DNA of 64,000 bases, from positions 1 to 64,000 of the forward strand of contig CALIJE010000027.1 of NCBI GenBank assembly GCA_938017825.1, in the 5' to 3' direction. Below are positions 1 through 64,000 of the stretch, piece by piece. The position numbers were made by a program, and so were the translations under genes. Position 1 is the first letter of the stretch. Every line of letters starts with the position of its first letter. Source of the DNA: an uncultured Flavobacteriaceae bacterium (lineage in GTDB: Bacteria > Bacteroidota > Bacteroidia > Flavobacteriales > Flavobacteriaceae). The notes below the pieces were generated by a model, which was not told where the DNA came from, did not search any database, and saw only the letters and a program-made list of their open reading frames with translations.

Positions 1-404
1 ACTTCACCTGAAAAGACACAGAGCGTAGCCTTGTCAGGCATTTTTAAGGCACCCGATTTTACCTCCTCCTCACGAATATCAAAAATTTCAGTGCCATCCT
101 TGCCCTCGGCCCTGAGCGCTCTACCCCTTGCCATAAAGGCATCGAGCTCTTTATGATAGGCCGCTGCAGCGAAGCCCTCTTTCATAGGGTCGTCTGCTAT
201 GCAGATGTAGGAATTGGTGCCCTCACGTAAGGTCGTAAACTCCCCTTTTTCATTGTATCCATATACCTTGGAACCTTCTCGAAATTCTTCAGGTGCGGCC
301 AATACTGCAGTTTTTATTTGCCATTCAGGCGAAGGAATATTCTGCCCTTGGGTACATGAAAGTGTTACTGTTAACAGCAAGAGGTATGTGATGAACTGTT
401 TCAT
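1..404 (-). CDS. Putative secreted lipoprotein, partial (C-terminus runs off the window)
   Basis: Reverse strand reads MKQFITYLLLLTVTLSCTQGQNIPSPEWQIKTAVLAAPEEFREGSKVYGYNEKGEFTTLREG... open to base 1. Signal peptide and lipobox (LSC). Absent from the ORF track because it is truncated. Confidence 0.8.
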   Translation of the reverse strand, partial: MKQFITYLLLLTVTLSCTQGQNIPSPEWQIKTAVLAAPEEFREGSKVYGYNEKGEFTTLREGTNSYICIADDPMKEGFAAAAYHKELDAFMARGRALRAEGKDGTEIFDIREEEVKSGALKMPDKATLCVFSGE

Positions 405-419
405 AAGTTTTTTTTATAA

Positions 420-1910
420 TTAGTATTTGGCACTTTTACCAATAGCGGTTGTGCGTTTTATGAATTCCCTAATGTCGTCGTTGGCGTTTTTAAGGTCTTC
501 ACGTCTTAAATACATCATATGCCCTGAGCGATAGCCCTTAAATTCGAAGCGGTCTTTCATACGCCCGCTGGGATCTACCTGCCACATGGTGTATTTGGCA
601 TTGAAATAGGTGGTTGCACCGTCGTAATAACCACTTTGAACCAGTACGTTCAAATAAGGATTCTGAGCCATAGCCTGGCGTAAGTTATCCCGTGTATTAT
701 CATCGCTATTGTCCCAAGGGCGAACCGGTCCGAACATATTGTATTTAATATCTGTTTTGAACTTGAGTTCTTCTTGCAGATAATAATTGATAGCTGGGGT
801 AAAACTATGCAACCATGAGGTGAGCTCGGCACTATAGTCTGGTGAAGAGCCAGATAACTGGCGATCTATACCGAGGTAGCGACTATCCAAACGGCCAACA
901 TTATACCCTCCTTTTTCCTTTAACAGGTTTTTCCAAAAATAACGTGTGGGCACGACCAAATTTTGATCGAGTATTTCTTTTTTGGAGAGTCCGGAATAGT
1001 AGGCCATTTTTTCTGCTACCGCATTCTTTTCGGTTTCGCCAATGAATCCGCCTTTTGCTAATGCAGGTACCAATGTATTTATGGTGTATTCTTCAGATTC
1101 TGGGAGTATTTCAGTCAAGTCTTTACTTTGTAATTCGGCAGGTAAGGCCTTGTGATGCCATGCCGCAGCGGTATAATAGGGAAGGTTCATTGCATCGGAA
1201 ACAGGACCACCGACGCGTATAACTTTGTAATCTGCCGGGCTTACCATGATGACGCCATTTAAATACATCCATTGTCTATTTTGCAAAGCAAGTGAAAGCC
1301 CCATAACCCGAGTGCCTCCGTAACTTTCGCCTATAATGTACTTGGGCGAACGCCAACGATTATTGCGAGTCACAAAAGTATTGAGCCATTCGGCCAAATA
1401 GTTGACATCGGCATTGATACCAAAGAATTTTTTACGGTCGACTTCCTTTCCCGATTCCGGAATCGTTCTCGAGTATCCCGTATTGGCTGGGTTTACATAC
1501 ACGATATCGGTGACGTCCAAGACAGAATACGGATTTGCTTTTACCCCATAGGGTTGTACTGGATAGCCTTCATCATCTATTTTAAGCGTTCTCGGCCCAG
1601 TGTAGGCCAAATGCATCCAAACAGAACCTGATCCGGGCCCTCCGTTAAATGAAATAAGCAGTGGGCGCGATGCCCTATCCTTAACACTGTTTCTTGTATA
1701 GTAGGTATAGTGCAAAGATGCTATGGGTTCGCCATGTTCATCCCAAACGGGTTGAGTACCTGTTTTGGCCGTATAGTTGATCGGCGTGCCATTAATCGTA
1801 ACGCTATGCTGAGTTGTAACAACCGTATCAATCGGTAGTTTCCGTTGTTGGGAGAATAGAAGTGCCATGGGTACCAACAATGCGGTTATGAATAGGAGTT
1901 GTTTTTTCAT
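420..1910 (-). CDS. S10 family serine carboxypeptidase-like peptidase, secreted
   Basis: Signal peptide; FNGGPGSGS and GESYGGTR motifs typical of the S10 family. Confidence 0.88.
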   Translation of the reverse strand: MKKQLLFITALLVPMALLFSQQRKLPIDTVVTTQHSVTINGTPINYTAKTGTQPVWDEHGEPIASLHYTYYTRNSVKDRASRPLLISFNGGPGSGSVWMHLAYTGPRTLKIDDEGYPVQPYGVKANPYSVLDVTDIVYVNPANTGYSRTIPESGKEVDRKKFFGINADVNYLAEWLNTFVTRNNRWRSPKYIIGESYGGTRVMGLSLALQNRQWMYLNGVIMVSPADYKVIRVGGPVSDAMNLPYYTAAAWHHKALPAELQSKDLTEILPESEEYTINTLVPALAKGGFIGETEKNAVAEKMAYYSGLSKKEILDQNLVVPTRYFWKNLLKEKGGYNVGRLDSRYLGIDRQLSGSSPDYSAELTSWLHSFTPAINYYLQEELKFKTDIKYNMFGPVRPWDNSDDNTRDNLRQAMAQNPYLNVLVQSGYYDGATTYFNAKYTMWQVDPSGRMKDRFEFKGYRSGHMMYLRREDLKNANDDIREFIKRTTAIGKSAKY

Positions 1911-1966
1911 TTTCTGGTGGATTTAGTCAATCTTTAAAAGTAAGGAAAAAAGTAACTCCCAAGGCA

Positions 1967-2731
1967 TTAGAACTTTTCAAAAACGCCAAGCCCGAAAAGT
2001 GCGAAATCATACTTAGCTGGATCATTGGCATCCAACTTTCGAAGATTATGATCCAGTTCGGCTAAGGCCTTTGCATCGTTTTGCTTTCGCTTAAGCAGCT
2101 TTAATTTTCTGGCCACATTGCCCGAATGAACGTCCAATGGGCAGGATAGGGCCGATTTAGGAATACTTTTCCATAATCCGAAGTCTACACCCGTGTTGGC
2201 GTCGCGCACCATCCAGCGTAAAAACATATTTAGACGTTTTGCCGCGGAACCTCTTAATGGGTCGCTAACATGTTTGGTTGTCCGCTTGGGATGGGGCAGT
2301 TCAAAAAATACTTTTTTGAATGATGATATGGCCGGCTGCATCGAATTTTTGTCCCTGTTTCGAGCAAAAACTTGCTCTAGTCCATCATGATTTTTATAGA
2401 GGTGCTGCAGACTTTGAACGAAATAGCGCAGATCAACCCCATTAAATGTACGATGCACGAAACCAGATAGTTTCTCCAATTCGATTTCGGAATGATGGTG
2501 CACAAAATCAAAAGGGGAATGATCCATAAGTTCCATCAATCGAGTAGCATTGTTAATAATGCTTTTTCGATTTCCCCACGCAATGGTAGCGGTAAGGAAG
2601 GCACTGATTTCAATGTCTTCTTTTCGGTTAAAAAGATGCGGAATTTGAATGGGGTCGCTTTCCAAAAAGCTGGGGTGATTGTATTGAACTACCTTAGCAT
2701 CCAAAAATTCTTTGAGTTCGGCCTTGGTCAT
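1967..2731 (-). CDS. TIGR02757 (DUF2400) family protein
   Basis: 254 aa; pattern resembles the TIGR02757 family (LNMFLRWMVR, CPLDVHSGNVARKL). Confidence 0.8.
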   Translation of the reverse strand: MTKAELKEFLDAKVVQYNHPSFLESDPIQIPHLFNRKEDIEISAFLTATIAWGNRKSIINNATRLMELMDHSPFDFVHHHSEIELEKLSGFVHRTFNGVDLRYFVQSLQHLYKNHDGLEQVFARNRDKNSMQPAISSFKKVFFELPHPKRTTKHVSDPLRGSAAKRLNMFLRWMVRDANTGVDFGLWKSIPKSALSCPLDVHSGNVARKLKLLKRKQNDAKALAELDHNLRKLDANDPAKYDFALFGLGVFEKF

Positions 2732-2733
2732 GC

Positions 2734-3285
2734 TTATGAAATGTTGAGAAGATCTACAAGTATCATGGGCACTGATATCAATAGGTTATAGCCCGCATGA
2801 AGGGCCATCGCCCAGAGTAAACCAAAACGAATTCGAATAAAACCGGCGAACATTCCAAGGCTCATTTGTGGGGCGATCAGTAAGGGCGCCATATACCAAT
2901 GCGTAGTGTAATCTTCGTAATTAGCCAGGTGAATCAATCCAAATAAAACAATTGAGCAATAGAGTGCAATTCTTAGGGTGGTTTTCTCCCGAAACCAATG
3001 CAGCGGACCTCTGAAAAGTAATTCTTCCAATAGTGGTGCTACAATAACGACTAGAAAGACAATCGCAAGAGTACTCAAATTTTCTATCATATCCTCACTG
3101 GCATGTCTTCCAAATTGAAGATCAAAAGTGCTTTCTAGGATACTTGTGATGGCAGAAAGCCCAAAACTGATGACAAGTGCCAAAAGAATGAGCTTTATCA
3201 GAATTACTACTCGATAAGTAGGGTCTTGATTCTCGTCTTCCTCGTAGACGGGATTTCTGGTAAATTGAAGAACTTGCTGTAACAT
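2734..3285 (-). CDS. CPBP family intramembrane glutamic endopeptidase
   Basis: EELLFRG motif plus several TM segments. Start set at MLQQVLQF rather than the longer ORF that overlaps the ABC gene. Confidence 0.82.
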   Translation of the reverse strand: MLQQVLQFTRNPVYEEDENQDPTYRVVILIKLILLALVISFGLSAITSILESTFDLQFGRHASEDMIENLSTLAIVFLVVIVAPLLEELLFRGPLHWFREKTTLRIALYCSIVLFGLIHLANYEDYTTHWYMAPLLIAPQMSLGMFAGFIRIRFGLLWAMALHAGYNLLISVPMILVDLLNIS

Positions 3286-3292
3286 AGAAAGG

Positions 3293-4003
3293 TTAGGACA
3301 GGTTTTGAGCTTCTTTTTCCGTTGGCGGTGAGGCCACTTCATTGCCCACAATTTGTCCGTCTACCATGGTTAGTTTACGATCGGCAAGATCTGCCAGCAG
3401 CTCGTTATGAGTAACGATAACAAATGTCTGCCCGAACTTATCGCGCAGCTCAAAAAAAAGTTGATGTAAATTATCGGCACTATCCGAGTCTAAGTTACCA
3501 CTTGGTTCATCGGCAAAAATTACCGAAGGATTATTGATCAATGCACGTGCTACGGCGACGCGTTGCTGCTCACCTCCTGAAAGTTCACTTGGCTTATGAT
3601 GGTGACGCTCGGATAATCCCAGAAAATCCAATAACTCTTTTGCACGCGACTCGGCATCATCTTTAGGTGTTTTTCTAATGAAAGCCGGGATGCAAACATT
3701 CTCTAAGGCCGTAAATTCGGGTAACAATTGATGGAATTGAAAAATAAAACCAATATGCTCGTTTCTAAATTTGGCGAGCTCCTTGTCGCTTAGATTCGAT
3801 ACTTGAATCGAATTGATTACTAAGCTACTGTCTTGTGAATTCGAAGATCCATCCAAAGTACCTAAAATCTGAAGTAAGGTCGTTTTTCCTGCTCCTGACG
3901 CGCCGACGATCGAAACCACTTCTCCCTTTTTGATATGAAGGTCAACACCCTTTAAAACGGTTAAATCTCCATATTGCTTTCTGATATTGGTCGCTTTGAT
4001 CAT
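3293..4003 (-). CDS. ABC transporter ATP-binding protein (LolD/MacB-like)
   Basis: Walker [10 protein letters not shown], signature [15 protein letters not shown], Walker [13 protein letters not shown]. Confidence 0.93.
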
Positions 4004-4173
4004 GGGTCGAAATTACGTATTCGAAAAGAGATGACAAAATAGTGATTCATCCTTAAATTTACTTTGTTCAACCCTCATAAGGATTCACAAATAAAGGTTA
4101 AATTGGCGGGTTGAATTTTTACATTTAATCATTTTGTTTAATATTTGATTAAAATTAATAAACAAAATTACGC

Positions 4174-4779
4174 GTGCGCATGGCATTATATCGAAATCTT
4201 GAAGAGTATGACAAGGAGGTATCTGAAGAAATCAAAAAAGATTACTCTAAAATACTAGATGAAATAGGGGAGGACGCTTCTCGTGAGGGGCTGCTCAAAA
4301 CACCTGAGCGTGCCGCCAAAGCAATGTTGTTCCTTACCCAAGGATACCAACAAGACCCAGTCGAAATATTAAAAGGTGCGATGTTCGCCGAAGATTATGA
4401 TGATATGGTTATCATCAAAAACATTGAGCTCTATTCACTGTGTGAACATCATATGCTGCCCTTTTTTGGGAAGGCTCATATAGCCTATATTCCAAATGGA
4501 CACATTGTGGGTTTGAGCAAAATACCACGTGTAGTAGATGTTTTTGCTAGGCGATTACAGGTGCAGGAGCGCTTAACCCACGATATATTGGAATGTCTTA
4601 ACGATACCTTGAAGCCTAAAGGGGTTGCTGTAGTAATCGAAGCCTCACACATGTGTATGATGATGCGCGGAGTTCAAAAACAGAATTCTGTCACCACTAC
4701 ATCTGGATTTAGAGGACAATTTGAAAAAATAGAAACCCGTAATGAGTTTTTGAAGCTTGTAGGCTCCGACCTCTCATAA
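4174..4779 (+). CDS. folE: GTP cyclohydrolase I
   Basis: [18 protein letters not shown] and the C-terminal [16 protein letters not shown] motif. Confidence 0.95.
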
Positions 4780-4859
4780 ACTATACCATAGGTCTTTATT
4801 GAAAGGCAAATTTCTGGCATCTTTATTGCATCGGTGTTGTTAGAACACATACCACATTT

Positions 4860-5159
4860 ATGACAACGACGAAACAATACGATTTTAGAAAACTTGCCCT
4901 AGGGCTCATTTTTGATGCCATAGGAATGTTATCCTTTGTGATCCCTTTTGTTGGAAGCTTTACCGATATTATTTGGGCGCCCATTGCCGGTTGGTTGATG
5001 ACCCGAATGTACAAGGGTAAGGCCGGCCAAGCTGCTGGATTATTCACCTTTGTAGAAGAACTGATTCCCGGGATGGATATTATTCCCACCTTTACCATTA
5101 TGTGGTTTTATACTTATGTCTTTAAGGGCGCTAAAAATGAAAAGACCATAGAGGTATAA
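4860..5159 (+). CDS. Small hypothetical membrane protein
   Basis: 99 aa, two hydrophobic segments, flavobacterial-like conserved hypothetical. Confidence 0.75.
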   Translation: MTTTKQYDFRKLALGLIFDAIGMLSFVIPFVGSFTDIIWAPIAGWLMTRMYKGKAGQAAGLFTFVEELIPGMDIIPTFTIMWFYTYVFKGAKNEKTIEV

Positions 5160-5174
5160 GCCTCTACGGTCTTT
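5141..5174. terminator. Candidate bidirectional terminator hairpin overlapping the stop codon of 4860..5159
   Basis: AAAGACC-A-TAGAGG / tataag / CCTCTA-C-GGTCTTT, 13 bp stem with one mismatch. Confidence 0.6.
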
Positions 5175-5234
5175 AACAAGTATCTATTTGCCTGGCTGTC
5201 CCAGCAGTAAGCCTGAACAATAATTGGGCATTGA

Positions 5235-5789
5235 TTATTCTACTGTTACCGAAAAACTTTGGGCAATATCGGTTTCACCTCCTGCATCGGCCAAGGTACC
5301 ATCATTGGGTTTCTTTGGTTCGTGTCTTAAGGTAATCTGAATGGTGCCGCTTCCTGCATCCCCAGTTGTTAAGGCAAAACTTAAACCGAGCGGATTTCCA
5401 TCACCATCTTCATCGCTATAAGCGGTTTCGGTCAACGCGCCACTAACGTCAAAAAAGAATTGATGTTCACTATCTTCTTCCGCCACTTCGGCGGTTATGT
5501 CCTCGGCCGGAGTCTCGGTTTCGTTCAAAAGTTCAATACTACCTGCATAGGTCGTATTGGGTGCCAAGCTACCGGAAACAGTAACGACTGGAGCATCAGG
5601 ACCGTCTCCGTCCAAGTCTTGCGACGCTAAACTTACGGTCGTAGCTCCGGTCGCCGTTAAAGTTACGTTCATGGTAGTAATGACTTCCTCCTCGTCAACC
5701 GGGGCGGGGTCATCGTTATTGTCGCACGAAAACATCAAGAATGCTGTACCTAATAGTACGGTAAAGAATTTTAAGTTAGTTGTTTTCAT
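5235..5789 (-). CDS. Putative periplasmic lipoprotein next to a TonB receptor
   Basis: Lipoprotein signal MKTTNLKFFTVLLGTAFLMFSCDNNDD; resembles flavobacterial type 1 periplasmic-binding-fold annotated proteins. Start moved to MKTTNLKFF. Confidence 0.75.
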   Translation of the reverse strand: MKTTNLKFFTVLLGTAFLMFSCDNNDDPAPVDEEEVITTMNVTLTATGATTVSLASQDLDGDGPDAPVVTVSGSLAPNTTYAGSIELLNETETPAEDITAEVAEEDSEHQFFFDVSGALTETAYSDEDGDGNPLGLSFALTTGDAGSGTIQITLRHEPKKPNDGTLADAGGETDIAQSFSVTVE

Positions 5790-5829
5790 TTGTCTGAAAC
5801 TCTTTTTCATGTTATTGAATTTTGGGTTA

Positions 5830-8226
5830 TTAATATGCATAAATTAAACGGATACTTATATTTCTGCCAAGGTCGTCTACAAAGTAGCGCTGGCGATTGA
5901 GATAGTCTCTATATGCGCTGTTTAGCAAATTGGTTACTCGAAGTCCGACTCCTAAATCATCATTTTTTCTTAAGGAGAACCGCGTATCGATATCAATTGC
6001 CAATACGTGATAAGCTTCGGGTGGGGTATTGATGGCCAATATGACTTCTTCTTGCTGTTGCGGTGAAAATACCGAGATATTAGAAGGAAAGCGTTGCTGT
6101 TCAAAGACGTATTGACTCTCTAAGGATATGGTCACATTATTCCACTTTTCATTCGAATAGGTAATACTATTGTTGATATTGGTGGCGGGGATATTGATCA
6201 AAGCTGTATCGGAGGACGTATCGGTACCTCTGACCCAAGAAAGTTGATGGTCGCTGCGAAAATGCCTTGACCAATTACTGTAGGTTGAGACATCTACACC
6301 AAGAAGTTGGGCATCTGCTTGACGATAGCTCCAAACAGGAAATGCGCCTCGTATTGTAAATTCTACACCACTAGGCTCAAGAAGAATAAAATCCTTGATT
6401 GAATTGATGTACGGTGCAATGGTAAATCCCCAATTCGATGCATTGCGCTCCAATGAAGCGGATACCTTTGAGGAAACCTCACTTTTTATTCTCAAATCAC
6501 CTAACTCTATTCGCGCCGCGGAATGATGTAATCCATCACTGAACAATTCAGACGGATTTGGCGCCCTTTGTGCGAAAGCGTAATTGAATCTTAGGTAATG
6601 ATCGTTTTTTAAATCGTATTGAAGACCAGCCATGGCGGCAACATTATGGTAGTCAAAGACCGGATTGACAAGTAATTGTGTTCCTAGGTCTTCTACAATC
6701 AGATTTCCAAAGTCATTGTCATAATTACGTTCTTCCCATCGCGATGTACGATAGAACTTTTTGGCATCAATACGGGTAAAATCATAACGTACACCAGCAT
6801 CGATTTTTATATCGGAACGGAGTTGGTATTCACCAATACCAAAAAATCCAAAGTCATATTTATCATAATCGGGAATCAATCTTCGAACCCCTGTATCAGG
6901 ATTCGCAAAGTTATCTTGGTACCTGGCAAGAGCTCCAAACTTTCCTTCAAATTTTTCATTTGAATCTAACTTTAAGATAGCTGAAAGCGTATGTGTTGAC
7001 AAGCTTAGGTCGAGCGAAGGTTTGTTGGCATCGTCACCAACGCGAACATCGTACTCGAACCTGGAGTTATTTTGAAAGTCGTATTGCAGATCTAACTTGC
7101 CAAACCCCTTGAAGCGCCTATAATAATTGAATTTCGCCAGATGATGGGTCACTTCTTGATTCGGCCGAATAATATCGCGGGAAAACGGATTGATGATGCC
7201 CGGTTGTTGGCTGTTGATTGCGGTAATTAGGTCGTCGATATTTCCTATATGTGATGCTCGGAGAATGCCTATATTGGAATCGAAAAATGAATAATAAGCC
7301 TCCCAGCCTTGGAGGAAATCGCGTTTCCCAAAGTTAAGTGAGAAACTATTCTCCTTGATCCCAGTATTGGTCAAAAGGTAGTTTGGTGCTTCTAAATCCC
7401 CTAGACGTTTTAAGGTTCCTTGAACTTTAACATAAAGACCGGAATCATAAGATTTAATAAGTGTCGTAGTGATACTTCCCCCTCGACCATTTGATGAGAG
7501 ATTGAGTTGAGTTTTACCAAAAAGTGAATCCACACGGGCTATGGGTAATGGGTCGAGAACAATGACCCCGCCAATTGCATCACCTCCATATTCCAAAGCG
7601 CCGGCTCCTTTGATAACACTTATGTTCTGATTTGAATTGATATCGATATTCGGTGCATGTTCCTGCCCCCATTCCATATCTTGCATACGTACATTATTGT
7701 TTAGTACGAGCACACGGCTCCCGTTTAAGCCTTGAATTACAGGCTTTACGATATTGGCTCCGGTATTAAGTGAGGAGACACCAGTAATACGTCTCAAAGC
7801 ATCACCTAATGATTTTCCACTATTTTGCTCTACATCCTTTAATGAAAGGCCTTCCTCCTGATTTGAGGTGGTATTTTTTGATTTGTCACCAACTACTTTG
7901 ACTTCATCCAACTCTTCCAAATGATGTTCAAGGCTAATTTTATGGTACGTATCGCCCTCGATGGTAAGTGTTACAAATTGTGATTTGCACTCTGGATGCG
8001 AGATCTCCAATTCCAATATACCGTCGCAAAGGCTTTTAAAACTGAACTTCCCTGCGCTATCGGTGGTCGCAGTTAGTTTTTTGCCGCTGACGAGTACCGT
8101 AGCATTTTCTAAAGGTGTATTGTCATGAAAGTCAACAACCTCTCCCAAGAGAATGGAAGTACAGTCTTGCCCTGCTAGGTAATTACCAAACAATATGGTA
8201 AGTACTATTACGTATAAAAATCTCAT
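5830..8226 (-). CDS. TonB-dependent receptor (candidate metal/metallophore uptake)
   Basis: CarboxypepD_reg-like N-terminus, plug (GDALRRITGVSSLNTGANIVKPVIQGLNGSRVLVLNN), beta-barrel ending in aromatic residues. Confidence 0.92.
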   Translation of the reverse strand: MRFLYVIVLTILFGNYLAGQDCTSILLGEVVDFHDNTPLENATVLVSGKKLTATTDSAGKFSFKSLCDGILELEISHPECKSQFVTLTIEGDTYHKISLEHHLEELDEVKVVGDKSKNTTSNQEEGLSLKDVEQNSGKSLGDALRRITGVSSLNTGANIVKPVIQGLNGSRVLVLNNNVRMQDMEWGQEHAPNIDINSNQNISVIKGAGALEYGGDAIGGVIVLDPLPIARVDSLFGKTQLNLSSNGRGGSITTTLIKSYDSGLYVKVQGTLKRLGDLEAPNYLLTNTGIKENSFSLNFGKRDFLQGWEAYYSFFDSNIGILRASHIGNIDDLITAINSQQPGIINPFSRDIIRPNQEVTHHLAKFNYYRRFKGFGKLDLQYDFQNNSRFEYDVRVGDDANKPSLDLSLSTHTLSAILKLDSNEKFEGKFGALARYQDNFANPDTGVRRLIPDYDKYDFGFFGIGEYQLRSDIKIDAGVRYDFTRIDAKKFYRTSRWEERNYDNDFGNLIVEDLGTQLLVNPVFDYHNVAAMAGLQYDLKNDHYLRFNYAFAQRAPNPSELFSDGLHHSAARIELGDLRIKSEVSSKVSASLERNASNWGFTIAPYINSIKDFILLEPSGVEFTIRGAFPVWSYRQADAQLLGVDVSTYSNWSRHFRSDHQLSWVRGTDTSSDTALINIPATNINNSITYSNEKWNNVTISLESQYVFEQQRFPSNISVFSPQQQEEVILAINTPPEAYHVLAIDIDTRFSLRKNDDLGVGLRVTNLLNSAYRDYLNRQRYFVDDLGRNISIRLIYAY

Positions 8227-8301
8227 TATAAAGGTGTTACACTTTTTTTTGGCTTCAATAAACTACTGAATTTATGAATGCCATTCTGCTTGATGAATAG
8301 A

Positions 8302-8607
8302 TTACATCATTGCAGGCGGTGGCCTACAAAAGGGCCAAGTGTAAGCATTTGAAGAAGTGAAGGTTTGAGGTGCGGAACAAATAGGCAAAGCCTCAAATGT
8401 GATTGGAGCTAAACTTTCTTTGGTTACTACAGCGAATGCGAGGTGTTCCGTTTCCTGATTTTCTATCGCAGAATCGCATATCTCACAATTTTCAATTTGA
8501 CCTAAGTCATCATCGTGATGGGAGTAAACATGGGGTGCTGACACCTTGAATAGCATCAAGGCCAGAAATAGAAAGGCAACGATATTGAGGAATGTCCTTT
8601 TATTCAC
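8302..8607 (-). CDS. Small secreted/membrane-anchored His/Cys-containing protein
   Basis: 101 aa, N-terminal signal/TM, HVYSHHDDD and CEICD motifs. Same strand and immediately upstream of the TonB receptor. Confidence 0.7.
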   Translation of the reverse strand: MNKRTFLNIVAFLFLALMLFKVSAPHVYSHHDDDLGQIENCEICDSAIENQETEHLAFAVVTKESLAPITFEALPICSAPQTFTSSNAYTWPFCRPPPAMM

Positions 8608-8652
8608 AAGGCTAAAGTAAGCAAAGAAACAGACTATTATGTTAAAGAAAAC

Positions 8653-8979
8653 CTAACTATTTTTCTTGAAGAGAAAACCCAGCCCCATACGGGAGAGCAT
8701 TTTCTTTTCAAAATTCCAAAAGAATTTAAATTGCCCAAAGAGCCATCCGAATAGTATCAATAATACTTGATAAAAAGGAAATATAAGGAGCAATCGCAAT
8801 GTCCAGTAGACAAAACCGCCCCAAAAAGAATCAGAGAACGCCTCTCTTGAAAGATTGATCCAATCTAAAAAGGGTTTGGCGACATATACCGATGAAGATC
8901 CGGTAATGGCGAATACAATGAAAATAATTATGATTTGAAAGTTGGAATCAATGCCCCAGCGTTCTTTAAGTTTTTCCAT
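8653..8979 (-). CDS. DUF6787-like membrane protein
   Basis: KERWGI...FAITGSSSVYVAKPFL pattern typical of this flavobacterial family; two or more TM segments. Confidence 0.7.
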   Translation of the reverse strand: MEKLKERWGIDSNFQIIIIFIVFAITGSSSVYVAKPFLDWINLSREAFSDSFWGGFVYWTLRLLLIFPFYQVLLILFGWLFGQFKFFWNFEKKMLSRMGLGFLFKKNS

Positions 8980-9008
8980 TAACTATATTAAAGCGGCAAA
9001 TATAGGAC

Positions 9009-9467
9009 TTAAAGACGAGGCGTAAAATTTCCAAGCCGCTGCTGGTATTTGCGCTGAAAATAAACGAAATAATTGTAGAGTTTATAATTGACTTCGTAAC
9101 CGTAATCGATGCCGGGGCGATAGTCGATTTGCATTTCGTACAGTTGTGCATCGAACTGCTGCGGTTGCAGTACCCTTTGGTTCCAGCTATTGACCCAAAC
9201 TTGATTTCTATTTTCAAAAAAGATTTGGGAATAGTAGCCTTCGGGTCTTGCCACTGATTGCAGCCAAGTATTAAAGCCGGGTTCGATAATAATGATTTCG
9301 TACTCTGTTTTGTCGCTTGAGATGGCAATGGTATCACCTTCAACTTGTTGAAAAACTTCTCGTTCGGCGTCTGAGATATTTATGGCCTCTTGCGTGCCTT
9401 TGCAACTTGAAATACAAATCGCAATGACGGCCATAACAGCAACGATATTTAGGAATGTCCTTTTCAT
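9009..9467 (-). CDS. DUF6146-like lipoprotein
   Basis: Lipobox (CISSC); EYEIIIIEPGFNTWLQSVARPEGYYSQ and YEMQIDYRPGIDYGYEVNYKLYNYF. Start set at MKRTFLNIVA. Confidence 0.75.
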   Translation of the reverse strand: MKRTFLNIVAVMAVIAICISSCKGTQEAINISDAEREVFQQVEGDTIAISSDKTEYEIIIIEPGFNTWLQSVARPEGYYSQIFFENRNQVWVNSWNQRVLQPQQFDAQLYEMQIDYRPGIDYGYEVNYKLYNYFVYFQRKYQQRLGNFTPRL

Positions 9468-9532
9468 TACAGTAAGATACAAAAAAAGCCATTTCAATTA
9501 AGAAATGGCTTTGAATTATAAGGTTTTGAAAA

Positions 9533-10189
9533 TTACTTTCCAAAAAGTCCTCCTAGTAAACTACCAAGTCCACCACCGGCAGAACTCTGCCCGCGGCCAC
9601 CGCCTAATACCATACCAGCTACATCATCAAGAATGCTTCCGTCGCCGTCAGAATCTAGAAAGCTTTCAATCAGGGATTGTTGCTTTACAGCTGCTTCTTG
9701 CTGACCTCCACCAAGTACACCACTCAGTAGGTCCCCGATACCATTTGCACTATTTACATTTTGTTGGCGTGATTTTTGACCCAAGAAACCCATTAAAATT
9801 GGGGCGGCAACCTTTAGTATGGTGCCAATAGAACCAGCGTCCATACCAGATTTTTGGCTCAATGCATTTTGTACCTGAGGTTGCTTTCCTCCCAATACAT
9901 GTCCTAAAATGCCTGCGCCATCGTTCAATACCGAATCATCGACACCTCCGCCGAAGAGGCCACCTAGATTATCGAGGATACTACCGTCATGTTTATTTGA
10001 AAGGGCATTCATTAGTCCCTGCGCGCCTTCTGGGCTTGCCGTATTTCTCTTCATAGCACCCATTAATACGGGTAATGCCATCGTTAAAACGCCTCCTGCT
10101 TTTTCGGGGCTTTGACCTGTTTGTCCGGCTACGCCGTTAATCAATTGTTTGCCCATAGGGCTGTCAAGTAATTCTAATAATCCTGCCAT
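9533..10189 (-). CDS. DUF937 domain-containing protein
   Basis: Gly-rich YidB-like repeats with DSDGDGSILDDV EF-hand/dockerin-like loop. Confidence 0.8.
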   Translation of the reverse strand: MAGLLELLDSPMGKQLINGVAGQTGQSPEKAGGVLTMALPVLMGAMKRNTASPEGAQGLMNALSNKHDGSILDNLGGLFGGGVDDSVLNDGAGILGHVLGGKQPQVQNALSQKSGMDAGSIGTILKVAAPILMGFLGQKSRQQNVNSANGIGDLLSGVLGGGQQEAAVKQQSLIESFLDSDGDGSILDDVAGMVLGGGRGQSSAGGGLGSLLGGLFGK

Positions 10190-10293
10190 TGTTAAATTTA
10201 TTGTTTAATGTTTAGCCTGGTAATGTACAAAAAAGAATCTAACCGTCGGGGTTAAACCCATTACCAGAAATTTCCAATTTCAGGAAACAAATT

Positions 10294-11244
10294 TCATGCC
10301 AGTAATGCAATAATCTGTGTTGCTAGTTCGGTGCCGATGCGATCTTGGGCTTCTAAGGTTGCCGCGCCTATGTGAGGGGTCAATGAAATTTTTGGATGCA
10401 TCAAGATTTTTATTTCCGGGTTTGGTTCCGATTCAAACACATCAAGACCTGCAAAAGCGATTTTCCCATCTTCCAGGGCATTGATCAACGCTACCTCATC
10501 TAGAACACCACCTCGTGCCGCATTTACAATACCGGCACCATGCTTCATTAACTTGAATTCCCTTTTGCCAATGACATACTCCTTTTGAGCAGGGACATGC
10601 ATTGTTAGGAAATCGGCTTCCTGTAAGACGGTATCCTTATCAATAGATTCGAAATCGAATGTAACTTCTTGGCCGTTAAAGAAATTCAGGGTAATCGATG
10701 CCTTATCCATAAAGGGATCATGGTATAGTACCTTCATGCCAATTCCTAGGGCAATTTTGGCCGTTGCTCGTCCAATTCTTCCGAAGCCAATTACACCCAA
10801 AGTCTTACCTCTAAGTTCAGACCCTGCAGCGTAAGACTTTTTGAGCTGTTTGAATTTGCTATCCCCTTCTAGTGGCATGTTGCGGTTAGCATCATATACG
10901 AATCGTACCCCTCCGAAAAGGTGAGCAAAAACGAGCTCGGCCACCGATTCTGAAGAAGCCGCGGGGGTATTAATTACATGCAAACCTTTTTCTTTGGCAT
11001 AAGCAACATCGATATTGTCCATTCCCACGCCGCCTCGACCTATGAGTTTTAAATCGGGACAAGCATCGATGAGATCTTTACGCACCTTGGTAGCGCTGCG
11101 CACCAAAAGGGCCACAATATTATGATCGTTGATATAATTAATCAATTGCTCTTGTGCCACATGGGTGGTGTTTACCTCATAACCTGCTTTTTCAAGAGCC
11201 GTTATGCCACTTGCAGCAATGCCATCGTTCGCTAATATTTTCAT
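10294..11244 (-). CDS. serA: D-2-hydroxyacid dehydrogenase / phosphoglycerate dehydrogenase
   Basis: GxGxxG NAD motif (GVIGFGRIGRATAKIA), INAARGGVLDE-type motif; next to serC. Confidence 0.87.
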   Translation of the reverse strand: MKILANDGIAASGITALEKAGYEVNTTHVAQEQLINYINDHNIVALLVRSATKVRKDLIDACPDLKLIGRGGVGMDNIDVAYAKEKGLHVINTPAASSESVAELVFAHLFGGVRFVYDANRNMPLEGDSKFKQLKKSYAAGSELRGKTLGVIGFGRIGRATAKIALGIGMKVLYHDPFMDKASITLNFFNGQEVTFDFESIDKDTVLQEADFLTMHVPAQKEYVIGKREFKLMKHGAGIVNAARGGVLDEVALINALEDGKIAFAGLDVFESEPNPEIKILMHPKISLTPHIGAATLEAQDRIGTELATQIIALLA

Positions 11245-11275
11245 TCTATCACTTGGAGTTTAAATTTTATGTGAA

Positions 11276-12340
11276 TCAACCCTTACGTTCCATTTCACTC
11301 ATGATGTCCACAAGAACACCAACACTTTCAAGAGAAAGTGCGTTGTACATAGAGGCGCGATAGCCCCCTACGGAGCGGTGGCCATTTAGGCCATTGATAC
11401 CTGCATCTCGGAGCATGCTATCAAATGATTCTTTAAGTCCGTCTTCTGCCAAGTTAAAGGTCGCGTTCATTATTGATCGATCTTCTTTGTTGGCAAAACC
11501 ATTAAAGACCGGATTCAGATCAATTTCAGAGTAGAGGAGCTGCGCTTTCTTCTCATTGATCTCTTCGATGGCCGAAATGCCTCCCAAATTCTTCAACCAT
11601 TGCAGCGTTAGCATTGAAACGTATACCGGAAAAACTGCCGGGGTATTGAACATGCTATCCTTGCCGATGTGCACTTTATAATCGAGCATGGAAGGAATTT
11701 GTCTAGAAACCTTACCAAGTATGTCCTCCTTAATGACCACTAGTGTGGTGCCTGCCGGACCCATGTTCTTTTGGGCTCCCGCGTAGATCATATCAAACTG
11801 TGAAAAATCCATTTCCCGCGAAAAAATGTCTGAACTCATATCGCAAACGATAGGAGCGTTTGTCTTCGGGAATTTTTTCATCTGGGTTCCAAAAATGGTG
11901 TTGTTCGAGGTCAGGTGGAGAAAATCCAGCCCGTCGGGAATCGTATAGCCCTTAGGGATATAGTTGAATTTTTCATCCTTCGAGGAACCTACTTCAATAA
12001 TTTCCCCGAAAAGTTTGGCTTCTTTTATCGCTTTATCGCTCCATGTACCAGTATTGAGGTAGCCCGCCTTCTTTTCGAGTAAGTTGTAGGCGACCATAAG
12101 AAATTGTGTACTTGCCCCGCCTTGAAGGAACAATGCTTGATAGCCTTGATCTTGCAATCCCAAGAGCTCCAATACCAAAGACCGAGCGGTTTCCATAACT
12201 TCTACGAACTCTTTGCTACGGTGTGATATCTCGACAAGCGAAAGCCCAAGGCCGTTGAAGTCGACTACTGCCTCAGAGGCTTTTTTTAAGACTTCTTGAG
12301 GTAGAATGCAAGGCCCGGCACTAAAATTATGTTTTTTCAT
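11276..12340 (-). CDS. serC: 3-phosphoserine/phosphohydroxythreonine transaminase
   Basis: NFSAGPCILPQEVL, FLQGGASTQF, GAQKNMGPAG motifs. Confidence 0.95.
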   Translation of the reverse strand: MKKHNFSAGPCILPQEVLKKASEAVVDFNGLGLSLVEISHRSKEFVEVMETARSLVLELLGLQDQGYQALFLQGGASTQFLMVAYNLLEKKAGYLNTGTWSDKAIKEAKLFGEIIEVGSSKDEKFNYIPKGYTIPDGLDFLHLTSNNTIFGTQMKKFPKTNAPIVCDMSSDIFSREMDFSQFDMIYAGAQKNMGPAGTTLVVIKEDILGKVSRQIPSMLDYKVHIGKDSMFNTPAVFPVYVSMLTLQWLKNLGGISAIEEINEKKAQLLYSEIDLNPVFNGFANKEDRSIMNATFNLAEDGLKESFDSMLRDAGINGLNGHRSVGGYRASMYNALSLESVGVLVDIMSEMERKG

Positions 12341-12434
12341 CGATATGGATTTATTGCTTTAAAGGAGTTTTCAATAAGGCGATAAAGGTCATAAAATTCA
12401 GACGAATGATAGGTACAAAAAAAGAATTATTCCG

Positions 12435-13481
12435 TTATATTTTCAACAAGAAATCAACAGTGTCGATACCATCGGCATAATCGGCCAAGTTAGGATGTTG
12501 GGTTTCGCCAAAAGAGACCTCATCTTTCGCAAAACCATTACTAACAATACACTGCACACTTTCAGCCTCGTTTTGCAATTTTGATTTCAAGGTTTCCAAA
12601 TCAGTATAATGCTCGTAGAATAGGGAAGCAATGGGTGAGGTGTAGTGCGAATCTTCCTTTAGGATAAGAAACCCATTGTCTAAAATCTTAAATTCCGACA
12701 TGAGATATACTGCCTTATTGTAATCATAGTTGTTTGAGTATTTAATCTGATCAATAATAGGGTGAAAGGTGTAAATTGCTTTGAAAAGGGCGTCGAAATC
12801 GTAGTCTTTGGGAACAAAAATTTTAGAGACACTACGACATCCCAAACCATAATATCTAAAAATATCGTCGCCCAAAGCCTTAAGTTGGGCAGGTGTTTCA
12901 GTCCCCATGAGTACGGCGACCGAATTTCTATTTTTTCTGATGATGTTCGGTACCTTGCCAAAGTAGTGTTCAAAGTATCGTGCCGTATTGTTACTTCCAG
13001 TGGCGATAATGGCGTCAAAACCCTCCATTTTACCATCGGTAAGGACAATTTTTTCTCTTAGTGTTGGTTCAATATGTATTAGGTAATCTACTATGAATGA
13101 GAATAGTACATAATCTTTTGATGATAATTTTATCAATGCCTTATGATTGGTTATTAAGACGGCCAAAAAATCGTGGAAACCGACCAGTGGAATATTTCCT
13201 GCCATCACCAATCCGACAGTTTTCGACGAATTTTTCGTAAGGTAATTTGGGTAGCGAGAAAGCCAATCGGAGAGTTTTCCTTCGGTTAACAATTCACCCC
13301 AATTCTGCAGGGAAAATTTCACATTTTCCTTAGTAAACCACCCATTTTTGTGTTTGGCTAGTGAAATGGCCTCCTCTAGCTTTTCTTTCCACGCTAATTC
13401 TGTAGTGGTTTCATTGCTGAATTCTCTTAGAAACCTGCCTAGTGTTACGAAAGCAATAAAAGTTTTACGTTGGTCGTTCAT
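12435..13481 (-). CDS. Acyl-CoA reductase (LuxC-like) family protein
   Basis: AGNIPLVGFHDFL, SSKDYVLFSF, GLGCRSVSKIFVP motifs of the flavobacterial acyl-CoA reductase family. Confidence 0.82.
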   Translation of the reverse strand: MNDQRKTFIAFVTLGRFLREFSNETTTELAWKEKLEEAISLAKHKNGWFTKENVKFSLQNWGELLTEGKLSDWLSRYPNYLTKNSSKTVGLVMAGNIPLVGFHDFLAVLITNHKALIKLSSKDYVLFSFIVDYLIHIEPTLREKIVLTDGKMEGFDAIIATGSNNTARYFEHYFGKVPNIIRKNRNSVAVLMGTETPAQLKALGDDIFRYYGLGCRSVSKIFVPKDYDFDALFKAIYTFHPIIDQIKYSNNYDYNKAVYLMSEFKILDNGFLILKEDSHYTSPIASLFYEHYTDLETLKSKLQNEAESVQCIVSNGFAKDEVSFGETQHPNLADYADGIDTVDFLLKI

Positions 13482-13547
13482 ATTATTTGTGCGAAAATGT
13501 AATCCGCTTTACCTTTGCGCAAAAGTAAGCATAAGAAAAGGAAAATT

Positions 13548-13901
13548 ATGGCGATTATCATAACAGACGAATGTATCAACTGCGGTGCTTGCGAGCCCGA
13601 ATGCCCGAATACTGCCATCTATGAAGGCGCCGATGAATGGCGTTATAGCGATGGCACCTCTTTAACCGGGAATGTGGTGTTGCCAGATGGCAAGTCGGTA
13701 AACGCTGATGAGGTGCAAGAACCCATAAGCGATGAAATCTACTATATTTCACCTGATAAGTGTACAGAGTGCATGGGCTTTCATGAAGAACCACAATGCG
13801 CTGCGGTATGCCCCGTTGACTGTTGTGTTCCTGATGAGGATCGAGTAGAGACAGAGGAAGTTTTACTGGGCAAGCAGGCCTTTATGCATCCTGAGGGGTA
13901 G
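13548..13901 (+). CDS. 4Fe-4S dicluster ferredoxin
   Basis: CxxCxxCxxxCP clusters ([12 protein letters not shown] and [22 protein letters not shown]). Start set at MAIIITDEC. Confidence 0.92.
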
Positions 13902-13920
13902 TTGAAACAATAGTATCTTT

Positions 13921-15495
13921 TTACTTGAAATTTATTTTGGTAAACCCTTGTTTCTTGACATTTCCGGGGTACTGACCGAAAATCACCAATTCACCTGAGT
14001 CATTTATGTTACTTAGTGCAGGTCGCATTATTATGGCCTCTAGGTCGGAATAGTAAGTCGCAACGTTTTTATCAAACTCCCCATTCGGATTTATTATAGC
14101 GCAGATTAGGGCTCTATCTTTCTGTTCTGAAAAAGCATTTTCAAATTTTCCACCGTATAGATGATGCAGATTTTTGACGTTGCCGTTGTAAAAAAGATAG
14201 AGTTGCTCTTGATGAAACACGGGGTGAAAAGAAGAATATATTTCTGTATTCGCCCTCGCCTGGTTTTTTCCAATTTTGGTTGTGTAAAGTAGATTTCCGC
14301 GCTCATCGAGCTTGAATACCGCAATATTCTTGTTATAGTGAGTTATCCTACCATAATCGCTGACTACAGAATAACGCTGCTCTGCCATTAGGAAGATATT
14401 ATCTGCATCTGCCACAAGTAAGCCATTACCGTAATAAAAATTGTCCGCATTTCTTTTATTGAAGCCTAAACCAAGCCCGAGTGTTCTAACCTTTTTGTTT
14501 CGCTTGTCTGGTCGCTCATAAAAATCATCGGGTAATGATGTTCTTTTCTCGACGGCAACACGCATTGTATTTAAATCATAGTTCAGAAAGTAGACGCCGT
14601 CTGGTTTAGAAATAGTTACGCTGCTAGAAACGCCCGATGCGAGCAAATGCCCTGATTCGGTAATATGAGCCGATATGCTGGTAATAAAACTCCCTTCAGG
14701 AAGTATTCTTTTGAGCAGTTTCATTTTTCCATCTTCCAACAGAAAAATCGGGTACTCATATTCTTTTTTTTGTTCACTTCGTAAATAATTGGCGGATAAG
14801 TAGCTTTTTGTCAAGAGCACATATTTGGTCGTGTCGATGGCTTCAAGAAAAAGGTTATTCACATTAATGAATCCCTTTAATGGGAGATGGTAAATATTTG
14901 ATTGAACACTATTGAAATCGGTATCAAAAGAATGTATGGCCAGCTTTTCAGAATCTTCGCGTTCAATTGGTAAATTATAGGTTAGGTGAATAAGATCGGA
15001 TTTTGAATCCGTAAATATTTTGGTTGTGAAGAAATCGGAATACGCCTCTTCTTTGGCAATACTTGCAATTTTTTTTCCTTCATCAACGCGCGCATTTTCA
15101 TAGTCTACTTTCTGCACATAAAAGTCTTTAGCTCCTTTAATGTTAGACCACCATATGTGGTACATGATCTTATTGTGCAAAACAACATCAACAGTTTCTT
15201 CGATATTGCTAATTTTCTTTACGGAAAGGTCGATACGATATTTCGTGGGTTGTAATTTAGTGTCGAATTTGCGAATCGATTTAGTTCCGCGACCATGCTT
15301 ACCTTTTCCAAAAAGGACATAGTACCCACTATCATCTGAAAACAGGATTTTTACAGGAACCTCCCTTTTCTTCGTTTCATAAGAAGGAATCTTTTCAATG
15401 GAATAGCGTGGCTTTATTATTTGAGCACTACCAAAAAACGAAAAAAACAAAAAGAGAATACAGATTGTCTTTGGGGCCTGGTGGTAGTTAAGCAT
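13921..15495 (-). CDS. Hypothetical secreted protein
   Basis: Signal peptide (TICILFLFFSFFGSAQ), about 525 aa, no confidently recognised domain. Confidence 0.7.
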   Translation of the reverse strand: MLNYHQAPKTICILFLFFSFFGSAQIIKPRYSIEKIPSYETKKREVPVKILFSDDSGYYVLFGKGKHGRGTKSIRKFDTKLQPTKYRIDLSVKKISNIEETVDVVLHNKIMYHIWWSNIKGAKDFYVQKVDYENARVDEGKKIASIAKEEAYSDFFTTKIFTDSKSDLIHLTYNLPIEREDSEKLAIHSFDTDFNSVQSNIYHLPLKGFINVNNLFLEAIDTTKYVLLTKSYLSANYLRSEQKKEYEYPIFLLEDGKMKLLKRILPEGSFITSISAHITESGHLLASGVSSSVTISKPDGVYFLNYDLNTMRVAVEKRTSLPDDFYERPDKRNKKVRTLGLGLGFNKRNADNFYYGNGLLVADADNIFLMAEQRYSVVSDYGRITHYNKNIAVFKLDERGNLLYTTKIGKNQARANTEIYSSFHPVFHQEQLYLFYNGNVKNLHHLYGGKFENAFSEQKDRALICAIINPNGEFDKNVATYYSDLEAIIMRPALSNINDSGELVIFGQYPGNVKKQGFTKINFK

Positions 15496-15614
15496 TAGAT
15501 AGGTTTTATGGTTTTTGGAATAAATTCGATACATATAGTTAACGCAAATATGATCTAAAGTATTTTCACAAACGAATTTAATAATTCGATATAGATCACT
15601 GCTTTAGTTACGAA

Positions 15615-15758
15615 TTAAAGAGCGGCTTGCATTTTTTTTGACACAAATAATAGCTCAATTATGATGGGCAGTGGTGCAAAGATAATGGCCACCAAACATT
15701 GTTCCCTGATTTTGTCTTGCAAATCGTCGTTAAGAACTATCTTTGCGCCCGAATTCAT
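15615..15758 (-). CDS. Candidate 47-aa single-TM small protein (not in supplied ORF track)
   Basis: MNSGAKIVLNDDLQDKIREQCLVAIIFAPLPIIIELLFVSKKMQAAL*; amphipathic N-terminus then about 19 hydrophobic residues and KK. It overlaps a candidate ychF promoter, so it could be spurious. Confidence 0.4.
   Translation of the reverse strand: MNSGAKIVLNDDLQDKIREQCLVAIIFAPLPIIIELLFVSKKMQAAL
15717..15745 (+). promoter_or_regulatory. Candidate Bacteroidetes sigma-A-type promoter for ychF
   Basis: TTG (15717-15719), 18 nt spacer, TATCTTTG (15738-15745), an exact match to TAnnTTTG. Confidence 0.5.
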
Positions 15759-15797
15759 GAGTAGAGCTTCTTAGGCTTCGCATCTAATTTCGCAAAA

Positions 15798-16892
15798 ATG
15801 AAAGCAGGTATCGTAGGATTGCCCAATGTTGGTAAATCAACCCTTTTTAATTGTTTGTCAAATGCCAAGGCACAAAGTGCAAACTTTCCCTTTTGTACCA
15901 TCGAACCCAATATTGGGGTAGTGAACGTGCCCGATTCACGCTTGGAAAAGCTCGAGGATTTGGTGAATCCTGAAAAGGTGATTCCCGCAACAGTTGAAAT
16001 CGTGGATATTGCAGGATTGGTTAAAGGCGCCAGTAAAGGCGAAGGTTTGGGAAACCAATTCTTGGGCAACATTCGCGAGACCGATGCAATCCTACATGTG
16101 CTACGCTGTTTTGACAACGACAATATCGTTCATGTAGACGGTTCGGTAGATCCAATTCGGGATAAGGAAACGATTGATATGGAATTGCAGCTAAAAGACC
16201 TAGAAACAGTTGAAAAGAAATTAGATAAGGTAAAGCGGGCTGCCAAAACCGGCAATAAGGAAGCCCAAAAAGAGGAAGTAGTTTTACGTGCCCTACAAGA
16301 CGGACTGGAGTCGGGAACCTCGGTGCGTGCCATCGATATTTCTAAAGATGACCGTAACGAATATGTGAAACCCTTACAATTCATCACCGACAAACCCGTA
16401 TTGTACGTTTGCAATGTAGATGAAGGTGCAGCAGTTGATGGTAATGATTATGTGACTGCTGTAAAAGCCGCTGTCGCTAACGAAAATGCTGAGGTAATTG
16501 TTTTGGCCGTGGGAACAGAGGCCGATATCACGGAATTGGATACCTATGAAGAGCGTCAAATGTTCTTGGAGGATTTAGGGTTGACCGAACCGGGCTCTGC
16601 TGTTTTGATTCGTGGTGCATACAAGCTATTGAACTTGGAAACCTATTTCACGGCCGGGGAAAAGGAAGTTCGTGCTTGGACCATTCCCATTGGGGCCACC
16701 GCACCTGAGGCCGCTGGTGTCATCCATACCGATTTTGAAAAGGGATTTATTCGCGCAGAGGTGATCGGCTATGACGATTATATCTCATACGGTAGTGAAG
16801 CCAAAGTCAAAGAAGCCGGAAAAATGAGGGTAGAAGGAAAAGACTACGTAGTCAAAGATGGTGATGTAATGCATTTTAGATTCAACGTATAA
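15798..16892 (+). CDS. ychF: Redox-regulated ATPase YchF (Obg-like)
   Basis: KAGIVGLPNVGKSTLFNCLSN, NFPFCTIEPN, C-terminal TGS domain. Confidence 0.96.
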   Translation: MKAGIVGLPNVGKSTLFNCLSNAKAQSANFPFCTIEPNIGVVNVPDSRLEKLEDLVNPEKVIPATVEIVDIAGLVKGASKGEGLGNQFLGNIRETDAILHVLRCFDNDNIVHVDGSVDPIRDKETIDMELQLKDLETVEKKLDKVKRAAKTGNKEAQKEEVVLRALQDGLESGTSVRAIDISKDDRNEYVKPLQFITDKPVLYVCNVDEGAAVDGNDYVTAVKAAVANENAEVIVLAVGTEADITELDTYEERQMFLEDLGLTEPGSAVLIRGAYKLLNLETYFTAGEKEVRAWTIPIGATAPEAAGVIHTDFEKGFIRAEVIGYDDYISYGSEAKVKEAGKMRVEGKDYVVKDGDVMHFRFNV

Positions 16893-17049
16893 TCAAAATC
16901 AGTTCTTCTCAGGGTCATTTAATTTTTTCCACCAGACCCTATTCTATCAACAATCTGCCTATTTTCTTTGTTAATTACTTTAGGGCCTAGGGGTTTCATT
17001 TATTTTTTGGTCGTGTTATCTTTAGCATCACTTTTGAAAAATTCCGCCC

Positions 17050-18912
17050 ATGTCTAAGAAAAGTCAATATACAGAAGACAATATTCGTTCGCTCGATTGG
17101 AAAGAGCATATACGTCTGCGTCCTGGTATGTACATTGGCAAGCTGGGTGATGGCTCCTCTGCAGATGACGGAATTTATATTCTTCTAAAGGAAACCCTCG
17201 ACAACTGTATCGACGAATTCGTAATGGGCGCGGGGAAGACCATTGAAATCTCCATTCAGGGGGATCGTGTTATTGTACGCGATTATGGGCGCGGTATACC
17301 GTTGGGCAAAGTGGTGGATGTAGTTTCTAAAATGAATACCGGCGGTAAGTACGATAGTCGTGCATTTAAGAAGTCGGTTGGCCTAAATGGTGTAGGTACA
17401 AAGGCGGTAAATGCCCTTTCCAGTTATTTTAAGGTGGAGTCAACCCGTGATGGGAAATCGAAATCAGCGGAGTTTAGTCTGGGTAATTTACAGAATGAAG
17501 AACTTTTAGAGGAAACGACCCGGCGCAGGGGTACAAAAGTTACCTTTACCCCTGATGAGACGATATTCAAGAAATTCAAATACCGCAATGAGTATGTAGA
17601 GCGGATGCTCAAGAATTATGTGTACCTCAATCCTGGGCTTACCATCGTATTCAATGGCGAAAAATTTCATTCCGAAAACGGACTTAAAGATCTCTTGGAG
17701 GACAACAACAATAAGGATGATATGCTTTACCCGGTCATTCATTTGAAAGGGGATGATATTGAAGTAGCCATAACACATAGTAAAACCCAATACAGCGAAG
17801 AATACCATTCGTTCGTGAACGGGCAACATACCACGCAAGGAGGAACGCATCAATCGGCATTTCGGGAAGCCATTGTGAAGACCATTCGTGACTATTATGG
17901 CAAAAGTTATGATGCTTCTGATATTCGTAAATCGATAATATCCGCGATATCCATAAAGGTCATGGAACCTGTTTTTGAAAGCCAGACCAAGACCAAATTG
18001 GGCTCAACCGAGATGGGGGGCGATTTTCCCACAGTGCGAACGTATATCAATGATTTTGTAGGCAGGTATCTCGACAATTATTTGCATAAGAATGCCGAAA
18101 CTGCAGAGAAACTGCAGCGCAAGATCATGATGGCCGAAAAAGAGCGAAAAGAGCTTTCTGGCATACGTAAATTGGCGCGAGATCGAGCAAAGAAATCGAA
18201 CCTGCACAATAAAAAATTACGCGACTGCCGTGTGCACCTGGGCGACATGAAGAAAGATAATCGATTGGACAGCACCTTGTTCATTACGGAAGGCGATTCC
18301 GCTTCTGGTTCAATAACCAAATCTCGTGATGTGAATACACAGGCAGTTTTTAGCTTACGTGGTAAGCCTTTGAATTCCTTTGGCATGTCGAAGAAAATCG
18401 TTTATGAAAATGAGGAATTCAATCTTTTGCAAGCAGCGCTGAATATTGAGGAATCGATGGAAGACTTGCGCTACAACAATATCGTAATTGCCACAGATGC
18501 CGATGTAGATGGGATGCACATTCGATTGCTCTTGATCACGTTCTTTTTGCAATTTTTTCCCGAACTGATCAAAGAAGGGCATTTATACATTTTGCAAACG
18601 CCCCTGTTTAGAGTGCGAAATAAAAAAGAGACCATATACTGTTACAGCGATGAAGAGCGCAGGAATGCTATAAACAAGCTGACTGGCAAGCCAGAGATTA
18701 CACGATTTAAGGGATTAGGTGAAATATCCCCCGATGAGTTCAAGCATTTTATCGGAGATGACATTAGATTAGAACCGGTAATGCTCGATAAGGCAATGTC
18801 GATTGAGCAACTTTTGCGTTTTTACATGGGTAAAAACACGCCCGACCGCCAGAAGTTTATCATTGAAAACCTGAAAGTAGAGGTAGACTTAATAGAAGAA
18901 AACCAATTATAA
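17050..18912 (+). CDS. parE: Type IIA topoisomerase (topoisomerase IV) subunit B
   Basis: [35 protein letters not shown] motifs; 620 aa; adjacent to parC. Confidence 0.9.
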
Positions 18913-18957
18913 ACCAGTTTGCCGATAGGCAGGCCAAGCTAAACCGATTTTTTCCGA

Positions 18958-21744
18958 ATGGAAGAAAATGACGACTTGAATTTACCCACCGGAGAGGAGG
19001 GCCTTCCCAATGGTACGGATGGAGAGGAAAAACAAGAGATTCCCGAAAGCATGGATGGTCAGACTGAAGATGTATCTGAACTTACAGACGGCGAAATGGG
19101 TACTGATGAGCCTCAAGATGATGCCCTTACCCGGGTGTCTGGTATGTACAAAGATTGGTTTTTAGACTATGCATCCTATGTAATTCTTGAACGCGCCGTG
19201 CCAGCGATTGAAGATGGTTTTAAGCCGGTGCAGCGCAGAATCATGCACTCGCTCAAAGATTTAGACGACGGCCGCTATAACAAAGTGGCGAATGTTGTGG
19301 GGCATACCATGCAGTATCACCCCCATGGTGATGCCAGCATCGCCGATGCCATGGTGCAGATCGGTCAGAAAGACCTCCTAATCGACACCCAGGGAAACTG
19401 GGGCAATATTCTCACCGGTGATCGGGCAGCGGCCTCGCGGTATATAGAGGCACGTCTGTCAAAGTTCGCTCTTGAGGTAGTCTTCAGTCCAAAAATTACC
19501 GAATGGCAGCTATCATACGACGGCAGAAAAAAAGAACCGGTGAATTTGCCGGTAAAATTTCCGTTGCTGTTGGCACAAGGGGCCGAAGGTATTGCAGTCG
19601 GACTTTCGACTAAGATATTACCCCATAATTTTGTGGAGTTGATCGATGCCTCTATCAAACACTTACAAGGCAAACGATTTAAATTGTTTCCTGATTTTCC
19701 GACGGCCGGTATTATAGATGTCAGCAATTATAATGATGGTATGCGGGGTGGAAAAATCCGTGTACGAGCCAAAATTGCCCAGTACGACAAGAATACCTTG
19801 GTCATTAGCGAGATTCCCCATGGTACGAATACTTCTTCTCTGATCGATTCAATTTTAAAAGCCAACGATAAGGGGAAAATAAAGATCAAGAAAATCGAGG
19901 ACAATACGGCGGCCGATGTAGAGATCTTGGTGCATCTTCCTTCTGGAATTTCTCCTGACAAGACTATAGATGCATTGTATGCCTTTACTTCCTGCGAATC
20001 CTCCATTTCACCTTTGGGCTGTATTATCGAGGACAATAAACCGCTGTTCATTGGAGTGACCGAGATGTTGAAGCGCTCGACGGATGCGACTGTTGATCTT
20101 TTAAAACAAGAGCTCGAAATTCAGCTTTCTGAGCTCGAGGAACAATGGCATTTTGCTTCTTTGGAACGTATTTTTATCGAGAATAGAATTTACCGCGACA
20201 TCGAGGAAGAAGAAACTTGGGAGGGTGTCATAAAGGCTATTGATAAAGGGTTGAAGCCCCATGTTAAAAAATTGAAGCGAGCGGTTACCGAGGAGGACAT
20301 CACCCGACTTACGGAAATTCGAATCAAGCGTATTTCCAAATTTGATTTGGATAAGGCCCAACAACATTTAGATAATCTAGAAGAGAAAATAGCCGAGGTA
20401 AAACACCATTTGGCCAACCTAATCGAATTTGCGATTGATTACTTTAAGAACCTTAATACAAAGTATGGCAAGGACCGGCAACGGAAGTCGGAAATTCGAA
20501 TATTCGATGATATTGAAGCTGCCAAGGTGGTTATACGAAATACGAAGTTGTACGTAAATCGTGAGGAAGGTTTTATCGGAACATCGTTGCGTAAAGACGA
20601 ATACGTTACAGATTGCAGTGATATCGATGATATTATCGTATTTACTAAAGACGGTAAGATGATGGTAACGAAGGTGGGTAGTAAAACATTTGTCGGTAAG
20701 AACATTCTACATGTAGCGGTCTTTAAAAAGAAAGACAAGCGTACCATCTATAACATGATGTACCGGGATGGAAAAGGAGGGGCTACCTATGTAAAAAGAT
20801 TTGCAGTAACTGGTGTTACTCGAGACAAGTCGTATGATTTGGGTGCAGGTAAGCCAATGACTTCGGTACATTACTTTTCTGCCAATCCCAATGGTGAGGC
20901 CGAGGTGGTAACCGTTAATCTAAGGCAGGTTGGTAGCGTAAAAAAGTTGAAATGGGATGTTGATTTCGCCGATGTCTTGATTAAGGGCCGAGGATCAAAG
21001 GGTAACATCGTTACCAAATACACGGTGAAACGAATTGAATTGAAAGAGAAAGGTCTTTCTACCCTGAAACCACGCAAATTGTGGTTCGATGATACGGTAC
21101 AGCGCCTAAATATGGATGAGCGAGGAGAATTCTTAGGGGATTTCACCAGTGAGGATCGCCTGCTTATTGTGAATCAAAAAGGAAGGGTGAAGACCGTGAT
21201 TCCAGAATTGACCCTACGCTTTGACGACGATATGATCGTCTTGGAAAAGTGGATTCCAAATAAACCGCTCTCAGCGATATATTGGGAGGGTGAAAAAGAG
21301 TTGTTTTATGTAAAGCGCTTTTTAATCGACCAACCAGATAAGGATGAGGTACTCATAACTGATCATGCCAAATCTTATCTCGAGTGTATTTTTACGGATT
21401 ATCGCCCTCAGGCAGAAGTCGTCTTTGCCAAAAAGAGAGGTCAGGATAGAAAAGAAAATTTTAATGTAAACTTAGAGGAATTCATCGCTATCAAGAGTAT
21501 TTCTGCCATGGGCAATCAATTGACCAAAGGAAAAGTGTTGGAAATAAACGCGTTGGAGCCTTTGCCATATGAACTTCCCGAACCAACAGTGACCGAAGAG
21601 CTTGAAGTAGTTGATGAGGAAACTGTTTCCAAGGCCAACTCTGAGGACCCTCCCAAAGAAAAGCCGAAATCAGAAAAGAAGAAGAATGACAAGACCGACG
21701 ATGCGAAGAATTCAGATGAGGATGGCCAAACGACTCTATTCTAG
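18958..21744 (+). CDS. parC: Type IIA topoisomerase (topoisomerase IV) subunit A
   Basis: SYVILERAVPAIEDGFKPVQRRIMHSL, ASRYIEARLS (catalytic Tyr); acidic N-extension and charged C-tail ending QTTLF. Confidence 0.9.
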   Translation: MEENDDLNLPTGEEGLPNGTDGEEKQEIPESMDGQTEDVSELTDGEMGTDEPQDDALTRVSGMYKDWFLDYASYVILERAVPAIEDGFKPVQRRIMHSLKDLDDGRYNKVANVVGHTMQYHPHGDASIADAMVQIGQKDLLIDTQGNWGNILTGDRAAASRYIEARLSKFALEVVFSPKITEWQLSYDGRKKEPVNLPVKFPLLLAQGAEGIAVGLSTKILPHNFVELIDASIKHLQGKRFKLFPDFPTAGIIDVSNYNDGMRGGKIRVRAKIAQYDKNTLVISEIPHGTNTSSLIDSILKANDKGKIKIKKIEDNTAADVEILVHLPSGISPDKTIDALYAFTSCESSISPLGCIIEDNKPLFIGVTEMLKRSTDATVDLLKQELEIQLSELEEQWHFASLERIFIENRIYRDIEEEETWEGVIKAIDKGLKPHVKKLKRAVTEEDITRLTEIRIKRISKFDLDKAQQHLDNLEEKIAEVKHHLANLIEFAIDYFKNLNTKYGKDRQRKSEIRIFDDIEAAKVVIRNTKLYVNREEGFIGTSLRKDEYVTDCSDIDDIIVFTKDGKMMVTKVGSKTFVGKNILHVAVFKKKDKRTIYNMMYRDGKGGATYVKRFAVTGVTRDKSYDLGAGKPMTSVHYFSANPNGEAEVVTVNLRQVGSVKKLKWDVDFADVLIKGRGSKGNIVTKYTVKRIELKEKGLSTLKPRKLWFDDTVQRLNMDERGEFLGDFTSEDRLLIVNQKGRVKTVIPELTLRFDDDMIVLEKWIPNKPLSAIYWEGEKELFYVKRFLIDQPDKDEVLITDHAKSYLECIFTDYRPQAEVVFAKKRGQDRKENFNVNLEEFIAIKSISAMGNQLTKGKVLEINALEPLPYELPEPTVTEELEVVDEETVSKANSEDPPKEKPKSEKKKNDKTDDAKNSDEDGQTTLF

Positions 21745-21749
21745 TGTTC

Positions 21750-22181
21750 ATGAAGAAGTTTGTAAAAGAGTTTAAGAACTTTGCCATTAAGGGGAATATG
21801 CTCGATATGGCTATCGGTATTATTATTGGGGCTTCGTTCAATGCAATTGTGAATACTTTAGTGAAGAAGGTGATTATGCCGCCACTTTCTTTGTTGACCG
21901 AAGACGTGCATCTAGCCGATAAGAAATTCGTTCTCAGGGAGGCAACCGATATCAAAAAGGAAGTAGCCATAGGCTACGGGGAACTGTTTGAAGTTTTTAT
22001 CGATTTTTCTATAGTCGCACTGACCATTTTTTTGGTGTTAAAAGGAATCAATAGATTCCGTGATAAGGCCGAAAATCCAGAAGATGAGGAAGTACAGACT
22101 CCAAAAAATATAGAGTTGTTGTCTAATATCGAAAAGTTAATGAAAGAACAGAATGAACTATTACGAAAGTCGGAAGACTGA
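21750..22181 (+). CDS. mscL: Large-conductance mechanosensitive channel
   Basis: KEFKNFAIKGNMLDMAIGIIIGASFNAIVNTLV; C-terminal coiled region. Confidence 0.93.
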   Translation: MKKFVKEFKNFAIKGNMLDMAIGIIIGASFNAIVNTLVKKVIMPPLSLLTEDVHLADKKFVLREATDIKKEVAIGYGELFEVFIDFSIVALTIFLVLKGINRFRDKAENPEDEEVQTPKNIELLSNIEKLMKEQNELLRKSED

Positions 22182-22285
22182 CTTTGTTTAGTATTTTCGT
22201 TCAAAATAGTTTCTTTATGGGCAATAGATGGAACAAGTTATAGAATCGAAATGATTATGTTTACCTTTAGCGAAATTTGCATTAA

Positions 22286-23242
22286 ATGGATTTAACGAAC
22301 CCCCTCGTTTATGGCGTACCAGCCTTTATAGCCTTTATTTTACTTGAAATTACGTACAGTCACACTCACGGCGATGAGGATTTGTATGTTTGGAAAGATT
22401 TGATGGCCAGCGGAGCGATGGGCATCGGTTCCGCAATCTTGGGTCCCTTGGTCAAAGTAACGGTGTTGATCGTCGTATTCAATTACACCTATGAGTTGTT
22501 CAACCCCATGGTAGATGGCACCCGTATGAATATTATGGGATACAAGTCTTTTGGCTACGAATGGTATATATTCTTGCTCTGCCAATTGGCAGATGACTTC
22601 ACCTACTATTGGTTTCATCGTGCAAATCATGAAATTCGCTTGTTATGGGCGGCCCATATCGTACATCACTCCTCCGATCATTTTAATTTGGGGACAGCGA
22701 TTCGAAACGGATGGTTTACCTTATTGTACAAACCGTTCTTTTATATGTGGTTACCTGCCGTAGGTTTCCCAGTGGAAGTAGTGATATTTGCCTTGGCGAT
22801 CGAATCATTCTGGCAATTTCAATTGCACTCAAAGTATGTTCCCAAAATGGGGTGGATTGAAAAGATCTTCAATACACACACCATGCATCAAGTACACCAT
22901 TCACAAAATGTAGAGTACTTGGATAAAAATCATGGCGGATTTTTGAATTTCTTTGATAAGATTTTCGGAACCTGGAAAGAACTCGATGATGACGTAGAAG
23001 TAAAATTCGGGGTTATTCATGCACCGCAATCCTATAACCCAATGGTTATCTTAACACATGAGTTTAAAGACATTTGGGCCGATACTAAAAAGTCGCCCAA
23101 ATTGTCACATAAGCTCATGTATATCTTTGGTCCTCCCGGATGGAGTCATGATGGTAGTACCATGACCGTAAAGCAACAGCAGCGTTTGTTTAAAAAGCAA
23201 CAACAGGAAAATCCGGAATCGGTTTTTAATAGACCGAATTAA
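22286..23242 (+). CDS. Sterol desaturase / fatty acid hydroxylase family protein
   Basis: Histidine clusters HRANHE, HIVHHSSDHFN, HQVHHSQN; several TM segments. Confidence 0.9.
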   Translation: MDLTNPLVYGVPAFIAFILLEITYSHTHGDEDLYVWKDLMASGAMGIGSAILGPLVKVTVLIVVFNYTYELFNPMVDGTRMNIMGYKSFGYEWYIFLLCQLADDFTYYWFHRANHEIRLLWAAHIVHHSSDHFNLGTAIRNGWFTLLYKPFFYMWLPAVGFPVEVVIFALAIESFWQFQLHSKYVPKMGWIEKIFNTHTMHQVHHSQNVEYLDKNHGGFLNFFDKIFGTWKELDDDVEVKFGVIHAPQSYNPMVILTHEFKDIWADTKKSPKLSHKLMYIFGPPGWSHDGSTMTVKQQQRLFKKQQQENPESVFNRPN

Positions 23243-24117
23243 ATGGATTCCAAAAAATTGCTGAATTCTTCGTTTATACGCAGGTAAGTTACCACATCAC
23301 GGTCTGTGAACTTTGTTTCTCCCTTATTATTCGTAGTCGCCCTTTTGTTTTGAATGGATAGGTAATTTTCATTCGTTTCGTTGGCATACAAGGTAAATAT
23401 ACTGTGGTTTTCAGTAGTTGGATTGGGGACGTGTGCAATTCCCTTTAAGGCTTCATAGTCATTGTCCTCCAAGCGGGAAACAGCGCGCATAGGTGGCTCC
23501 AGAAAGCTCATTGCAGGCAATTGCCGTTCCTCAAACCATTTTTGATTCAATTCACAAAATGGTTCGCTGCTTTTGCCAGGGGGTATCGTGGTACCCATGA
23601 ATAGAACTATTACAGCTTCAACAATCCAAATTCCGCCTAAAAACCAACCATTAACAGTTGTATTGCGGAACCCCCATACGCCTACATTCATGATTTCTCC
23701 AATGATTTCAAATAAAATTCCCGGTTGTAATGCTAGTTCTAGCACCTGTTCTAGTTTAATATTGCTCACCGAAAAACCTATCCTATCGGAACCATATGTT
23801 TCTCCAGCGTTGATTACGAGATCAACCCATACTGCCCAACTAAGATAAAGCCCTGCCAAAGCACCCAAGAACCCAAAGGCATAAGCGAGAGTGTTGTTTC
23901 GAACTTTTCCGAGTCCTACTGCCAGTTTTTGAACTAGTAGACCAATGGCGAACCCAAAGCCTAGGGTGATGAAAAAGTTGATATAGGGGAACGGTATGTA
24001 CCAAATTGCATATGAGTATATTAACGCAAGAATGGGAATCAGTGCAATACAGGCTATAAGGAAATAGATAAAGGATAAAGGTGAAAATTTGTTTGATGGT
24101 TGGTAATATGCTTCCAT
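23239..24117 (-). CDS. Hypothetical multi-TM membrane protein
   Basis: 292 aa, hydrophobic N-terminal half with several TM segments; tail-to-tail with the desaturase gene. Confidence 0.75.
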   Translation of the reverse strand: MEAYYQPSNKFSPLSFIYFLIACIALIPILALIYSYAIWYIPFPYINFFITLGFGFAIGLLVQKLAVGLGKVRNNTLAYAFGFLGALAGLYLSWAVWVDLVINAGETYGSDRIGFSVSNIKLEQVLELALQPGILFEIIGEIMNVGVWGFRNTTVNGWFLGGIWIVEAVIVLFMGTTIPPGKSSEPFCELNQKWFEERQLPAMSFLEPPMRAVSRLEDNDYEALKGIAHVPNPTTENHSIFTLYANETNENYLSIQNKRATTNNKGETKFTDRDVVTYLRINEEFSNFLESI

Positions 24118-24182
24118 TGGTTGGGTTTAAGTGAAAAGTTGTAGTATAACGAATATGTACATATTTTATTGAAGACAAAGTA

Positions 24183-24212
24183 AAAAGCCCACCCTCGAAA
24201 GGGCGGGCTTTT
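24183..24212. terminator. Intrinsic terminator (likely bidirectional)
   Basis: AAAAGCCC-A-CCCT-cgaa-AGGG-C-GGGCTTTT. Confidence 0.8.
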
Positions 24213-24238
24213 ACCTAAATCATATGTTGGTCGTTCTA

Positions 24239-25057
24239 TTATTCTTCTGAATGTACCTCTTCAACCTTAGATTTCTTGTTCTTTTTCATTCGTAGGTCAA
24301 AGAATTCGACCATCAATGAAAAGGCGATCGAAAAGTATAAATAGCCTTTTGGAATGGTACCTACTTCATTTCCGAATACCACCAAGTGCGAAAGATGGGC
24401 CGCCTCGGCAATCAGCATAAATCCGATTAGAATCAAGAACGAAAGCCCCAATATCTGAATAGAAGGGTGTTTGTTTACAAATTCGCCAACGGGATTGGCA
24501 AACAGCATCATAATAATTACCGAAATGACTACGGCAACCACCATAAGCACCAAGGCATCATTGGGATCAGGCGAAATGCCATTGGTCATACCAATAGCCG
24601 TAAGAATAGAATCGAACGAAAATACGATGTTGATTACGGTAATCTGTAAAATCGCTTTCGTCAGTGTATTGCCCCGAGCATTGGTTACCTCGCGCTCGTC
24701 ATGTCCCCGGTCTTCTACTTTTTCATGTATTTCTTTGGTGCTTTTGTAGAGCAAAAACAGCCCCCCGAGAAAGAGAATTAGACCCTGACCACTTATACCG
24801 CCATGTATCCAATCTAACTCAAGAACCCAAAATGGCTTTTTCATTGCAGTGAGCCAAGTGATACCAAACAATAGCACAATACGCATTATCATGGCTAATG
24901 CGAGACCAATGTTTGTTGCTTTCTTACGTTGATTTTTCTCTAGCTTGCCAGCGGCAATTGCGATAAATATGATGTTGTCGATACCCAGGACAATTTCTAA
25001 AAAGGTCAAGGTCACTAAGGCTATCCATGCATCCGGGTTGGCAAAAATATCAAACAT
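24239..25057 (-). CDS. TerC family integral membrane protein
   Basis: EIVLGIDNIIFIAI and VFSFDSILTAIGM acidic TM motifs. Confidence 0.9.
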   Translation of the reverse strand: MFDIFANPDAWIALVTLTFLEIVLGIDNIIFIAIAAGKLEKNQRKKATNIGLALAMIMRIVLLFGITWLTAMKKPFWVLELDWIHGGISGQGLILFLGGLFLLYKSTKEIHEKVEDRGHDEREVTNARGNTLTKAILQITVINIVFSFDSILTAIGMTNGISPDPNDALVLMVVAVVISVIIMMLFANPVGEFVNKHPSIQILGLSFLILIGFMLIAEAAHLSHLVVFGNEVGTIPKGYLYFSIAFSLMVEFFDLRMKKNKKSKVEEVHSEE

Positions 25058-25068
25058 ATTGGTTGGTT

Positions 25069-25431
25069 TTATTCAGTTTTGAAGGCGGTGCCCCTTGCTT
25101 TTTGGGAGCTCCCCACTTTGTTATATTCAAATGTATATGATTTCTCTGTAGTTGACAATATTTTCATCTGTATAGAAGTCTTGGTCTTGATATCCTGAAG
25201 CACAAATTCACAATCATTTACCCACTTTACCGTTGCGCTGTCTATTTTGTTGTCATAATACTCTACACTATACGCGTTGTCACGAGTGAATTTACCAGAT
25301 TTCATTTCCCCATTCACTTCATAATCAAATGTAAATGTGCCCGTCTTGAATTCATTGCAATTGCGTTCGGGCTGATAACACGAACTTAGGATCAGAAAAA
25401 CCAAAAGTGTAGAAAAGGCAGATTTTATCAT
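25069..25431 (-). CDS. Small lipoprotein, flavobacterial conserved hypothetical
   Basis: Lipobox (ILSSC), YQPERNCNEFKTGTFTFDY; 120 aa. Confidence 0.75.
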   Translation of the reverse strand: MIKSAFSTLLVFLILSSCYQPERNCNEFKTGTFTFDYEVNGEMKSGKFTRDNAYSVEYYDNKIDSATVKWVNDCEFVLQDIKTKTSIQMKILSTTEKSYTFEYNKVGSSQKARGTAFKTE

Positions 25432-25456
25432 CTGCGCAAATTAAAGAAATTAGGCA

Positions 25457-25822
25457 TCAATTGCCATGAAACGATTTAAAAGTTCCATCGGCATAGAAAA
25501 TCACAATTTTTTCGATGGATTTGTCGGGAGCTGATACTTCTGAATTTATCGTTTCTGTTTTTTGTAAAGTAGTAGGAGCGGGGTCAGCTTTCTCGCTAGC
25601 CGGAAAACTACCTTTGCCGTTGAGCAGCCAATACAGATTTACCTCGGGAAATGTCTTGACGACTTTAAGCACAAAATCCAAACTTGGTTTGTTTCGACCC
25701 GAAAGCAAATGTGAAATACTTGATCGCTGTACCTGAATTTTATCAGCAAAGGCCGCTGCGGAAATTCCGTAGTACTGTAACAATTTTTCAAGGCGCTGCA
25801 CAAAATCGGCGCTGTTTACCAT
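25457..25822 (-). CDS. XRE-family helix-turn-helix transcriptional regulator
   Basis: HTH_3: GISAAAFADKIQVQRSSISHLLSGRNKPSLDFVLKV. Confidence 0.88.
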   Translation of the reverse strand: MVNSADFVQRLEKLLQYYGISAAAFADKIQVQRSSISHLLSGRNKPSLDFVLKVVKTFPEVNLYWLLNGKGSFPASEKADPAPTTLQKTETINSEVSAPDKSIEKIVIFYADGTFKSFHGN

Positions 25823-26063
25823 TGTAACCTATTTTATTCTAAAAATACATATAGTTTTTTAAAAATCATTAAAATATAAGTATAAAATAACTTGATAATA
25901 GATAACTTATGCTTTATATAAAATAATATAAAACACTGATTAAAAATAAATTATGAGTTACACTAAATATTATGTTTACAAATGTATATTTTACATAGGA
26001 AATGACGACTACAGTGCATCAAATATGGAATAAATAAATTACAAATGTAATTTTTATTGATAG

Positions 26064-26071
26064 TACATTTG
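26064..26071 (+). promoter_or_regulatory. Candidate -7 element (TACATTTG) upstream of the M14 peptidase gene
   Basis: Exact TAnnTTTG match about 20 nt upstream of ATG 26091, in a strongly AT-rich divergent intergenic region. No clear -33 TTG found. Confidence 0.4.
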
Positions 26072-26090
26072 CAACCATATACTAGCCACT

Positions 26091-27212
26091 ATGTTGTTTT
26101 TTAGCGCAGCTTACCAGTCCGTAAAGGAGCATTCGATACAAGGAAGATACATTACTTATGATATGATCTCTCCCTTGCTAAAAAAGTTGGATTCAAAATT
26201 TAAGGTTGTGGAAATTGGAAAATCTGTCAACGGTATTCCAATTGAAAGTGTCGACTTTGGGTATGGTGAAACGAAAATTTTGATGTGGTCTCAAATGCAC
26301 GGAAATGAATCGACCACAACCAAAGCTGTTATGGATTTACTGAATTTCCTGCAATCAGAATCGGATCTGGTTTTTGAAATTTCCAAAAAATGTACTATTC
26401 GGGTAATTCCAATATTGAACCCCGACGGGGCAAAGGCCTACACTCGAGTTAATGCCAATGAGATAGACCTAAACCGCGACGCTCAGAACCTTTCGCAGCC
26501 CGAAAGCAAGATCCTAAGGCAGGCATACACAAACTTTGGTCCGGATTTTTGTTTTAATCTTCATGATCAGCGTACCAAATACAATGTTGGCGATACCAGA
26601 AAATCGGCGACGCTATCATTTTTAGCACCGGCATTTGATGAAGAACGCACAATATCAGATACAAGAACCAGGGCAATGCAATTGATTCATGAAATGAATC
26701 TGGTTCTCCAGGAGCACATTCCTGGGCAAGTGGGGCGATATGATGATGGGTTCAATTCGAACTGTGTTGGTGATACCTTTCAAATGCTTCAAACACCCAC
26801 GGTGCTCTTCGAGGCTGGCCATTTTCCAGGTGACTATGAAAGAGAGCGTACGCGTGAACTTATATATATGTCATTGGTACAGGCTATCAAATCGGCAATG
26901 CAATTGGGTCCTATCACCGAGTTTTACGATACCGCTTATTTTGGAATACCTGAAAACGGGCAGCGCTTTTTCGATCTTGTGCTTCACAATGCACATTATG
27001 TCGACGTGTGCTATGACCAAGGAGTATCTTTAGGGGTTAATTATGAGGAACGCCTTACAGATGGCGCAATACATTTTATTCCCGAAATAAAAGGCGTTTT
27101 TGGCAAGGGGCATTATTTGGGACATGTAGAATATGACTGTAAAAATGAGAAAGAACTACAAAATCTAAAAGATTCACCTCTTTTTGAGATGTTGTTCGGC
27201 CATAATGCTTAA
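26091..27212 (+). CDS. M14 family zinc carboxypeptidase
   Basis: SQMHGNESTTTKAV (HxxE), RVIPILNPDGAKAYTRVNANEIDLNRD, FNLHDQR. Confidence 0.88.
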   Translation: MLFFSAAYQSVKEHSIQGRYITYDMISPLLKKLDSKFKVVEIGKSVNGIPIESVDFGYGETKILMWSQMHGNESTTTKAVMDLLNFLQSESDLVFEISKKCTIRVIPILNPDGAKAYTRVNANEIDLNRDAQNLSQPESKILRQAYTNFGPDFCFNLHDQRTKYNVGDTRKSATLSFLAPAFDEERTISDTRTRAMQLIHEMNLVLQEHIPGQVGRYDDGFNSNCVGDTFQMLQTPTVLFEAGHFPGDYERERTRELIYMSLVQAIKSAMQLGPITEFYDTAYFGIPENGQRFFDLVLHNAHYVDVCYDQGVSLGVNYEERLTDGAIHFIPEIKGVFGKGHYLGHVEYDCKNEKELQNLKDSPLFEMLFGHNA

Positions 27213-27321
27213 GCGATTTTATTTTCAAAAAACACCGTTTATTACATTTTTGTTAGAAAAAGGCAACTTTTATTAAAAATAGTTTCCCAATTGTTTATTT
27301 TTGCTGAAAATTAAGCGAAAA

Positions 27322-27801
27322 ATGGCGAAAGCAAAATTAGACGAAATAGATCACCAAATTTTAGATATGTTGATCGACAATACCCGGACCCCCTTTACGG
27401 ATATTGCCAAGAAATTATTGATTTCCGCAGGTACCGTTCATGTGCGTGTCAAAAAGATGGAAGATGCAGGTATCATCAAAGGATCGTCTTTGACTCTTGA
27501 TTATCAAAAATTGGGGTATTCATTTATTGCCTATGTTGGCATTTTCTTGGAAAAAACACACCAAACAAAATTTGTTTTGGAGCGTTTGGAGCAGATACCT
27601 AATGTCACCGTGGCGCATATTACCACAGGGAAATTCAATATTTTTTGTAAAATTCGAGCCATGGATACCAATCATGCCAAGAATATTATTTTTGCCATAG
27701 ACGATATTGATGGTATTAGTAGAACAGAAACCATGATTTCCCTTGAAGAAAGCATCAACGATAAAAAACGATTGATGCACAAGATTTTCAACGATCTATA
27801 G
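27322..27801 (+). CDS. Lrp/AsnC family transcriptional regulator
   Basis: N-terminal HTH (LDEIDHQILDMLIDNTRTPFTDIAKKLLISAGTVHVRVKKME) and RAM-like C-terminus. Start set at MAKAKLDEID. Confidence 0.9.
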   Translation: MAKAKLDEIDHQILDMLIDNTRTPFTDIAKKLLISAGTVHVRVKKMEDAGIIKGSSLTLDYQKLGYSFIAYVGIFLEKTHQTKFVLERLEQIPNVTVAHITTGKFNIFCKIRAMDTNHAKNIIFAIDDIDGISRTETMISLEESINDKKRLMHKIFNDL

Positions 27802-27822
27802 GTAAAGGTCTAAATTTTCATT

Positions 27823-27858
27823 CCCCCGTTCAAGACTTTTGTTCGGGGTCTTTTTATT
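27823..27858 (+). terminator. Candidate intrinsic terminator after the lrp-like gene
   Basis: CCCCG...CGGGG / AAGAC...GTCTT inverted repeats followed by a T-run. Confidence 0.5.
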
Positions 27859-27880
27859 AATAGGTATAAACGGATAAAAT

Positions 27881-28396
27881 ATGAAATCTTCCGCATTACA
27901 AACAGGTGATTTTAACCCGTATTATGGGAGGTATATTGATAAAGTGGGGGATGCCGATTTAGTGCCTTCAATGGAAAAGCAACTGAACAACTTTCCCAAG
28001 TTCATTGCCAGTATCCCTGATGAGAAGTGGAATTATGCCTATGCCGATGGTAAATGGACCATCGCTGAGGCATTGTTGCATGTAATAGATACGGAACGTA
28101 TTTTTCAATATAGGGCCTTGCGCTTTTCAAGGAACGATGACAGTCACCTTCCTGGCTTCGACCAAGATCTTTATGTGCCACATTCGAATGCGAATTCTAG
28201 AACTAAAGAAAGTATCATAAAAGAATATGAGGCGGTACGTCAATCTAGTTTGGCACTATACGCGTCCTTAGATGATGCGACCCTGAAACAGAAAGGCACC
28301 GCTAGTGGTTCTCCGGCGAGTGTTGCTGCTTTGGGATTTATAATCCTGGGGCATCAAAGACACCATCGCGATATTATTCGGGAAAGATACTTGTAA
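27881..28396 (+). CDS. DinB family protein
   Basis: ALLHVIDTERIFQYRALRFSR and C-terminal LGHQRHHRDIIRERYL, a DinB/YfiT-like His pattern. Confidence 0.85.
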   Translation: MKSSALQTGDFNPYYGRYIDKVGDADLVPSMEKQLNNFPKFIASIPDEKWNYAYADGKWTIAEALLHVIDTERIFQYRALRFSRNDDSHLPGFDQDLYVPHSNANSRTKESIIKEYEAVRQSSLALYASLDDATLKQKGTASGSPASVAALGFIILGHQRHHRDIIRERYL

Positions 28397-28398
28397 GT

Positions 28399-28734
28399 CT
28401 ATTCGAAATCTTGCTCTTCGTCTTGCTCGGCCTCATTATTGAGTTCTTGCTCTAGTTCTGTTGCATCGACTTCCTCAAGAATAGGTTCGGTAGCGTTTTC
28501 GAGCTCCTTTTCGATAGTATCCTCGAAATTTTCAATAAAACTGGCGAGGCTCTTACTTATTTTAACCAAATAAAGACAGTCCTCGGTTCTGATTTCGACG
28601 GCTTCTACAAAATCGCCATTTGAATTTTTGAATGCGATGATGTCATCATCCCCGTATCCGTGCGGAAAGGTTTCAATTAGCAATGCCGCCAATTCGTGGC
28701 TCAGTTTTTTGTAATCTACAAGTCTGCGTGTCAT
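28399..28734 (-). CDS. Hypothetical acidic protein
   Basis: 111 aa, strongly acidic C-terminus (EEVDATELEQELNNEAEQDEEQDFE). Confidence 0.75.
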   Translation of the reverse strand: MTRRLVDYKKLSHELAALLIETFPHGYGDDDIIAFKNSNGDFVEAVEIRTEDCLYLVKISKSLASFIENFEDTIEKELENATEPILEEVDATELEQELNNEAEQDEEQDFE

Positions 28735-28895
28735 AGTAGGTTAATAGTTCCCCATGGTTAGTAGGGTGGTTAGGTTTTAATTTGTGTCCAATTCGTTTTG
28801 GTTTGAACGAATTGTTTTACACTTTCTAAACTAACCAAATTTGTATACCGGCTAAACAAAGAGTTGTCAAATGCGCAATTAAGTATATGAAGTCA

Positions 28896-29957
28896 CTATT
28901 CTGAGTAGTAAGCGAAAGCACCGTGCAGTAATTTTTCCTCGATTTGTACATCAAGCGCTGGATCTCCGATTTGATTTAGGAGCACAAAGTTTATGTTCCC
29001 ATGGGAATTTTTCTTGTCAAATCTTAGGAGTGAAATTATGGTATCGATATCTTTTTTGGAAAAAGAGACGGTGGGATAGCGCTTCCCAAAAGTGTTTTTA
29101 ATGTCGATAAGATCCTCTTCAGGAAGTCCTTGTAATTGCATTGAAAGCCAACCTTCTAGAACCATGCCTATGGCTATGGCCTCGCCATGCAATAACGATT
29201 CGTGTTCCAAACTTTCCAAAAAATAAGATTCTATGGCATGGCCAAGAGTGTGGCCATAATTCAATATTTTTCGTAAACCCTGTTCTGTTGGGTCTTGTAA
29301 GACAACTTTGTTTTTGATGGTCACCGAATGGTGAATGAGCTGGTCTATCTCTTTGGCATCGACACCGTTCTTCAGGGTGTTCCAATAGCTTCGATCTTGA
29401 ATAAGGCCGTGCTTTAACATCTCTGCAAATCCGCTTTGTAGTTGACGCTCATCAAGGGTGTTCAGAAAATCGCTAACGACCAAGACCATTTCTGGTTGAT
29501 TGATCACGCCGACTTGATTTTTCAACGATCCAAGATCAACCCCGGTTTTACCGCCTACCGAAGCATCTACCATGGCCAATAAGGTAGTAGGTACATTAAT
29601 GAAATCAATTCCTCTTTTATATGTAGAAGCCACAAACCCTCCTAAGTCGGTTATGACCCCGCCACCAAGATTGATCAAGATACTTTTGCGATCGGCATTC
29701 AGTTCAGAGAGCACTTCCCAAACACGGGTACAAGTACTTATGTTTTTGTTTTCTTCCCCAGATTCTATTTCAATGATTTCAAAATCATAATCTTGTTCGA
29801 TTGCGGGCATAAATTTAGGCAGGCAGTGTTCATGCGTGTTTTCATCTACTAGAATAAATACCTTGGAGTATGACGCGTTTTCCAAATGATCGTTCAGGGC
29901 CACAAAGGCAAATTCATTAAAGTGTACTGAACAGGATTCAGAGGTAATTGATTTCAT
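28896..29957 (-). CDS. aroB: 3-dehydroquinate synthase
   Basis: NLGGGVITDLGGFVASTYKRGIDFINVPTTLLAMVDASVGGKTGVD, NYGHTLGHAIE. Confidence 0.96.
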   Translation of the reverse strand: MKSITSESCSVHFNEFAFVALNDHLENASYSKVFILVDENTHEHCLPKFMPAIEQDYDFEIIEIESGEENKNISTCTRVWEVLSELNADRKSILINLGGGVITDLGGFVASTYKRGIDFINVPTTLLAMVDASVGGKTGVDLGSLKNQVGVINQPEMVLVVSDFLNTLDERQLQSGFAEMLKHGLIQDRSYWNTLKNGVDAKEIDQLIHHSVTIKNKVVLQDPTEQGLRKILNYGHTLGHAIESYFLESLEHESLLHGEAIAIGMVLEGWLSMQLQGLPEEDLIDIKNTFGKRYPTVSFSKKDIDTIISLLRFDKKNSHGNINFVLLNQIGDPALDVQIEEKLLHGAFAYYSE

Positions 29958-30060
29958 TGTTCTGATGATAATAGAATCGAAAGCACAAAATAAAGCTAAT
30001 TTTTATCGAAATATATCCTGAAAGGCTAATTATATTTGAGAACCGAATTTTTGATATCAT

Positions 30061-31227
30061 ATGGAACAAATTTTTGAAGATACCGCAACCGCTTTTTCGT
30101 TAAAGACCGATTCTGAACTGGAACGGGCCTATTTTTTGTTCAAAATGATTGCCAATGAACCTTTGGTGCGTATTGGTACGGCCATGACCAATTTTGCCAT
30201 AAAGGCAAATCTACCGGTCGAAGGTCTTATTCGTGCAACGGTATTCGATCATTTTTGTGGTGGGGTCAATGAGATGGATTGTATGCCCGTGGTGGATAAA
30301 ATGTGGAGTAGGGGAGTTTGCTCCGTTTTAGATTATTCGGTTGAGGGGGAAGACAGCGAAGACCCATTAGATGATACCTTGAACAAGGTTCTGCATGTAT
30401 TGGATTTTGTTAAAGAGAAGGCGGCCATTCCTTTCGCAGTCTTTAAACCCACCGGTTATGGTCGATTTGAACTGTTCAACAAGTTGAGTGCTGGCGCGTC
30501 TCTGAGCGAAGCGGAGCAAAAAGAATGGGAACGGGTAGTGCATCGTTTTGATATGACTTGTAAAAAGGCCTATGATTTAGATGTCGCCTTACTTATCGAT
30601 GCCGAGGAAAGTTGGATGCAAGCTGCTGCCGATGAACTGGTTGAGCAGATGATGCGAAAATACAATGTAAATAAGGCTGTAGTTTTTAATACCCTACAAA
30701 TGTACCGTTGGGACCGAATGGAATATCTTATAGGCCTGCACGAGCGCGCTAAAGCCGACGGATTCAAAATAGGGATGAAAGTGGTTCGCGGTGCCTATAT
30801 GGAAAAAGAAAATGATCGCGCAAAAGAAAAAGGGTATACCACGCCCATATGTGCTTCTAAAAAAGAAACAGATCTAAATTTCGACGCCGCGATTTCCTAT
30901 ATGCTGACTAATTTAGATGACATGTCTCTTTTTGCAGGCACCCACAACGAAGAAAGTAGCTATGCGCTGATGCAGATGATGCAGTCACAGAACATTAAGA
31001 ATAACGACCCCAGAATTTGGTTCGGGCAGCTGTACGGTATGAGCGATCACATCTCATTTAACTTGGCTGATAAGGGGTTTAATGTCGCAAAGTATTTGCC
31101 ATTTGGACCGGTAAAGGATGTAATGCCATATTTAATAAGGAGGGCAGAGGAAAATACATCTGTAGCGGGGCAGACCACACGAGAACTAAGTTTATTGAAA
31201 AAAGAACGCAAACGCAGAAAGATCTAG
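30061..31227 (+). CDS. Proline dehydrogenase family protein
   Basis: MKVVRGAYMEKE, AGTHNEESSY, FGQLYGMSDHISFNLADKGFNVAKYLPFGPVKDVMPYLIRRAEEN. Confidence 0.93.
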   Translation: MEQIFEDTATAFSLKTDSELERAYFLFKMIANEPLVRIGTAMTNFAIKANLPVEGLIRATVFDHFCGGVNEMDCMPVVDKMWSRGVCSVLDYSVEGEDSEDPLDDTLNKVLHVLDFVKEKAAIPFAVFKPTGYGRFELFNKLSAGASLSEAEQKEWERVVHRFDMTCKKAYDLDVALLIDAEESWMQAAADELVEQMMRKYNVNKAVVFNTLQMYRWDRMEYLIGLHERAKADGFKIGMKVVRGAYMEKENDRAKEKGYTTPICASKKETDLNFDAAISYMLTNLDDMSLFAGTHNEESSYALMQMMQSQNIKNNDPRIWFGQLYGMSDHISFNLADKGFNVAKYLPFGPVKDVMPYLIRRAEENTSVAGQTTRELSLLKKERKRRKI

Positions 31228-31258
31228 AGGTGCAATTAGCTGTGAGCGAGAAGCTTTG

Positions 31259-31636
31259 CTAATAAACGATACTTTCAACCCTAGCCTTTGAAGGGCAGTT
31301 CAGTACTTTGAGAACCGCCTCCTTATCATTGACTTCACCTTCAATATAATAAGTTTTACACGGTCTTGATTTGGTGTCGCTTTGCCCAAAATCTACATCC
31401 CCATCAAAGAGAAAGGCATTGATGATGGTAGAATCGAGTGTTTTATTGCTGATCAACACATTAATTTCATCAGAGTAAGTCAAGGGTTTTGAGCGGATAT
31501 CCTTTAAGGTTCTACAGTTGGGCAGATAGCAAAAGGTAACGCCGGTTTCATCAGATTTTTTCTTTAGAAAAAAGGCCAAAAATACAAGACCAAAGGAGAG
31601 GCCTACCAAAAAATAACCGAGACGTTTAAGGAACAT
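31259..31636 (-). CDS. DUF4258-like small membrane-anchored protein
   Basis: N-terminal TM, KKKSDETGVTFCYLPNCRTLKDIRSKPLTYSDE; family call from memory. Confidence 0.65.
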   Translation of the reverse strand: MFLKRLGYFLVGLSFGLVFLAFFLKKKSDETGVTFCYLPNCRTLKDIRSKPLTYSDEINVLISNKTLDSTIINAFLFDGDVDFGQSDTKSRPCKTYYIEGEVNDKEAVLKVLNCPSKARVESIVY

Positions 31637-31639
31637 GAA

Positions 31640-32839
31640 TTAAAAAATGAGAAAGTTAATATCACTGAAATCAAGGTCAAACCATTCTCCTACCGATCTG
31701 TTGCACAGAATACCGTGATACATATATAATCCGTTTCTAAGGCCTTTGTCAAAACGTAGCGAATTTTCAAGTCCACCATCCTCTCCCAATTTCAATAAAT
31801 AGGGCGTAAAAATATTGCTGATAGAGACCGAAGCGGTTTTAGGGTAACGCGATGGTATATTAGGAACTCCGTAATGTACTACGCCAAACTGCTCTTGTGT
31901 GGGTTTATCGTGTGTTGTTACTTTGCTGGTCTCAAAACAACCGCCCATGTCGATACTCACATCAATAATTACAGCACCCTTTTTCATATTTTCAACCATG
32001 GTGCTTGATACTACGATGGGAGAGCGGTCCGCTCCGCGAATGGCACCAATGGCGACATCACATCTTTTCAATGCCTTGAGTAAATTTTTGGGCTGTAACG
32101 TTGAGGTATAAAGTGTTTGCCCAAGGTGAGATTGTATATTTCGTAATTTGGTGATCGAATTGTCAAATATTTTCACGTTTGCCCCAAGTCCCAATGCGGA
32201 TCGGGCCGCAAATTCTCCAACTGTACCTGCACCTATGATAACTACCTCTACCGGTGGCACACCACTAATATTCCCGAACATAAGACCGTTGCCTTTGTTG
32301 CTTGCAGCCATCAGTTCGGAAGCGATCAACACAGAAGAAATACCGGCAATTTCACTTAATGATCGCACCGCCGGGTACTTCCCATCATCATCTTTTATAT
32401 ATTCAAAGGCGATTGCGGTAATGCGCTTCTTTGCCAAATGCTCGAAATACTTTTTCTCCTGAGTTTTTATTTGTAGGGCCGATATCACTACAGCCTGTGG
32501 GTTGAGCATTTCAATTTCCGCAAGTGTTGGCGGTTCTACTTTCAATAATAGGGGGCAATGAAATACTTTCTTTGTATCTCTTGTAATTTCCCCGCCGGCA
32601 TTTGTATAATCCGAATCTGAAAAACTGGCTCCATCACCAGCTCCCGATTCTATGAGAACCCTATGCCCGTTGGCGGTAAGCGCGTTAACGGCATCGGGTG
32701 TAAGGCAAATACGTTGTTCTTGATATTGATTTTCTTTGGGAATACCAATAAAAAGATTGCGCTTGTGTTTTAGAATCTCCAATGTTTCTTCCTGCGGAAG
32801 TAGTTGTTGTTTGCTAAATGGTGAGCTTGGTTGGTTCAT
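31640..32839 (-). CDS. ald: Alanine dehydrogenase
   Basis: GIPKENQYQEQRICLTPDAV, VVIIGAGTVGEFAARSALGLGANVKIFD, VVHYGVPNIPSRYPKTAS. Confidence 0.88.
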   Translation of the reverse strand: MNQPSSPFSKQQLLPQEETLEILKHKRNLFIGIPKENQYQEQRICLTPDAVNALTANGHRVLIESGAGDGASFSDSDYTNAGGEITRDTKKVFHCPLLLKVEPPTLAEIEMLNPQAVVISALQIKTQEKKYFEHLAKKRITAIAFEYIKDDDGKYPAVRSLSEIAGISSVLIASELMAASNKGNGLMFGNISGVPPVEVVIIGAGTVGEFAARSALGLGANVKIFDNSITKLRNIQSHLGQTLYTSTLQPKNLLKALKRCDVAIGAIRGADRSPIVVSSTMVENMKKGAVIIDVSIDMGGCFETSKVTTHDKPTQEQFGVVHYGVPNIPSRYPKTASVSISNIFTPYLLKLGEDGGLENSLRFDKGLRNGLYMYHGILCNRSVGEWFDLDFSDINFLIF

Positions 32840-32967
32840 AACAGAGGTGTGGCCAGAATAGTTGTTTTTAATAAACTACCACCAAGAAAGCCTCGGAGCG
32901 TTTAAATCTCGATGTTAAGGTAAAATTACGATTTTTTACGATACATCAGGTTTGCCTTACAGAGAAG

Positions 32968-33390
32968 CTAGTTGGCAAGGTTTATTTTACGGGTACTTTC
33001 ATTTACAATCTCAATTGTTATCGGCACGGCGTCTTGTGGAATTAGCGAGGAGATCTTTTCCGGCCATTCTATAAATATCCAGCAATCTTGAACTAGATAA
33101 TCTTCAAAACCGATATCGTAGGCCTCTAGTTCATCCTCCAATCGGTAAAAATCAAAATGATAGCCCAATAGTCCACCTCCTGCCAATTCATATTCATTCA
33201 CGATACCAAAGGTGGGGCTACCACCAAGATCTGCACCGCCGAGTTCTTTGATCAAATGTTTTATTAGAGTCGTCTTACCAGCGCCCATTTGACCATAAAA
33301 ACAGAGGGTTTTGCTTTGGGCCGCTGCAATAATTGCCTTGGCAACTTTTTGAAGATCTTTTTCGGAATAGGTTAGTTGCATGCCTGCCAT
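32968..33390 (-). CDS. tsaE: tRNA threonylcarbamoyladenosine biosynthesis ATPase TsaE
   Basis: FYGQMGAGKTTLIKHLIKELG, GSPTFGIVNEYE, DFYRLED, FIEWPEKI. Confidence 0.93.
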   Translation of the reverse strand: MAGMQLTYSEKDLQKVAKAIIAAAQSKTLCFYGQMGAGKTTLIKHLIKELGGADLGGSPTFGIVNEYELAGGGLLGYHFDFYRLEDELEAYDIGFEDYLVQDCWIFIEWPEKISSLIPQDAVPITIEIVNESTRKINLAN

Positions 33391-33392
33391 AC

Positions 33393-34937
33393 TTATTTAG
33401 GATCCAAGACCACAAACGGAATAATCATTTCCTCTAAAGACACTCCGCCATGCTGATAGCTATTTCGATAATACCCAACATAGTGATTATAATTATTGGG
33501 ATAAGCAAAGAAGAGATCGTTTTTGGCAAAAATATACGAGCTGCTCACATTGATATTCGGGAGGTGAATGTCTTTCGGATTTTTTGCTGCATAAACGTCC
33601 TTATCTTCATAGGTTAAGCTTCTTCCTGTTTTGTACCTTAAATTTAAACTAGTGTCTTTATCTCCCACAACCTTAGATGGTTGTGTAACATTAATGGTGC
33701 CATGATCTGTAGTGATGATCAATTTCATTCCCAGGCTTTGTGCTTGTTGAATAATATCTAACAACGGGGAATTTTTGAACCAGCTTTGGGTTAGGGATCG
33801 GTACGATTTATCATTGCCTGCCAGTTCTTTTATCACTTCCATTTCGGTCTTGGAATGGGAAAGCATGTCTACAAAATTGTACACAATCACGGTAAGGTCA
33901 TTGTCTTTCTGAGACCTGAAATTATTGGCCAGATGCTTTCCTTGTTTTAAACTGCTGATTTTGTGATATTCCCACTTTAAATCTAAGCCCAAACGTTTGA
34001 GTTGTGCTCCAAGAAATTTATCCTCGAAAAGATTTTTACCACCTTCATCGGTATCATTTTTCCACCATTCAGGATATTTTTTTTCCATATCCAAAGGTGT
34101 TAATCCCGAAAAAATGGCATTTCTCGCATATTGCGTGGCCGTGGGTAATATGCTAAAATAGGTTTCTTCCTTGGTTTTTTTATAAAAAGACCCCACAGTA
34201 TCTTCGAAGGCAAACCACTGATCGTAGCGCAGATTATCAATCACGACCAAAAGGGTAGGGCCGTCATTCAATTCGGGCTGAATTCTCTCTTTGAATAAGG
34301 TGTGTGACAATATAGGTCCGTCATGACCATCAAACCAATCTTGATAGTTTCGCTCAATGAATTTTCCAAATTGTGAATTGGCTTCCGTTTTTTGGGATTC
34401 CAATATTTCAAACATACTTGCGTCCTCGATCTCCTCCAATTGCAATTCCCAATAAATCAATTTCCTATACAAGCTGGTCCATTCTTCAAAAGAGTTGACC
34501 ATGGATAAATCCATAGCTATTTTTCGAAACTCTTGCTGGTAATTCGATGTGGTCTTCTCTGAAACCAATCGAGAATGGTCAAGGTTTTTCTTTAATGAAA
34601 GTAGAATTTGATTAGGATTTACGGGCTTTATAAGGTAATCGGCTATTTTTGATCCGATGGCCTCTTCCATTATAAACTCCTCCTCGCTCTTGGTAATCAT
34701 GACGACGGGAATCGAAGCATCCATGAGTTTTATTTCGTTAAGGGTCTCTAGACCGGAAATACCTGGCATGTTCTCATCTAAGAACACAATATCTACCTTG
34801 TTTTCCCTTAATTCTTCTAAAGCTTCTTGCCCACTTAAACAGGGAATTACCTTATAATTTTTTCCTTCCAGAAAAATGATATGCGGTTTTAAAAGATCGA
34901 TTTCATCATCGACCCACAAGATGGTTATTTCATTCAT
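33393..34937 (-). CDS. porX: PorX-like response regulator with PglZ domain (T9SS regulation)
   Basis: Receiver domain (ILWVDDEIDLLKPHI, VFLDENMPGISGLE) plus PglZ/alkaline-phosphatase-like domain (VIDNLRYDQW, TTDHGTINV). Confidence 0.92.
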   Translation of the reverse strand: MNEITILWVDDEIDLLKPHIIFLEGKNYKVIPCLSGQEALEELRENKVDIVFLDENMPGISGLETLNEIKLMDASIPVVMITKSEEEFIMEEAIGSKIADYLIKPVNPNQILLSLKKNLDHSRLVSEKTTSNYQQEFRKIAMDLSMVNSFEEWTSLYRKLIYWELQLEEIEDASMFEILESQKTEANSQFGKFIERNYQDWFDGHDGPILSHTLFKERIQPELNDGPTLLVVIDNLRYDQWFAFEDTVGSFYKKTKEETYFSILPTATQYARNAIFSGLTPLDMEKKYPEWWKNDTDEGGKNLFEDKFLGAQLKRLGLDLKWEYHKISSLKQGKHLANNFRSQKDNDLTVIVYNFVDMLSHSKTEMEVIKELAGNDKSYRSLTQSWFKNSPLLDIIQQAQSLGMKLIITTDHGTINVTQPSKVVGDKDTSLNLRYKTGRSLTYEDKDVYAAKNPKDIHLPNINVSSSYIFAKNDLFFAYPNNYNHYVGYYRNSYQHGGVSLEEMIIPFVVLDPK

Positions 34938-35042
34938 AAATGCCTATGGATTATTGTAGTGAAAATGCAATAAGTATTCTAATGTGGTTAAGATCGTTTT
35001 GCTTTTAATAAATTTGCGCAATCCGTTTCTAAGACCTCTCGT

Positions 35043-36272
35043 TTGACAGCATCAAAAAAACTGGAAATATTTAATGATCCAATTTACGGATTTATTACAA
35101 TTCCTTCTCCGTTGATTTTTGAATTGATCAGCCATCCTTACTTTCAACGGCTCCGAAGAATTTCGCAAATGGGCCTTTCCTATTTGGTATACCCAGGGGC
35201 GCATCATACCCGTTTTCATCATGCGTTAGGGGCAATGTATTTGATGCAAAAAGCAGTGCAAGTGCTTCGTTTTAAGGGTGTTGAAATTACGGAAGAAGAA
35301 GAAGAAGGGCTGCTGGCGGCCATACTATTGCACGATATTGGGCATGGCCCTTTTTCGCATGCTATGGAGCATAGTATAGTAAAGGATGTACATCATGAAG
35401 ATATTTCCTTGTTATTTATGGAGGAATTGAACACTAAGTTTAACGGAAGTTTAACTACGGCCATAGCCATCTTCAAAAAAGAACACGCAAAGACCTTTTT
35501 AAATCAACTGGTTTCGAGTCAATTGGATATGGATCGCATGGATTACCTTAAGCGCGATAGTTTCTATACAGGGGTATCCGAAGGAAATATTAATTCTCAA
35601 CGCTTGATCACAATGCTGAATGTAGTTGAAAAGGAGTTGGTAGTCGAGGAAAAGGGAATCTATTCAGTAGAGAAATTTCTAATGGCAAGGCGGTTTATGT
35701 ATTGGCAAGTATATCTTCATAAAACCGGACTCGTTGCCGAACAGTTACTGATCCGTACCCTAAAAAGGGCACGTGAAGTTCTTGCCATGAACCTTGAATT
35801 ACCATGTAGCGACAATCTCATGTTTTTTTTGAAGAACAAGATTGCCAAGAAAGATTTCGATGCCACTATTTTAAATCGCTTTTCGCTTTTGGATGATACT
35901 GATATTCTTGCCGCCCTGAAGGCATGGCGAGACCATTCCGACTATGTCCTGTCAAATCTTTGCGCTATGCTTTTAGACCGTCGGCTTCTAAATATCAAAT
36001 TAAAGAATAAACCGATAGCTTCGCAAAAAGTTCAAGAACGGCTGGATTCGTTGCGTAAGGCAAAACAACTTTCGAAAGAAGAAGCTGCTTATTTTGTCTT
36101 CGAAGGTTCAGTGGCCCTGAAGGCCTATGAGGCTGATAAACAAAACATCAACATCTTAAAAAGCAATGGCAAATTGACCGATGTTGCAAAGGCCTCCGAT
36201 CACCTTAATTTAAAGGCGCTTTCGAAAACGATGACGAAATATTATATGTGCTACCCCAAAGATTCTGTTTAA
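35043..36272 (+). CDS. HD domain-containing protein (dNTPase/YdhJ-like)
   Basis: [47 protein letters not shown]. Confidence 0.93.
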
Positions 36273-36295
36273 CTATTTTTCTTACTTTTGTGTTC

Positions 36296-37324
36296 ATGAT
36301 TTTTACCGCAGGTCAGATTGCAGGCATTTTAGAGGGTGAGTTAGAGGGAAACCCAGACATTGCAGTTCATAAACTTGCCAAAATAGAGGAAGGGGAGCAA
36401 GGTTCATTGACCTTTCTTTCGAACCCCAAATATACGCCACACATTTATACCACCAAGGCCTCGATTACGATCGTAAATAAGGATTTTATTCCTGAACATA
36501 GTTTAGATACTACGCTGATCAAGGTGGAGGACGCCTATGAGTCTTTTTCAAAACTGTTGGAATATTATGATCAAGTAAAGAATGACAGTAGAAAAGGTAT
36601 TGAAAATCCATCCTATATTTCAGAATCGGCTACCTACGGAGAGGGTCTTTACTTAGGTGCTTTTGCGTATATCGGTAGCAATGCGGTACTTGGCAAAAAT
36701 GTAAAAATATTCCCGAACGCCTTTGTGGGCGATAATACGGTATTAGGCGATAACGTGCAGGTTTGGGCAGGAGCTAAAATTTGTTCTGAGTCTGTCATTG
36801 GCAATAATTGTGTAATTCATAGTGGTGCGGTTGTAGGATCCGATGGTTTTGGATTTGCTCCTAGTAAAAATGGGGAGTTCACCAAAATTCCGCAGACTGG
36901 CAACGTTATTTTGGAAGATAATGTAGACGTGGGCACAGGCACCACCATCGATCGCGCGACCTTGGGTTCTACAATTTTGCGTAAAGGCGTGAAGCTAGAC
37001 AACCAAATACAGATTGCCCATAATGTTGAAATAGGAGAGAACACTGTAATCGCCGCACAAACCGGTATCGCAGGTTCTGCCAAAATTGGAAAAAATTGTA
37101 TGATCGGTGGCCAAGTAGGTATCGTAGGCCACGTGACTATTGGCGACCGTGTTAGAATACAGGCGCAATCGGGTGTGGGTAGAAATGTAAAGGATGATGA
37201 GGTACTGCAAGGCTCCCCTGCTATTACCTACGGGGACTATAACAAATCTTATGTGCATTTCAAAAACTTATCTAAGCTCAACAAGAGAGTACATAAATTA
37301 GAAAAAAAGAAAAGTAGTGAGTAG
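36296..37324 (+). CDS. lpxD: UDP-3-O-(3-hydroxymyristoyl)glucosamine N-acyltransferase
   Basis: LpxD N-terminal domain plus hexapeptide repeats; [15 protein letters not shown]. Start set at [12 protein letters not shown]. Confidence 0.93.
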
Positions 37325-38723
37325 CGAAGTACAAAAGCAAAGAACCATCGCCAAAGAAGTTATACTAAAAGGTGTAGGTTTACATACGGGTGAAGAAGTG
37401 ACGATGAAATTCGTGCCGGCACCTGAAAACCATGGCTACAAATTTAAACGTGTAGACCTAGAGGGTAACCCTGTTATCGAGGCTGATGCCAACTATGTGG
37501 TCAATACCCAACGGGGCACGAATCTCGAAAAGAACGGAGTTAAGATTCAGACCTCAGAGCACGTTTTGGCAGCTTTGGTAGGAATGAATATTGACAATGC
37601 CCTTATAGAACTAAATGCGCCTGAACCACCTATCATGGATGGTTCGTCAAAATATTTCGTAGAGGCTTTGGAAATAGTTGGGGCTGTAGAACAAGATGCG
37701 ATTCGTGAGGAATATGTGGTAAAAGAGGTCATTTCGTATCGAGATGAGGCTACAGGGAGCGAGATTACCGTAATACCTGCCGATGAATATCAGGTTACCA
37801 CCATGGTAGATTTTGGAACCAAAGTACTGGGAACACAAAATGCGACCCTAGAGCATATCACTGATTTCAAAGAGGAAATATCAAATGCAAGAACCTTTAG
37901 TTTTTTGCATGAGTTAGAGGCCTTACTCGAAAATGGTTTGATTAAGGGCGGGGATTTAAATAACGCCATCGTTTATGTAGATAAGGAAATATCGAACGGG
38001 ACGATGAAGAAGTTGGAAAAGGCTTTTGGAAAGGAAAAACTCTCAGTGAAGCCTAATGGCATACTTGATAACCTTACCCTGCATCAGCCAAATGAGGCAG
38101 CTCGGCACAAATTGCTCGATGTTATTGGAGATTTGGCCCTGGCAGGAACCCGAATCAAAGGCAAGGTCATCGCAAACAAACCCGGGCATTTTGTGAACAC
38201 CCAATTCGCAAAAAAGTTGGCGAAGATCATAAAGCTCGAAAAGCGAAACAATGTTCCGCAATACGATTTAAATGCTCCTCCTTTGATGGATATCACTAAA
38301 ATCATGGAGCGTCTCCCCCATAGGCCCCCGTTTTTATTGGTAGATAAGATATTGGAACTATCCGAAACCCATGTGGTCGGACTCAAAAATGTAACCATGA
38401 ACGAACCTTTTTTCGTGGGGCATTTTCCCGGAGCACCCGTAATGCCAGGAGTTTTACAATTAGAGGCTATGGCTCAGACGGGAGGTATTTTGGTTCTGAA
38501 TACGGTCCCCGACCCAGAAAACTATTTGACCTATCTTTTGAAAATCGATAATGTACGCTACAAGCAACAAGTGGTACCAGGTGATACCCTCATTTTTAAA
38601 CTTGATTTAATGCAGCCCATACGAAGAGGACTTTGTCAAATGAATGCAAAGGCCTATACCAATGGCAAATTGGCTTCCGAGGCAGAGATTATGGCCCAAA
38701 TAATTAAGGTAAAAGGAAATTAG
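37317..38723 (+). CDS. lpxC/fabZ: Bifunctional UDP-3-O-acyl-GlcNAc deacetylase / 3-hydroxyacyl-ACP dehydratase
   Basis: LpxC domain ([42 protein letters not shown]) fused to FabZ ([36 protein letters not shown]). GTG start overlapping the lpxD stop by 8 nt. Confidence 0.96.
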
Positions 38724-38724
38724 C

Positions 38725-39510
38725 ATGAATCAACCATTAGCCTATATTCATCCTGGCGCCAAGATTGCAAAGAACGTAGTGGTAGAACCCTTTACCACCA
38801 TTCACAATAATGTGACCATAGGTGATGGTACCTGGATCGGTTCGAACGTAACGATTATGGAAGGAGCCCGCATTGGTAAAAACTGTAATATCTTTCCAGG
38901 GGCGGTTATTTCGGCCCCACCTCAGGATCTTAAATATCAGGGAGAGGAAACAACGGTGGTAATTGGGAACAATACTACGATCAGGGAATGTGCCACCATT
39001 CATAAAGGTACCTCTGATAGGAACAAAACAGTAATCGGTAAGAACTGCTTGATTATGGCATATTGCCACGTGGCACATGATTGCCTCGTTGGTGACAATT
39101 GTATTTTTTCGAACAATTCAACCCTCGCCGGTCATGTCACCATTGGCGATAATGTTATCCTTGCAGGTTTAGTAGCAGTTCATCAATTCGTATCGGTTGG
39201 CCAACACGCTTTTGTAACTGGAGGTTCTTTGGTTCGAAAGGATGTTCCGCCATATGTTAAGGCGGCGCGCGAACCTTTATCTTATGTTGGCATCAATTCC
39301 GTGGGATTGAGAAGAAGAGGTTACGAGTCTGAAAAAATCAGGGAAATTCAGAATATTTACAGAATTCTCTATCAGAAAAATTACAATAACACCCAGGCGG
39401 TTCAAATAATCGAGGCAGAGATGGAAGCGACCCCTGAGCGCGACGAAGTGCTTCAGTTTATTCGAGATTCACAGCGCGGTATCATGAAAGGCTATTTTAG
39501 CAATAGTTAG
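38725..39510 (+). CDS. lpxA: Acyl-ACP--UDP-N-acetylglucosamine O-acyltransferase
   Basis: Hexapeptide repeats; ISAPPQDLKYQGEETTVVIGNNTTIRECATIHKGT; C-terminal LpxA domain. Confidence 0.96.
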   Translation: MNQPLAYIHPGAKIAKNVVVEPFTTIHNNVTIGDGTWIGSNVTIMEGARIGKNCNIFPGAVISAPPQDLKYQGEETTVVIGNNTTIRECATIHKGTSDRNKTVIGKNCLIMAYCHVAHDCLVGDNCIFSNNSTLAGHVTIGDNVILAGLVAVHQFVSVGQHAFVTGGSLVRKDVPPYVKAAREPLSYVGINSVGLRRRGYESEKIREIQNIYRILYQKNYNNTQAVQIIEAEMEATPERDEVLQFIRDSQRGIMKGYFSNS

Positions 39511-39546
39511 TCAGAAAAAACAATATTCAATTAATAGAAAATAAGC

Positions 39547-40113
39547 ATGGCATCAACATCGGACATTAGAAAGGGATTATGCATTCGTTACAACAATGAT
39601 ATTTACAAGATTATAGAGTTTTTACATGTTAAGCCTGGCAAAGGCCCCGCATTTGTAAGGACCAAGCTTAAAAGTGTCAGTAACGGTAAGGTGTTGGACA
39701 ATACTTTTTCGGCAGGACATAAGATAGACGATGTTCGCGTTGAGACCCGATCGTACCAATATTTATATGCCGAGGGAAAGACCTATCATTTTATGAATAC
39801 GGATGATTACAATCAGATTACACTTGAGGAAGATACCTTGGATGCCCCTGGTTTATTAAAGGAAGGTGTTGTGGTCAAAGTGCTTTTCAATACCGAGGAT
39901 AGCATGCCGTTATCCGTAGAAATGCCTGCTAGCGTGATTCTAGAGGTTTCCTATACCGAGCCAGGCGTCAAAGGAAATACGGCAACCAACGCCACTAAAC
40001 CGGCAAAGGTCGAAACAGGTGCCGAGGTAAATGTGCCCTTGTTCATCAACGAAGGCGATAAAATCAAGATAGATACCGCCAGTGGCAATTACATGGAAAG
40101 AGTAAAGGAGTAG
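39547..40113 (+). CDS. efp: Elongation factor P
   Basis: EFLHVKPGKGPAFVRTKLKSVSNGKVLDNTF, GNTATNATKPAKVETGAEVNVPLFINEGD. Confidence 0.97.
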   Translation: MASTSDIRKGLCIRYNNDIYKIIEFLHVKPGKGPAFVRTKLKSVSNGKVLDNTFSAGHKIDDVRVETRSYQYLYAEGKTYHFMNTDDYNQITLEEDTLDAPGLLKEGVVVKVLFNTEDSMPLSVEMPASVILEVSYTEPGVKGNTATNATKPAKVETGAEVNVPLFINEGDKIKIDTASGNYMERVKE

Positions 40114-40192
40114 GTAACCATGCTTCCCGAAAGAATAGACTTTTTCATATAAGTTGCCCAGTGAATTGAACGTCCCTTAATTAGTTTTTAAA

Positions 40193-41125
40193 TTGAAATT
40201 CCCGACCCCACATACCCTTGAACAAATTGCGACTATTCTGAGTTGTGAATTTATCGGTCCCTCTGACTTTCCTGTTTTGGGGATGAACGAGATTCATGTG
40301 GTGACCCCAGGGGATATTGTATTTGTTGATCATCACAAATATTATGACAAAGCATTAAGCAGCAAAGCAACTATTGTATTGATCAACAAAAAAGTAGCTT
40401 GTCCTGAAGGAAAAGCACTCTTGATTTCTGAGGACCCTTTTCGGGACTTCAATAAGTTAACGCAGTATTTTCGACCCTTTGAAAAGACGGATACCCTAAT
40501 TTCCGAAACCGCCAAGATTGGGCAAAACACGATTATTCAGCCTAACGCATTCATAGGAAACAATGTCGTCATTGGTAAGGACTGTGTCATACATGCCAAT
40601 GTTTCTATCTATGATAATTGCATTATTGGTGATAGGGTAATCATACATTCAGGAACGGTTTTGGGCGCAGATGCCTTCTATTACAAAAATAGGGTAGATG
40701 GCCACGATCGCTTATTGTCTGGTGGTAGGGTAGTTTTGGAGGATGATGTAGAACTGGGTGCTCTTTGTACCATCGATAAAGGTGTAAGCGGTGATACAAC
40801 CATAAAAAAAGGCACCAAATTGGACAATCAGGTTCATGTGGGCCATGATACGGTAATCGGCGAAAAGTGCTTGATTGCTTCCCAAACCGGCATTGCTGGT
40901 TGTGTGGTTATTGAAGATGAGGTGACACTTTGGGGGCAGGTCGGTACGAATAGTGGTATTACTATTGGTAAAAAAGCCGTGATTATGGGCCAGACGGGGG
41001 TAACCAAATCGGTAGAGGGCGGTAAAAGTTATTTTGGTACGCCGATCGAAGAATCTCGCGAAAAGTTGAAACAATTGGCCTATGTCAAAAAAATTCCGTC
41101 GATATTGAAAAAATTAGAAGAATAA
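40193..41125 (+). CDS. Second LpxD-like acyltransferase
   Basis: LpxD-like N-terminus and hexapeptide repeats; HSGTVLGADAFYYKNRVDGHDRLLSGGRVVLEDDVELGALCTIDKGV; TTG start. Confidence 0.88.
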   Translation: MKFPTPHTLEQIATILSCEFIGPSDFPVLGMNEIHVVTPGDIVFVDHHKYYDKALSSKATIVLINKKVACPEGKALLISEDPFRDFNKLTQYFRPFEKTDTLISETAKIGQNTIIQPNAFIGNNVVIGKDCVIHANVSIYDNCIIGDRVIIHSGTVLGADAFYYKNRVDGHDRLLSGGRVVLEDDVELGALCTIDKGVSGDTTIKKGTKLDNQVHVGHDTVIGEKCLIASQTGIAGCVVIEDEVTLWGQVGTNSGITIGKKAVIMGQTGVTKSVEGGKSYFGTPIEESREKLKQLAYVKKIPSILKKLEE

Positions 41126-41136
41126 ATAAGCATGAG

Positions 41137-41173
41137 TTTCTCAGCAAACCCATATTTTTGCATCGCTGAGAAA
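41137..41173. repeat. Inverted repeat upstream of sucD
   Basis: TTTCTCAGC (41137-41145) / GCTGAGAAA (41165-41173), perfect 9-bp arms, 19-nt loop. Confidence 0.45.
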
Positions 41174-41212
41174 AATCGAAACCATTAATTCCAAATAAGA
41201 AACGAAGAACAA

Positions 41213-42085
41213 ATGAGCGTTTTAGTCAACAAAGATTCAAATATTATAGTACAAGGATTTACGGGTAGTGAAGGAACTTTTCATGCCGGTCAAATGATCG
41301 AATATGGCACCAATGTCGTAGGTGGAGTAACTCCCGGTAAAGGTGGACAAGAGCATTTGGGAAAGCCAGTTTTTAATACCGTACAGGAGGCCGTTGAAAA
41401 GGTAGGGGCCGATACGACGATTATTTTTGTTCCACCAGCTTTTGCTGCCGATGCGATCATGGAAGCAGCGAATGCGGGAATTAAGGTTATCATAACGATC
41501 ACAGAGGGAATTCCTGTTGCCGATATGGTAAAGGCATCGAATTACATCAAAAATATGGACTGCCGTTTGGTAGGTCCGAATTGTCCTGGGGTAATTACTC
41601 CTGGGGAGGCTAAGGTTGGTATCATGCCCGGTTTCGTTTTTAAGAAGGGCAATGTAGGTATCGTATCAAAATCGGGAACCTTAACTTATGAGGCCGCCGA
41701 TCAAGTGGTGCGACAAGGCTTGGGAATTACTACAGCTATTGGAATTGGCGGTGACCCCATTATCGGAACGACGACCAAAGAGGCTGTTGAATTGTTGATC
41801 AATGATCCAGAAACCGAGTGCGTTGTAATGATCGGTGAAATTGGTGGCCAGTTAGAGGCCGATGCAGCTAAGTGGTATAAAGAAAGTGGCAGCAAAAAGC
41901 CGGTTGTAGGTTTTATCGCTGGCGAAACGGCACCTGCTGGGAGAACTATGGGCCATGCCGGTGCTATAGTGGGAGGTAGCGATGATACCGCACAAGCAAA
42001 GAAAAAAATAATGAGGGAACATGGCATTCATGTTGTGGACTCACCTGCAGAGATCGGTAAAAAGGTAAAAGAGGTGATGGGATAG
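41213..42085 (+). CDS. sucD: Succinyl-CoA ligase (ADP-forming) alpha subunit
   Basis: [53 protein letters not shown]. Confidence 0.97.
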
Positions 42086-42108
42086 TTCATCGCGATATTT
42101 AATTTATA

Positions 42109-42146
42109 AATCCTGTTTTCAACTCATTGATGACAGGATTTTTTTT
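42109..42146 (+). terminator. Intrinsic terminator after sucD
   Basis: AATCCTGT / ACAGGATT 8-bp stem followed by TTTTTTTT. Confidence 0.7.
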
Positions 42147-42201
42147 CGTCTTTGTAAGAACAACACCTATCTTTGATATTAGACTAGCAAACTTTTTTAA
42201 A

Positions 42202-42948
42202 ATGAAATTACTTGAAGGAAAGAATGTCATCATAACCGGGGCAAGCAGAGGAATAGGTAGAGGTATTGCGCAAGTATTTGCGGACTACGGTGCCAATGTG
42301 GCCTTCACATATAGTTCTAGTGAGGCACCGGCCCTAGAACTCGAAAAAGAATTAATTGGCAAAGGTGTCACCGCAAAGGCGTATAAGAGTAATGCTGCAA
42401 GTTATGATCAATCAGAGCAATTGATAGAAAACGTATTGGAAGATTTTGGCGGTATAGATGTTTTGATCAATAACGCAGGGATTACCAAAGATAACTTGCT
42501 CATGCGTATGGGAGAGGAGGATTTTGATAGCGTTATTGAGATAAACCTAAAGTCTGTTTTTAACATGACAAAGGCGGTACAGCGCACCATGTTGAAACAA
42601 CGCAAAGGTTCAATCATCAATATGAGCAGTGTGGTTGGGGTAAAAGGTAATGCAGGGCAAACGAATTATGCGGCATCCAAAGCGGGCATGATCGGTTTCA
42701 CGAAGTCCGTAGCCTTGGAGTTGGGGTCTAGAAATATACGCTGCAACGCGATAGCACCAGGATTCATAGAAACTGAAATGACGGCGAAACTTGATGAAAA
42801 AACCGTTCAGGGTTGGCGAGAAGGAATTCCCCTTAAGCGAGGTGGTACCCCTGAAGATATTGCCAACGCTTGCTTGTTTTTGGCGTCCGATCTTTCTGCC
42901 TATGTTACAGGGCAAGTGCTCAATGTTGATGGTGGAATGCTTACTTAA
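42202..42948 (+). CDS. fabG: 3-oxoacyl-ACP reductase
   Basis: IITGASRGIGRGIA, NNAGITKDNLLMRM, YAASKAGMIGFTKS. Start set at MKLLEGKN; the longer ORF start lies in the terminator. Confidence 0.94.
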   Translation: MKLLEGKNVIITGASRGIGRGIAQVFADYGANVAFTYSSSEAPALELEKELIGKGVTAKAYKSNAASYDQSEQLIENVLEDFGGIDVLINNAGITKDNLLMRMGEEDFDSVIEINLKSVFNMTKAVQRTMLKQRKGSIINMSSVVGVKGNAGQTNYAASKAGMIGFTKSVALELGSRNIRCNAIAPGFIETEMTAKLDEKTVQGWREGIPLKRGGTPEDIANACLFLASDLSAYVTGQVLNVDGGMLT

Positions 42949-43041
42949 AAAGGCTAAGCCTTAAACGTACTGAGTTTGGAAATTCTACTGCAAGCCAATT
43001 TCCTACGTATAACATATAACTATTAAAGGGCGCATCTCTTA

Positions 43042-45063
43042 ATGGATATTCAAACGATACTTTTAATTGTATTAGCAGGGGTGGTGGCTCTTGTGCTAGT
43101 GCTGTTTCAATACCATTATAAAACGAAAAAGCGTGGCAAGCTATCCGTTTTGCTATCATTTCTGCGCTTTTTGACCTGGTTCGGTGCTTTCGTATTGCTC
43201 ATTAATCCAAAGTTTACAAAAAATGATTACACCTTGGAAAAGGCCAACCTCATGGTTTTGGCCGACAATTCATCATCCATGAAAGACCAGGGCTTAATCG
43301 AATCCCTTCAAGCACTTAAGGAACGACAAGATCTCGCGGACAAATTCAATATCATATATCATAGTTTTGGCGGTAATTTGAATGTGCATGATAGCCTTTC
43401 ATTTTCTGAACCCAATACCAATATCTCGAAAGCCCTAAAGTCGCTTAACACAATTTATGGGGGTAACAACGGAGCCGTTTTGCTCTTAACAGACGGCAAT
43501 CAAACTTTGGGCGAAGATTATGAGTTCTATTCCAAAAATCAAAAAATGCCCGTTTATCCAATAATTTTAGGGGATACGACCACTTATGAGGATGTACGCA
43601 TAGATCAGGTAAACACCAACAAATATGCATTCTTAAATAACAAATTTCCCCTAGAGGCCTATGTGTCCTATCAAGGAAGTGGTTCAGCTTCGAGCACCTT
43701 AAGTATTTCTGTTAACGGAAAGTCGGTGTACCGCGAGAATATCAGTTTTGGAGGTACCAATAGAACCAAAGTGATCAATACCCTTTTAAGTGCAGATATA
43801 GTTGGCACCAAGCGTATTCAGATATCGCTCGGGAAATTGGAGGGGGAACGCAATACCAAGAACAATTCTAGAACTACCGCTGTAGAAGTAATAGACGAAA
43901 AAACAAATATTGCGCTTGTTTCCGATGTCTTGCATCCAGATATTGGATCACTGAAGAATGCAATTGAGACCAATGAACAACGTGCAGTTTCCATTCTAAA
44001 GAGCAGCGTTGGTTCAAACAAACTTGAAGAATTTGATCTATTTATTCTATATCAGCCGAAGTCTTCTTTTAAGGCAGTATATGATTTTATAGAACAAAAG
44101 AAAGTGAATTACTTTACTATCGTTGGTCCCAAAACCAATATGAATTTCTTGAACTCCGCACAAGAGACATTTAGTCATCAGCGTTTTAATCAGACCGAGG
44201 AAACATCACCAAATTTAAACCCAGGTTTCTCAGCTTTTGATATGTCTAATTTTAATGTGGACGATTACCCTCCCTTAGATGCCAATATGGGTGAAGTGAC
44301 TATAAAAAAACCAGGTGAAACACTATTGAGCAGAAGGGTACGGGGGGTTAGTTTAAACGATCCGTTGCTTTATGTATCCGAGGCCGATGGGCAGCGTGAA
44401 GGTGTGCTTTTTGGTGAGAATATTTGGAAGTGGAGAGTACAGAACTATCGTAATGAGAAAAGTTTCAAGAATTTTGATGAATTCATAGGTAAATTGATCC
44501 GCTATCTTGCCGCCAGTAAGCCAAAAACACGATTTTCATTAGACTATGAAACGGTGTACGAGGGCACCAATTCGGCTAAAATCAAAGCCAACTATTTTGA
44601 TAAGGCCTATGAGTTCGATGGCAACGCGACCATAGACTTGCAGCTTAAGCATAACGACACAGGTGTTTTAAGTCGATTTACGATGCTCTTAAAGAATGGC
44701 TATTTTGAAGCTGATTTGGCAAATATGGCACCAGGTACATATACATTCACGGCAAAAGTGTTGAATGAAAATCTAACGAAGTCAGGGAGTTTTACCATTT
44801 TGGATTTTGATGTAGAACGGCAATTTTTATCGACCAATTATAAGAAATTGGAACGCATGGCTTTAAATACATCGGCCGAAAGTTATTTTCCGAATCAGGT
44901 GGGGCAATTAGTTGATGAACTCATGGTTCAGAAGCGTTTTTTACCAGTTCAAAAGAGCGAACAAAATGTTGTATCTTTAATAGATTTTCGCGTACTTTTA
45001 GCGTTAATTGCCGCCACACTTGCGATAGAGTGGTTTATTAGAAAATACAATGGACTAAATTAA
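43042..45063 (+). CDS. vWA-like domain membrane protein
   Basis: Two N-terminal TM, MIDAS-like VLADNSSSM, LLLTDGN, C-terminal TM. Confidence 0.78.
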   Translation: MDIQTILLIVLAGVVALVLVLFQYHYKTKKRGKLSVLLSFLRFLTWFGAFVLLINPKFTKNDYTLEKANLMVLADNSSSMKDQGLIESLQALKERQDLADKFNIIYHSFGGNLNVHDSLSFSEPNTNISKALKSLNTIYGGNNGAVLLLTDGNQTLGEDYEFYSKNQKMPVYPIILGDTTTYEDVRIDQVNTNKYAFLNNKFPLEAYVSYQGSGSASSTLSISVNGKSVYRENISFGGTNRTKVINTLLSADIVGTKRIQISLGKLEGERNTKNNSRTTAVEVIDEKTNIALVSDVLHPDIGSLKNAIETNEQRAVSILKSSVGSNKLEEFDLFILYQPKSSFKAVYDFIEQKKVNYFTIVGPKTNMNFLNSAQETFSHQRFNQTEETSPNLNPGFSAFDMSNFNVDDYPPLDANMGEVTIKKPGETLLSRRVRGVSLNDPLLYVSEADGQREGVLFGENIWKWRVQNYRNEKSFKNFDEFIGKLIRYLAASKPKTRFSLDYETVYEGTNSAKIKANYFDKAYEFDGNATIDLQLKHNDTGVLSRFTMLLKNGYFEADLANMAPGTYTFTAKVLNENLTKSGSFTILDFDVERQFLSTNYKKLERMALNTSAESYFPNQVGQLVDELMVQKRFLPVQKSEQNVVSLIDFRVLLALIAATLAIEWFIRKYNGLN

Positions 45064-45075
45064 AAACAGAACACT

Positions 45076-45891
45076 ATGGATAAATTACCAAAAATAGCCT
45101 TGCCCTTTATCTTCGGGGTCATTGTGCTCGTAATACTACTTTCGAAATCAGCAATCACTATTGGTTCAGGTGAGGCTGGGGTACTCTATAAAACCTTTGG
45201 AGGTGGTGTAGTTACCGACCAACCGCCATTAGGTGAAGGCTTTCATATCATTGCCCCTTGGAATAATGTATATGTATATGAAGTGCGCCAGCAAGAAGTA
45301 TTCGAAAAAATGAAAGTGCTTTCATCAAACGGTTTGGACATTCAATTAGACGCTTCTACCTGGTTTCAGCCTAAATATGAGCATTTAGGGAAATTGCACC
45401 AGGAAAAAAGTGAGCAGTATAAAGAACGTATACTATTGCCCGCAATTCGTTCTGCAGCTAGAAGCGTAGTAGGAAGGTACACGCCTGAACAGTTGTATTC
45501 AAGTAAACGAGATGCGATACAAGTAGAGATTTACGAAGAGACCAAGAAAATAGTCGATGATCAGTACATTCAATTAAATGAGGTCCTAATTAGAGATGTG
45601 ACACTTCCTCCAACGATAAAGGAAGCAATTGAGCGGAAGTTAAAACAAGAGCAAGAATCCCTAGAGTACGAATTCCGTTTGGTAACGGCGGCGAAGGAGG
45701 CAGAAAAAGTAACTATAGAAGCCCAAGGTAAGGCAGACGCAAACAGAATCCTGAGTGCATCACTTACCGATAAAATATTGCAGGATAAGGGTATAGATGC
45801 AACATTGAAGCTTTCAGAATCGCCTAATTCAAAAGTAATCGTAGTTGGTGGCGGAGATGCCGGCCTTCCTTTGATCTTAGGCAATAACTAA
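45076..45891 (+). CDS. Prohibitin/SPFH family protein
   Basis: N-terminal TM, GEAGVLYKTFGGGV, QLNEVLIRDVTLPPTIKEAIERKLKQEQES. Confidence 0.92.
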   Translation: MDKLPKIALPFIFGVIVLVILLSKSAITIGSGEAGVLYKTFGGGVVTDQPPLGEGFHIIAPWNNVYVYEVRQQEVFEKMKVLSSNGLDIQLDASTWFQPKYEHLGKLHQEKSEQYKERILLPAIRSAARSVVGRYTPEQLYSSKRDAIQVEIYEETKKIVDDQYIQLNEVLIRDVTLPPTIKEAIERKLKQEQESLEYEFRLVTAAKEAEKVTIEAQGKADANRILSASLTDKILQDKGIDATLKLSESPNSKVIVVGGGDAGLPLILGNN

Positions 45892-45945
45892 GATTGTACG
45901 AGCAGCCCAAATTCGAATGCTTTTGTTTCATTTCTAACAAATCTT

Positions 45946-45975
45946 TTGATAACTCAAAAATACGTTTTACTTTTA
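45946..45975 (+). promoter_or_regulatory. Candidate promoter of the his leader/operon
   Basis: TTG (45946-45948), 19 nt spacer, TACTTTTA (45968-45975), one mismatch from TAnnTTTG. Confidence 0.5.
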
Positions 45976-45982
45976 CTGCATA

Positions 45983-46036
45983 ATGAGAAATAAGAATACA
46001 CATCATCATTTTTACACTGGCTGTCAAGCGAGGTAA
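45983..46036 (+). CDS. Candidate his operon leader peptide MRNKNTHHHFYTGCQAR
   Basis: 17-codon ORF with three consecutive CAT His codons (46001-46009), between candidate promoter and terminator upstream of hisG. Confidence 0.82.
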   Translation: MRNKNTHHHFYTGCQAR

Positions 46037-46078
46037 AGATGTATTGTAGTATTTACAACATAATTACGACCCGTTTGA
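46024..46078 (+). promoter_or_regulatory. Candidate his antiterminator
   Basis: UCAAGCGAGGU (46024-46034) can pair with ACCCGUUUGA (46069-46078): 10 bp including one G:U and one A bulge. The latter segment is the 5' arm of the terminator. Confidence 0.65.
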
Positions 46079-46096
46079 GCAATCAAACGGGTTTTT
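46069..46096 (+). terminator. His operon attenuator terminator
   Basis: ACCCGTTTGA-GCAA-TCAAACGGGT, perfect 10-bp stem, GNRA-type loop and T-run, 12 nt before the hisG ATG. Confidence 0.88.
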
Positions 46097-46108
46097 TAAT
46101 TACGAATT

Positions 46109-46963
46109 ATGAGATTAAGAATAGCAATCCAGAAATCAGGTCGTCTTAATGAGGATTCATTAAAGTTGCTGAAAGACTGTGGCATCTCTATCGATAATGG
46201 AAAAGATCAGTTGAAGGCATCTTCACGCAATTTTCCCATCGAGGTTTTTTATCTGCGAAATGGTGACATTCCCCAATATTTACGCGATGGGGTAGTCGAC
46301 ATTGCGATTATTGGTGAGAACGTACTCATCGAAAAAGGGGCGGATATTTCAACAGCAGAGCACCTAGGTTTTTCTAAATGCAAAGTTTCGCTGGCCATAC
46401 CGAAAGGCGAAACCTATGAATCTGTTCATGATTTTGAGGGAAAGCGAATTGCAACCTCCTATCCAAATACCGTTCAGAATTACTTGAACGAAAAAGGAGT
46501 TAAGGCAGAATTGCACATCATCAATGGCTCTGTCGAAATTGCCCCGAATATTGGTCTGGCCGATGCTATTTGTGATATCGTATCTAGTGGAAGCACACTA
46601 TTTAAAAATAATCTGAAGGAGGTAGAGGTAATGCTGAAGAGTGAGGCCGTATTGGCCATTTCCCCTAAAATCTCAGAAGAACGTAAAGCACTGCTTCAAA
46701 AATTTCAATTTCGAATTCAATCGGTTTTAAGGGCGCGCCAATCAAAGTACGTACTATTGAATGCACCGAATAATAAGCTAGGTGATATTATTGATAAGCT
46801 TCCAGGAATGCGAAGCCCTACGGTACTGCCCTTGGCCGAAAAAGGTTGGAGCTCTGTTCATACGGTAATTAACAAAGACAAATTCTGGGAGGTCATAGAT
46901 GAGCTTAAGCAAGCGGGTGCTGAAGGTATTTTGGTATGTCCAATAGAAAAAATGGTCCTGTAA
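46109..46963 (+). CDS. hisG: ATP phosphoribosyltransferase
   Basis: RIAIQKSGRLNEDSLKLLKDCGI, GLADAICDIVSSGSTLFKNNL. Confidence 0.96.
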   Translation: MRLRIAIQKSGRLNEDSLKLLKDCGISIDNGKDQLKASSRNFPIEVFYLRNGDIPQYLRDGVVDIAIIGENVLIEKGADISTAEHLGFSKCKVSLAIPKGETYESVHDFEGKRIATSYPNTVQNYLNEKGVKAELHIINGSVEIAPNIGLADAICDIVSSGSTLFKNNLKEVEVMLKSEAVLAISPKISEERKALLQKFQFRIQSVLRARQSKYVLLNAPNNKLGDIIDKLPGMRSPTVLPLAEKGWSSVHTVINKDKFWEVIDELKQAGAEGILVCPIEKMVL

Positions 46964-48246
46964 TGAATAAAATATACAACCCAAAAAGGGAAGATTGGAA
47001 GACTATTCTCAGAAGACCTTCACATAAGGTGGACGCTATTGAACAATCCGTACAAACGATTTTTAATGAGGTTCAGCGTAATGGTGATGCTGCTATCATA
47101 AAGTATACGGCACAATATGATCAGGTTTCGCTAAACGAAATGTTGGTGTCTAAAGCGGAAATTAAAGAGGCTTCCGCTAGTGTTTCTGAGGAACTTAAAG
47201 CTGCCATTGGGGTGGCAAAACGTAATATTGAAATTTTTCACAAGGCTCAGAAAACTGGGAAACTAGCGGTAGAAACATCTAAGGGCGTACTGTGTTGGCA
47301 GGAAAAACGTCCGATTCAAAAAATCGGATTGTACATTCCAGGAGGAACTGCGCCTTTGTTCTCAACGATATTAATGTTGGCCGTACCGGCAGCTATTGCA
47401 GGTTGCAATGAAATTGCTTTGTGTTCACCTCCCAATAAACAAGGAGAGATACATCCAGCAATCCTATATACGGCCTCCATATGCGGTATCACACAAATCT
47501 ATAAAGTTGGCGGTATTCAGGCCATTGCGGGTTTGACCTTTGGTAGCGCGACCATACCCAAGGTGTACAAGATATTTGGACCTGGAAATCAATACGTAAC
47601 CATGGCCAAACAAATCGCCACCAAGTATGGCGTAGCCATTGATATGCCGGCTGGTCCGAGTGAGTTATTGGTGGTTGCCGACGATACAGCCGATGCCTCG
47701 TTCGTGGCGTCCGATTTATTGAGTCAGGCCGAGCACGGAGCTGATAGTCAGGTTTTGTTGGTTTCAACATCTCAAAATATGATTCGGGATGTAGAAGCGC
47801 AACTAGCACTTCAAATTTTAGATTTGCCACGAAAAGAAATTGCCCAGCAAGCAATAGCACATAGCAAGTTGATTTATGTTGAAGATGACCAATCGGCCCT
47901 TGATTTAATTAACGCATACGGTCCAGAACATTTTATAATATGTGTTGAAAATGAAGATTTTTATATTGAGAACACCATTAATGCCGGTTCGGTGTTTATT
48001 GGAAACTATACCCCTGAAAGTGCAGGCGATTATGCTTCCGGAACGAATCATACCCTGCCTACTAACGGTTATGCAAAGCAGTATAGTGGCGTCAACCTAG
48101 ATAGTTTTATGAAAAGCCTGACCTTCCAGAAAATATCTAAAAAAGGAATACAGGAAATTGGAAGCGTTATAGAAATTATGGCAGAAGCAGAAGGTTTACA
48201 AGCTCATAAGAATGCTGTTAGCTTGCGATTAGAGAGTTTAAAATAA
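46963..48246 (+). CDS. hisD: Histidinol dehydrogenase
   Basis: IGLYIPGGTAPLFSTILMLAVPA, FGPGNQYVTMAKQ, PAGPSELLVVAD; start overlaps hisG stop (TAATG). Confidence 0.95.
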   Translation: MNKIYNPKREDWKTILRRPSHKVDAIEQSVQTIFNEVQRNGDAAIIKYTAQYDQVSLNEMLVSKAEIKEASASVSEELKAAIGVAKRNIEIFHKAQKTGKLAVETSKGVLCWQEKRPIQKIGLYIPGGTAPLFSTILMLAVPAAIAGCNEIALCSPPNKQGEIHPAILYTASICGITQIYKVGGIQAIAGLTFGSATIPKVYKIFGPGNQYVTMAKQIATKYGVAIDMPAGPSELLVVADDTADASFVASDLLSQAEHGADSQVLLVSTSQNMIRDVEAQLALQILDLPRKEIAQQAIAHSKLIYVEDDQSALDLINAYGPEHFIICVENEDFYIENTINAGSVFIGNYTPESAGDYASGTNHTLPTNGYAKQYSGVNLDSFMKSLTFQKISKKGIQEIGSVIEIMAEAEGLQAHKNAVSLRLESLK

Positions 48247-48253
48247 TGTCATA

Positions 48254-49342
48254 TTGGGTAGGCATGAGGTCAAAATGCAAAAAATTTCAAAGTCAATGGG
48301 ATTTAATGTGAATAATATAATACGGGAGAATATAAAAGGTTTACAGCCTTATTCCTCTGCACGTGATGAGTACGTATCCGACGGATCTCAAATGGTATTT
48401 TTAGATGCAAATGAGAATCCGTTTGAGAATGGTGTGAATCGGTATCCTGATCCCCAACAACGTACTTTGAAAAAGGTTTTGGCAGACCAGAAAGGACTTG
48501 AATCGGAAAATATTCTCTTAGGTAATGGGAGTGATGAAGTACTTGATTTGCTCTTCAGGGCCTTCTGTGAGCCCAAAGTAGACAACATTATAACATTACC
48601 ACCTACTTATGGCATGTACGCGGTATTGTCAGGTATCAATAACATTGAAAACAAGACTGTTTTATTGGCCGAAGATTTTGAGCCAGATACCGAGGCCATA
48701 TTGAATTCGGCTGATGCACACTCCAAGCTACTTTTTATTTGCACTCCCAATAACCCAACAGGCAATAGTTTTGCAACCGAAAAAGTAATGCGCCTATTAA
48801 ATGGATTTAATGGTCTTGTTGTAGTTGATGAAGCCTATATTGACTTTTCTCCAAATGAAAGTTGGGCGTCGAAATTGTCAGAATATCCGAATTTGGTGGT
48901 GACGCAAACGCTTTCAAAGGCATATGGTATGGCCGGTGTGCGCCTGGGTATCTGCATCGCATCTAAAGAAGTCATAGGAGTATTAAACAAGATCAAGCCT
49001 CCATATAATGTTAATGAATTAACCCAACAAAAGGCATTGTCAAGAATTTCGGACGGGGTTCGGATTTCATCGGAGATTCAAGAAATTCTTGAGCAAAAGA
49101 AAATATTGGTCAGCGTATTGCTTACCATCGGATTTGTACAAAAAGTGTATCCGTCTGATGCAAATTTTGTTTTGATACGGGTTGATGACGCCAATACACG
49201 CTATGACCAACTCCTAAAGAAAGGTATCGTAGTACGAAATAGGAGTACGCAGCCCCGCTGCAGCAACACGCTACGGCTTACTGTGGGAACAAAAGAAGAA
49301 AATATCAAGTTGATGAGGGTTTTAAAAGAATTGGAACAATGA
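48254..49342 (+). CDS. hisC: Histidinol-phosphate aminotransferase
   Basis: [38 protein letters not shown]; true start may be one of the downstream Met codons. Confidence 0.94.
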
Positions 49343-50472
49343 AAAGAGTTTTATTTATAGATCGCGATGGTACGATCATCAAAGAAACGGCCGACGAGCA
49401 GATTGATGCATTTGAAAAAATGATATTCTACCCCAAGGCCTTTACGTATTTGGGAAAAATTGCGAAAGAACTGGATTATGAGTTGGTCATGATAACCAAT
49501 CAAGACGGACTGGGAACCGACATATTTCCTGAGGAGACGTTCTGGCCAGTGCACAATTTTATATTAAAATCTTTCGAAAATGAAGGGGTGGTCTTTGACA
49601 AGGTATTTTTGGATAGGACCTTTCCAAAAGACCAGGCGAACACCCGTAAACCGGGCACAGGTTTATTGACGGCATATTTTTCGGAAGAATACGATTTAGA
49701 GAATTCTTTTGTAATCGGTGACCGCTTAACCGATATGGAATTGGCCAAAAACCTTGGGGCAAAAGGTATCTTTATCAATGACAACACCAACCTAGGTACT
49801 GGAGAAATAACGGTAAAACAGGATGAGCTCAACACGGTAATCGCCCTTGAGAACAATGATTGGGAGAAGATTTACGAATTCTTAAAATTAAAGAATAGAA
49901 CAGCTGAGATTCATAGGAAAACCAATGAAACCGATATCAAAATCAAATTGAATTTAGATGGTACGGGCAGCGGCACTGTTGAAACAGGTTTGGCTTTTTT
50001 CGACCATATGTTAGATCAATTGGCCCGTCACGGCCAAATGGATTTGGATATTCAAGTGAACGGAGACTTGCAGGTTGATGAGCACCATACCATTGAAGAT
50101 ACGGCAATAGCCCTAGGTGAGGTATTTCATAAAGCACTAGGAAACAAGTTAGGAATTGAAAGGTATGGGTTCTGCCTGCCTATGGATGATTGCCTGGCCC
50201 AAGTGGCTATAGATTTTGGTGGTCGCAATTGGCTGGTTTGGGATGCGGACTTTAAACGTGAGAAAGTAGGCGATATGCCGACTGAAATGTTTTACCATTT
50301 TTTCAAGTCTTTTACCGATGGTGCGAAGGCAAATCTAAATATCAAGGCAGAAGGTATTAATGAACACCATAAAATCGAGGCCATTTTCAAGAGCTTTGCA
50401 AAATCGATTAAGATGGCAGTAAAAAGAGATGTCGAGAAAATGATATTACCCTCCACAAAAGGCAAGCTATAA
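49339..50472 (+). CDS. hisB: Bifunctional histidinol-phosphatase / imidazoleglycerol-phosphate dehydratase
   Basis: HAD N-domain ([11 protein letters not shown]) plus IGPD domain ([40 protein letters not shown]). Confidence 0.96.
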
Positions 50473-51053
50473 TGAAGGTGGTGATCATTAACTACGATGC
50501 GGGTAACATTCAGAGTATCAAATTCGCTATTCAACGATTGGGCTATGAGGCAACCTTGAGCAGGGATGTTGACGAGATTCTGAATGCGGATAAGGTTATT
50601 TTCCCAGGAGTTGGGGAGGCGAGTAGTGCCATGCGGAAACTAAAGTCAAGTGGGTTGGATAAACTTATTCCAAGATTAGCGCAACCGGTTTTAGGTATTT
50701 GTTTGGGTATGCAACTAATGTGCAATTCAACTGAAGAGGGGAATACTAAAGGATTGGGAATATTCGATGTCGATGTCATTCGCTTTTCGAAACAAGTAAA
50801 AATACCGCAAGTTGGGTGGAACCAGATAAGCAATTTAAAGTCTGACCTATTCGATGGAATTGTGGAGCAGGAGTATATCTATTCGGTACATAGTTTTTAT
50901 GCCCCCTTATGCGCTGCTACGATAGCAGAATCATTATATGACGTGACGTATAGTGCAGCCCTGCAAAAGCAAAATTTTTACGGCACCCAGTTTCATCCAG
51001 AAAAGAGCAGCACCAAAGGAGCGCAAATTTTGCTGAACTTTTTAGGTCTATAA
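50472..51053 (+). CDS. hisH: Imidazole glycerol phosphate synthase, glutamine amidotransferase subunit
   Basis: [37 protein letters not shown]. Confidence 0.95.
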
Positions 51054-51067
51054 AAACAAATTTGAAA

Positions 51068-51802
51068 ATGAGAATCATACCGGCAATAGACATTATCGAA
51101 GGTAAATGTGTACGCCTTTCCAAGGGTGATTATACGACTAAAAAGGTCTATAATGAAAATCCGTTGGAAGTAGCAAAAGAATTCGAGTCATATGGCATCA
51201 AGTATTTACATTTGGTAGATTTGGATGGAGCGAAATCCAAACACATTGTGAATCACAAAATTCTTGAACTCATTGCATCGAAAACCAATTTGAAGATCGA
51301 TTTTGGTGGAGGGTTAAAAACAGATGAGGATTTGCGTATCGCTTTTGAAAGTGGTGCGTCACAGATAACAGGTGGTAGCATCGCCGTAAAGGATAAAATT
51401 ACGTTCTTGGATTGGATTCGTAAGTATGGGCCAGAAAAAATTATACTGGGTGCCGATGCCTTGCATGGAAAAGTTGCCGTTTCAGGATGGCAGGAGGAAT
51501 CGGAGGAGCAGCTGTTTCCTTTTATTGATGCATATCAGAAAGAAGGCATGCAGTATGTAATTTGTACTGATATTGACAAAGATGGGATGTTGGCGGGTCC
51601 CTCCTTTGATTTGTACCAGCAGATGATCGATCAGCTCGATGGACCCCTCCCATTGAAACTAATCGCTTCGGGTGGTATTTCTACTTTTGAGGAGCTGCCC
51701 AAACTAGCCGATATGGGCTGTGAAGGCACCATTATCGGAAAAGCAATTTATGAAAATAGAATTACCTTGAAACAATTGGAAACGTATATCTTATCGTCAT
51801 AA
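51068..51802 (+). CDS. hisA: Phosphoribosylformimino-5-aminoimidazole carboxamide ribotide isomerase
   Basis: [43 protein letters not shown]. Confidence 0.94.
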
Positions 51803-51804
51803 TC

Positions 51805-52317
51805 ATGGAAGAGAAATTTAGAGAGGAATTTGTGCAGAACGCCCTGTATCGTTTGGATGAAAGTACCCGAATGAATACAATTGCTTTGGCGCAGCTCACA
51901 GATGCCGATATTTGGCAACGGCCGAATGAATCGTTGAACAGTATCGGCAATTTGATATTACATTTATGCGGCAACATTACCCAATATGTGATTGCCTCCT
52001 TGGGCGAAACGGATGATCATCGAGACCGTGATGCAGAATTTGCTGCGCAATCAGGTTCCTCCAAAGAGGAGCTCCTTCTCAAGCTTACGGCCACTGTGGA
52101 AGAGGCAAAAAGAGTGATCAATGATGCTTCGCTAGACCAATTCATTAGAAAAAGAGAGGTACAAGGGTTCTATTTTTCAGGTATTGGTGTGGTTATGCAC
52201 GCAGTAGAGCATTATTCCTATCATACAGGTCAAATTGCATTTTGGGTAAAACAAATGAAGAACAAAGACCTTGGCTTTTACGCAGGTATCGATTTGAAAA
52301 TTAAAAACAAGGAATAG
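51805..52317 (+). CDS. DinB/DUF1572-like protein embedded in the his operon
   Basis: [14 protein letters not shown] and [16 protein letters not shown] His pattern; gaps of 0-2 nt to hisA and hisF. Confidence 0.83.
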
Positions 52318-53072
52318 TGCTCGCAAAAAGAATAATCCCGTGTTTGGATATTAAAGATGGACGAACGGTAAAGGGAATCAACTTTGTTGATTTACGTGAT
52401 GCCGGTGACCCCGTTGAGTTGGCCGAAATCTATAGTCGAGAAGGTGCCGATGAATTGGTATTTCTTGATATTTCAGCGACTGAACAAAAACGCAAAACAC
52501 TTGCTGATTTGGTATATCGAGTTGCTGAAAAAGTGAATATTCCATTCACGGTAGGCGGCGGTATCTCCTCTTTGGAAGACGTTGATGTCCTTTTGCACAA
52601 CGGGGCCGACAAAGTTTCCATAAATTCGTCTGCAATAAGGAATCCGCAGTTGATAAATGATTTGACCGCCAAGTTTGGTTCGCAATGTATTGTCGTTGCG
52701 ATCGATGCAAAACAAATTCAAGGCAAATGGATCGTACATTTGGTAGGAGGCAAAGTACCAACAGAATTGGATCTGTTCGATTGGGCAAAGGAAGTGGCTA
52801 AGAGAGGGGCAGGTGAGATCCTTTTTACATCAATGGACAATGACGGTACCAAAGACGGATTCGCCAATAAAGCACTGTCTAGATTATCGGAGGAATTAAA
52901 TATTCCTATTATTGCATCGGGAGGTGCTGGTAGCGTACAACATTTTATAGATACCTTTAAAGAGGGAAAAGCTGATGCCGCCTTGGCAGCCAGTGTCTTC
53001 CATTTTAAGGAAATTGAAATAAATGATTTGAAAGAAAACCTGAAGAATAGCGGAATTCCGATCCGTATTTAA
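52317..53072 (+). CDS. hisF: Imidazole glycerol phosphate synthase cyclase subunit
   Basis: [44 protein letters not shown] start overlapping the upstream stop. Confidence 0.96.
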
Positions 53073-53089
53073 AAAAGGAAAACAAAATT

Positions 53090-53686
53090 TTGATACGAGC
53101 AGATAAAAGCGATAGAGACTTGGTAGTAGGTATTTTGATTGAGGCCTTTGATCCCCTTCAAGAAGACAATTCCATCAATTTTATTGTACGACATGATGAA
53201 AAGCGCAGAAAACGCTTAGAATTATTAATGGGATATCTATTTGATAAAGCCATGCGCTCAGGTGAAGTATTCCTTTCTGACAATAGAGGGAGCTGTCTGT
53301 TGATCAGTTATAAGAACAGAGAGGTATTATCATGGGCTTCCTTTAAATCGGATTTTCGGCTCGTTACCCAATGCATTGGACTACGCAGAATTATGAAGGC
53401 CTTGAAACGCCAGCGTATTGTAAAGCGAAACTATCCCAAAACCAATCATATTCGCCCTATGATCTTTGCGGTGAAAGAGGAATATAAAGGAACGGTTACG
53501 GCAGCCAAGCTGATCATGCAGGTTTTTCGTGATTTTCAGAACAATACCCTTCCTATCATAGTTGATACGGCTTCTATGGATCATGTACGCCTTTATCAAA
53601 AATTTGGTTTGAAAGTATATAATACCGAGGAAGGCCTTGGTTTTCCGATATACTTGCTACGAATGAACAAAGTTAAAAAGATGTAA
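53090..53686 (+). CDS. GNAT-family acetyltransferase-like protein embedded in the his operon
   Basis: 198 aa, GNAT-like KEEYKGTVTAAKLIMQVF and C-terminal MDHVRLYQKFGLKVYNTE; TTG start. Confidence 0.7.
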   Translation: MIRADKSDRDLVVGILIEAFDPLQEDNSINFIVRHDEKRRKRLELLMGYLFDKAMRSGEVFLSDNRGSCLLISYKNREVLSWASFKSDFRLVTQCIGLRRIMKALKRQRIVKRNYPKTNHIRPMIFAVKEEYKGTVTAAKLIMQVFRDFQNNTLPIIVDTASMDHVRLYQKFGLKVYNTEEGLGFPIYLLRMNKVKKM

Positions 53687-53727
53687 GCTTGGGTTATGAC
53701 CCGAAGCCTATTAAGATGTACAAAATC

Positions 53728-54327
53728 ATGCAATTAAATTTCAATAAGAATCCCGACGGCCTCATACCGGCAATTATTCAAGATGCCATAACTAAAAGTG
53801 TTCTGATGCTGGGATATATGAATCAAGTGGCCCTTGAAACCACTATGGAAACCAAAACGGTGACGTTTTTTAGTCGTTCAAAGCAGCGTCTATGGACCAA
53901 AGGAGAGGAAAGTGGCAATTTCTTGAACGTAGTCGATATCAAAAATGATTGCGATAGCGATACACTCTTGATTACGGTCAACCCTTCAGGGCCAACCTGT
54001 CATACAGGATCAGATACATGCTGGGACGAAGAAAACGTTTCAAACTTCGGATTTCTATCAGAATTGGAAAATACCATTGCCCAAAGACGTAATTCGGCCG
54101 ACGCCAAAAGCTCTTATGTAGCGTCACTTTTTGAAAAAGGAATCAATAAAATAGCGCAAAAAGTAGGGGAAGAGGCCGTAGAAACCGTCATTGAAGCAAA
54201 AGATAACAATGACGAACTGTTCCTAGATGAAAGCGCCGACTTATTGTTTCATTACCTGATCCTACTACAGGCCAAAAATTATACCTTGAAGGACATCGAA
54301 AAGGTTCTCCGTAAGAGGCATAAATAG
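53728..54327 (+). CDS. hisIE: Bifunctional phosphoribosyl-AMP cyclohydrolase / phosphoribosyl-ATP pyrophosphatase
   Basis: MLGYMNQVALETTMETKTVTFFSRSKQRLWTKGEESGN, GPTCHTGSDTCW, KVGEEAVETVIEAKDNN. Start set at MQLNFNKN. Confidence 0.95.
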   Translation: MQLNFNKNPDGLIPAIIQDAITKSVLMLGYMNQVALETTMETKTVTFFSRSKQRLWTKGEESGNFLNVVDIKNDCDSDTLLITVNPSGPTCHTGSDTCWDEENVSNFGFLSELENTIAQRRNSADAKSSYVASLFEKGINKIAQKVGEEAVETVIEAKDNNDELFLDESADLLFHYLILLQAKNYTLKDIEKVLRKRHK

Positions 54328-54329
54328 TA

Positions 54330-55045
54330 CTAATTCCTATTGTTCACTTCCGAAGCCCCTGAAAGGTCTTGATTTGAAATAACGGCATTTCCCTTATAGT
54401 TCAACGTACTTGCCCCTGATGCCTCAACGTCGATAGATTCATTGACCATTAGAAAGGCTTCACTTGCTCCTGAAAGATCTATTCTAAGTCTATCGATTGA
54501 AAAGTCAAAATCCCTTATCTCACTGCTGCCTGAAAGGTCGGCATTCAGAATTTCCGCCGTACCATAAATGTCGGTATGTGATGCTCCACTAAGGTCTAGT
54601 TCCAGGCGATCTAGAGCCACTTAAAGTCGGAAGAGCCTGAGAGATCAATTCTTCCATTGGAAATAACCCATTGATTTTCCAAATATAAGGTAGAGGCACC
54701 TGAGATATCGAACTCGGTTATGTTCTTAGTTACGATATAGGCGTTAAGCGTGGCGTTGCCGCGAATTTGCGTGAACTTTTTGAGCTTTATGACCAATGAA
54801 TTGCCATCGCGCTTAACGGTAATACGGTCATGAAGATTCTCATTGGCTTCGATACGAATACTCTCTTCGGTATCAGAAAAAGACACATACACGTTAAAGG
54901 CATTTGAAACCTCCAAATTCGAAAAATCGGGAATGTTATAGGTCAACGAACTGACCTCCTCAGAGGCGCGAATTTTTTCATAATCACAGGAAGTGAACAC
55001 CACTGTAAATAGCATAAGTCCGAGTACAATTGATTTTGTTTTCAT
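54330..55045 (-). pseudogene. Head GIN (DUF2807-like) domain lipoprotein split by an apparent single-base frameshift
   Basis: ORF 54611..55045 (MKTKSIVLGLMLFTVVFTSCDYEK...DLSGSSDFKWL*) continues in the -1 frame as 54330..54620 (..ALDRLELDLSGASHTDIYG...). Both halves carry the same DLSGAS beta-repeat. Confidence 0.75.
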
Positions 55046-55106
55046 TCTATTGGATTTTAATATGATTGATGTTTTGTCGTTGTTACCTGACCAGGCACAA
55101 AAGTTC

Positions 55107-55283
55107 CTATAATCGGGCCGAAACCCAATTAAAGTCTGTCGGGAACCACTCGGCCACCTCTGAATATGGTGCCGAATATTCCAAGGGTTCTTTTTTTAAG
55201 AAGACTTGTTCATCCTCGCTAAAAACATGCTTGGTTTTGATCTTTGCCTGACGGCTGCTCGATACGTTTGAATTATTCTTCAT
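55107..55283 (-). CDS. 58-aa small protein (not in supplied ORF track)
   Basis: MKNNSNVSSSRQAKIKTKHVFSEDEQVFLKKEPLEYSAPYSEVAEWFPTDFNWVSARL*; ATG overlaps the last codons of the upstream gene (GATGAAGAATAA). Confidence 0.6.
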   Translation of the reverse strand: MKNNSNVSSSRQAKIKTKHVFSEDEQVFLKKEPLEYSAPYSEVAEWFPTDFNWVSARL

Positions 55284-55944
55284 CTTGAATGTTCTTTTTA
55301 TATCTGTTTCTACCCATATTGAATACTCCCAGCTTGATCCCTAGACCGGCAGTAAAGCCGTTTAATCGATTTATGGGGCTATTGGGCAGGTTAAACTTGC
55401 TTGTAAAACGGTATTTAACACCTACTTCAAGCTGCACATAACGTGAAATATTAAATAGGGCACTAACTCCTGGTTCAAGGACGAACATGCCGTCAAAATC
55501 CTCCTCTGTCAATTCCTCTTCAAAATCCTCCTCTTTAAAATCATCGCCAATTTGACCAATAGCTCCCCCTCCAATCAAAAGTGGAAAAGAAAGATTAACC
55601 CTAGATTTGCTAAAGAATATTGGTTCTAAATGTAGGCCCCCGTACCCACCGATCAAATCTTCCTGTTGAGAATTGAGGGTGTTGAAATAATTTTGATCGG
55701 AATAAAAGAAGTTACCCTCAAAGCCAACCTCAAATTGTTGATTGGCTACATAGGCAATCTTGAGTCCCCCCGTAAAGGTTTCGGCATTATTTACTTCCCC
55801 GAAACGGGAAGTTAACCCCAAGTAAACACCGTGTACCACATTGTTACGGTCATTAAAAGTTACGTATTGCTCATCCTCTTGGGCAGTGCCAAAAAAACCT
55901 ACAACAATGACGGCCAAAAAAATGACGAATTTTGATTGTTTCAT
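55273..55944 (-). CDS. Outer membrane beta-barrel-like secreted protein
   Basis: Signal peptide (MKQSKFVIFLAVIVVGFFGTAQ); alternating barrel-like strands, VQLEVGVKYRFTSKFN. Confidence 0.75.
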   Translation of the reverse strand: MKQSKFVIFLAVIVVGFFGTAQEDEQYVTFNDRNNVVHGVYLGLTSRFGEVNNAETFTGGLKIAYVANQQFEVGFEGNFFYSDQNYFNTLNSQQEDLIGGYGGLHLEPIFFSKSRVNLSFPLLIGGGAIGQIGDDFKEEDFEEELTEEDFDGMFVLEPGVSALFNISRYVQLEVGVKYRFTSKFNLPNSPINRLNGFTAGLGIKLGVFNMGRNRYKKNIQDEE

Positions 55945-56103
55945 TTTGATTGAATTTTTATGATGAACCGACTGTAGGTTGGGTCGTTCATTTTTAAAGA
56001 CAATTGATTTCTTGAAAAGTTGCATATTGGTTGTATAAAATTGTTTTTCGTTACGATATTATAGGTTCTGCCGCTATTCTACATTGACTTAAGTCAAGAA
56101 CGG

Positions 56104-57189
56104 TTAATACTCCTTGAGCAGCACAACACCTTTCTTTCCTTTGATCGAGATGCTACCCGGCTTCCCATTACCATATGTGGCCATGATTCTTCGTAGTTTC
56201 TTACCCTTGTCCAGCATTTTCGAATCAATATTTTGAAATGATTTAGGTAGGCGAACAAGACCTTGTTCAACTGTGGCTTCAAATTGATGCGAAAAATCGA
56301 CAATGTTGAAACTTAATTTCGATGATTCCTGCTCTATGGCAATATCCGCGCTTGGATCAACAATTTCGTCTACACGTAAATCCGCTATTCGCAGATTTAG
56401 GTCGATTCCTTTGATCAACCGTGAAATCTGAACGGTAGTGAATTTAAAATGCCCAAAGGCCGTGCCCACTTCAGCAAGGGTAACATCATCTTTATTCGAA
56501 TATATTTCGAGCGACTTCACGCTATTTAAGGCCATTTCAGATCCATTGCTATTGATTCGTAAATTTTTGGAGTCTTCCATATCCAATTCCCCGTTCTTAA
56601 GATCTAAACTGCCGTAGTTGATCGAATTGGCTCGTAGTTTTCCATATTTCATTACGATATCCGCCTTATTCAAATCATTATTGATCCAGAGATCACCATG
56701 TTCTATAGTGGCCTTTAATTGACCTGACCAATCTTCGATAATTACATCTCCAAACGTATTCATAACTTTTAGCTCTGCCTTTTTGGGCAGGTGAACGGTA
56801 TAATCTATCTGCACATTGCTACGATCAAAATCGGGGTGCACTTCATCAAAAAGTTTCGCAAAAAAGCTATGGTTCTTTTCTGCGATTTCATAACCGATAG
56901 AAACATAATTGTTGCTATTTTTAATCACGGGGCTAATGCGTTTGAGCAGATCTTTGGCATTCTCCTTTTTCCTATGATTGGCCGATATCACGATAGACAC
57001 GGAGACCTCCTCTTTATCCCAACCGAAAAGGTTAATGTTCCCATACTTGTTTTCCAACTGCAGCTTGCCAGAATTGGTCAAGGCGAAGTTTTCTGTTACC
57101 GTCTTAGATACGTTTTCTTGGGCCGTCGCATGCTGTCCTAGAATCAGCACTAGGGCCACCCATAGTAGTTTTTTACAAAGTGTATCCAT
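56104..57189 (-). CDS. Secreted beta-repeat (DUF4097-like) protein
   Basis: Signal peptide; KLQLENKYGNINLFGWDKEEVSVSI, NTFGDVIIEDWSGQLKATIEHGDLWI repeats. Confidence 0.72.
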   Translation of the reverse strand: MDTLCKKLLWVALVLILGQHATAQENVSKTVTENFALTNSGKLQLENKYGNINLFGWDKEEVSVSIVISANHRKKENAKDLLKRISPVIKNSNNYVSIGYEIAEKNHSFFAKLFDEVHPDFDRSNVQIDYTVHLPKKAELKVMNTFGDVIIEDWSGQLKATIEHGDLWINNDLNKADIVMKYGKLRANSINYGSLDLKNGELDMEDSKNLRINSNGSEMALNSVKSLEIYSNKDDVTLAEVGTAFGHFKFTTVQISRLIKGIDLNLRIADLRVDEIVDPSADIAIEQESSKLSFNIVDFSHQFEATVEQGLVRLPKSFQNIDSKMLDKGKKLRRIMATYGNGKPGSISIKGKKGVVLLKEY

Positions 57190-57715
57190 AATTATCGTCT
57201 ATTATTTTAGAATCGTTAATCTGTTTCAATAGGTTTTCGATCAATTGTATGCGTTGCTTATAGTTGGCTACAATTGCCTCGAGTACTAGTTCATTGTCTA
57301 AGTTATTCTGCATTTCCAAACGTAATTGCGCATATTCGGCATCGAGCTCATCCATAAAGGACAAAAACTCAGACTTATCCGCTTCAGTTAGGTTAGGATT
57401 GTTCTGTACCAACTGCACTTGATAGGAGACCAATCCTTTGTAGTGCATATCTATGTCCAAGAGTTCTTTGGCAACATATTGGGTTCCTTCTGTCTCATGG
57501 CCCCCTAAAAGTTGGAGCCCTATAAAACCGCCAATGCCTAACAGTAGGAGAAGGGTAGCTGCAATTTTTGCCATGGGTCTTTTCCACAATGGAATTACCT
57601 TGGGCTGCGCCGGTTGCAATTCTTCTGAAATCTTTGCCCACATTTTGGCACGGTCTGCCTTGTGCTCATCGAATGCCGAAGCATTCTCCCGAATATGTTT
57701 TTCAAAGTTGTCCAT
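57173..57715 (-). CDS. Putative anti-sigma factor
   Basis: Single TM (KIAATLLLLLGIGGFIGLQLL), 1-nt overlap with the upstream sigma factor gene. Confidence 0.75.
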   Translation of the reverse strand: MDNFEKHIRENASAFDEHKADRAKMWAKISEELQPAQPKVIPLWKRPMAKIAATLLLLLGIGGFIGLQLLGGHETEGTQYVAKELLDIDMHYKGLVSYQVQLVQNNPNLTEADKSEFLSFMDELDAEYAQLRLEMQNNLDNELVLEAIVANYKQRIQLIENLLKQINDSKIIDDNYGYTL

Positions 57716-58254
57716 TACAAGGTTTCTATAATTTGTACTAATTTTTTCTTTGCTCGATGATATTGCGATTTAGAGGTAGAGGTGCTAATGCCCAATACTT
57801 CCCCAATCTCAACATGGTCATACCCTTCTATAAGATAGAGGTTGATGATTTGTCGATAGCCTGCAGGAAGCTTGTTGATACCCTCCTTTACTTTTTTGAT
57901 ATCCACTGCCGCTGTTTCAACTTCAGTATCATCCTTTAAATGAAATTCATGCGCTGCTATTGGTACTACGGGAATTTCCTTTTTCTTTAAATAGTTGATG
58001 CTCTTATTGATGACAATGCGTTTTAACCAAGCCCCAAAAGTACTCTCGTAAGAAAAGCCATCCAGATTCTTAAAGGCCGCAACAAAACTATCTTGCACGA
58101 TATCCTCGGCATCTTCCTTGTTTCCCAACATACGCATGCCTACATTATACATAGCATCAACATAGAGTCCATACAACTCGTACTGTGAGCTGCTATGGCC
58201 TGTTTTGCACTTTTCTACGAGTGCGCTATGCGTAAAACGGATATCGGTTTCCAA
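57715..58254 (-). CDS. ECF-type RNA polymerase sigma factor
   Basis: Region 2 (NKEDAEDIVQDSFVAAFKNLDGF) and region 4 (YDHVEIGEVLGISTSTSKSQYHRAKKKLV). Confidence 0.93.
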   Translation of the reverse strand: METDIRFTHSALVEKCKTGHSSSQYELYGLYVDAMYNVGMRMLGNKEDAEDIVQDSFVAAFKNLDGFSYESTFGAWLKRIVINKSINYLKKKEIPVVPIAAHEFHLKDDTEVETAAVDIKKVKEGINKLPAGYRQIINLYLIEGYDHVEIGEVLGISTSTSKSQYHRAKKKLVQIIETL

Positions 58255-58395
58255 TACTTTTTTGGGTTGGTTTTAACCTATTCGATTACTACTTATACTA
58301 CAAAAGACAATAACAAAAGTCAAAGGTTGCACTAGGGAAAAGAAAATGTGCTAAATTTTTAAGGTTGCATTTGTACTGTAAGAAAAACTCATCTT

Positions 58396-58950
58396 CTATT
58401 TGTTTGCCCTGAACATGCGCATACTAAAGAAAATTGTACTTAGGACAAAGGTACCTAGGGCAACATAATGAAACCAGTAAGGTGTCGCTCCTTCAAAATC
58501 CCCTTTTAGACGAGAAAAATAAGTCACCATCATCACTATGGTTACATAGTAAAAATAAATCATTTGCCAGAACGTCTTTAACTTATGCAATACAAAAGGG
58601 GCTAGCACAATCATCAAATAGGCTAGGGCACCCCCAGTCAATTTTGCCGGTACAAGAGAAATTTCGTTTAAATAAATATTCATTGACAGGAAGCCAAAAT
58701 GGATCATATGCAAAACAGCGAACAAGCGAATGAAATTTCGCAAACCCTTGTTTTCGCTTAAGGGTAGCGGAAATGAAATGGCATATCGGTAAAAAATGTA
58801 CAAAAAGACAATTGCCGATAAACGCCCAGAGTAGCGGGCCGCAAAGCGAAAAGTTTCTTGGAGTTCTGGGTGCAAGAGATACGAAACTAAGAGTATAAAA
58901 AGCTCTGTAGATACTCCTAAAAACAATAATCTTCCTATTGAAAACTTCAT
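58396..58950 (-). CDS. Hypothetical multi-TM membrane protein
   Basis: 184 aa, about five to six hydrophobic segments. Confidence 0.72.
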   Translation of the reverse strand: MKFSIGRLLFLGVSTELFILLVSYLLHPELQETFRFAARYSGRLSAIVFLYIFYRYAISFPLPLSENKGLRNFIRLFAVLHMIHFGFLSMNIYLNEISLVPAKLTGGALAYLMIVLAPFVLHKLKTFWQMIYFYYVTIVMMVTYFSRLKGDFEGATPYWFHYVALGTFVLSTIFFSMRMFRANK

Positions 58951-59082
58951 TTAGTGGTAGTTATGTATATCCTTATACCGCATAATTGGCGGCACAAACC
59001 AGTGGTCGCTCTAAAATAGTGAATAAATTTATTCTGTATGAATAGGCCAATATGTTCCTGTTTTTATTAATTTATCCGTGAA

Positions 59083-60537
59083 ATGAATGTGAACGGTACA
59101 ATTTATGCGATCTACTCTTTAGAGGATAAAGACTTGGTTCTAAATCTTTTGAATCGTTTAAAGTCCTCTGATAAAGACTCCAATAACACCATTTGGGATG
59201 ATGACCCTATTAAATCAGGGCAAGCCTGGTCGCCAAAAGATGCAACACGACTGCAAAAAGCAGATGCCTTTTTTCTTTTTGCCAGCAATTCGTTTATGTA
59301 TTCCGAATTTATTCAGCAGAATGAATTTAAAATGATCATTGACCGCTACAAGGATGAAAACACCACCGTAATCCCAATACTGATCGACAATTGTCCCTGG
59401 GATACTGAGTTTAGTTCTGATGATTACAATTTCAGTTTTAAGGAACTACAGGTATTGCCAAAGAATAGGAAACCTATTAGCAGGTGGGATTCAAGAGATG
59501 ATGCGCTGAATCATATTGCGAAAAAACTAAAGAAGATAATTGCACCCGAAATTGAAAACGCTAGGGAACAAGATCTTGATAAAAAACAGGATTCGGATTC
59601 CATCGAACTTAAAAAGGAAGAACAAATAGCACTTGATTTTACTGAAGAAAAAGAGGATAAAACACAGCAAGTAGTCGATTCTGAATCCGAGAAGCGTTTA
59701 GCGGAGGAAATCCGTTTGAGGAAAGAGGCGGAGGCCAAGCGCAGTGCATTAGAGGAGAAAAAGCAAATAGAAAGGGTAAAAGCTGAACAAAAAGCTAAGG
59801 AATTGGCACAGATCAAGGCTAATGAAGAACAAAAATTGCATGAGGCCGCGAAAATCAACCAAAAACCGGAACATGAAGTCGAACCGATTACAACTCCCCC
59901 TGACCCAAAGGAAGTGCCTATTTCTGATGATTATGAAGAAGAAGAAAATGTATATCGGAACAACAATAGGCTTAAGAATAGGGCACTCATTGGTATTGCT
60001 GCCGCTCTGGCCGCATTAGCCATTTGGTTTTTTTTAGACGACAAGGCCCCTTCGAAAATATCGGCGACTGAAGCAACAAAGATTGAAAACGTATCTGGCG
60101 AGGAGGTTGAAAAAATTGATGCGCCAAAGGAAGTGCCACAACAACAAAAGGAAATTTTGCAAGAACTCGTTGTCGGCGACTCCTATAAGGGTGGAATCAT
60201 CTTTAAAATTGATGCCTCCGGAAAATCGGGAACACTTGCTTCCTATGATGATGTAGGACCCATGTCTTGGAGTGCGGCCATGAAAATACATGAGGAATTA
60301 GGAGAGGGTTGGCGTTTACCCAGTCTTGACGAATTAAGATTAATGCGCCAGACCATAGGGCAAGGAGCGACCAATGATGGGGAATTTTCAGACGGACTTT
60401 ATTGGAGTGCTACCGACTATGATGAATACCAAGCACGCGTAATGCGGTTTCGTGATGGAAATACTTCATACCATTATAACAAAGTTGCCGAGAATAGAAA
60501 ATTTCGAGTTCGCCCTATTCGTGACTTTACCCGCTAG
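59083..60537 (+). CDS. TIR domain - coiled coil - TM - DUF1566 (Lcl_C-like) protein
   Basis: N-term TIR-like (IYAIYSLEDKDLVLNLLNRL..., FLFASNSFMYSEFIQQNEFKMI, VIPILIDNCPWDTE...LQVLPKNRKPISRWDSRDDALNHIAKKLKKII); charged Ala/Glu/Lys coil; TM ALIGIAAALAALAIWFFL; C-term YKGGIIFKID...WSAAMKIHEELGEGWRLPSLDELRLM...YWSATDYDEYQARVMRFRDG...KFRVRPIRDF. Confidence 0.85.
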   Translation: MNVNGTIYAIYSLEDKDLVLNLLNRLKSSDKDSNNTIWDDDPIKSGQAWSPKDATRLQKADAFFLFASNSFMYSEFIQQNEFKMIIDRYKDENTTVIPILIDNCPWDTEFSSDDYNFSFKELQVLPKNRKPISRWDSRDDALNHIAKKLKKIIAPEIENAREQDLDKKQDSDSIELKKEEQIALDFTEEKEDKTQQVVDSESEKRLAEEIRLRKEAEAKRSALEEKKQIERVKAEQKAKELAQIKANEEQKLHEAAKINQKPEHEVEPITTPPDPKEVPISDDYEEEENVYRNNNRLKNRALIGIAAALAALAIWFFLDDKAPSKISATEATKIENVSGEEVEKIDAPKEVPQQQKEILQELVVGDSYKGGIIFKIDASGKSGTLASYDDVGPMSWSAAMKIHEELGEGWRLPSLDELRLMRQTIGQGATNDGEFSDGLYWSATDYDEYQARVMRFRDGNTSYHYNKVAENRKFRVRPIRDFTR

Positions 60538-60675
60538 AAAATTTATGTGATGGGCTCAATAGGGCTCTTTTTTCCTAAGTTGACCAAGCAGTATTTAGTA
60601 TACAGATCCGTTTAGAATGTAGTGCACTTTTGATTTAAGTTAAAGTTGTAAATTCCCCATTCAAAATCGATTCTT

Positions 60676-62406
60676 ATGAAATTCCGAAATTTACTCTTCT
60701 GGAGCTTGGCCTCTGGCCTTTTGTTGGGCAGTTCCTGTACTTCGCCAAAAAAAGAACCTGCTACTCTATTGATTTACGGTGGTCCTATTTATACCGTAGA
60801 TTCTACTCAAGCAATGGTCGAGGCAGTGGCTACAAAAGACAACCTAATTCTTTTCGCTGGCAGTCTGGCAGATGCGGAAGCATACAAGAATGAGGATACT
60901 AAAATCATTGATTTAGAAGGAAAAACCATGACCCCTGGTCTAATAGAAGGCCATGGTCACTTTATGGGATTAGGTTACAACGAAATAAATCTTGATCTGA
61001 TGAATACTACCAGCTATCAAGAAATTGTTGATGCGGTGGCGGAAAAGGTAAAAACAACCGCTCCTGGAGAATGGATTACTGGGCGTGGATGGCATCAAAG
61101 CAAATGGACCGTGGCCCCTGAAAAAACGGTAAACGGTTTTCAAACGCATGACCTTTTAAGTGCCGTATCACCCGATAATCCAGTATATCTTAGGCATGCA
61201 AGTGGTCACGCTGGCTTTGCGAACGCAAAAGCAATGGAAATGGCCGGACTAAAAGTACGGTCTAATGAAGGTATAGATATGTTTAAGATAGAAGGTGGAG
61301 AGGTAATGCGCGATGAGTTCGGAGCACCTACCGGTATTTTTAATGAGCGTGCAATGACCTTGATCACCAAGCACATTCCTGAAAGTACCGCGGAAAAAGA
61401 TAGACAAGCCTTTGAAATGGCAGTTGCAGCGTGTCACAGAAATGGAATTACTGGTTTTCACGATGCAGGAATTGGCAAGGAGACCATAGCTCTTTATGAT
61501 GACATGAAGAACAAGGACAAAATGAAGATTAGAATGTATGCAATGCTCACGGGTTGGGATAAGGAACTATTGGACGAATGGTATGAAAAAGGCCCGATGA
61601 TTGATTCAGATAACCTGGTCACCATACGTTCTGTAAAATTAAATTGCGATGGAGCACTTGGTTCACGTGGGGCTTGGCTACTGGAAGATTATACCGATCG
61701 CCCTGGGCACTTTGGCCATGAGACCCTGCCCATGGAATTTGTAAAAGAGACAGCCCTAAAGGGATTGGAATTCGGATTTCAAGTCTGTGCACACGCAATT
61801 GGTGATCGTGCGAATAGAGAGATATTAGATCGTTATGAAGCGGCCATGGATGAGAAGCCAGATTTGACTACCGATCATCGGTTTCGAATTGAGCATGCCC
61901 AGCATTTACATCCTGATGATATTCCTAGATTTGCAGGTTTGGGGGTTATCCCAGCCATGCAAGCCGTGCATATGTCGTCAGATAGACCTTGGGCTATTGA
62001 TCGCTTAGGTGAAAAACGAATTAAGGAAGGTGCTTATATGTGGCAAGATTTACTGCAGAGTGGTATTCCTATCGTCAATGGAACGGATGTTCCGGTAGAA
62101 CCCTTGAATCCGATTTGTAGTTTATACGCAAGTATTAGTCGTAAAACGCTCAAAGGTCTGCCCGAGGGAGGCTACGAACCAGCGCAAAAAATGACACGCG
62201 AACAAGCGTTGCGTTCCTATACCCTTGATGCTGCCTATGGTGCTTTTGAGGAAGACATTAAGGGGTCTATTACCGCTGGTAAGCTCGCAGACTTTACCAT
62301 TTATAGTCAAGATATCATGACTGTTTCGGAAAGTGAATTTTTACAGACCGAAATCGAAATGACAATTTTTGATGGAGCGGTAGTTTTTACGAAGGAAGAC
62401 CAATAA
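60676..62406 (+). CDS. Amidohydrolase family lipoprotein (YtcJ-like)
   Basis: Lipobox (LLGSSC); MTPGLIEGHGHFMGLG, RIEHAQHLHPDDIPRFA, GTDVPVEPLNP. Confidence 0.9.
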   Translation: MKFRNLLFWSLASGLLLGSSCTSPKKEPATLLIYGGPIYTVDSTQAMVEAVATKDNLILFAGSLADAEAYKNEDTKIIDLEGKTMTPGLIEGHGHFMGLGYNEINLDLMNTTSYQEIVDAVAEKVKTTAPGEWITGRGWHQSKWTVAPEKTVNGFQTHDLLSAVSPDNPVYLRHASGHAGFANAKAMEMAGLKVRSNEGIDMFKIEGGEVMRDEFGAPTGIFNERAMTLITKHIPESTAEKDRQAFEMAVAACHRNGITGFHDAGIGKETIALYDDMKNKDKMKIRMYAMLTGWDKELLDEWYEKGPMIDSDNLVTIRSVKLNCDGALGSRGAWLLEDYTDRPGHFGHETLPMEFVKETALKGLEFGFQVCAHAIGDRANREILDRYEAAMDEKPDLTTDHRFRIEHAQHLHPDDIPRFAGLGVIPAMQAVHMSSDRPWAIDRLGEKRIKEGAYMWQDLLQSGIPIVNGTDVPVEPLNPICSLYASISRKTLKGLPEGGYEPAQKMTREQALRSYTLDAAYGAFEEDIKGSITAGKLADFTIYSQDIMTVSESEFLQTEIEMTIFDGAVVFTKEDQ

Positions 62407-62516
62407 ATAGCTACAAAGCCAGGCACTTATTCATATTCCGTCGGCCTCATAACTTTGAACGGTTGGGGCCACAATTTCCAAATCAGTTGAAATAATATGA
62501 GCTGATGCTGATTGCG

Positions 62517-62900
62517 TTAGGTGCCAAGATTCAATAACACCCCAATTGATAAGAGCACGAACCAACCTGGGTGTTTTCCTTTAGTCCCTACCAAAACCAT
62601 TAACGCCGCCACGAACATGGTATAAGTGGTACACTCAAGTATAAAGTCACCAAATTCGGTTCGACCCGCACGCGCAATCTTGATTAAGATTGCGCCGAGA
62701 CACCAACCAAAAATAGATGCCAAATGCCAAGTGGCCCAAATAATTCGAAGATGCCTCTCCTTTAAGTTCGAATCTCCTATAGAAGGAACAATACTCCCTT
62801 TTACTCTTTTATGTCTAAAAATTAGGTATTCTCCTAAAATAGAATGCACCACGCCCAAGAGCAAGCTCAAAATTCCGGCAGTTAATATATAGACATTCAT
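62517..62900 (-). CDS. Small hypothetical membrane protein
   Basis: 127 aa, about four TM segments. Confidence 0.7.
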   Translation of the reverse strand: MNVYILTAGILSLLLGVVHSILGEYLIFRHKRVKGSIVPSIGDSNLKERHLRIIWATWHLASIFGWCLGAILIKIARAGRTEFGDFILECTTYTMFVAALMVLVGTKGKHPGWFVLLSIGVLLNLGT

Positions 62901-63058
62901 AGGATTGCGCTTGTTAATGAATCATGCTCGAATAAAGATAGTAATCGGTCTTCAAAATCAAAACCGCCCTATACCTCCTAAGCAATATCATTAAAAGGGA
63001 CCTAATTCTTAAACATACGAATGATGTGCTCGTTTTACGAAGCGCTAGTGCTTTGAAT

Positions 63059-63865
63059 TCAACAACCCATCAATCCGAACGAAATTACAAGCTCTTGATC
63101 TACTTTTTCACCTTTGGCATTTTCAGCAGGCTTCCATTGGCCTGGAAGCTTAGAGATCAGCTCGATCATTCTGTCATCCAAACTTGGATAGCCCGAATGA
63201 TTGTCTAGGCGTACATGTTCAAGAATCCCACTTTTGGTTACCGTAAAGTATAGTTTAGCAGGTCTCATTTTGTCCGGTTCTACATTGATCAAGGCTTCCT
63301 TAGTGTTTTCTTTCAAATAGGATTTGAGTTGCTTAAAACCTTTGCTATACTGAGCTTGTGTTTCAGGTACGATGGTAAGATGAGGATTGAAAGTGCCATT
63401 CTCGATTTTGCCAGTGGTCTTGTTTGTTTTTTCAAATTTTGCCTGTATTGAAAAATTGGTAGAGTAATCAAACGAACGTAGCATTTGTAATTGTGCTTTT
63501 GTAAATTCCTCATCAAATCCTATTTCTCGAATAGCTGACTGCGCCTCATTTTTGATGACGATAATGTTAACCGATTTCAAGGACCCTATTTCTTGAATTT
63601 CTTTAGAACTGAAAAAATCATGTATCGAAGTTGCCTCAACTAGTTCGGTCTTCTTTATACCGCTGAATCTTGGGCCTATATCATATATGAAATCGGCGAA
63701 GATTTTTTTGTCTGGTTGCTCAACATTATGTGATACCAAAGGGCCGTCCGCTAGAATAACGTTATCCTGCCCCAATGTGCTTGAATCGTTCCTATTGGCA
63801 AGGGCAAAGAATGTTAGGCCTATGGTGGCTAGTAGTGTGCAAAAAATATAAAGTAGCTTTCTCAT
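63059..63865 (-). CDS. Secreted protein with TonB C-terminal-like domain
   Basis: N-terminal signal/TM; MRPAKLYFTVTKSGILEHVRLDNHSGYPSLDDRMIELISKLPGQWKPAENAKGEKVDQELVISFGL. Confidence 0.78.
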   Translation of the reverse strand: MRKLLYIFCTLLATIGLTFFALANRNDSSTLGQDNVILADGPLVSHNVEQPDKKIFADFIYDIGPRFSGIKKTELVEATSIHDFFSSKEIQEIGSLKSVNIIVIKNEAQSAIREIGFDEEFTKAQLQMLRSFDYSTNFSIQAKFEKTNKTTGKIENGTFNPHLTIVPETQAQYSKGFKQLKSYLKENTKEALINVEPDKMRPAKLYFTVTKSGILEHVRLDNHSGYPSLDDRMIELISKLPGQWKPAENAKGEKVDQELVISFGLMGC

Positions 63866-63885
63866 TGTTTTTCGTTTAAGGATTA

Positions 63886-63961
63886 ATTTACATCAAAACT
63901 AACGCAGCAGTTGGCTGCAGTGTGTCTATGGAGTGTAAATTGATGTAAATTTTGTGTAAAT
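63886..63961. repeat. TGTAAAT repeat array, three direct copies and one inverted copy
   Basis: ATTTACA 63886-63892 (inverted) and TGTAAAT at 63934, 63944 and 63955 (spacings 10 and 11 bp). Confidence 0.6.
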
Positions 63962-64000
63962 CATTTCTAAATGTCCAAGATTCAGATAGTTTTGCAGCAT

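Follow-up and report, generated by a model that had tools for sequence, protein, structure and literature searches.

What does a bacterial protein do that carries a TIR domain at one end and an Lcl_C (DUF1566) domain at the other, with a membrane helix in between? This question is raised by an intact open reading frame with an ATG start at positions 59083–60537 (+) of the 64,000-nucleotide stretch of DNA that has been analysed here (the window). From the reading frame and its homologues, the whole gene encodes a protein of 484 amino acids in which a TIR domain is followed by a charged helix, a transmembrane (TM) helix, and Lcl_C. In its mode of action the conserved protein probably resembles a simple Toll-like receptor, with a lectin-like domain outside and a TIR enzyme inside. 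In the form that we prefer, with a confidence slightly above even, it would be an inner-membrane receptor for a fixed ligand in which clustering activates a cytosolic TIR NADase.

An earlier note on this DNA, made from the letters alone, had counted an architecture confined to this genome as evidence against its reading. In a search that covered 301 genomes from the window's taxonomic family, 10 from its genus, and named contigs, the architecture recurs in 17 proteins, including that of the window, which run from TIR through a charged rod, a single TM helix, and a linker of ~45 residues to Lcl_C. These proteins span at least 10 genera, and one named relative, from the Flavobacteriaceae bacterium NBU2977, indicates that the family is probably Flavobacteriaceae. 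All 11 of the 11 aligned family members match both PF13676 (TIR_2) and PF07603 (Lcl_C). Most of the sampled genera lack the gene, as do half of the genus genomes that were searched (n = 10), and it is therefore dispensable. A separate TIR-TM-Lcl_C gene with a different TIR has been observed at L045 8071–9418 (G192), where a second, overlapping frame encodes a further Lcl_C domain, perhaps because of a frameshift.

The N-terminal domain (residues 1–155; 59083–59547, +), a putative cytosolic enzyme, has a TIR fold, as the earlier note had supposed. PF13676 matches residues 11–106 with E = 3.5e-8 and 34.4 bits, above the Pfam cut-off of 28. AlphaFold (AF2) models of this domain and of Lcl_C have been built on alignments of the 17 family proteins and are fairly confident. 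The top Foldseek matches of the TIR model (pLDDT 85.5) are mostly TIR domains, among them BtpA (4lzp, probability 1.00), with probabilities of ~1.0 and E-values of only ~2e-3. A PDB search with the single sequence gave nothing useful and family profiles were required; with these, the domain matches the CRISPR-associated TIR protein Cat1 (9mud, E = 5e-5). The PADLOC profile of ThsB also matches the window TIR (E = 9.7e-16).

The TIR domain has a mean column identity of 58% and 13 invariant residues, which in the 17-protein alignment include Y11, W38, S68, F71, E81, F82, and W106. The earlier note had placed a candidate catalytic Glu in the segment SEFIQQNEF, which holds two. The first, E75, varies within the family, while the second, E81 (codon 59323–59325, +), is invariant in 17 of 17 proteins, and the candidate is thereby narrowed to E81. 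This residue lies in the helix after strand D and aligns with the Glu of Cat1 and the Glu of the plant TIR 3jrn, a position known to be catalytic in TIR NADases. By this alignment, E81 is the putative catalytic Glu of a TIR NADase. NADase activity is common among the bacterial TIRs of anti-phage systems, and TIR domains may also serve as non-enzymatic scaffolds.

The C-terminal domain (residues 358–484; 60154–60534, +) is a putative periplasmic ligand-binding domain of the Lcl_C/DUF1566 type. When the whole protein is searched against Pfam, PF07603 matches residues 392–480 with E = 1.8e-7 and 31.9 bits, just below the cut-off of 34.9, and the score reaches 34.9 in a six-frame search when neighbouring matches are counted. 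The AF2 model (pLDDT 79.5) has the C-terminal domain of the Legionella collagen-like protein Lcl (8q4e) as its first-ranked Foldseek match (E = 1e-5, TM-score 0.69), and the same structure is the best profile match (E = 4e-5). The matches of the aligned family members and the structural match agree with the DUF1566 assignment that had been made from the sequence. With 32 invariant residues and a mean column identity of 73%, Lcl_C is more conserved than the TIR domain. The Legionella domain forms trimers and binds sulphated glycosaminoglycans; for DUF1566, the authors of that work propose carbohydrate recognition and/or trimer formation (PMC11162425). Unlike the window protein, however, Legionella Lcl is a secreted adhesin with a collagen-like stalk (PMC11162425), and it has no TIR.

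The two domains are separated by a rod rich in Glu, Lys, Arg, and Ala (residues 166–300; 59578–59982, +) and by the TM helix (residues 301–319; 59983–60039, +; mean Kyte-Doolittle 2.22). Across the family the rod varies in length from 75 to 701 amino acids, yet there is always one TM helix, at the equivalent place in each of the 17 proteins, which extends to the family what the earlier note had seen in this protein. The same note had described the rod as a charged coiled coil. The rod is better explained as a single charged alpha-helix, since the heptad a/d hydrophobic pattern is not above that of shuffles (p = 0.57), while the i,i+4 salt bridges exceed shuffles (p = 0.05 in the window protein, <0.01 in 10 of 16 others). 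Counted over the 15 residues to either side of the TM helix, charge is more positive on the N-side in 15 of the 17 proteins, and the two sides are equal in the window protein (+1/+1) and in one further member. The positive-inside bias on which the earlier note relied is thus seen in most of the family but not, by this count, in the window protein itself. From the flank bias, TIR inside and Lcl_C outside is the likelier topology.

In the mechanism that we propose, the single-pass protein would sit in the inner membrane with its C-terminal Lcl_C in the periplasm. The Lcl_C domain, predicted to have a C-type-lectin-like fold, may trimerise as that of Legionella Lcl does, and would bind a single conserved ligand, for which a glycan of the envelope or the extracellular space, or some other molecule at the surface, is the likeliest candidate. 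Ligand binding would cluster the receptor, and this clustering would be relayed through the TM helix and the charged rod to the N-terminal cytosolic TIRs. The TIR domains would then assemble and cleave NAD+ via the catalytic E81, yielding a signal nucleotide or NAD+ depletion, with either defence or envelope signalling as the output. The domains, the TM helix, the conservation, the recurrence of the architecture, and the fixed tip are seen directly in the sequences and models, while ligand binding, trimerisation, and NAD cleavage are suggested by homology with related domains.

Like the animal Toll-like receptors, the window protein would combine an outer sensing domain, one TM helix, and a cytosolic TIR. 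Unlike them, it has the reverse domain order, replaces leucine-rich repeats by a lectin-like domain, and retains the putative catalytic Glu in its TIR; the likeness is an analogy only, and descent is not claimed. Thoeris ThsB and Cat1 share TIR sequence similarity and the equivalent Glu with the window protein, but the latter is membrane-anchored and has its own outer domain. Membership of a Thoeris system has been rejected since no match to a SIR2_2 (ThsA-type) partner has been found in the window's genome (87% complete). The TIR systems characterised in bacteria mostly respond to cytosolic events, and if a conserved TIR receptor carries its sensor outside, bacterial transmembrane TIR signalling would become directly testable. 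In the literature collection that was searched, no paper held both "TIR domain" and "DUF1566", and "Lcl_C" with "TIR" returned only unrelated papers.

The strongest new support for the receptor-like design that the earlier note had put forward comes from Lcl_C domains that have been joined independently to other proteins, and from a hypermutated tip in the TIR examples among these. In a phylum-wide Lcl_C profile search, the genomes of another family were found to carry TIR-TM-rod-Lcl_C proteins and a Ser/Thr kinase-TM-Lcl_C protein (L071/L122). Genes in which a Ser/Thr-kinase-like N-terminus is joined to a C-terminal Lcl_C, a receptor-kinase-like architecture, are located at L122 397–1911 and 2710–4428 and at L126 4573–6045. 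The TIRs of this other family score 10–16 bits against the TIR profile of the window family, while their Lcl_C domains score 50–64 bits, and the TM helix precedes the rod in their TIR-TM-Lcl_C proteins but follows it in the window family. The distant TIRs and the opposite order of TM helix and rod suggest that these proteins were probably assembled separately. Since Lcl_C has been joined separately to TIR-TM and to kinase-TM proteins, it appears to have been recruited repeatedly as the outer end of signalling proteins.

In two of the other family's TIR-TM-Lcl_C genes, the mismatches between the last 150 bases and a nearby near-repeat fall nearly all at template adenines (15 of 17 in one gene, 20 of 22 in the other), and a reverse transcriptase lies within the same locus as each gene. 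As read from the sequence, adenine-specific mismatches together with a reverse transcriptase are the signature of a diversity-generating retroelement (DGR), and the Lcl_C tip is the DGR variable region. The TIR-TM-Lcl_C genes targeted by DGRs, whose loci also hold the template repeat and a reverse transcriptase, are at L118 2013–3398 and at L121 8649–10034 and 10634–12118 (G506, G544). The genomes G506 and G544 also carry additional Lcl_C genes with varying tips. DUF1566 is a common DGR target (PMC4159848, PMC6642488), and DGR variable proteins that combine a TIR or kinase with a C-type-lectin-fold domain have been described (PMC10907252, PMC7517822). DGR targets with a TIR and DGR targets with a DUF1566 domain are thus already known, each on its own.

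In the window protein, the segment aligned with the DGR-hypermutated one is the Lcl_C tip at residues 438–465 (60394–60477, +). Because a DGR hypermutates the tip in the other family's TIR proteins, the tip face is suggested as the ligand-binding side of the domain. In the tip alignment, many of the hypermutated columns are nearly invariant in the window family (L439, Q450, D458, N460, S462, Y463, H464). Should the tip serve as the ligand face in the two groups alike, the window family would read a fixed ligand. The fixed tip could instead be structural or a trimer interface; a structural role of its residues is compatible with the conservation of the rest of the segment, whose mean entropy in the window family (0.89 bit) is only slightly above that of the DGR-equivalent columns (0.73 bit). 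Like the DGR variable proteins, the window protein places a signalling or effector domain at the N-terminus and a C-type-lectin-like domain at the C-terminus. Unlike them, it has a nearly invariant tip; the 3' end of its gene has no template-like repeat within the window, and the genome (87% complete) has no RVT_1 match, all of which speaks against the gene as a DGR target. It is possible, although we hold this only tentatively and consider it doubtful, that the phylum holds two versions of the Toll-like design with TIR inside and Lcl_C outside, one fixed, as in the window family, and one independently assembled, with a tip re-randomised by a retroelement, as in the other family. If true, the two versions would be a bacterial counterpart of fixed and diversified immune receptors. 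The fixed and retroelement-diversified tips offer a natural comparison for ligand-site mapping.

The output of the receptor has also been considered in the light of its genomic context. On one side of the window gene is a group of minus-strand genes, among them those for an ECF sigma factor and a membrane protein; on the other is a gene for an amidohydrolase, and the histidine operon is located further upstream. No defence neighbours or mobile context have been found around it, nor has a dedicated partner gene, in agreement with the earlier observation that the gene stands alone. In many homologues, three of the same genus among them, the gene is located downstream of comM at a gap of 107 bases to several kb; a comM operon has been considered and is not claimed since these gaps vary. 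In two genomes, that of the window and G302, the TIR gene is missing from the comM site and is found near the his genes instead. A 168-amino-acid open reading frame at the comM site of G306 has been tested as a TIR remnant and is none. In another locus (L159, G018:C1:575500–589000), comM is split by an insertion of ~11 kb with serine-recombinase-like genes.

The divergence of the TIR-Lcl_C protein tracks that of ComM (rho 0.78, from points that are not independent), and the GC content of the gene (0.411, against 0.410 for the window) and its GC3 are ordinary, which argues against recent horizontal transfer. The proximity of many homologues to comM and the shared divergence point to mostly vertical inheritance. 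A scan of viral contigs with the family alignment found no relative, the phage collection held none, and the plasmid collection gave only matches to the TIR part, none of which covers 80% of the query; no relative with both domains is present among the three. By its sequence record, the gene looks mostly vertically inherited, with losses and relocations, rather than like a mobile defence gene.

Two other readings, one of housekeeping signalling and one of defence, share the anatomy of the clustering receptor and differ in output. In the first, which we regard as rather unlikely, the protein is a housekeeping receptor of the envelope or surface state, and recognition of a self glycan or cell-wall intermediate leads the TIR either to produce a second messenger or to serve as an adaptor. 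Vertical inheritance at ordinary GC, the fixed tip, and the greater conservation of Lcl_C relative to TIR are all consistent with this role, but the absence of the gene from the majority of the sampled genera and from half of the searched genomes of the genus, and the lack of a dedicated partner gene, fit it less well. In the second, an unlikely reading in our judgement, the protein is a membrane-anchored abortive-infection effector, whose Lcl_C responds on the periplasmic side to damage of the envelope or to a component of a phage, and whose TIR depletes NAD+, stopping the infected cell. The patchy spread over genera and the profile matches to ThsB and Cat1 agree with such a role, as does the general finding that bacterial TIRs are commonly anti-phage NADases. 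The surroundings of the gene, however, are of a housekeeping kind, many loci lie in the vicinity of comM with divergence that follows ComM, and the viral, phage, and plasmid collections hold no two-domain relative. The putative ligand face is also fixed rather than caught in an arms race. An anti-phage effector role is therefore only one possibility for a gene that is chromosomal, mostly vertical, and fixed in its putative ligand surface.

A structural envelope protein with a TolA-like rod and a non-catalytic TIR serving purely for oligomerisation would suit the long charged rod of highly variable length and its weak TolA similarity (E = 0.069, probably composition only), but is very improbable, as such a protein would have no need to keep the invariant E81 and TIR core residues, and the rod is cytosolic in the favoured topology, unlike that of TolA.

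Two minor observations can be added. In the long homologues L035, L036, L038, L039, and L041, a KKNGLARYNYQFKTAK-like motif is repeated in the rod, and these may be docking repeats. Elsewhere in the window, at 54330–55045 (−), two overlapping open reading frames of 144 and 96 amino acids resemble the two parts of a single GIN/adhesin-like protein that a frameshift or an assembly error might have separated.
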